A stretch of 33,314 nt of DNA from Candidatus Heimdallarchaeota archaeon (GTDB lineage Archaea; Asgardarchaeota; Heimdallarchaeia; Heimdallarchaeales; Heimdallarchaeaceae). Every line of letters starts with the position of its first letter. Within the stretch, counting starts at the first letter, position 1. The notes below the pieces were generated by a model. It had not been told where the DNA came from. It searched no databases and was given only the letters and a program-made list of their open reading frames with translations. Positions 1 to 33,314 of the stretch are shown in pieces. The translations under genes were made by a program, and so were the position numbers. Where the stretch lies: assembly GCA_019894795.1 (NCBI GenBank), contig JAGXNV010000006.1, forward strand, positions 1 to 33,314, given 5' to 3'.

Positions 1-2
1 GT

Positions 3-2837
3 ACCAATAGTATCATCTGTAGTTTCCTTGATAAACACCTGTTCTTCTTTATAGTACTTACCTAGTTTGGGTTGCTCATTGAGTATCTCCTGTAGTAACA
101 ATTCCGTCCTTTTCTTTGTTAGTTTAGCTAGTTCAGCTAATCTAGCAATTGGTACCTGTATCCCCGAAGTTATATTCCAAATAATCGTTCCATTCAGTTG
201 TTTCTTTTGTAGATTATGTTTCTCTTTCAACCACGTTGTTCTGGTAGTTATACCATACCCAAGCGCTTGTCTCATCTCTCGTTTATTGGTCCATACTTTA
301 CCATTCCTCAGATATTCTTTCAGAGAGATGATTCTCGTAGTTTCTTCATCCTTTTCTTCCTCAGCTAAAACTTCCCCAAGGTTATTACTTGCTTTGACGA
401 CACCTAAGAAGAAGAGAGGGGAGAGAAAGGTCCAGAGAGCAGAGAAATCAGGGACGGTGCCAAGGATAATGATGTTAAGACAGAGAATAGAAGTGGTGAG
501 TAGAAGAATGGAAGCTTTCCCTAAAACTCTCGTCCTGCAGAGGTTATCCTCAACAAAAGCCATGGTTCTGACATAGTGGGCAGCATAATAGATAGCTAAG
601 GTAGAGAATATTACACAGGCATAGAGGAAATAGTAGGCTTGCCAAAGATCTGTAAAGAAGAAACTGAAAAGAGTAGGTTCTTCAATTATGAACTGAAGTT
701 TATCTGCTACGAAGAACAATAGCAGTACATTGGTCGTAAGAGAACCGATAATAAAAGCTATTAGACCTGCTCTCCACATTTGCTTCCTCGATTTCCTTGA
801 AAGAGTTTCAATTGTTTTGCTAAAGAGATCATAAAAGGATTCTACTTCATCAAAGAACTCTCGGAGTTTGACTAACCCTTGCTTGATTTTTCCTTTATCA
901 AAAGAAACACCTTCTACCAAAGTGCTGAGATAATAGCTGCAAAGGGTAGCTAAAGCGACTAAAGACCAATGGTTGAGTTGGAATAAGTAGAGTAAAGCAA
1001 GGAACCCTAAATATAAACTAAAACTAACGATAAGTTGGAGGATAAACCTGTTCCTTTCCCTCTTTTTCTCTTCTTCCTCTTCTAGAGGGGGGTGATCATA
1101 ATTTTCTTCTTTCGCTATTCTTTTTATCCTTCTCCTGAGGATAATCTTTTCATTCAAAACAAGGAAGAGAAAACCATAGATAGCTAAGATCCAGTCGATA
1201 TTGTACCAATTGAGCATGTATGTATCTGCTGGTTCCTCGGGGGTGGGGAGGATTTGATAAGTGATATTCGTTAGATTAAAAGGTGATTTCACACCAAAAA
1301 AGGTAAGAGATAGTTTAATCTCATAAATTCCCAAGAAAACGTGAAAGAATGTTGGAATATCGAACGTTTCCTGATACCCTTTGTTAAGAGAGATTTTTGT
1401 TGAGCCGTTAGCAGTAAGAGAAATCAGAACACGCTCAAAAACTCTGTCGTATTCGGAAATAATGTTGAAAGATACAGTTAATTCTGTATCAGAATAATTT
1501 ACTGCTTTGAAGAAATTAGTGAAGCTTAAGCTGGTTATCCCTAGCGTAGAAGGGGTGATCAGGATATGCGAGCTAACTAGTTGTTCCAAATTTTCTCCGT
1601 TAAATTCTATCAAAGGGTCAATGGTGATGGTACTAGAGTTGAATATGCTGAAGGTTCCTGAGGTTTCCCTACCGAGATATATCTGCAGTGTCAATTCCTC
1701 ATGAAAAGTTGTGGTAACGAACCTTGCACTAATAGTATGCGCAGGTAATAATCGGTCCAAGTAAGTTATCTCTCCTTCATAAACAACTCTTGTTCCCGAA
1801 AGAATTTCGTAATCAATAGCACGATAGGTTTGTGTTCCAACAAATTTGCAGTTGAGATGTAAGGTGATTACTTGTTCGTCTACATCGCTTTGTGGTTTAA
1901 GAGATGAAAGGTTGAAGGTATGGTTTAATATCTCATCTTCCCATTCTACCAAATTAAAAATGGTATCAGAAAGATCATTAGCATTGAAGAATGAGAAAGC
2001 AGAAAAGTTGATATCTTGTATAATAATCAATCCAAAAGGCAGCTCATAGACGAAAGTAACAGAAAGAACATTAAACCCTAGTTTGGGATAAAGGTTCAAA
2101 GATAGCAAATTCCAACTTTTTTCCTCAAATTCTAGGCTTACAGGTAGTTGGTCATTCAGTTGAAATTCAACCCTAGGATTGACTGCAAAAGAACAATTTG
2201 AGTTGAAAGTGAGAGTAAAATTAGCTTCTGCTGTTTCATTGAAAAAGTAAAAAGCAGTAAGAAAACTTAATCTTCGAACTGAGAAGAAAGTTCCTTCTTT
2301 GGAAAACGAATTGGGAACAGAAGGGAGAGAAGAGCTTTGATGAGAAAGGATGGGCGGGTATAGTTGATTTAATGAAGTAGAACTATGGATAATTAATGTC
2401 CCTGATTCATAAATTCCCGCTTGACCTCTACAAATAACGGTTACATTCATCGCTCCGTTAAATTCTTCAGGGTAGAGAAAGGATTGACTCAAATTATGTT
2501 CAGAACCATCTTGGTAAAAACGATCAATGGTGAAATTAACCGGAGAGGTATCGATTGAAAACTGTATTTCTAATCCTTCAGCGGTACTTCTATCACCTGT
2601 TACTGTAAAAACCATATTTAGACTGTTTAACCTATTCAATTCTACCTGTGATAAAGAAAGTGTGAAGGATTGTTCCCTAAACGTTTGATTAAATTGAAAG
2701 ATTATTTCTTGGGGTAAGGAAGAAGAGAGGGTAGAGGGGTTTTGCTCAGTAAAATTTCCATGAATTTGAGAAACAAAGCATCCGCTAATTACAGCTGTCA
2801 ATAATAATATGTAAGCAAGCTTACTTCTCTTGCCCAT
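3..2837 (-). CDS. Large membrane-anchored protein with N-terminal signal/lipoprotein-like sequence (MGKRSKLAYILLLTAVISGCFVSQIHG...) and C-terminal TM helices; 3' end cut by window edge
   Basis: Minus-strand reading from ATG at 2837 stays open to position 3 (945 codons); absent from the ORF track because no stop lies in the window; coherent ectodomain plus TM composition. Confidence 0.85.
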   Translation of the reverse strand, partial: MGKRSKLAYILLLTAVISGCFVSQIHGNFTEQNPSTLSSSLPQEIIFQFNQTFREQSFTLSLSQVELNRLNSLNMVFTVTGDRSTAEGLEIQFSIDTSPVNFTIDRFYQDGSEHNLSQSFLYPEEFNGAMNVTVICRGQAGIYESGTLIIHSSTSLNQLYPPILSHQSSSLPSVPNSFSKEGTFFSVRRLSFLTAFYFFNETAEANFTLTFNSNCSFAVNPRVEFQLNDQLPVSLEFEEKSWNLLSLNLYPKLGFNVLSVTFVYELPFGLIIIQDINFSAFSFFNANDLSDTIFNLVEWEDEILNHTFNLSSLKPQSDVDEQVITLHLNCKFVGTQTYRAIDYEILSGTRVVYEGEITYLDRLLPAHTISARFVTTTFHEELTLQIYLGRETSGTFSIFNSSTITIDPLIEFNGENLEQLVSSHILITPSTLGITSLSFTNFFKAVNYSDTELTVSFNIISEYDRVFERVLISLTANGSTKISLNKGYQETFDIPTFFHVFLGIYEIKLSLTFFGVKSPFNLTNITYQILPTPEEPADTYMLNWYNIDWILAIYGFLFLVLNEKIILRRRIKRIAKEENYDHPPLEEEEEKKRERNRFILQLIVSFSLYLGFLALLYLFQLNHWSLVALATLCSYYLSTLVEGVSFDKGKIKQGLVKLREFFDEVESFYDLFSKTIETLSRKSRKQMWRAGLIAFIIGSLTTNVLLLFFVADKLQFIIEEPTLFSFFFTDLWQAYYFLYACVIFSTLAIYYAAHYVRTMAFVEDNLCRTRVLGKASILLLTTSILCLNIIILGTVPDFSALWTFLSPLFFLGVVKASNNLGEVLAEEEKDEETTRIISLKEYLRNGKVWTNKREMRQALGYGITTRTTWLKEKHNLQKKQLNGTIIWNITSGIQVPIARLAELAKLTKKRTELLLQEILNEQPKLGKYYKEEQVFIKETTDDTIG

Positions 2838-2924
2838 TTTGTTCACTATTACATGATTAAATTCGTTTAAAAACGAGGAGAATATTTTGCTGGTTTTTAT
2901 AGATTCATTTGGTAGTTTTAGTGT

Positions 2925-4082
2925 ATGAAGTCATGCTCACGCAAAAAGTGCATTGTTCTTTCCTTGTTAGTGCTTTCTTGCTTAATGATAAGTAGTAAAA
3001 CACCTAGAGGAGTTCATACAGAACAAACTAATGTTGAGCAGAATTATATCGATCATGAACCTATCATCATTACTTCTGATGCTGGTTTTTCTGTTTTTAG
3101 TGGTTCAGGAACTTTAGAGGAACCATATGTCATTGAGAAATTGAATATCACTACAAATGAGGGATATGGTATATCTATCTCTCAAACTACAAAGTATTTT
3201 GTGATCAGTGATTGTTACATTGATGCCACATATGCGGGAATCACTATAGAAATGGTAGCAGAAGGAACGGTTGCAATAATAAACAATGTCTGCACTAGTA
3301 ATGAGAATTCAAATGGAGTGGGTATTCAAATAGCCTTTTCTAACAAAGTTGGATTGAGAGACAATGTCTGTAATGATAATGAAGCATTTGGTATCTTGTT
3401 ATTCTTCTCTTATGACCTAATTCTTTACCGAAATACATGCAATAACAATGGCATGAATGGGATAGTTGCAGCTTATGCCAATAACTCTCTATTTTCTGAA
3501 AATGTTTGTATTAATAATGGTTGGGAAGGATTGTATCTTGCAGGATCAGCAGGATCTAATCTAGTGAGTAATATCTTTTCAAATAATCAAGAATATGGGA
3601 TAAGAATAGAGTATGCGGACAATTCTGCTCTTGTAAACAATACAATAGAAGAGAATAAAGCTTGTGGGATATATGTTTGGGAAACAGATGGTTGTTTATT
3701 CAACTATAATTGGTTTATAAAAAATTATTACAGTTCTCTTTACTTTACTTCAAGCTGTGAGAACAACAGTGTTTTTCTTAACAATTTCATAGAGAATGGT
3801 TTTTCTGATAACAGTCAAGCAGTTGATAAGGGAAACAACACATGGCATGATGAAGTTAAACAAATTGGTAATTATTGGTCTGATTTAGGAAAAAGAATGA
3901 CTTATCAGATATATGGAGAGGGCTATTCAGAGGATTTATATCCCTTAAACGAACCAATTTACTTTTCAGACAAGACAATAAGTAATGAATTCAATGAAAT
4001 TAGGTTTGATTACGTTATCTTATTAATTCTTCTCCCAGTTTCATACTTAAAAAAGAAGAAGTTAAATCTTCGTAAAACATGA
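2925..4082 (+). CDS. Secreted right-handed parallel beta-helix (NosD/CASH-like) protein with signal peptide and C-terminal TM/basic tail
   Basis: 385 aa; recurrent N-rich beta-helix repeats (NNVCTSNENSNGVGIQIAFS, RNTCNNNGMNGIVAAYANNS, ENVCINNGWEGLYLAGS); C-term FDYVILLILLPVSYLKKKK. Confidence 0.85.
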   Translation: MKSCSRKKCIVLSLLVLSCLMISSKTPRGVHTEQTNVEQNYIDHEPIIITSDAGFSVFSGSGTLEEPYVIEKLNITTNEGYGISISQTTKYFVISDCYIDATYAGITIEMVAEGTVAIINNVCTSNENSNGVGIQIAFSNKVGLRDNVCNDNEAFGILLFFSYDLILYRNTCNNNGMNGIVAAYANNSLFSENVCINNGWEGLYLAGSAGSNLVSNIFSNNQEYGIRIEYADNSALVNNTIEENKACGIYVWETDGCLFNYNWFIKNYYSSLYFTSSCENNSVFLNNFIENGFSDNSQAVDKGNNTWHDEVKQIGNYWSDLGKRMTYQIYGEGYSEDLYPLNEPIYFSDKTISNEFNEIRFDYVILLILLPVSYLKKKKLNLRKT

Positions 4083-4176
4083 CTTTTGATCAAAATAATT
4101 CTCCCCTAATGAAATATGAGAAACAAACTATACGAAAAATGGTTGAATTAATCTATATTTTCAAGAATTATGGCTT

Positions 4177-5277
4177 TTAAAGAAGTGCATCAAGTTTATC
4201 CTCAAAAGTTTCATAGGATTGAATAAAATCACTAGGTACTTCGGTAGAAGCCATTTTGTTTTGCCAGATGAGTGACTGTTCTATTTCACCGAATCCAGGT
4301 TTTAACGTACATAGTGTTTTAAAATTAAATGACGATTGCAGATGATTCAATGGTTCCATTCTATAAAAATCTGAATACTGACTGAGTACTAAAACGGATA
4401 GATTTGGTATCGTTTGGAGAAACAAATTAATTTTATCATAAGCTTTAGTATATATTTGTTCAATATTGTAAGTTCTACTTCCAGTATAAATACAGAGAAT
4501 CCCCGGATTTTGCTTGACAGAAAATTGTGCAGTTTTCTTTCTGATAACCTCAATTACTTTATCTTCAATATCTTTTAATTCCTTATGAACAAGAGCAAAA
4601 CCTTGTAACTTTGTAGAACCAATCTCGAGATTTAATTTTCCTTCTATCACCATCTTCCCCTCACCACCCTTATCTTTAGTTTCAAGTGTTTTTTCTTCTA
4701 TCTTCTGTAAAAGGTCATTTTGGATATTGTTTGGAATATCGACTAAAATTCCAGCCATTTTGACATTATATTTATGCTTTAATTTTACTAGTTTAAAATA
4801 GAATTCTTGTTTTTCCCTATATTTATCAGGATTGTTTATTGTGGTAACTTCGAGATTAAAAATTCTATTAGCGAGTTTGATTTCTATATCAGGTTTTTTA
4901 TCAGGAGTTTTTTCGTTAGTAAAAACAGTTTCAAATCCTTGTAATTTAAATTTTAAAGCCATTTCTAATTCATAGAGAGCTGATAAAGAATTTAAGTAAT
5001 CATCATTGTTGAAGAAACGTTTAATTCGTGGTTTATAATTTGGGATTTCAGAGAAAATCTTAACAAGTTTGTTAACCTTAATTAACCAATCATAATGAGC
5101 ATTACTTTCAAATCTTACATTAAAAGATGGATGTCTAGGAACTTTGAGTTTATTCTTTTTTGCAAATTTTGAGATTTCAAGAAGCGCTTTAACTCCTTCA
5201 TCTAGTAATGGATTATTTTCACAAAGCAATTTATGAAAATGTTCTATTCTATTCCATTCACTAAGAAATCTTTTCAT
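4177..5277 (-). CDS. Hypothetical protein with PD-(D/E)xK nuclease-like motif
   Basis: 366 aa; ELEMALKFKLQGFETVFTNEKTPDKKPDIEIKLANRIFNLEVTTI resembles the E...PD...(hydrophobic)-E-x-T/K core of restriction-like folds. Confidence 0.6.
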   Translation of the reverse strand: MKRFLSEWNRIEHFHKLLCENNPLLDEGVKALLEISKFAKKNKLKVPRHPSFNVRFESNAHYDWLIKVNKLVKIFSEIPNYKPRIKRFFNNDDYLNSLSALYELEMALKFKLQGFETVFTNEKTPDKKPDIEIKLANRIFNLEVTTINNPDKYREKQEFYFKLVKLKHKYNVKMAGILVDIPNNIQNDLLQKIEEKTLETKDKGGEGKMVIEGKLNLEIGSTKLQGFALVHKELKDIEDKVIEVIRKKTAQFSVKQNPGILCIYTGSRTYNIEQIYTKAYDKINLFLQTIPNLSVLVLSQYSDFYRMEPLNHLQSSFNFKTLCTLKPGFGEIEQSLIWQNKMASTEVPSDFIQSYETFEDKLDALL

Positions 5278-5361
5278 GCTAGTATAATATTAACTACTTA
5301 TAATATTTAAACTAATTTTATAATCTTCCTTAGAAGTGTTTCAATTATTGATCACAGAGAC

Positions 5362-5387
5362 ATTCTTTGGAGGTTTTTCTTTTTGTC
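5362..5387 (+). repeat. Remnant of the receptor 3' terminator element (attctttggaggtttttctttttgtc) with no receptor gene upstream
   Basis: Matches the sequence following the receptor stop codons at ~11771, ~13921 and ~16009. Confidence 0.7.
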
Positions 5388-5455
5388 ATAAAAAAAATAA
5401 TCTATAAAATATCTTTTAGAAATTCAAAGGGTTCATTGATATTATTCTTAACCCA

Positions 5456-5512
5456 TTGTTTGATCCTGAAGACGGAGACGATACGATAAGTCCACCTCTG
5501 TGGCATCCCTTA
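5456..5512 (+). pseudogene. Decayed short peptide copy (FDPEDGDDTISPPLWHPLK...)
   Basis: Conserved motif present; ATG position is CTT compared with the 16088 copy and the W-x-P-stop end is frameshifted. Confidence 0.7.
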
Positions 5513-5525
5513 AAGTGTGATAATT

Positions 5526-5598
5526 ATGATGAAAAACTAAATACGACCCAGAAGATGGAGACGAAAGTATAACACCACCGCTTTGGTCTCCATATTAA
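5526..5598 (+). pseudogene. Short peptide copy with +1 A frameshift after the start (intended M-M-K-T-K-Y-D-P-E-D-G-D-E-S-I-T-P-P-L-W-S-P-Y)
   Basis: atgatgAAAAActaaatacgac has A5 where the intact copy at 16167 has A4; span 73 nt versus 72 nt in intact homologs. Confidence 0.7.
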
Positions 5599-5640
5599 TC
5601 TCATTTCTTTTTTTCTTTTTCATATTCTTGTTTGATGTAG

Positions 5641-5737
5641 CTTCTACTAGTAAAACTGTTTTCTTGTCAGTTTCTTTCTTGTAGTCTTTTAGTATGTTCT
5701 ATCTCTTCTAAGAGTAACTTAGATGAGTGATGCAAAA
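5641..5737 (+). promoter_or_regulatory. Repeated peptide leader/promoter, copy 1
   Basis: actagtaaaactgttttcttgtcagtttctttcttgtagtcttttagtatgttctatctcttctaagagtaactt...gtgatgcaaaa, repeated at other peptide loci. Confidence 0.75.
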
Positions 5738-5806
5738 ATGATGAAAATGTACGATCCTGATGAAGGAGACGAGGATATTCTCCCCCCTGGTTGGTTTCCA
5801 AACTAA
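5738..5806 (+). CDS. Short acidic peptide MMKMYDPDEGDEDILPPGWFPN (receptor 1 proximal)
   Basis: Intact 22-codon ORF; member of the 12-copy family; preceded by GTGAT and the conserved leader. Confidence 0.8.
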   Translation: MMKMYDPDEGDEDILPPGWFPN

Positions 5807-5876
5807 CCATTTTTTTATTTTCAATATTATCTAGTATTATCACAGTATATAAATGAATTTACGGATTAAAGCTTGA

Positions 5877-7457
5877 GTGTTGCATATGGGGTATGATAAT
5901 TTGTTTCATTACATTGAGAAAATAAGGACATGTGATGAATTGAATGAAATTACTGAAGATTTAAGGATAATTGCAGCAAATGAAAAATCGGCAATAGTCC
6001 TAAAATTAATTGAAGAAGCACTTCATCGAAGTGAATATTTGAATAATATAAAGGCTTCCATTAACCTAAAAGAACTACAAATAAAGCAACTATACGGTTT
6101 TTTGGAAACAATTCCTATTATTGAGGAAATACTTTTCTCTATGAAATCTGCATCAGAAGAACTAAATTATCCAGAAGGAATCATCCTAAGTTATTCGATT
6201 GAATATGGTATAGAAAAATTCAAGGGTAATAAAGATCTCAGCCAAATTGCAATTCAAAAAGCAATGGATTTATTGGAAAAACAAGTTAATTTTGACAAAT
6301 ATGTTTACAATGTTTGTAGATATAGTTATGCAATAGAAAATTGGTTAGAGAAACACGACCCAAAAAGTGGAGCGATATTAGAAGAATGTTTCACTTATTT
6401 TATCGATAGGGCAATTTACAAAGGCGCAATTCATTCTCTTGGTTATTTGAGTTTGATATATTTTCACTTTTCAAGAAGAACAGAAGCAATTGAAATAGTA
6501 AAAAAACTTTTAACTAGCAAAATAAAAATTGAGAAACTTTCTAAAGACCTTCAAACTGTTGTTTATTACTTCCTAGGTGTTGTTTTTAAATTAGACTTTC
6601 GTCTTTTGGAGGCGGAGAAATACTTAATTCAATCAAAACAAGTATTCGAATCTAATGGAAATGGAGATATTTCTTCAAATTACTATTTAACAACACTTTC
6701 TCATCTTACTACAATCTATGCTTTACAAGGAAAAATAGATTTAGCTCTTGAACAAATGAAAAAGGTTGAAGAGTTATTAGAAAAGGAAATATTTCTAAGG
6801 AATCTTTACTCTTTTAATAAAAATCAAATAATCCATACTTTCAATTTAACTAAATTTTACATTCTATCAAGATTACATCACTTCAATGTAGAAAAAAATC
6901 AAGATTTAATTCAGACTATTATTAGCAATGTTGGAACTTACCACAGTAATGCCATTATGTTGAGCGAGTTTATACTAAATGCCAACTTAGCTAAAGTAAT
7001 GTTACAAGATATAAAGAATTTGAATAATCCAAGCACTAGAAGAATAGAACATATTCTAGATTTCCTAATATGTCGGGGAATTGAATCTGATATGCAAACT
7101 CTTCAAAGGATAAACACACTCAGAAGAAGACCTGTAGAGGAGAGAATGACTACTGTTGAAAAAGCATTGGCTGATTTGCTAGCTGCCCAAGAATATTACA
7201 AAATCAAACGGTTTTTAGAAATTCACTCATTATTAAAGAATTATCAAAACCATCTTCAGTCTATAGAAGTTCTCGAATTACGTGTCTTCATGGAAGCGTT
7301 CATCCAGGTAGGGGAGTATAAGAACGGTGATCCCCTTGGTCCAGCTTTACAATATATGGCCATTAAGAAGTGTAGACTCTATGGGTTCTCTAGATTAGAA
7401 AACAAGCTACTAGATTACTTACAGTTACAACATAAGGAGATCACAAGAACAACATAG
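5877..7457 (+). CDS. TPR-like helical protein, paralog R1 (candidate peptide receptor)
   Basis: 526 aa; shared N-term motif LRIIAANEKS and near-invariant C-term MEAFIQVGEYKNGDPLGPALQYMAIKKCRLYGFSRLENKLLDYLQLQ; TATATAAA at ~5846. Confidence 0.85.
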   Translation: MLHMGYDNLFHYIEKIRTCDELNEITEDLRIIAANEKSAIVLKLIEEALHRSEYLNNIKASINLKELQIKQLYGFLETIPIIEEILFSMKSASEELNYPEGIILSYSIEYGIEKFKGNKDLSQIAIQKAMDLLEKQVNFDKYVYNVCRYSYAIENWLEKHDPKSGAILEECFTYFIDRAIYKGAIHSLGYLSLIYFHFSRRTEAIEIVKKLLTSKIKIEKLSKDLQTVVYYFLGVVFKLDFRLLEAEKYLIQSKQVFESNGNGDISSNYYLTTLSHLTTIYALQGKIDLALEQMKKVEELLEKEIFLRNLYSFNKNQIIHTFNLTKFYILSRLHHFNVEKNQDLIQTIISNVGTYHSNAIMLSEFILNANLAKVMLQDIKNLNNPSTRRIEHILDFLICRGIESDMQTLQRINTLRRRPVEERMTTVEKALADLLAAQEYYKIKRFLEIHSLLKNYQNHLQSIEVLELRVFMEAFIQVGEYKNGDPLGPALQYMAIKKCRLYGFSRLENKLLDYLQLQHKEITRTT

Positions 7458-7510
7458 AATTTTAGGGAGGGGTTCCTATATTCTTTGGGGATTTTTTTAT
7501 TTGTCTCTAA
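7458..7510 (+). terminator. Receptor 3' hairpin (TAGGGA-GGGG-TTCCTA) plus T-rich tract
   Basis: Homologous element after each receptor stop codon. Confidence 0.6.
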
Positions 7511-7713
7511 ATTTCTTCTTACTTTAGAAATAGTCTTTTCAGATTAGGATTAATTTCACTTTAGCCTTCAAGTAGCCTACCCTTTGTCCTCAACTTTTTT
7601 ATTCTCATCTAATCTATATATTATTTGAAATTAATTGGAGTTGATTTGTCTTAGCTTTACCTTTATTCCTTCATATTAACCCGCCATTAGGGATTGGTGT
7701 CATTAACAATGAA

Positions 7714-8409
7714 GTGATCGAACGTAGAAAAACACAAACAAATGAACTTCACCCATACAGAATACTTGCACTTCTTATTGAACTATACAACAATGCAAAA
7801 TATCGAGATAAATTACCTGCCATTCTGGATGAGCATTTAGAAGAACCTGTAGAAAACTATAGAAATCTATGTTTAACAGGTGATGATGATGTGAGTGGTT
7901 ATTTTACTTATATATGTCTTAAATTTGAGTTAGATACAAAACATGAAGATTCAAATAAAGTTCTTTTGACCAATATTAGTTATAATAGAGAATCTATCAA
8001 AGGAGAAATTGAGTTAAATGCTGAAGAATTTTTCTTTATCCTAGTAAATTTATCTGTTGAATTATTAGCAAAATTTGATATAACACTTGATAAAATTGAA
8101 ATTGATGTAAGAAGAAGAAGGGAAGATAACACTAAAAAAAGGAATATCATCAGATCAGATTATTTCAGACTAGATGATATCGCTTTTGATTATCTAATGT
8201 ATATCAAGGAAGAACTAAAGGAAGAGAGGATAAAACCTATAGAAATCCTACGAAACAGTGGTATCAACACTCTAATCCTGTTGAAAGAAGAGGAAAGTGT
8301 TACCAAATTCATTAATGAAGCTTTAAACAACATTCAATTAAGTTCAGACCATACTAAGAATCATAAACTAATTGTCGACTGTTTCTATGAGTGTTTGAGA
8401 TACGATTAA
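7714..8409 (+). CDS. Hypothetical protein
   Basis: 231 aa ORF with GTG start, coherent composition; no family recognised. Confidence 0.7.
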   Translation: MIERRKTQTNELHPYRILALLIELYNNAKYRDKLPAILDEHLEEPVENYRNLCLTGDDDVSGYFTYICLKFELDTKHEDSNKVLLTNISYNRESIKGEIELNAEEFFFILVNLSVELLAKFDITLDKIEIDVRRRREDNTKKRNIIRSDYFRLDDIAFDYLMYIKEELKEERIKPIEILRNSGINTLILLKEEESVTKFINEALNNIQLSSDHTKNHKLIVDCFYECLRYD

Positions 8410-8466
8410 GAGAATAATTCTGTTTGCATCATTTGTTTCTTTTAGGCATTTAAGGTCTTTATCCTA

Positions 8467-9585
8467 CTATATCTTGAATGTACTCGCTTTTTTATACTTT
8501 GACCAATCCTTTTTGAAAGTCCTTGGACCGAATACTTGTAGTCCTTTTTCTGATTGCCAAACCTCTGGGGCATCTCTCGTAAAAACTGTCACCTCTCTCC
8601 CTTTTTTGAAATCATCCTCCCATGGTGTTAAACCGTACCCTGTTTTAGAATCAACAATATACATCCCATCCGGACAAGTAACAAATGATTTGCCATTTAA
8701 CCAGGATAGAAGATATTCATTCTGGTACCAAACCTTCAATTCATGGTTTGTTATATCCATGGAATCTAGGATGATTTCCCCTGATGTAAATCCTCCTTCT
8801 TCTGTTCTTGAAAAATCTCTCACCTTCCCAGTAAAAACTATTCTAGTATCAGGAAGAGTATCAAAAATTGTTTTCATAGGCTGCTTCTTTTGTTCGTTAG
8901 CTATCCTTACCTGCTTACCTAATTCCATAGCTAAAGACAAGGTTAGGGGAATAACTGCTTGCTGAGCTTCTTTAATCTTCATAGGGCATCGAGCAACACC
9001 CACTGAACCTCCCGATAAACGTGAAGAGGTCCTAGCAAAGAGTTCTCCTCTAAGATCATCGGTCACATTTTTCACAATTTGTGTATCTCCATAATGATTA
9101 ACTATTGAAAAAGGAGCTATTGGAATATCTTTGACTCTTGTTGTGCTGATAGATATTTTTGGCTTACTCCTTCCACAGCAATCTCCATTGACGGCTACTT
9201 TACCCATTTGAGCAGCCACCATCAAAGGAATAATACTGTTATTGGGTCCAAGTTCAGTAGCTACAAGAGCGCTAAACTCTTTGTCTAGGAACATTTCAAG
9301 TTCTTTAACAGCTGTAACCATTGGATTATTTTCTACTATTTCTTTTCCTTCAACTAGTTTTTTATCTTCTTCTGTGATTCCTCCACCAACCATTCCAATG
9401 ATACAAAGACTATCGTCTGGTTGAAAATCTGTTAAGTCAGCAATTGTAAAATTCATGCCCAAATCATATATTTTATTGATATTCTCAAGAGCCTTAACTT
9501 CACTTCCTCCTCCACCACAAGCTAAAATCTTTGCACCTATAACAAGATCGTAAGCATCTTGTTTTGATAATTTGCGAACAGTCAT
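8467..9585 (-). CDS. DUF917 family protein (hydantoinase/oxoprolinase-associated type)
   Basis: 372 aa; AYDLVIGAKILACGGGGSEVKALENI and VGGGITEEDKKLVEG are characteristic of DUF917. Confidence 0.85.
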   Translation of the reverse strand: MTVRKLSKQDAYDLVIGAKILACGGGGSEVKALENINKIYDLGMNFTIADLTDFQPDDSLCIIGMVGGGITEEDKKLVEGKEIVENNPMVTAVKELEMFLDKEFSALVATELGPNNSIIPLMVAAQMGKVAVNGDCCGRSKPKISISTTRVKDIPIAPFSIVNHYGDTQIVKNVTDDLRGELFARTSSRLSGGSVGVARCPMKIKEAQQAVIPLTLSLAMELGKQVRIANEQKKQPMKTIFDTLPDTRIVFTGKVRDFSRTEEGGFTSGEIILDSMDITNHELKVWYQNEYLLSWLNGKSFVTCPDGMYIVDSKTGYGLTPWEDDFKKGREVTVFTRDAPEVWQSEKGLQVFGPRTFKKDWSKYKKASTFKI

Positions 9586-9635
9586 GACAATTGAATTAGG
9601 ATGTGCAGACTTTTATGCTTTTTCTGTTGATATTT

Positions 9636-9729
9636 CTTCTAGTAAAACAATTGTATTGACAGATTCTTTCTTGTTGTCTTTTAGTATGCTCTAGCACTTC
9701 TAAGTATAACTTAAACATGTGATGCAAAA
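9636..9729 (+). promoter_or_regulatory. Repeated peptide leader/promoter, copy 2
   Basis: tagtaaaacaattgtattgacagattctttcttgttgtcttttagtatg...gtgatgcaaaa. Confidence 0.7.
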
Positions 9730-9798
9730 ATGATAAACAAAACATTTGATCCCGAAGACGGCGACGATTCTATTCTTCCTCCACTTTGGTGGCCTTAA
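9730..9798 (+). CDS. Short acidic peptide MINKTFDPEDGDDSILPPLWWP
   Basis: Intact 22-codon ORF; family motif. Confidence 0.8.
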   Translation: MINKTFDPEDGDDSILPPLWWP

Positions 9799-9809
9799 AC
9801 GTGATTATT

Positions 9810-9881
9810 ATGATGAAGACTAAATATGACCCTGAAGATGGAGACGAAAGTATAACTCCCCCACTTTGGTCTCCAAATTAA
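9810..9881 (+). CDS. Short acidic peptide MMKTKYDPEDGDESITPPLWSPN
   Basis: Intact 23-codon ORF starting 11 nt after the previous peptide's stop. Confidence 0.8.
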   Translation: MMKTKYDPEDGDESITPPLWSPN

Positions 9882-9924
9882 CCACTTTTTCCTTTTTCTT
9901 TTTGATTATCTTTTCTTTGTTGAT

Positions 9925-10020
9925 AGTTTTTCTAGTAAAACTGTTTTCTTGTCAGTTTCTTTCTTGTAGTCTTTTAGTATGTTCTATCTCTTCTAAGAGT
10001 AACTTAAACGTGATGCAAAA
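9925..10020 (+). promoter_or_regulatory. Repeated peptide leader/promoter, copy 3
   Basis: Near-identical to copy 1 over ~90 bp. Confidence 0.75.
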
Positions 10021-10086
10021 ATGAAGACTAAATATGATCCGGAACCTGGCGACGATGATATAGGACCACCTTTGTGGCATCCTTAA
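10021..10086 (+). CDS. Short acidic peptide MKTKYDPEPGDDDIGPPLWHP (R2 proximal, EP type)
   Basis: Intact 21-codon ORF; family motif. Confidence 0.8.
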   Translation: MKTKYDPEPGDDDIGPPLWHP

Positions 10087-10146
10087 TTTTTTTATATAAA
10101 TGTTAAAATATTACCCTCCTTTATAAATCAATTTTCTGATATAATT

Positions 10147-11748
10147 GTGAAGGCTATGGTTAATATCGATTTATTCAGTACTATCAAAGAAAAACTAATC
10201 TTAGTAGAAACGAAAGATGATTTCAAACCTGTTTTCAAAATAATTCAGAGACTAGCATCTAATGAACGTTCAAACAAAGATGTGCTAACTTTGCTTGAGG
10301 AAGGAATGATGAAAGCTGTTTGTTTAGAAGATAACGAATCTTTAGTTAATTTATATGGTCTAAAAATATTACAATTGGAACATTTAAAGACAAATTTACC
10401 CATTATTTCAGAACTGCTAGATGAAATGTATAAAATAGCTGAAAGGCAGGAATATAAAGAAGGATTAGCGTTCTATTACTCCTTTGTCTGGTACATTGAG
10501 AAATTTAAGGGAAAGCAAGAACAAAGTAAAAAAGCTATTTTAAAAGCAAAAGATATTCTAGATCATGCTGAAAAGAAAAATGAATATATTTACCATTTTG
10601 TCAGATATTCTTACGCAGTAGAACAATGGACAGCATATCATGATAAAGATTGCGCGGAAATTTTTGAAGAATGTTTGCTATATTTTTATAATAATGAGTT
10701 CTATAGAAGTGTTGTCCAAACGTTAGGGCTTCTGACGATTATCTATCAACAGACTCAGAACAAGGAAAAGGCTTCCAGTGTGTCTAAATTGCTACTTAAT
10801 CATAGCCATTCCTTTAATCAACAACCTGAAGATATAAAGGCTATAGCATATTATCTTGCGGGAGTAAGTCAATTATTAGAACATAATCTCGGGCAGGCAG
10901 ATAATCTGCTTAGTGAATCCTATTCTTTACTAAATAACAAACTGTATCATAGCAATTTTTATCCTTATTATATTATCAGATTATTATCCCACATAGCTAT
11001 TATACATGCATTGCAAGGTAAACTTGAACAATCATTTGAAGAAATTGTGAAAATTGAAAATTTATTTGATGACGAACACATCAACAATGGTATGGATAAT
11101 AATAGCAAAGAGCAAGTAATCCATACATTAAATTTAATCAAGTTCTATGTTTATTCAAGATTGTTCGATTTTAAGGCAGAAAAGGTTCAGATTCTTATTA
11201 ATAAAATATATCAAGGAATTGAAAATAACTACAGTGATTCTATACTTCTTAGTGAGTTTATATTGAACGCAAAATTAGATAGTGAACAAGTTAAAAAATT
11301 GATAAACACAAGGAATGCAAGTTTATTTAGAGTTAAACATATCTTAAAATATGCTCTAACAAAATCAAGTAACGATTCTGAAATGAGAATAAAATCTCTC
11401 AAAAGCATACGTAGCAATAAACAAACAATTAAGAACTTCACTTTTATTGAAAAAGCTCATTCTGATCTACAACTAGCTCAAGAATTATTCTCACTCAAAA
11501 GATATGCTGAAATTTCCCCTCTTCTTAAGAAATATGAAAATAGATTAAAACAAATCGAAGTACTTGAGATGCGTATCTTCATGGAAGCGTTCATCCAAGT
11601 AGGGGCGTATAAGAACGGTGATCCTCTTGGTCCAGCTTTACAATATATGGCCATCAAGAAGTGTAGACTCTATGGGTTCTCTAGATTAGAAAATACTTTG
11701 CTTGATTACTTACAATTGCAACATAAAGAGATTACAAGAGCAGTATAG
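10147..11748 (+). CDS. TPR-like helical protein, paralog R2 (candidate peptide receptor)
   Basis: 533 aa; shared N- and C-terminal motifs; central region most like R6 (IIYQQTQNKEKA, PED[IV][KQ]AIAYYLAGV[SG]QLL); TTATAAAT at ~10121. Confidence 0.85.
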   Translation: MKAMVNIDLFSTIKEKLILVETKDDFKPVFKIIQRLASNERSNKDVLTLLEEGMMKAVCLEDNESLVNLYGLKILQLEHLKTNLPIISELLDEMYKIAERQEYKEGLAFYYSFVWYIEKFKGKQEQSKKAILKAKDILDHAEKKNEYIYHFVRYSYAVEQWTAYHDKDCAEIFEECLLYFYNNEFYRSVVQTLGLLTIIYQQTQNKEKASSVSKLLLNHSHSFNQQPEDIKAIAYYLAGVSQLLEHNLGQADNLLSESYSLLNNKLYHSNFYPYYIIRLLSHIAIIHALQGKLEQSFEEIVKIENLFDDEHINNGMDNNSKEQVIHTLNLIKFYVYSRLFDFKAEKVQILINKIYQGIENNYSDSILLSEFILNAKLDSEQVKKLINTRNASLFRVKHILKYALTKSSNDSEMRIKSLKSIRSNKQTIKNFTFIEKAHSDLQLAQELFSLKRYAEISPLLKKYENRLKQIEVLEMRIFMEAFIQVGAYKNGDPLGPALQYMAIKKCRLYGFSRLENTLLDYLQLQHKEITRAV

Positions 11749-11800
11749 AATTCTAGGGAGGAGTTCCTATGTTCTTTGGAGGTTTTTCTTTTTGTCTCTT
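11749..11800 (+). terminator. Receptor 3' hairpin (TAGGGA-GGAG-TTCCTA) plus T-rich tract
   Basis: ctagggaggagttcctatgttctttggaggtttttctttttg directly after the stop codon. Confidence 0.65.
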
Positions 11801-11850
11801 AATTTCTTCTGATTTTTTGCATTTCTTTCTTCTTAGATTATTGATAGACT

Positions 11851-11914
11851 ATGAACCAGACATATAATCCTGGACGGAGACGATGCGATAAGTCCACCTC
11901 TGTGGCATCCCTTA
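11851..11914 (+). pseudogene. Frameshifted short peptide copy (MNQTY.. / ..GDDAISPPLWHP)
   Basis: cctggacggagac versus intact cctgaagacggagac: 2 nt deletion. Confidence 0.7.
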
Positions 11915-11927
11915 AAGTGTGATAACT

Positions 11928-11999
11928 ATGATGATGACTAAATATGACCTTGATGAAGGAGACGAAGGAATTTTACCTCCTGCGTGGACACCTAATTAA
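11928..11999 (+). CDS. Short acidic peptide MMMTKYDLDEGDEGILPPAWTPN
   Basis: Intact 23-codon ORF; nearly identical to the 16167 peptide. Confidence 0.78.
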   Translation: MMMTKYDLDEGDEGILPPAWTPN

Positions 12000-12042
12000 T
12001 TTCTTTTCTTATTTTTCTTCATCAAACTCTTGTTTTGATGAA

Positions 12043-12140
12043 GTTTCTACTAGGAAAACTGTTTTATTGTCAGTTTCTTTCTTGTAGTCTTTTAGTATGT
12101 TTTAGCATTTCTAAGTATAACTTAAATGAGTGATGCAAAA
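12043..12140 (+). promoter_or_regulatory. Repeated peptide leader/promoter, copy 4
   Basis: aaaactgttttattgtcagtttctttcttgtagtcttttagtatg...gtgatgcaaaa. Confidence 0.75.
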
Positions 12141-12209
12141 ATGATGAAAACATATGATCCTGAAGACGGAGACGAATCGATAACACCGCCATTGTGGTGT
12201 CCCGTATAA
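12141..12209 (+). CDS. Short acidic peptide MMKTYDPEDGDESITPPLWCPV (R3 proximal)
   Basis: Intact 22-codon ORF; family motif. Confidence 0.8.
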   Translation: MMKTYDPEDGDESITPPLWCPV

Positions 12210-12308
12210 GACGCTCTTTTCTTTTTTCAATAGAATAATTTAGCTACAAAAATATAGGTATTTTGTATTACACCAAGTATATAAATCATTTTTCCGATTA
12301 CTAATTAG

Positions 12309-13898
12309 ATGTGGAGTACTAAAAATATAGAAAATAACTTGGATTCTATTCAAAATAAGAGCGAAATGGAAGTAATGATTAGAGAATTAAAAATCATATC
12401 CTCTAATGAAAAATCCCAAGAAATTGTTACTTTAATAAAAAAAGCTCGTAAAAAATGCATTGAGATAGATGATAAGGAGAATCAAGTAATTCTATATGGA
12501 CTCCAAATTGGTCAACTGTACCACTTTAAGAAGCATCTAAATTTGGTTTCTAATCTTCTAAAATCGATGAAAGAGCTTTCGGTTGAAATTGACTATACAG
12601 GCGGAATAGCATTTTCGCTTATGTTTGAATGGTTAATTGAAAAAATGAAAGGAAATAAAGAAAATTACTCTAATGCGATAGAAAAATCCATCCAAACCAT
12701 AACAAAGGAAAAAATAAATGATGAGTATATACAAACTATGTGTAATTACTCCTATGCTGTTGAAATCTGGTTGGAAAATCATGATGTCAGAAGCACAAAC
12801 ATGCTTGAGAATTGTTTAGATTTCTTCTATCGAAATAAGTACTATAGAAATTTGACCCAAACACTAGCAATACTATCCATAATATATTCTCACACTCAAA
12901 AATCAAATAAAGGTCTCAGAATAATCCAAGATATACTCTCAAACAGAAATATTTTCAACGATTTGCCTTTGGATGTTAAAGCAATTACATATTATTTTTC
13001 AGGTTTAACGCATTTGTTACAGGCAAATCTCAGACTCTCTGAATCATATTTCGATGAAGCTTATGATATCTTTAAACCGATTTACAAAAGCAGTATTTAC
13101 TTCAGTAATTTTCTTACATTGCACTCTTATCTTGCTACTGTCAAAGGATTGCAAGGCAAAACAGATCAAGTATATGCCTTAATTAAAGATGCAAAAACTC
13201 TTCTCCAAACAGATTATATGAAGACTAATTTAGATCAAATTACAAGAAAGCAGATAGTTCATACACTCAATCTCGTAAAATTCTACAATATTTCACGTTT
13301 AGGAAATTATGCTCCCCACGAACATCAAGAGCTGATTGGTAAGATAATTGATAACTGCAAAGACCTGTATAGCGATTTCATGACACTTAGTGAATTTATC
13401 CTCAGTGCCAATCTCGGTTCTGATAAACTTCAACAGTTATTGGAAATAGATAATTTCAGCATCAACCGAGTAAAATATCTGATTGAGTTTATGTTTGAAA
13501 AACAGAAATTAGATACAGAGATTAACAGAGAACAGAAAGTCTCGAATTGTATTGTTATTTTAGAAAAGCGTGAAAAGACAACCAAAACTACGTTTATGGA
13601 AGATGCTTATACAGATCTCCTTATTGCCCAACAGCTGTTCTCTCTTAAGCGATATGCTGAAATCACCCCTCTGCTTAAGAAATATGAAAACAGATTAAAG
13701 CAAATAGAAGTGCTTGAGATGCGTATCTTCATGGAAGCGTTCATCCAGGTAGGGGCATATAAGAACGGTGAGCCTCTTGGCCCAGCTTTACAGTATATGG
13801 CCATTAAGAAGTGTAGACTCTATGGGTTCTCTAGATTAGAAAACAAGTTACTAGATTACTTACAGTTACAACAACAGGAGATTACGAGAACAATATAG
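12309..13898 (+). CDS. TPR-like helical protein, paralog R3 (candidate peptide receptor)
   Basis: 529 aa; same family; central IYKSSIYFSNFLTLHSYLATVKGLQGKTDQ shared with R4/R5; TATATAAA at ~12278. Confidence 0.85.
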   Translation: MWSTKNIENNLDSIQNKSEMEVMIRELKIISSNEKSQEIVTLIKKARKKCIEIDDKENQVILYGLQIGQLYHFKKHLNLVSNLLKSMKELSVEIDYTGGIAFSLMFEWLIEKMKGNKENYSNAIEKSIQTITKEKINDEYIQTMCNYSYAVEIWLENHDVRSTNMLENCLDFFYRNKYYRNLTQTLAILSIIYSHTQKSNKGLRIIQDILSNRNIFNDLPLDVKAITYYFSGLTHLLQANLRLSESYFDEAYDIFKPIYKSSIYFSNFLTLHSYLATVKGLQGKTDQVYALIKDAKTLLQTDYMKTNLDQITRKQIVHTLNLVKFYNISRLGNYAPHEHQELIGKIIDNCKDLYSDFMTLSEFILSANLGSDKLQQLLEIDNFSINRVKYLIEFMFEKQKLDTEINREQKVSNCIVILEKREKTTKTTFMEDAYTDLLIAQQLFSLKRYAEITPLLKKYENRLKQIEVLEMRIFMEAFIQVGAYKNGEPLGPALQYMAIKKCRLYGFSRLENKLLDYLQLQQQEITRTI

Positions 13899-13950
13899 AA
13901 TTCTAGGGAGGAGTTCCTATGTTCTTTGGAGGTTTTTCTTTTTGTTTCTA
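13899..13950 (+). terminator. Receptor 3' hairpin plus T-rich tract
   Basis: ctagggaggagttcctatgttctttggaggtttttctttttg. Confidence 0.65.
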
Positions 13951-14003
13951 AATTTCTTCTGGCATTTTGTATTTCTCTATTCTTAGTTTACTAATAGAAC
14001 CAT

Positions 14004-14051
14004 GAAGACGGAGACGATGCAATAACACCCCTATTGTGGTCTCCAAATTAA
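14004..14051 (+). pseudogene. 5'-truncated short peptide copy (EDGDDAITPLLWSPN)
   Basis: Conserved core in frame to a stop; start and YDP segment deleted relative to homologs. Confidence 0.65.
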
Positions 14052-14084
14052 TCCTCTTTTTTTCAAACTCTTGTTTTGTTGATA

Positions 14085-14181
14085 TGTTTACTAGTAAAAC
14101 AGTTTCTTTGTCAGTTTCTTTCTTGTTGTCTTTTAGTATGTTTTAGCATTTCTAAGTATAACTTAAATGAGTGATGCAAAA
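14085..14181 (+). promoter_or_regulatory. Repeated peptide leader/promoter, copy 5
   Basis: actagtaaaacagtttctttgtcagtttctttcttgttgtcttttagtatg...gtgatgcaaa. Confidence 0.75.
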
Positions 14182-14247
14182 ATGATGAAAACATATGATC
14201 CTGAAGACGGAGATGAATCTCTAACCCCGCCCCTGTGGCACCCCTAA
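14182..14247 (+). CDS. Short acidic peptide MMKTYDPEDGDESLTPPLWHP (R4 proximal)
   Basis: Intact 21-codon ORF; family motif. Confidence 0.8.
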   Translation: MMKTYDPEDGDESLTPPLWHP

Positions 14248-14374
14248 TTTTTTTATACTGTAAATTACTAAAATTAACACGTTGTTTTGTTTAAATATCA
14301 AGATGTATGATTTAGATGTAATCGTGTTATCCAAAATATTATCATAGTATATATATTAATTTAAACATTAGATA

Positions 14375-15985
14375 TTGACTAAAATGTGTGAAGGGTCAAA
14401 AGCTAGGGAAATAAATGATAAATTACAATTGATATTATCTGAAACAAAAATCGATGAAATTCTCAGGAAATTACGTGTTCTAGTGTCAAATGACCGTTCA
14501 AACCAAACCATAATGAAAATTACTAAGGAAGCCATAAAGAAATTCACAAAAATGGGAAATCATAAAGGTTTGGTTGATTTATACGGTCTTCTTATTTTAC
14601 AGTTAGAACATCTTAATGAAAATGCTGATAATGTATCTGTGTTAATAGAAAAAATGCAAAAGACAGCTGAGAAACATCAGTATAAAGAAGGTTTGGCCCT
14701 TACGTATTCATATTTGTGGTATAATGAAAAACTCAAGGGAAATTCAAAGGCAAGTAGAGAAGCAATTTTCAAAGCGAAAGAAATAATTGATAATCTAAAA
14801 GAATGTGAGAATTACAACTACTACTTTGTTATCTATTCATTTGCAATGGATCGATGGTTAGAAAAACACGATACATCTGTAATAAGCTTATTAGAAGATT
14901 GTATACAGTATTATTACAAGAACAATTTTCATAGAAGTTTGGCTCAAACTTTTAGTTTTTTGAGCATCATCTATACTAGAAAACATAAAAATAAAAGAAT
15001 ACTAAAATTAGGCAATGAAATCCTTGCAAATCGAACTCTCTTTGAAAAATTACCTCCTGATGTGGAAGGAATAATCTATTATTTTACAGGTTTAGGTCAT
15101 ATGTTAGACGCCAATTTAGTGATGGCTGAATCATATTTCAACGAAGCTTATGATATCCTTAAACCCATTTACAAAAGCAGCATTTACTTCAGTAATTTTC
15201 TTATCTTGCACTCGTATCTTGCAACTGTCAAAGGATTGCATGGTAAAACTGATCAAGCATATTCTTTTATTAAAGAGGCAGAAAATATTCTCCAATCTGA
15301 TTTCATAAAAACTAATTTAGATGAAAACACTGAAAAGCAGATTGTTCATACCCTCAACCTAGTAAAATTCTACAACATTTCACGTTTAGGAAAATATAGT
15401 CCCCAGGAACATCAAGTGTTGATTAATGAGATAATTGAGAATTGTAAAGACCTTTATAGTGATTTCATGACCCTTAGTGAGTTTATTCTTAACTCCAATC
15501 TCGATTCTGATAAACTCCAATTATTACTATCAATCGATAATTTCAGTATAAATCGAGTAAAACATCTAATCGAATTCATGCTTGAAATGCAAAGGTTAGA
15601 TACAGAAATTAGTCAAGAACAAAAAGCTTTGAACTGTATTTCCATCTTGAAAAGCCGCGTAATAACAAGCAAGATTATCTTCATGGAGAATGTCTATGCA
15701 GATTTGCTTATTGCTCAACAACTGTTCACTCTTAAACGGTATGCAGAAATCTCTCCCCTTCTTAAGAAATATGAAAACAGATTAAAGAAAATAGAAGTGC
15801 TTGAGATGCGTATCTTCATGGAAGCTTTCATTCAAGTAGGAGCATTCAAGAGCGGAGATCTTCTAGGACCTGCATTACAATACATGGCTATAAAGAAATG
15901 CAGACTCTACGGATTCTCTAGATTAGAAAACACATTACTAAGGTACTTACAATTGCAGCATAAGGTTATAACAAGAGCAAATTAG
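14375..15985 (+). CDS. TPR-like helical protein, paralog R4 (candidate peptide receptor); ATG at 14384 is a likely alternative start
   Basis: 536 aa; same family as R3/R5. Confidence 0.85.
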   Translation: MTKMCEGSKAREINDKLQLILSETKIDEILRKLRVLVSNDRSNQTIMKITKEAIKKFTKMGNHKGLVDLYGLLILQLEHLNENADNVSVLIEKMQKTAEKHQYKEGLALTYSYLWYNEKLKGNSKASREAIFKAKEIIDNLKECENYNYYFVIYSFAMDRWLEKHDTSVISLLEDCIQYYYKNNFHRSLAQTFSFLSIIYTRKHKNKRILKLGNEILANRTLFEKLPPDVEGIIYYFTGLGHMLDANLVMAESYFNEAYDILKPIYKSSIYFSNFLILHSYLATVKGLHGKTDQAYSFIKEAENILQSDFIKTNLDENTEKQIVHTLNLVKFYNISRLGKYSPQEHQVLINEIIENCKDLYSDFMTLSEFILNSNLDSDKLQLLLSIDNFSINRVKHLIEFMLEMQRLDTEISQEQKALNCISILKSRVITSKIIFMENVYADLLIAQQLFTLKRYAEISPLLKKYENRLKKIEVLEMRIFMEAFIQVGAFKSGDLLGPALQYMAIKKCRLYGFSRLENTLLRYLQLQHKVITRAN

Positions 15986-16038
15986 AATTCTAAGGAGGGG
16001 TTCTTATGTTCTTTGGAGGTTTTTCTTTTTGTCTCTAA
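15986..16038 (+). terminator. Receptor 3' hairpin (TAAGGA-GGGG-TTCTTA) plus T-rich tract
   Basis: Stem carries a compensatory A/T for G/C pair relative to the other copies. Confidence 0.65.
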
Positions 16039-16087
16039 ATTTCTTTTGACCTCTTGTATTTCCTTCATCTTTGATTATTGATAGACT

Positions 16088-16180
16088 ATGAACCAATTAT
16101 TTGATCCTGAAGACGGAGACGACGCAATATCCCCTCCACTTTGGTGCCTTAGAAAAGAGATGATATATGATGAAAACTAA
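16088..16180 (+). CDS. Short peptide with altered C-terminus MNQLFDPEDGDDAISPPLWCLRKEMIYDEN; overlaps the next peptide start
   Basis: 30-codon ORF; apparent 1 nt loss after the PPLW codons extends the reading frame. Confidence 0.6.
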   Translation: MNQLFDPEDGDDAISPPLWCLRKEMIYDEN

Positions 16181-16238
16181 ATATGACCCAGATGAAGGAG
16201 ACGAAGGCATTTTACCCCCTGCGTGGACACCAAATTAA
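16167..16238 (+). CDS. Short acidic peptide MMKTKYDPDEGDEGILPPAWTPN
   Basis: Intact 23-codon ORF; near-identical to the 11928 peptide. Confidence 0.8.
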   Translation: MMKTKYDPDEGDEGILPPAWTPN

Positions 16239-16280
16239 TCTTTTTGCCTTTTTTCTTTTTCAAATTCTTATTTGATGAAG

Positions 16281-16377
16281 CTTCTACTAGTAAAACTGTT
16301 TTCTTGTCAGTTTCTTTCTTGTAGTCTTTTAGCATGTTCTAGCACTTCTAAGAGTAACTTATTAGAGTGATGCAAAA
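16281..16377 (+). promoter_or_regulatory. Repeated peptide leader/promoter, copy 6
   Basis: Near-identical to copy 1. Confidence 0.75.
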
Positions 16378-16446
16378 ATGAACCAGACATATGATCCGGA
16401 AGACGGAGACGAATCCTTTACTCCTCCATTGTGGTTTCCTAATTAA
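16378..16446 (+). CDS. Short acidic peptide MNQTYDPEDGDESFTPPLWFPN (R5 proximal)
   Basis: Intact 22-codon ORF; family motif. Confidence 0.8.
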   Translation: MNQTYDPEDGDESFTPPLWFPN

Positions 16447-16517
16447 CCACTTTTTTTATTTTATATTATCTTCTACTTTATATATCAATTTGAGGATAAG
16501 ATTCCGAGTAGGTTTGG

Positions 16518-18104
16518 ATGCAGAAGGAGAGTCTAATAAACCAAGTTAAAAATATTAGAAATCACGAAGAACTTCAAGAAATAATTAAAGATTTACGTGT
16601 AGTTTCAGCAAACGAAAAATCCGAAACCGTTTTAGAAATAATAAGAAGAGCAGTTAAATGGGGTAAAAAATTAGACCATAAAATATCCATTGTTAATCTA
16701 TATGAACTTGAAATAAAGCAATTATTTCATAAAAAAATCTCAATAAAGAGAATTAAATTTCTTCTAACTGAAATGTTTAGAATATCAGAAGAAATCAATT
16801 ATAGTGATGGGTTAATATTGGCACATTCAATTAAATGGGGTATTTTAAAGTTAGAGGGGAGAATTAAAGAAAGTACTAATGCGCTAAGAAAAGTAGAATC
16901 GCTTTTATCAAATACAGAACAAAAGGATGAATATGTTTATTATATGTGTAAATATTCGCTTGCTTTTGAAGACTGGATGTTGAATCATAATTCTGAAGTA
17001 GCAAATGATTTTGAAAAATGTAATGAATTTTTCTTTAAAGAGGGTTTTTACAGAAGCCTAGCTCAAACTTACAGTTTTCTGAGTGTTATCTACACAAGAA
17101 AACAGGAAGGCAAGAAAGCATTAGATATGGGCAATCAAATTCTAGCTAACAGATCTCTCTTTGAGAATTTACCTCACGATGTTCAAGGAATCATTTACTA
17201 TTTCACAGGTTTAGGACATATGTTAGAGGCTAACTTAGTAATATCTGAATCTTATTTCAATGAAGCTTACACTGTCCTTAAACGGATCTATAAGGATAGT
17301 ATCTACTTTAGTAATTTCATTATTCTACACTCTTATCTTGCAACGGTTAAAGGATTGCAAGGTAAAACAAATCAAGCTTATTCTTCAATTAAAGAAGCAA
17401 AAATTATCCTCCAATCTGAGTTTATAAAAAAGAATCTAGATGAAAATTCTGAAAAACAGATAGTTCATACCCTTAATCTCGTAGATTTCTACAATATTTC
17501 GCGTTTGGGTAATTATACCCTCCATGAACATCAAGTACTGATTGGTGAGATAATTGAAAATTGCAAAGACCTGTATAGCGATTTCATGACTCTTAGTGAG
17601 TTTATCCTTAGTGCTAATCTGGGTTCGGATAAGCTTCAACTGTTATTAGCAATTGATAATTTTAGTATTAACCGAGTAAAACATCTAATCGAGTTTATGC
17701 TTGAAAAACAGAAGCTAGATACAGAAATTAGTAAGGAACAAAGGAGCTTGAATTGTATCTCCATACTGAAAAACAGAGAAGTAACAACCAAAACCACCTT
17801 TATGGAACATGCTTATGTAGATCTACTTGTTGCACAGCAATTATTCTCACTTAAGCGATATGCTGAGATCTCCCCTCTGCTTAAGAAATATGAAAACAGA
17901 TTAAAACAAATAGAAGTTCTTGAGATGCGTATCTTCATGGAAACGTTCATCCAAGTAGGAGCATTCAAGAGCGGAGATCCTCTTGGTCCAGCTTTACAAT
18001 ATATGGCCATTAAGAAGTGCAGAATCTATGGGTTCTCTAGGTTAGAAAATAAGTTGCTAAATTACTTACAGTTACAATATAAAGAGATAAAAAGAACTGT
18101 ATAG
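16518..18104 (+). CDS. TPR-like helical protein, paralog R5 (candidate peptide receptor)
   Basis: 528 aa; same family as R3/R4. Confidence 0.85.
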   Translation: MQKESLINQVKNIRNHEELQEIIKDLRVVSANEKSETVLEIIRRAVKWGKKLDHKISIVNLYELEIKQLFHKKISIKRIKFLLTEMFRISEEINYSDGLILAHSIKWGILKLEGRIKESTNALRKVESLLSNTEQKDEYVYYMCKYSLAFEDWMLNHNSEVANDFEKCNEFFFKEGFYRSLAQTYSFLSVIYTRKQEGKKALDMGNQILANRSLFENLPHDVQGIIYYFTGLGHMLEANLVISESYFNEAYTVLKRIYKDSIYFSNFIILHSYLATVKGLQGKTNQAYSSIKEAKIILQSEFIKKNLDENSEKQIVHTLNLVDFYNISRLGNYTLHEHQVLIGEIIENCKDLYSDFMTLSEFILSANLGSDKLQLLLAIDNFSINRVKHLIEFMLEKQKLDTEISKEQRSLNCISILKNREVTTKTTFMEHAYVDLLVAQQLFSLKRYAEISPLLKKYENRLKQIEVLEMRIFMETFIQVGAFKSGDPLGPALQYMAIKKCRIYGFSRLENKLLNYLQLQYKEIKRTV

Positions 18105-18150
18105 AACTCAGGTGAGGGATTCTTGTGTTCTTTGGGGGGTTTTCCTTCTA
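18105..18150 (+). terminator. Diverged receptor 3' element (caggtgagggattcttgtgttctttggggggttttcc)
   Basis: Alignable to the other receptor terminators. Confidence 0.5.
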
Positions 18151-18196
18151 TTCATGAGATTTTTTATATTACTGACGTTAGTTATAGCTGAGTATT

Positions 18197-18580
18197 ATGG
18201 TTTTGGTAGTATTAATCTATATAGGCTCAGTTATGATAATCTTGTGGGGTATTGGCCATATCTTTCCTACAAAGAGTATTGTGAAAGGTTTTGGAGTACT
18301 TTCAGATGACAATAAGAAAATAATAACTATGGAATGGATAGCCGAAGGTATGGCTTTGATATTTCTAGGTCTTCTCCCATTGTTTACTGTTATTTTCAGT
18401 GATAGTAATGAGAGTGCTTTCTACATTAGCATATTGGCTTCAGCAGTTATGTTGATTGTAATGGCTATTCTTTCTGCTTTTACCGGTGCAAGAACATCTG
18501 TCTTACCTATGAAAATGTGTCCATTCATTAAAACTCTTGGAGCAATTTTGATGATTCTTGGAGTAGTTATACCGATGTAA
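18197..18580 (+). CDS. Small integral membrane protein
   Basis: 127 aa, about four hydrophobic segments. Confidence 0.7.
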   Translation: MVLVVLIYIGSVMIILWGIGHIFPTKSIVKGFGVLSDDNKKIITMEWIAEGMALIFLGLLPLFTVIFSDSNESAFYISILASAVMLIVMAILSAFTGARTSVLPMKMCPFIKTLGAILMILGVVIPM

Positions 18581-18725
18581 TGTCTCCTCTTGTCTTCTTA
18601 AGAAAATTAGAGAGCAAAATATTATAGACACCCATATCAACATGTTGATGATGGGATGATAACTCATGGTATGATTCAATTTTTCTTCTTTTTAGTTAAC
18701 AATATTTAAAAGAAACTTTTACTGA

Positions 18726-19145
18726 TTGCCAACTATGTGGGACATTCTTATCGGTATTCTTCTGATACTTCACGGGCTTATTTTTATCATGTTTCTAGTT
18801 TACGTTAAATTACCTGAAGAGAATCAATATTTTGGTTGGTCAAGAAAATCATGGTTATTAGATAAAATTCTAGGCGAGAAAGTAATAAAGATCATAGGAT
18901 TAGTTCTTTGGTCCTTTATTATAGGCGGGTTCGTAGCTTCAGGTATAGTGTTATTGACAGGAAGTGATGTTTGGAGTTTGTTAACTATCATTACTTCGTT
19001 TGTATCACTTCTCTCATTCTTGCTCTTCTGGCCTGATTTACAACCAAAACCCAAAAACTTCATCCTTGGTCCTATCATCGCAGTAGGCGTAATAATTGCT
19101 CTGCTCATATTTCAATGGCCAACAGCTGCAATATTGTTTGGGTAA
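18726..19145 (+). CDS. Small integral membrane protein
   Basis: 139 aa, multiple hydrophobic segments. Confidence 0.7.
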   Translation: MPTMWDILIGILLILHGLIFIMFLVYVKLPEENQYFGWSRKSWLLDKILGEKVIKIIGLVLWSFIIGGFVASGIVLLTGSDVWSLLTIITSFVSLLSFLLFWPDLQPKPKNFILGPIIAVGVIIALLIFQWPTAAILFG

Positions 19146-19288
19146 GAAGATCTCCATTTTAATCTCACAATCTTATTTGAGATTTTTCTTGTTTTTTCAA
19201 AAATTACTCAGTTTAGATCCCGGGTCTATTTCCAGTGGAATTTGATAAAAATATAGAACAGATCATCAGAAAAACTCTAATTCCCTCT

Positions 19289-19624
19289 CTATTCCTTAAC
19301 TGCGTATCTGTCTTTGTCTTCAAAAAATTCCATACTAGCGTAACCTGCATATATTTTTGCAGAATGGGTTTCTCCTTCAAGTACGTAGAAGCGATCTCCT
19401 TTGGTGTATGTATACTCTTTACCTTCAACAATTATCTCAAGTTTCCCTTCTAAAACTATCCCCCACTGAGCTAAATGTGCATGTGCAGAAACTTCTGCAT
19501 CTTGGCTGAAATGCATGAAAATAATTTGATGATTCTTATCTTGGGATAAATAAGCTGTAATTCCGGGTATAGAAATATCTGCTTCTGGTAGCTTTCTTAT
19601 TGCTTCTGGAAATATCTCTTTCAT
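19289..19624 (-). CDS. Cupin domain protein
   Basis: 111 aa; HAHLAQWGIVLEGKLEIIVEGKEYTYTKGDRFYVLEGETHSAKI matches cupin motifs. Confidence 0.88.
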   Translation of the reverse strand: MKEIFPEAIRKLPEADISIPGITAYLSQDKNHQIIFMHFSQDAEVSAHAHLAQWGIVLEGKLEIIVEGKEYTYTKGDRFYVLEGETHSAKIYAGYASMEFFEDKDRYAVKE

Positions 19625-19782
19625 GATAATTATAGAGTTGAGTGACGATTTATAAGGATTAATACACGTAAGTGTGTGCTAAAATTGGTTTTGATAATCT
19701 TACCATATACAATTTACGTGGTAAGAATATTTCAGCTATTGATTTTAACCATCCAGCGTAAAAAACATTGCTTTTGCTTGAT

Positions 19783-21741
19783 TTATTTTGCACTCTTCAT
19801 TTTAACTTTCGCTGAGTTGAATCTAGGTCCACTTCCTATAACTTGTGGTGTGCCATCTGTTAAAATATTGAGGGGATTACCTTCTATCCCTGTTAAAGGT
19901 CTAGGTGACCAAAGCACTCCTGAGATAGTATTACTGGTTACAACAGCATTAATTGTTACCTTACCCTGATTATTAAACAACATTACCTTATCATTGTTTT
20001 TTATATTCAATCTCTTTGCGTCTTTGGGGTTTATCCAAACAATCTGTGGTATTGGACCGTAAACATCTATGAATTGTGAGTGAGTATAATTAGGAATAGA
20101 GCTGTTAAGTAACACAAACCAACCTTCGTCATTTATAGTGGGTAATTGTTCGGGTAAAGGATTAAATCCTAATTCTTCAGCTTCAGAGGAGTAGAATTCT
20201 ATCTTGCCTGATGAAGTCTGATATTCATTCATAGGTTTAAGTTTAAGTTTCAATTCTTTTCCTTCTCTAAGATCATCAAGAGTTCCATTTTGAAATGATG
20301 ATCCAAGAGTTTTATCAAGCACTTGCCAAGAATCTTCAAAGAGCCATTCTTCTTCCAACCCCAACTCTTCTGCAAGACTTTGCATCAAAGACACCTCATC
20401 CTTACTCTCCCCTAATGGCTCTATGGTTTTGTTAGATATCCTTGTGTAAAGATGGTGGTCGGAAAAGTTGAGATCATCCTTCTCCAAATAAGTTGAGGCA
20501 GGTAGGATAACATCCGCAAGATAAGCAGTTTCTGTCCAATGAGTGTCATGAACAACAGTAAAAACATCATTCTTAGAAAAGCCAGCTCTTACATCTTTCA
20601 GATTAGGTAAAGTAACTGCAGGATTACATCCATATACAAAAACAAACTTAAACTTACCAGAAACAAGTTCGGATCCTACCGAAACATGATGAACTATGTT
20701 GATGTTTTTAGTTGTTAATCTACTCCCATTTAGATAATCGAGGTCAATTTCTCTTCCTCTTGAATCGCTATAATGGAACCCTCTATTAAATCCAAGCAAA
20801 GCTGGAAGAAGAGAAACGGCTCTTGCAGCTTCAGCTCCATGAAAAGATTTCTGTAAACCAAGACCTATCATAAATGTTCCATGCTTAGCATTAGCATAAA
20901 TCGAACCTAGCTTTACAATATCAACCCAACTTACTCCAGTAGTATTCTCTAAACGTTCAGGAGTCCAAGATAATACTTCCTCCTTGTATTGTCGAAAGCC
21001 AATTGTGCTTTTTTCAATAAAGTCAGTATCAATATGATTATTCTCTATCAGGTATCTTGCTATACCATAAGTTAAAGCAACATCGCTTCCAGGTCGGGGA
21101 CTTACCCACATATCAGCTGCTTGAGATGTCTCACTGTTTCGTGGATCTATAGAGACGATGGTTGTTCCTTTGTCCTTTCTAGCTTGATGACTCAATGTCC
21201 ACATATGAGATGAGCTTACCTTGGCATTGTTACCCCAGAAGATTATGACTTCCATATCAAGCAATGCTTCTGGTTGTACTCCATAGGCTAGACCATAATG
21301 AAGGCCTATTCCTTTATGACCTGAAGCACTACATAGAGCATAATCTGTTTTAGTTGCTCCAAGAGCGTTCCATAATCTTCGAGGATAATGCGATGCAAGA
21401 AATCCTTGGTTACCTGCATAGTCCAAAAGTAAAACAGACTCTTCTCCATGTGTCTGAATAGTTTCTTGAAGCTTATTTGCTATGAAACTAATAGCTTCTT
21501 TCCATGACACACGTTTGAATTGATCACCATTGTTGTTTCTTAATCGTATATGAGGATAAAGCACTCTATCCTTACTGTATACTCTCGCGGGATCACCCCT
21601 TCCTCTAGGGCATAGAAAACCTTGAGTTACAGGATTAGCTGTACTACCTTTGACGGAAACTATCTTGTCATCTTTCACTTCTACATCTATAAAGCAAGTA
21701 TCAGGACAGTCTCGATGGCACACAGTCTTAATATTAGTCAA
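19783..21741 (-). CDS. Molybdopterin-dependent oxidoreductase (DMSO reductase/formate dehydrogenase superfamily)
   Basis: 652 aa; CHRDCPDTC...GFLCPRGRGDPARVYSKDRVLYPHIR; catalytic and dinucleotide-binding domain features. Confidence 0.9.
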   Translation of the reverse strand: MTNIKTVCHRDCPDTCFIDVEVKDDKIVSVKGSTANPVTQGFLCPRGRGDPARVYSKDRVLYPHIRLRNNNGDQFKRVSWKEAISFIANKLQETIQTHGEESVLLLDYAGNQGFLASHYPRRLWNALGATKTDYALCSASGHKGIGLHYGLAYGVQPEALLDMEVIIFWGNNAKVSSSHMWTLSHQARKDKGTTIVSIDPRNSETSQAADMWVSPRPGSDVALTYGIARYLIENNHIDTDFIEKSTIGFRQYKEEVLSWTPERLENTTGVSWVDIVKLGSIYANAKHGTFMIGLGLQKSFHGAEAARAVSLLPALLGFNRGFHYSDSRGREIDLDYLNGSRLTTKNINIVHHVSVGSELVSGKFKFVFVYGCNPAVTLPNLKDVRAGFSKNDVFTVVHDTHWTETAYLADVILPASTYLEKDDLNFSDHHLYTRISNKTIEPLGESKDEVSLMQSLAEELGLEEEWLFEDSWQVLDKTLGSSFQNGTLDDLREGKELKLKLKPMNEYQTSSGKIEFYSSEAEELGFNPLPEQLPTINDEGWFVLLNSSIPNYTHSQFIDVYGPIPQIVWINPKDAKRLNIKNNDKVMLFNNQGKVTINAVVTSNTISGVLWSPRPLTGIEGNPLNILTDGTPQVIGSGPRFNSAKVKMKSAK

Positions 21742-22056
21742 AGAATCATCTCGGTTTATTCTTTAATCGGCTATAATATCAAACATGAAGATGATTTTAA
21801 ATCTTCTTGAACTCATGTTTCAGAGGTTTAGATATAACTAGCCCAGATAATCTTGTTATAAAAAGGAGAGGAAATAGAGGATTAGTTTCCTTCGAGTGAT
21901 GCAACATAATCCTTATGCCCTCTCTTCACCACCCTCTACTTCCAATAGTTAAACGATAATATCCTAATTAAACTACTATGAAATAAATGGACAAGTAATC
22001 TTTTTCTCTCTTTGAGAAGGTTTTTATCACAACAAGAAAAAGTTAAAGTGAGAAAA

Positions 22057-22602
22057 ATGGAAGATAAAGATTCTTTGTGGCACGAAATTAAAGCAGGTCC
22101 TAATCCTCCTGAAGAGGTTTACGCTATAATTGAGAACCCTAAAAATAGTAAGAATAAGTATGAATTAGGAAAAGATGGGGTAATTTATTTAGATCGCGTT
22201 TTGCATTCATCTGTCCATTTTCCAGGTGATTATGGTTTAATCCCTCAAACATATTTTGAAGATGGCGACGCACTGGATATCCTTGTTCTCATTTCTGAAC
22301 CAACTTTTACAGGATGTGTTGTAGCTGCCCGGCCTATTGGTGTTCTTAGGATGAGAGATGAGAAAGGACATGATGACAAGATTTTGGCTGTCGCTTCAAC
22401 AGATCCTTTCTATCACAGCGTTTATAGCTTAGACGATGTTTATCCTCACACACTTAGTGAAATTGCAGAGTTTTTCAAAACTTACAAAGGCTTAGAACAT
22501 GGTAAAAAGGTAGAGGTTTTAGGCTGGGATAAAAAAGAGGAAGCCTTCAAGAGCATAACTCACTCTATGAAATTGTACCAAGAATTATTCGATAAAAAAT
22601 AA
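22057..22602 (+). CDS. ppa: Inorganic pyrophosphatase (family I); track start 22012 is a less likely TTG start
   Basis: MEDKDSLWHEIKAGPNPPEEVYAIIENPKNSKNKYELGKDG...GDYGLIPQT...DGDALDILVL. Confidence 0.93.
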   Translation: MEDKDSLWHEIKAGPNPPEEVYAIIENPKNSKNKYELGKDGVIYLDRVLHSSVHFPGDYGLIPQTYFEDGDALDILVLISEPTFTGCVVAARPIGVLRMRDEKGHDDKILAVASTDPFYHSVYSLDDVYPHTLSEIAEFFKTYKGLEHGKKVEVLGWDKKEEAFKSITHSMKLYQELFDKK

Positions 22603-22711
22603 GCAAACTTATTTTCTCCCGTCTTATTTCATTGTCATAACGGAATATTCATAATTCAAATCTATAGGAGAAGCACAATAGAATTTACAATTAGTTAGGA
22701 GAACGCTTATT

Positions 22712-24601
22712 ATGGCTCTCGAAAAATGGATAAACAATGAGGATTTAGAGAAACTACTTGCTCTCGAAAATCCTAAAGCTGAAAAGGTAATTGAACAATT
22801 TCTTACACTTTGCAAACCTGCTAAAGCAAGAGTTATTGATGATTCACCTGAAGATATTGCTTATGTTCGTCAACTTGCCATTGATAACGGTGAGGAAATG
22901 AAATTGGCAATAAATGGACATACAATTCATTATGACGGTTTTTATGATCAAGCTAGGGATAAAAAGAACACTCGGTTACTTGTTCCAGCTGATGAAAAGG
23001 AAAAATATGGTCAACATATTAACACCGCTGATCGTGATGAGGGATTAAAAGAAGTTTTAGAGATTATGGATGGGGTAATGGAAGGAAAAACTGCTCTCAT
23101 AAGGTTTTTCAGTCTAGGTCCAACCAAATCAAAGTTTTCACTTCTTGCTCTTCAAATTACAGATTCTGCTTATGTAGCTCATTCTGAGGATATTTTGTAT
23201 AGAATGGGATATGAGGAATTTAAGCGCAAAAAAGGTGACGATTTCTTCTACTTAATACACTCAGCAGGTGAACTTACAGATAAAAATGTTACAAAAAACG
23301 TTGATAAAAGAAGAGTATACATCGATTTAGTAGAAAATCGTGTTCTTACAGTTAACAACCAATATGCAGGAAACAGTTTAGGATTAAAGAAACTTGCTTT
23401 AAGATTAGCGATTAACAAAGCTGTAAATGAAGATTGGCTAACTGAACACATGTTTATTGGTGCTGTTTGGCCTCTGGATGAAAGTAGAAAAACGTACTTT
23501 CTTGGAGCTTTTCCAAGTGCTTGTGGTAAGACTAGTACAGCTATGATCCCAGGTTTTACAATTGTTGGAGATGATATAGCTTATCTGAGGTTAAATGAAG
23601 TCGGTGAAGTTAAAGCTGTTAACATCGAACAAGGTATTTTTGGGATTATTAAAGATGTTAATCCAGAAGATGACCCAGAAATTTACAAAAGTCTACGTAC
23701 ACCAAGAGAAGCCATCTTCTCAAATGTATTAATCAATGAAGGAACACCTTATTGGTTAGGAATGGGGAAACAAGTTACTGTTCCAGACAAAGGTATCAAT
23801 TGGACTTCCTCCAAGCTTGGAGATTGGGAAGCAGGAAAACATTTCGACGATGAAGGTAATGAGTTCAAATTCTCTCATCCAAATGCTAGGTATACCATTA
23901 GAATTGAAGGACTTGAGAATGCTGATGAAGCAATTCATGATCCTGACGGTGTCAAAGTTTCAGGAATCATCTATGGAGGTAGAGATTCTGATACATCTGT
24001 CCCTGTTTATGAATCATTCTCATGGGAACATGGAGTATATGTAGGAGCGTCAATTGAATCTGAAACTACTGCAGCAACACTAGGTAAGGCAGGTGTTAGA
24101 GCACATCAACCAATGGCAAACATTGATTTCATCGTTGTACCACTTGGTAAATATTTACAAGCTCACTTAGATTTCGGTAAAAGAATCGATGATGCAAAAC
24201 GTCCTCGTATATTCTCAACCAACTACTTCCTTAAGGATGACAATGGTCTTTATTTCGATGAAATCTTGGACAAAAAAATTTGGTTGCTTTGGGCTGAAGG
24301 TAGAATTCATGGAGAGTATGAGGCTGTGGAAACACCAATAGGTCTCATTCCAAAATATGAAGACATAGCTAAACTCTTCAAAGGAGTATTTGATGTTTAC
24401 TATGGTAAGGAGAGATATGAGGCTGAATTCTCAGTAAGGATACAAAAATTCCTTGAAAAAATCGATAGAATTAAAACAATCTTCCGCGGAGAAAAAGATG
24501 TTCCTGAAAAATTCTTTGTAGAATTAGAAGAACAAAAGAAACGTCTTCTAGTTGCTAAAGAGAAGTTTGGTTCTGATATTTTATCTCCCTTTCTTTTTTA
24601 A
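22712..24601 (+). CDS. pckG: Phosphoenolpyruvate carboxykinase (GTP)
   Basis: 629 aa; GAFPSACGKTSTAMI P-loop, GDDIAYLR, GTP-type PEPCK sequence. Confidence 0.95.
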   Translation: MALEKWINNEDLEKLLALENPKAEKVIEQFLTLCKPAKARVIDDSPEDIAYVRQLAIDNGEEMKLAINGHTIHYDGFYDQARDKKNTRLLVPADEKEKYGQHINTADRDEGLKEVLEIMDGVMEGKTALIRFFSLGPTKSKFSLLALQITDSAYVAHSEDILYRMGYEEFKRKKGDDFFYLIHSAGELTDKNVTKNVDKRRVYIDLVENRVLTVNNQYAGNSLGLKKLALRLAINKAVNEDWLTEHMFIGAVWPLDESRKTYFLGAFPSACGKTSTAMIPGFTIVGDDIAYLRLNEVGEVKAVNIEQGIFGIIKDVNPEDDPEIYKSLRTPREAIFSNVLINEGTPYWLGMGKQVTVPDKGINWTSSKLGDWEAGKHFDDEGNEFKFSHPNARYTIRIEGLENADEAIHDPDGVKVSGIIYGGRDSDTSVPVYESFSWEHGVYVGASIESETTAATLGKAGVRAHQPMANIDFIVVPLGKYLQAHLDFGKRIDDAKRPRIFSTNYFLKDDNGLYFDEILDKKIWLLWAEGRIHGEYEAVETPIGLIPKYEDIAKLFKGVFDVYYGKERYEAEFSVRIQKFLEKIDRIKTIFRGEKDVPEKFFVELEEQKKRLLVAKEKFGSDILSPFLF

Positions 24602-24701
24602 TTTCAATTAAAACATTCAGGAGATGAATTCCATCTCCCTATTTTTCAATTAATTTTGTGGTGCATATATATTATAGAATTGTACACAATATTAGTTCAA
24701 G

Positions 24702-24935
24702 ATGACGATAGCATATCAAACTGATAATAAACAGAGCAGGAAAGTGAATAAGTTTGCAATAATTAATTGTATTATTGGAATACCAACTATTTCACTTTTA
24801 GCATTTTTAATGATTAAGGGGTTGTTAGCAAATTACATTGTCACATCTTCGATAGCTCTTAGTTTTCTTGTACTTGGTGTGAGCTATTCAATTTTCAAAA
24901 TCGTGAAGGAAAAAAAGGAAGCACGAAAAACATGA
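24702..24935 (+). CDS. Small membrane protein
   Basis: 77 aa with two TM-like segments. Confidence 0.55.
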   Translation: MTIAYQTDNKQSRKVNKFAIINCIIGIPTISLLAFLMIKGLLANYIVTSSIALSFLVLGVSYSIFKIVKEKKEARKT

Positions 24936-25743
24936 AAAAATGATTGTTTTAAACTGTTCTAGAGTGTATGTAACACCTTCAAAACTAGTGTTTGGAGCTA
25001 AAAATAGATTTTTGTCGAGAATAAGAACTTAGAACAAGAAAAATTGGCAATTTTACTATTACAAGCTCACAATCTCGATATATTTTCTCTTGTACTATTT
25101 ATGTCGGGACTTGTACAAAGGAATAAACTTTCAAGAAAACAATTGCTCATTATGCAAATCAGAATTACTATTAACTACAGAACTAAATAAAAGGCAGGAC
25201 ATTATCCTAAGGAATCAATATTAACAATACGACAAATATAGGAGATATATGCTTATACAAAATAAAAAATGGCAGAGATCAAAGTGAGTACAAAATGAGT
25301 AGATATTAAGTAGAAGTACTATTGTGTGCAACTACAACAAATGAGTTGAAAAATAGATGTAAGAAACTAAAATCAAAGTAAGATTCATGGTAGATATTTT
25401 GATGAAAACAAGTAGAGAATAGAGAAAGAAAAAACAAATAAAGTAAGTAATAAACAAAAATGTTTACAATAATAATAAGTATCTGTAAATGTTTAAACAG
25501 AATAACTTTTTTTTCAAGCAGACAATAGAGAATTGCACAAAAGAAAGAAAAAACTGGTTCTGAAAAAATCAAATAAAGAAATTCATAAGTAAAAGCAAAA
25601 TGATGATTAGAACAGCTCAATAAAAGGTATTAAACAAAACGAGAAAATGTAATAATACAATGGTAATACAATAAGTATACGTGATGATTACTAGGTTATA
25701 AGGTTGAAAATGTTTATAATGATGACAAAAGCCTCGTAAAAAT

Positions 25744-26274
25744 ATGATTGAAGAAGTTAGAGAATTACTTAAGCGAATTGATCAGATCATTGATTCGGAG
25801 TCGAGAAGGTTGAATGACCAAATTGATGAGCTGAAGGAAAAACTAACTGATTTTAAAGAATCAGGAGAGAATTTTACTTCTATTAGAGATGAAATCAAAA
25901 ACCTTACTTCACAATTGGATGAAATTACTTATGAGCGAGATGGATTGCAGAAAACTGTTGAGAAACTCTCACCTCTTGAACCTAAGGTTAGGGAATTAAG
26001 TGAGCTAGTAAAGAATCTGACTCTTCAACAAACGGGATATATTTTTACAATTAAGGTTATATCAAATTGGATACCCAGTCAAAAAGAGAATATTGATGTC
26101 CTTGTTGCTTTAGCTTCTTCACCAAATCATACAAGCACGTTAACAGAGTTACATAACAAAACAACTATTCCTGAAGTTACATTAAAGAATAGAATCCTTC
26201 CTATTCTAGAAGATAATTCATTAATTAAGACAGAAAATAGAGAAATAAAATTGACGATAAAAGAGAATGAGTAA
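25744..26274 (+). CDS. Coiled-coil protein with C-terminal winged-helix-like segment
   Basis: 176 aa; heptad-rich N-term; TLTELHNKTTIPEVTLKNRILPILEDNSLIKTENREIKLTI. Confidence 0.7.
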   Translation: MIEEVRELLKRIDQIIDSESRRLNDQIDELKEKLTDFKESGENFTSIRDEIKNLTSQLDEITYERDGLQKTVEKLSPLEPKVRELSELVKNLTLQQTGYIFTIKVISNWIPSQKENIDVLVALASSPNHTSTLTELHNKTTIPEVTLKNRILPILEDNSLIKTENREIKLTIKENE

Positions 26275-26340
26275 TCAATATATCAATCGTGTAAGAAGTT
26301 CCGCAAACTTAAATAAGACAAATTGTTAAACATAATATAC

Positions 26341-27153
26341 ATGAAGAAAATGCTCAAATCTCGCCGAGGAGTATCAAGTATTATATCGACATTAGTAATT
26401 TTTACAGTAATGGTCTCTGCCTTAGGTTTAGCTTTTTCTCAAATTATTCCATCTTTAGAAAGGTTTCAAACACAAAGTGACTTGACAGCAGCAACTAATA
26501 CGTTTTTAGCATTTGATTCAGAAATTAAAACTTTGATCAACACCCCTGATAATTCTTCAAGTGTAATAAGATACAATCTTGACACCGGTATTCTAGATTT
26601 GAAACAAAATAGAGAAATATCCCTGATGATAAACTCGGGAGGAGTTGCTCTATTGAATCGATCCTATTTTTCAGGAGAGATTGAATATAAAATTGAAGGA
26701 AATTTCGCAGGGTTAGGTGGAGCAATATACGACTTTGGCAGCCCACTACTACTTGTTTATTCGCTAAATAGAACAGCACAAATGATGAATATTGTTCATC
26801 AAACGTCCGATGGGTATAAATCTATTCAACTGTATTATAGTGTTTTTGTGAGCATTGAAAATACTAGTGAAACTGACGTAGAAGTTAATTTTATGATAAT
26901 ACATCTTAACACTTCAAAATCTACTGATGGGCAAGGAGAGTATTTTCCAATAATAAATACTCAAGATAAGATCCAGATAGTGAAACTAAGTCAAATTATA
27001 GAAAGTATATATCTAGGTGAGCAAAATGACGAGCTAACAGTAGAAGCTCAAACTACAGGTTTCTCACAGAATATTGCATATACATTGGCACCTCCTGTGT
27101 TCTCATTAACTGTTAATATCATACACATAAACATCGATTTTCGTACCGCATAA
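26341..27153 (+). CDS. Archaeal type IV pilin/archaellin-like secreted protein (track start 26323)
   Basis: MKKMLKSRRGVSSIISTLVIFTVMVSALGLAFSQI: basic segment, G, then hydrophobic class III signal-peptide-like helix. Confidence 0.8.
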   Translation: MKKMLKSRRGVSSIISTLVIFTVMVSALGLAFSQIIPSLERFQTQSDLTAATNTFLAFDSEIKTLINTPDNSSSVIRYNLDTGILDLKQNREISLMINSGGVALLNRSYFSGEIEYKIEGNFAGLGGAIYDFGSPLLLVYSLNRTAQMMNIVHQTSDGYKSIQLYYSVFVSIENTSETDVEVNFMIIHLNTSKSTDGQGEYFPIINTQDKIQIVKLSQIIESIYLGEQNDELTVEAQTTGFSQNIAYTLAPPVFSLTVNIIHINIDFRTA

Positions 27154-27387
27154 GTTAGAGTCAGTGTTTCTATATACGACACAAAAGAATATAATAGAGA
27201 GAGAGTATGTCTAACTAGCGAAGTTTTCTCGTGTGGGGTTGGACTTATTGGTGTAAGACCCTTGAATGATAATCTCACTTCGAAACTTCGCTACCCTATT
27301 TTTTACTATTATACTCTACTCTGTAAAAACTTAGGAACAATAATACAAATAAATACTTATTATCACTTAATAGCTGGTAGGATTAAG

Positions 27388-28239
27388 ATGAATCAAATCG
27401 TTCGCTTCGCTAATGTATCAAAAAAATTTCAATTATTCTGGGAGGAATTAGTTATACTTAAGGAAGTAAACTTAGAAATAGAGAGAGATGAATTGGTATT
27501 ATTATATGGTCCAAGCGGAAGTGGGAAAACAACACTATTGAACCTTTTAACTGGTCTTTTACACCCCAATGAGGGAGAAATAGAAGTAGCTGGATTGTAC
27601 ATAGATTTAATCGCAGACAGAGAAAAAGCTGATTTTCGCTCAAACTACCTAGGAATCGTTTTTCAAGAAAATAATCTAGTGTCCACACTTACTGTAACAG
27701 AAAATATAATTCTCTTCCAAGAGTTATGTGGTTTTGATGGAGAGGAGGAAGAAAGAGAAAGCAAGATAAACAAATTGCTAAAGAGATTGAAGATAGATAA
27801 CAGAAAGGATAGTTTCCCAGCGCAGTTAAGCGGGGGAGAAAAGAAACGTGTTGCCATAGCAAGAGCATTGTCCAATAACCCGTATATCCTAATTTTAGAT
27901 GAACCTACAGGTAATTTAGATCGTGAATCAGCTGATATGCTGTGTAATCTAATTCAAGAAATATTCATAACAACAGACATTACAATCATTATTTCGTCGC
28001 ATGATCCTAAAATGAAGGAAATAGCATCGACAGTATATCATGTAGGAGCACAATCTGTAACACTTGAAGAAGAACATCCTGACAGGAGAAAGAAGCAAGA
28101 CACCAAATATAGATCAATTAGTTCTAAGGAGATGCAAATCGAAGAACCTGAACTTAATGATGATTATACAGAACATGAAATAATGAATATGACAGAGGAA
28201 GAAATCGACTTCATGGAAGGAGAAGAACAGGAAAATTAG
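27388..28239 (+). CDS. ABC transporter ATP-binding protein (LolD/MacB-like); track start 27262
   Basis: GPSGSGKTT Walker A, LSGGEKKRVAIARAL signature, ILDEPTGNLD Walker B. Confidence 0.93.
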   Translation: MNQIVRFANVSKKFQLFWEELVILKEVNLEIERDELVLLYGPSGSGKTTLLNLLTGLLHPNEGEIEVAGLYIDLIADREKADFRSNYLGIVFQENNLVSTLTVTENIILFQELCGFDGEEEERESKINKLLKRLKIDNRKDSFPAQLSGGEKKRVAIARALSNNPYILILDEPTGNLDRESADMLCNLIQEIFITTDITIIISSHDPKMKEIASTVYHVGAQSVTLEEEHPDRRKKQDTKYRSISSKEMQIEEPELNDDYTEHEIMNMTEEEIDFMEGEEQEN

Positions 28240-28258
28240 ATAGGTTAGTGGTATAGAG

Positions 28259-30070
28259 ATGATAGGACAACTGAAATTTGCTTGGATTGATTTCAAGAGA
28301 TCTTTTCTTAGTTCATTATTCACCTTCATTAGCCAGATAATAACCTACTCAGCAATTACAATCAGCATAGGTTTATTCTCACTAATGAAAGCTAATCTCC
28401 AAATGTCGCTGGATTATGTTTATTACAGTTCTTACACACTAATTACAATATTTTTCATTGTGGTTTGTATAATAATTGGAGTAATTGTAACTAGAAGGTC
28501 AATAGATCTTAAGTTTCAAAGTCAAAAAGATGATATCGCTGTGATGAAAAATGTGGGAGGAAAAAGTAGGTGGATATACAGTTATTTTCTCTTCAATCAG
28601 ATTTTGACAGCAACGATAATGTTGGTTCTAGGAATGATTATAGGATTAATTGTTCTAGTTATAACAGGTGTTTCGTTTGGGTTCGGGAGCATATTTAACT
28701 ATGTAGGGTTTCTCCCAATACTAGGAGGAAACTTAGTAATATTGGTTTTTTCTTACATTAAAGCGCATTATACAATATTGAAATTCATAAGCGAAAAGGA
28801 TTTTGAGATATCTTCAAGTAGTTTAAGTAATTACAAAAGCATCTTTGAATTTGACGCTTTAATAAACAAATTCAATTCATCAGTAAAATTAGGGGTGAAA
28901 AATTTCTTAAGATCAGGAAAAATTCTAACAAGTTTGTTATTTAGTTTCTTTCTGATATTTTCTTCAATTTCCTTTGTATTGGGACCATTGACAGTTGCTG
29001 AAACACATACAGCAAATCTTGATAATAGATTTGGAAACTATACTTATGCTATAGGTTCGCCTGAAGTTATAAGCTTCTTTAATCAAAGTTTACCGGTTCA
29101 AGAGTATAGTAATAGTTCCTATACAGGATTAGGGAATGATCTTACTTACTTCTATGAAACCTCACTATCATCACAATTGCTAACAGAATTACAAGAGACA
29201 GGAGTCGATTATCACAAGTATTTCATTTCAAAACTGCAGATACAAGAACTCTCAGGGCATGATATAGTGAATGAGGTTTACATGCCTATAGGTCAAAATC
29301 GCAAAGTATATGCTACTATAATAGGATATGAAGATATTAATTTCGAAGAAAATGAATATATAGCAGGAACCAACCCAAGACTTTCTAAAAATGAAGTTTT
29401 AATTGGTGATACCTTGGAAGCTAAGTTTTTTGAGAATAGCACACTTCAAAAATTGAAACTTCATGATGATTCAAATGATTACCAAATTAGTGGAGCAGTA
29501 ATAGATAGTTTTGCTGCAGGATACAGTGTCTATTGTCCATTGAATAAATTAATCTCAGATGGAGTTTCTAATGGTACTAATTTACTAATGTTAGAAAACT
29601 TAGATGGAGCAGTTTATGATGAAATAAGTGAGATTCTTGAAGGATATGGATATCAAATAGTAGATATAAAAAGTATGATCGAACAAAATCTATCAAATTA
29701 TAACAGTTTTACTACTATGTTTAAAGTGCTCGGAGGGATATTGTTCGCAATCTTTTCATTCCAGGTAATAGTATATTCATTCCTGTATTTCCTAACATAT
29801 CGAAAGGACTTCGAACTACTTTATCGGCTAGGAATAAAAAAGAGAAGCATATATGGATCAGTTATTACGGCAATCCTTCTACAAATTATTCCAGGTATAG
29901 CATTAGGAAGCTATTTCGGAGCAATAATAGGAAGATATTTTCTTGTACCGTACGCAGTATTATCAAACTTTGCAGTAATAATTATATCAGTAATAGTAGG
30001 ATTCATACTAATAGCAACAACTACTTCAATCTATGCAAGTAGAAAAGGGTTGGAAAAAGTGATAACATAG
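28259..30070 (+). CDS. FtsX-like/MacB-type ABC transporter permease
   Basis: 603 aa; N-terminal and C-terminal TM clusters, large extracytoplasmic domain; 20 nt after the ATPase. Confidence 0.88.
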   Translation: MIGQLKFAWIDFKRSFLSSLFTFISQIITYSAITISIGLFSLMKANLQMSLDYVYYSSYTLITIFFIVVCIIIGVIVTRRSIDLKFQSQKDDIAVMKNVGGKSRWIYSYFLFNQILTATIMLVLGMIIGLIVLVITGVSFGFGSIFNYVGFLPILGGNLVILVFSYIKAHYTILKFISEKDFEISSSSLSNYKSIFEFDALINKFNSSVKLGVKNFLRSGKILTSLLFSFFLIFSSISFVLGPLTVAETHTANLDNRFGNYTYAIGSPEVISFFNQSLPVQEYSNSSYTGLGNDLTYFYETSLSSQLLTELQETGVDYHKYFISKLQIQELSGHDIVNEVYMPIGQNRKVYATIIGYEDINFEENEYIAGTNPRLSKNEVLIGDTLEAKFFENSTLQKLKLHDDSNDYQISGAVIDSFAAGYSVYCPLNKLISDGVSNGTNLLMLENLDGAVYDEISEILEGYGYQIVDIKSMIEQNLSNYNSFTTMFKVLGGILFAIFSFQVIVYSFLYFLTYRKDFELLYRLGIKKRSIYGSVITAILLQIIPGIALGSYFGAIIGRYFLVPYAVLSNFAVIIISVIVGFILIATTTSIYASRKGLEKVIT

Positions 30071-30208
30071 TTCATTAGGTCTTTAGAACAAAGTAATTTT
30101 ACTGAAACTTCTGCAATCTAAACTCGTTATTTTCATTAGTGTCTTCTTTTTCTTTTGAGGTTTAATATTCTCCTTACATATGAATATAAACAATTCAAGT
30201 GATGCAAT

Positions 30209-30274
30209 ATGAAACAATGTTATGATCCTGAACCTGGTGACGATGATATTGGCCCTCCTCTATGGTGGCCATAG
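30209..30274 (+). CDS. Short acidic peptide MKQCYDPEPGDDDIGPPLWWP (EP type, convergent to R6)
   Basis: Intact 21-codon ORF; family motif; GTGATG upstream. Confidence 0.8.
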   Translation: MKQCYDPEPGDDDIGPPLWWP

Positions 30275-30346
30275 ACAACTTTTTTTTCTTATTAAAAAAA
30301 CATAGATGAAAAACTACAAAGAAAATAAGAACTCCTCTCTCGAGCT

Positions 30347-31936
30347 CTATACTGTTTTTGTTAACTCCGTTTGCTGCAATTGCAAGTAATCCAGTAGTTT
30401 ATTTTCTAATCGGGAGAACCCATAAAGCCTGCATTTCTTAATGGCCATATATTGGAGAGCTGGACCAAGAGGATCTCCGCACTTATACGCCCCTACCTGG
30501 ATGAGCGCTTCCATAAAAACACGTAATTCCAAAACCTCTATTTGATTGAGACGATTCTCGTATTTTTGTAAGAGAGGGTAAATTTCTAAATGCCGCTGTT
30601 TTTTAAAAAGCTCTTGAGCTAGCAACAAATCAGAATATGCTTGCTCAATAAATGTACAGCCTTTCTTTTTAGACCCCTTGTTTAGTATTTTGAAGTAAGA
30701 ATCAATTTTCTTTTTATCATTGTCTTCCAATCTTTCTTTAGTATAGTCTATGATTTGTCGAATTCGTTGTAAACTAGCATTATCTGATAATGACAGTTTT
30801 TCTAGTTGTTTCTTATCTAATTCTGCATTAAGAATGAATTCACTTAGAAGCACAGAATCGTTGTAATTGTCTTCAATTCCTCGATGTATTTTCTCTATAA
30901 GAGATTGTACCTTGTCTGCATTAAAATCATATAGGCGAGAGTAAACATAAAATTTTATTAAATTTAATGTGTGAGGAACTTGCCTCTTGCTGTAGATATC
31001 CATGTTCTTAATAAAAAAATCATCTTCTAGCAAATCTTCTATTTTCTTAATATTTTCGTAAGATTGCTCAATTTTACCTTTTAAGGCTTGAACAATAGCC
31101 AAATGTGATAACAATCTAGCATAGTAATAGGAGTAATAACTACTCAGCTTCAGTTTTGAATTCATGAGCAGATAACATTCATTTAATAGATATTCTGATT
31201 GCCCCAAATTATGCACCAGTAATTGACCCACTCCAGCAAGATAATACGCTATGGCTTGAACATCTTCTGGTAAATGTGTAAAGAGATATTTGTTGTTGAA
31301 GAGCTGTTGAGAGGTCATTATTGCTTTTTCTTTATTTTGTGTTTGCTGATAGATTATACTTAAAATGCCTAAAGATTGTATTAAACTTCTATAATATCCT
31401 TCTTTAAAGAAATATTTTGAGCATTCTTCTAAAATTGGACCACTTTTGATACTATGATCTTCTAGCCAATATTCAATTGCTAATGAGTAGTTACAGATAT
31501 AATAGACATATTTTTCAGGATTAGAAGTCTTCCTTATGTGATTAATTGATTCCTCAAGCGCTTTTCTACTTTTTTCTTTATTGCCTTGTATTTTCTCAAT
31601 ATACCATTCAATATTGTAAGATAGAGCTAAACCCTCAGAATACTCAATTTCAATGGATAATTCTTTCATTTCTTGAACAATTTCAACCATTTCAGGAATT
31701 TTATCCAATAAATGTTCAATTTGAGAAATTTTGATTTCATAAATTTTTATTAAAGATTTTTTATCATTAAGCAATCTGCATTTTTCTACAGTTTTTTCTA
31801 ATAAGTTAAGATTGTTTATTTCATATTTTTTATTGGAGAATATAACTCTTATTTTATCAAGAAATCTCTCCAAATCCGCTCTTAATGTAATTTCATTTAA
31901 TTCTCTAATCAGTTCTTCCATGGAGTTAATCACCAA
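30347..31936 (-). CDS. TPR-like helical protein, paralog R6 (candidate peptide receptor)
   Basis: 529 aa; same family; central region closest to R2. Confidence 0.85.
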   Translation of the reverse strand: MVINSMEELIRELNEITLRADLERFLDKIRVIFSNKKYEINNLNLLEKTVEKCRLLNDKKSLIKIYEIKISQIEHLLDKIPEMVEIVQEMKELSIEIEYSEGLALSYNIEWYIEKIQGNKEKSRKALEESINHIRKTSNPEKYVYYICNYSLAIEYWLEDHSIKSGPILEECSKYFFKEGYYRSLIQSLGILSIIYQQTQNKEKAIMTSQQLFNNKYLFTHLPEDVQAIAYYLAGVGQLLVHNLGQSEYLLNECYLLMNSKLKLSSYYSYYYARLLSHLAIVQALKGKIEQSYENIKKIEDLLEDDFFIKNMDIYSKRQVPHTLNLIKFYVYSRLYDFNADKVQSLIEKIHRGIEDNYNDSVLLSEFILNAELDKKQLEKLSLSDNASLQRIRQIIDYTKERLEDNDKKKIDSYFKILNKGSKKKGCTFIEQAYSDLLLAQELFKKQRHLEIYPLLQKYENRLNQIEVLELRVFMEALIQVGAYKCGDPLGPALQYMAIKKCRLYGFSRLENKLLDYLQLQQTELTKTV

Positions 31937-32049
31937 AGGTGAAAAACATTATATTTAAACACTATAAACAATTCTATAATAATTGCATTTAAATTGCATG
32001 TGAACTCTAATTATACATATATAAAAATAAAAAATAAATAAAGGAATCC

Positions 32050-32115
32050 TTAAGGTCTCCATAAGGGGGGGCCAATATCATCGTCGCCGGGTTCAGGATC
32101 ATATTTAGTCTTCAT
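32050..32115 (-). CDS. Short acidic peptide MKTKYDPEPGDDDIGPPLWRP (R6 proximal, EP type; in-frame ATG also at 32121)
   Basis: Reverse-complement ORF of 21 codons; family motif. Confidence 0.8.
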   Translation of the reverse strand: MKTKYDPEPGDDDIGPPLWRP

Positions 32116-32200
32116 TGTCATCACTTGTTAAAGTCATACATATAGTATTAACAAGCTACTAAAAGACACAAGGAAAGAAGTTGACAGAATAATTGTATTT
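32116..32200 (-). promoter_or_regulatory. Diverged peptide leader/promoter, copy 7
   Basis: Reverse complement ctgtcaacttctttccttgtgtcttttagtagc...aagtgatgacaatg aligns to the other leaders. Confidence 0.6.
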
Positions 32201-32288
32201 GTAGAGAATTCTTAACAAACAGCTCAGAATATGCAAAATAATATATTTTATGAATAATTAGAAATGTAAAAAAATCAATCTAACACCA

Positions 32289-32330
32289 ATTTATGCTAGT
32301 AGAAAAGGGTTGGAAAAAGAAATTATATGA
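32289..32330 (+). pseudogene. 3' remnant of a second FtsX-like permease (..IYASRKGLEKEII*)
   Basis: Matches the permease end IYASRKGLEKVIT* (30028-30070) in protein and DNA. Confidence 0.65.
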
Positions 32331-32344
32331 TCTACGGTCTGAGC

Positions 32345-32647
32345 TCATGAAATGGGAACAAAATCCTTTGTTAGCATCTTGTTAATTTCTCTTTGAGGTA
32401 CCTCTTTACTTCTAAGACCCGCAACAAAGACATTAAGACAATCTTTACAATAGACTTTCTTGATTCTAGTATTATAGGTCAAGGGAGACATAAATTTACT
32501 CTTGCCACAGATCGAGCATCTATCTTGAATACCTGCTGTAATATCAGTTGTACAATCTTCGCAGTAATTAACCTTACCCTGGACAGGACGTCCGCATTTA
32601 GCACAAAAACGTACTCTAGTAACCATAATATCGAGATTTCCGGTCAT
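32345..32647 (-). CDS. Zinc-ribbon protein with several CxxC motifs
   Basis: 100 aa; CAKCGRP..YCEDC..CSICGKS..YCKDC. Confidence 0.8.
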   Translation of the reverse strand: MTGNLDIMVTRVRFCAKCGRPVQGKVNYCEDCTTDITAGIQDRCSICGKSKFMSPLTYNTRIKKVYCKDCLNVFVAGLRSKEVPQREINKMLTKDFVPIS

Positions 32648-33009
32648 TAAAAGATTTTAAACATTTGTATAGTTAAACAAAAGCTGACAAGTATACAGAC
32701 TCCCCTTTGTTTCAACTGGAAGTGGATAAAATTGTACATATTATACAAAAAAGTATACTATAGGTAAATTGTACATAGTCCCCCAACATAAGCAAAAGTT
32801 TAATTATATAAGTCTTTCTATATTTAATACAAAAAATAGTTATTTATATAGACAATAGTCTCCAATGGAACTGAAGGGGTGACTCTGAATTTAAGTCGGA
32901 AATACTTTGTTAATACGTAGCTTTTTATTGGTCTATACCTAGACAAACGTGATATCTACCTTTAAATACATATTTCAGAGTAAACTTAACAAGCAGCAAA
33001 GTGAGACTT

Positions 33010-33314
33010 ATGCCTAAAGAAGTTACGATTAAACTACCTGATGGAACGATCATAAGAATACCTTCAGGGGATACTGAGAGTTTAAAGACAACACTTGCTT
33101 TAGTTACAGGAAAAGAAGCTGCAGCAACTGAAGGAGAGCGAGAACCAATTAAAGTGAACTCTATTAACGAACTACTTGGTGGTTCAATCATTGAACGAGT
33201 TGCCAGTATTATTAGAAACCATTATCCTGAAAGTGATTGGTTTACTTCTAATGAAGTCTGTGAGTTGTATGAAGTTGTTTTCAGGGAAGGAATAAAGATG
33301 AGCACCGTAAGTAC
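33010..33314 (+). CDS. Uncharacterised protein, 3' truncated by window end (MPKEVTIKLPDGTIIRIPSGDTESLKTTL...)
   Basis: Open reading frame from ATG 33010 to window end. Confidence 0.6.
   Translation, partial: MPKEVTIKLPDGTIIRIPSGDTESLKTTLALVTGKEAAATEGEREPIKVNSINELLGGSIIERVASIIRNHYPESDWFTSNEVCELYEVVFREGIKMSTVS

Follow-up and report, generated by a model that had tools for sequence, protein, structure and literature searches.

A conserved leader, probably a dedicated promoter, of short peptide genes paired with TPR-solenoid genes in Heimdallarchaeia

A family of very short, rapidly diversifying peptide genes in a Heimdallarchaeia genome is preceded by a conserved leader of about 95 bp, which, judging from sequence comparisons, is probably a dedicated archaeal promoter with a short 5'UTR, set in cassettes that pair a peptide gene with the gene for a putative TPR-solenoid receptor. 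The window, the whole stretch of 33,314 nt analyzed here, is the entire contig C330 of a 3.07-Mb draft genome. Blocks of this kind had been predicted at positions 5641, 9636, 9925, 12043, 14085, 16281 and, on the minus strand, 32116-32200, and all 7 were found there, each directly before a gene for a peptide of 21 to 22 amino acids (Table 1).

Structure and occurrence of the leader

A sequence-only model of 74 positions, R1, was built from 30 diverse leaders. The 7 blocks matched R1 with E-values of about 1e-12 to 1e-14 in a search of the whole 3.07-Mb genome, which yielded 10 strong places in all (E<=9e-7, the next match having E=0.004), 8 in the window and 2 on contig C327, all of them on intact peptides. 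The earlier list was therefore incomplete, having missed the copies at 30141 on the plus strand and on contig C327. Matches to R1 were found in 22 of the 23 genomes of the family, and nothing better than E=0.5 was obtained in 340 kb of a relative's genome. The full-length matches outside the arrays that were inspected in relatives were located before peptides, some of them solo copies without a TPR gene and some decayed by frameshifts. The repeat is thus real and far from chance.

The leaders in the window contained, in this order, the box TGTCA, the TATA-like element TTTTAGTA 22 bp further on, the motif RTAAC after 27 nt, and the motif GTGATG after another 11 to 13 nt, followed by the ATG. 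The spacing was the same in the 6 plus-strand copies, with the sole exception of a segment 2 nt shorter before the SD-like motif at 10010. The element TTTTAGTA began 48 to 51 nt before the ATG, in agreement with the TATA-like element placed about 45 to 50 nt before the start in the original prediction. Among 91 leaders, the TGTCA columns were conserved to 98% (T), 100% (G), 79% (T), 98% (C), and 95% (A), scattered T columns in the pyrimidine tract to 97% to 100%, the T and A of the TATA-like TTTWARTA to 99% and 98%, and the last 4 columns of RTAAC, 27 nt downstream, to 88% (T), 91% (A), 89% (A), and 85% (C). Between species, the sequence upstream of TGTCA was unalignable. The leaders inside one array were nearly identical while the middle parts of the TPR proteins differed; they are homogenized by recent duplication or gene conversion, and identity inside the window therefore proves little by itself.

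As a TATA-like box, TTTTAGTA is weak, and a general TATA calibration on the genes of a relative gave no clear TATA peak. Of 104 peptides, 59 had an SD-like GTGAT no more than 36 nt from the DP core, as compared with a frequency of 6% within 20 nt of the start codon in ordinary genes, a comparison that is only rough because the 2 distances searched are of unequal length. A reading of GTGATG as part of an in-frame peptide extension, "MSDAK" (ATGAGTGATGCAAAAATG), was rejected, since the frame was kept only in some copies, and the motif is better taken as SD-like. The inverted repeat AAACTG-N9-CAGTTT, previously suggested as an operator, was counted as present when at least 5 of its 6 pairs were kept. 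By this measure it occurred in 5 of the 8 leaders scored in the window, as compared with just 8 of the 86 from other places, and is therefore not a conserved operator; only its right arm (TGTCA) was conserved, and the whole repeat was local to the recent copies in the window. Nor was the degenerate direct repeat of the same prediction conserved across species. It was also noted that a further leader class of another sequence (TTGTCTCTAAATTTCTTCTG...TTGATAGACT-ATG) preceded the first peptide of some intervals, at about 11790-11855 and 16025-16087 in the window and also at L039:1418, L060:6713, and L066:6676. This class stops directly at the ATG and may be leaderless.

The full leader, with RTAAC and the SD-like motif, was confined to peptide genes, intact or decayed. 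The promoter half, from TGTCA to the TATA-like box, recurred without these 2 motifs at a family of genes that encode proteins of about 121 amino acids (MxKLWGDTxETxELAKKNLE...) and is found in this setting in about a dozen genomes; 5 further places also carried it, so that an absence of copies outside the peptide family, considered in the original prediction, holds for the full leader but not for its promoter half. The ~121-aa family was reached via partial R1 matches that began at TGTCA and ended soon after the TATA box. One of its paralogs carried TGTCA (TGTCT in some genomes), pyrimidines, and TTTAATA at the same spacing as in the leaders, in about a dozen genomes, and another retained the TATA part alone; the copy in the genome studied here (G000, C354:9885) is the paralog with the TGTCA-less promoter. 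At these genes the element stopped just short of the ATG, as would suit a promoter whose start lies about 25 nt beyond the TATA box but not an RNA leader.

A degenerate pattern of box and TATA was found at 26 places in 23 genomes and at none in a reversed control; 21 places corresponded to peptides and 5 to other genes or to places with no assigned gene. The strict joint pattern occurred in 1 of 141 intergenic upstream regions of a relative (0.35 expected by shuffling) versus 58 of 104 peptide upstream regions. Both counts indicate that the TGTCA-TATA core is a rare promoter class, the full leader being particular to the peptides. The ~121-aa protein (L210-L222, L231, L245) is possibly an autoregulated regulator or a fellow member of the regulon. 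A regulator was not borne out by the searches: a winged helix was discerned by eye only, the Pfam model GMT-wHTH matched 2 of 12 members at 0.048, which is not significant, and the PDB search gave no significant match. In addition, a TGTCA box with a canonical TATA (TGTCACTTTCTTTCTTCA-AGTTTATAAA) was observed before a 66-aa membrane protein (G000:C302:9363), before a 368-aa, probably secreted protein (G016:C97:7817), and at a place with no clear gene (G000:C302:7295).

Table 1. Leaders, peptide genes, TPR-solenoid genes, and neighboring genes in the window
Feature	Position	Strand	Sequence or elements	Remarks
Leader of peptide 5738	5641-5737	+	TGTCA 5665; TTTTAGTA 5687; GTAAC 5714; SD-like GTGATG 5727	R1 E=9.8e-15
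Peptide 5738	5738-5806	+	MMKMYDPDEGDEDILPPGWFPN	
TPR-solenoid protein	5877-7457	+		526 aa; pairs with peptide 5738; TPR_12 match (5e-6) under Pfam cut-off
Leader of peptide 9730	9636-9729	+	TGACA 9657; TTTTAGTA 9679; ATAAC 9706; SD 9719	E=8.6e-14
Peptide 9730	9730-9798	+	MINKTFDPEDGDDSILPPLWWP	
Peptide 9813	9813-9881	+	MKTKYDPEDGDESITPPLWSPN	No own leader; 14 nt after stop of peptide 9730
Leader of peptide 10021	9925-10020	+	TGTCA 9950; TTTTAGTA 9972; GTAAC 9999; SD 10010	E=1.4e-14
Peptide 10021	10021-10086	+	MKTKYDPEPGDDDIGPPLWHP	
TPR-solenoid protein	10147-11748	+		533 aa
Leader of peptide 12141	12043-12140	+	TGTCA 12068; TTTTAGTA 12090; ATAAC 12117; SD 12130	E=1.5e-14
Peptide 12141	12141-12209	+	MMKTYDPEDGDESITPPLWCPV	
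TPR-solenoid protein	12309-13898	+		529 aa; predicted structure, mean pLDDT 90.6
Leader of peptide 14182	14085-14181	+	TGTCA 14109; TTTTAGTA 14131; ATAAC 14158; SD 14171	E=1.1e-14
Peptide 14182	14182-14247	+	MMKTYDPEDGDESLTPPLWHP	
TPR-solenoid protein	14375-15985	+		536 aa
Peptide 16170	16170-16238	+	MKTKYDPDEGDEGILPPAWTPN	Without main leader
Leader of peptide 16378	16281-16377	+	TGTCA 16305; TTTTAGCA 16327; GTAAC 16354; SD 16367	E=2.3e-14
Peptide 16378	16378-16446	+	MNQTYDPEDGDESFTPPLWFPN	
TPR-solenoid protein	16518-18104	+		528 aa
ABC ATPase	27262-28239	+		With permease, adjoins peptide 30209; candidate exporter
FtsX-like permease	28259-30070	+		With ATPase, candidate exporter
Eighth, diverged leader	30141-30208	+	GTCTT 30141; TTTAATA 30161; ATAAAC 30186; GTGATG 30199	E=5.2e-7
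Peptide 30209	30209-30274	+	MKQCYDPEPGDDDIGPPLWWP	Convergent with TPR gene 30347-31936
TPR-solenoid protein	30347-31936	-		529 aa
Peptide 32115	32050-32115	-	MKTKYDPEPGDDDIGPPLWRP	
Leader of peptide 32115	32116-32209	-	TGTCA 32186; TTTTAGTA 32164; ATGAC 32137; GTGATG 32124	E=1.1e-12
Zinc-ribbon gene	32345-32647			Part of older synteny block

Peptides, TPR-solenoid proteins, and neighboring genes

The peptides had the form M-x(2-4)-Y/F-DP-xx-GD-xx-I-x-PP-x-W-x-P, with 21 to 22 amino acids. The residues DP, GD, PP, W, and P were invariant in 68 peptides of the standard form, and the residues flanking W and the last residue varied. Differences between similar peptide copies numbered 260, 234, and 1125 at codon positions 1, 2, and 3, with a dN/dS of about 0.07, a rough figure since the compared pairs are not independent. 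The concentration of differences at the third position and the low dN/dS argue that the peptides are coding, and in all likelihood they are translated. No signal peptide or hydrophobic signal segment was visible in them by inspection. Two intact peptides in the window, 9813 and 16170, lacked the main leader, and peptides 9730 and 9813 are probably bicistronic. Decayed copies with frameshifts or lost starts adjoined intact ones at 5461, 5530, 11873, 11931, 14003, and 16088 in the window, which points to active birth and death in the peptide array.

A same-strand peptide gene was located just upstream of 64 of the 67 TPR genes, mostly at a distance of 77 to 220 nt. The TPR genes had a canonical TATA of their own in 58 of 64 intergenic regions and a TGTCA box in 1 of 64, and an assignment of the leader to the TPR genes was discarded, the leader being missing from 63 of 64. 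A conserved promoter, TTTATAAAT-N-AATTT-N-CGGATTA, was observed shortly before the TPR start, for example at about 5845-5876 and 12275-12308 in the window. Of 228 genomes of the phylum, 21, belonging to 2 genera, had full TPR relatives, and a diverged TPR paralog of about 560 amino acids was found in many of these genomes. One such paralog of 561 amino acids in the genome studied here (G000:C110:7557-9243; L157) lies beside 2 convergent, leadered peptides, MYDPEPFDDESIPPAWFP and MYDSEPLDDESLPPCWFP. A viral or mobile origin found no support, in that no TPR relative was confirmed in the IMG/VR viral contigs.

The AF2 model of the TPR protein was an all-helical solenoid (pLDDT 90.6, pTM 0.88). 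In Foldseek searches with this model, the best PDB matches were eukaryotic TPR scaffolds, and the next matches included Rap of pLS20 (E=1.2e-3) and NprR (4e-3), with modest TM-scores. The match of one paralog to TPR_12 was under the curated cut-off (Table 1), searches of Pfam, NCBIfam, and PADLOC assigned the protein convincingly to no defense, Pfam, or NCBIfam family, and a profile search of the PDB returned designed repeat proteins only. No HTH was detected by Pfam, and in the secondary-structure listing the predicted helices formed the repeat solenoid from the N-terminus onwards; no DNA-binding domain was visible in the predicted model.

Pairwise distances of peptides and TPR proteins were correlated (r=0.70 for 55 pairs). 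For the TPR middle (alignment columns 160-440), the correlation with the peptide was r=0.67 among 54 cognate pairs, and it stayed at 0.65 (P<0.001) in a partial Mantel test of the same pairs given the leader and both TPR ends. Leader distance was related to peptide distance with r=0.14 (partial -0.11) and followed the near-invariant TPR C-terminus (r=0.37). The mean identity of the TPR proteins was 32% in the N-terminal part, 42% in the middle, and 75% in the C-terminal part. The N-terminus is physically nearer the peptide gene than the middle, yet the co-variation signal was located in the middle, a pattern not predicted by physical linkage alone; if the N-terminus evolves fast, however, any signal of its own could be masked, and we therefore regard the pattern as support, not proof. 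We read it as binding of the peptide by the variable TPR middle, with the constant leader and C-terminus homogenized within genomes. It was further observed that the last ~110 residues of the TPR proteins are nearly identical among paralogs and follow the leader, not the peptide, which may reflect gene conversion or else a surface for a shared effector.

Of 20 places with an FtsX-type permease, from 19 genomes, 18 had a leader no more than 7 kb away (L286-L306 among the permease loci), and in 7 genomes a leader followed the permease on the same strand at a distance of at most 600 nt. A role as dedicated exporter was not adopted: the linkage is strong, but the gene block is older and exists without cassettes, the order ATPase-permease-zinc ribbon being present with no inserted cassette in many genomes and also in the peptide-less genome G002. 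The transporter may export the peptides, or its locus may be no more than a hotspot of insertion. The 3' end of the permease gene recurred as a direct repeat of 42 bp (86%), with copies at 30027-30068 and 32287-32328 in the window that bracket the cassette of peptide 30209, the TPR gene, and peptide 32115. Both repeat copies were seen also in G022 (L100, L141), and the arrangement suggests an insertion with duplication of the permease gene end.

Interpretation of the leader and the cassettes

All leadered peptide genes share a promoter-like block whose TATA-like element lies about 50 nt ahead of the ATG. Its conservation in 22 genomes and its great rarity elsewhere make co-ordinated expression of these peptides, as originally proposed, a natural reading, and a single factor may act on all leader copies. 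In the mechanism that we propose, the TGTCA box, which with the pyrimidine tract lies immediately upstream of the weak TTTWARTA, would be bound by an activator, and transcription of the peptide gene would most likely start about 27 nt downstream of TTTWARTA, at RTAAC. The resulting leader RNA of about 20 to 30 nt would bear the SD-like GTGAT just ahead of the ATG. The promoter half at the small set of other genes would represent a promoter class or regulon, and each peptide would be driven separately from the neighboring TPR gene with its canonical TATA and no TGTCA box. The peptide would bind the middle of its cognate TPR solenoid through its variable C-terminal half, and the near-invariant TPR C-terminal part would relay its state to a common partner, either intracellularly or after export and re-uptake of the peptide.

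The conserved SD-like GTGAT, the end of the block at the start codon, and the inverted repeat reported earlier could be taken to mean that the block acts post-transcriptionally, as an attenuator or a riboswitch-like RNA leader. This is very improbable, given that RNAalifold predicted 0 pairs on 30 diverse leaders, that the inverted repeat is unconserved, and that the 5' half occurs without the 3' half near the ATG of unrelated genes. It is also improbable that the block has no regulatory role beyond shared ancestry, the cassettes being duplicated or converted, with the block perhaps a recombination site that shuffles them. Near-identical leaders beside differing TPR middles, a leader distance that follows the homogenized TPR C-terminus and not the peptide, and the active turnover shown by decayed peptides and the 42-bp flanking repeat would all suit such a history, whereas the position-specific conservation and fixed spacing across 2 genera, the retention of the block in solo copies, and the recurrence of the core at unrelated genes, with no match in the reversed control, would not. 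Somewhat unlikely, in our judgment, is an ordinary constitutive core promoter of the lineage, with TGTCA as a basal element and no dedicated regulator; several unrelated genes do carry TGTCA-TATA, and TATA parts similar to GGTG-TTTAAATAG occur also at the TGTCA-less ~121-aa paralogs, but the strict joint pattern is rare outside the peptides and missing from the adjacent TPR genes.

Besides a dedicated promoter, the preferred reading of the leader, the role of the peptide itself has to be considered. The peptide could well be an intracellular partner of the TPR protein, such as a subunit, inhibitor, or adaptor, or else a RiPP, and no signal at all. We consider this quite possible, since strict co-linkage and co-variation suit any obligate partner and the peptides show no visible signal sequence. 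On the other hand, the occurrence of polymorphic paralogous pairs, of additional peptides in tandem, and of solo peptides lacking a TPR gene is typical of peptide-receptor systems, and the window revealed no RiPP enzyme, although both points exclude only weakly. To us, the pairs look like an undescribed peptide-and-receptor system, possibly for cell-cell signaling, in which the peptides would be exported and act as signals. The most far-reaching version, a first gene-encoded archaeal peptide-pheromone system with several polymorphic pairs in each Heimdallarchaeia genome, in which a TGTCA factor under peptide-TPR control induces all peptides together and the neighboring ABC transporter possibly exports them, is unlikely as a whole.

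Relation to known systems and significance

The nearest parallel is provided by the RRNPPA systems of Bacillota (Rap-Phr, NprR-NprX, PlcR-PapR, AimR-AimP, Rgg-SHP, ComR-ComS), in which a short peptide gene likewise lies beside the gene for a cytosolic TPR-solenoid protein. The likeness extends to the many polymorphic paralogous pairs per genome, to the co-variation of peptide and receptor, and to the presence of Rap and NprR among the Foldseek matches. Most RRNPPA members, all but Rap, have an N-terminal HTH, whereas the archaeal TPR protein has none, gave no sequence match to RRNPPA profiles (Pfam, NCBIfam, PADLOC), and is paired with peptides that have no visible Sec signal. Furthermore, the hosts are Asgard archaea, whereas RRNPPA systems have been described in Firmicutes (PMC9765709). 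The archaeal peptide gene is located upstream of the TPR gene and has its own promoter, opposite to the order in Bacillales, where the peptide is encoded immediately downstream of the receptor (PMC9765709). Taken together, these features suggest cassettes of a peptide and its receptor whose mode of action resembles RRNPP quorum sensing but which are not of the RRNPP family.

Like archaeal TATA/BRE promoters, the leader has an AT-rich TATA-like box, with a putative start about 27 nt downstream; one source places the archaeal TATA around 28 nt upstream of the transcription start site (PMC8553660). It differs from them in the added TGTCA-pyrimidine box at a fixed distance, the weak TATA, and the restriction to few gene families. 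With known archaeal quorum sensing, the cassettes would share a candidate role in cell-cell signaling. The signal of Methanosaeta harundinacea is a carboxyl-AHL and that of Haloferax volcanii a small molecule, whereas the signal proposed here, in place of one of the AHL or small-molecule type, would be a peptide encoded by a gene and recognized by a TPR receptor. According to a 2025 paper on Haloferax, little is known of cell-cell signaling in archaea, and the signals described are non-peptide or of unidentified nature (PMC12240190). We found no description of a peptide-TPR or other peptide-receptor signaling system in archaea in the open-access literature.

The leader offers a handle by which every member of the family can be found, including solo and decayed peptides, and it predicts start sites and a DNA-binding factor. 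The peptides, with about 21 residues, can be synthesized, so that the pairing predicted by co-variation is testable in vitro without culturing the host. Asgard archaea are the closest archaeal relatives of eukaryotes, and peptide-receptor signaling in this group would, if true, be striking.
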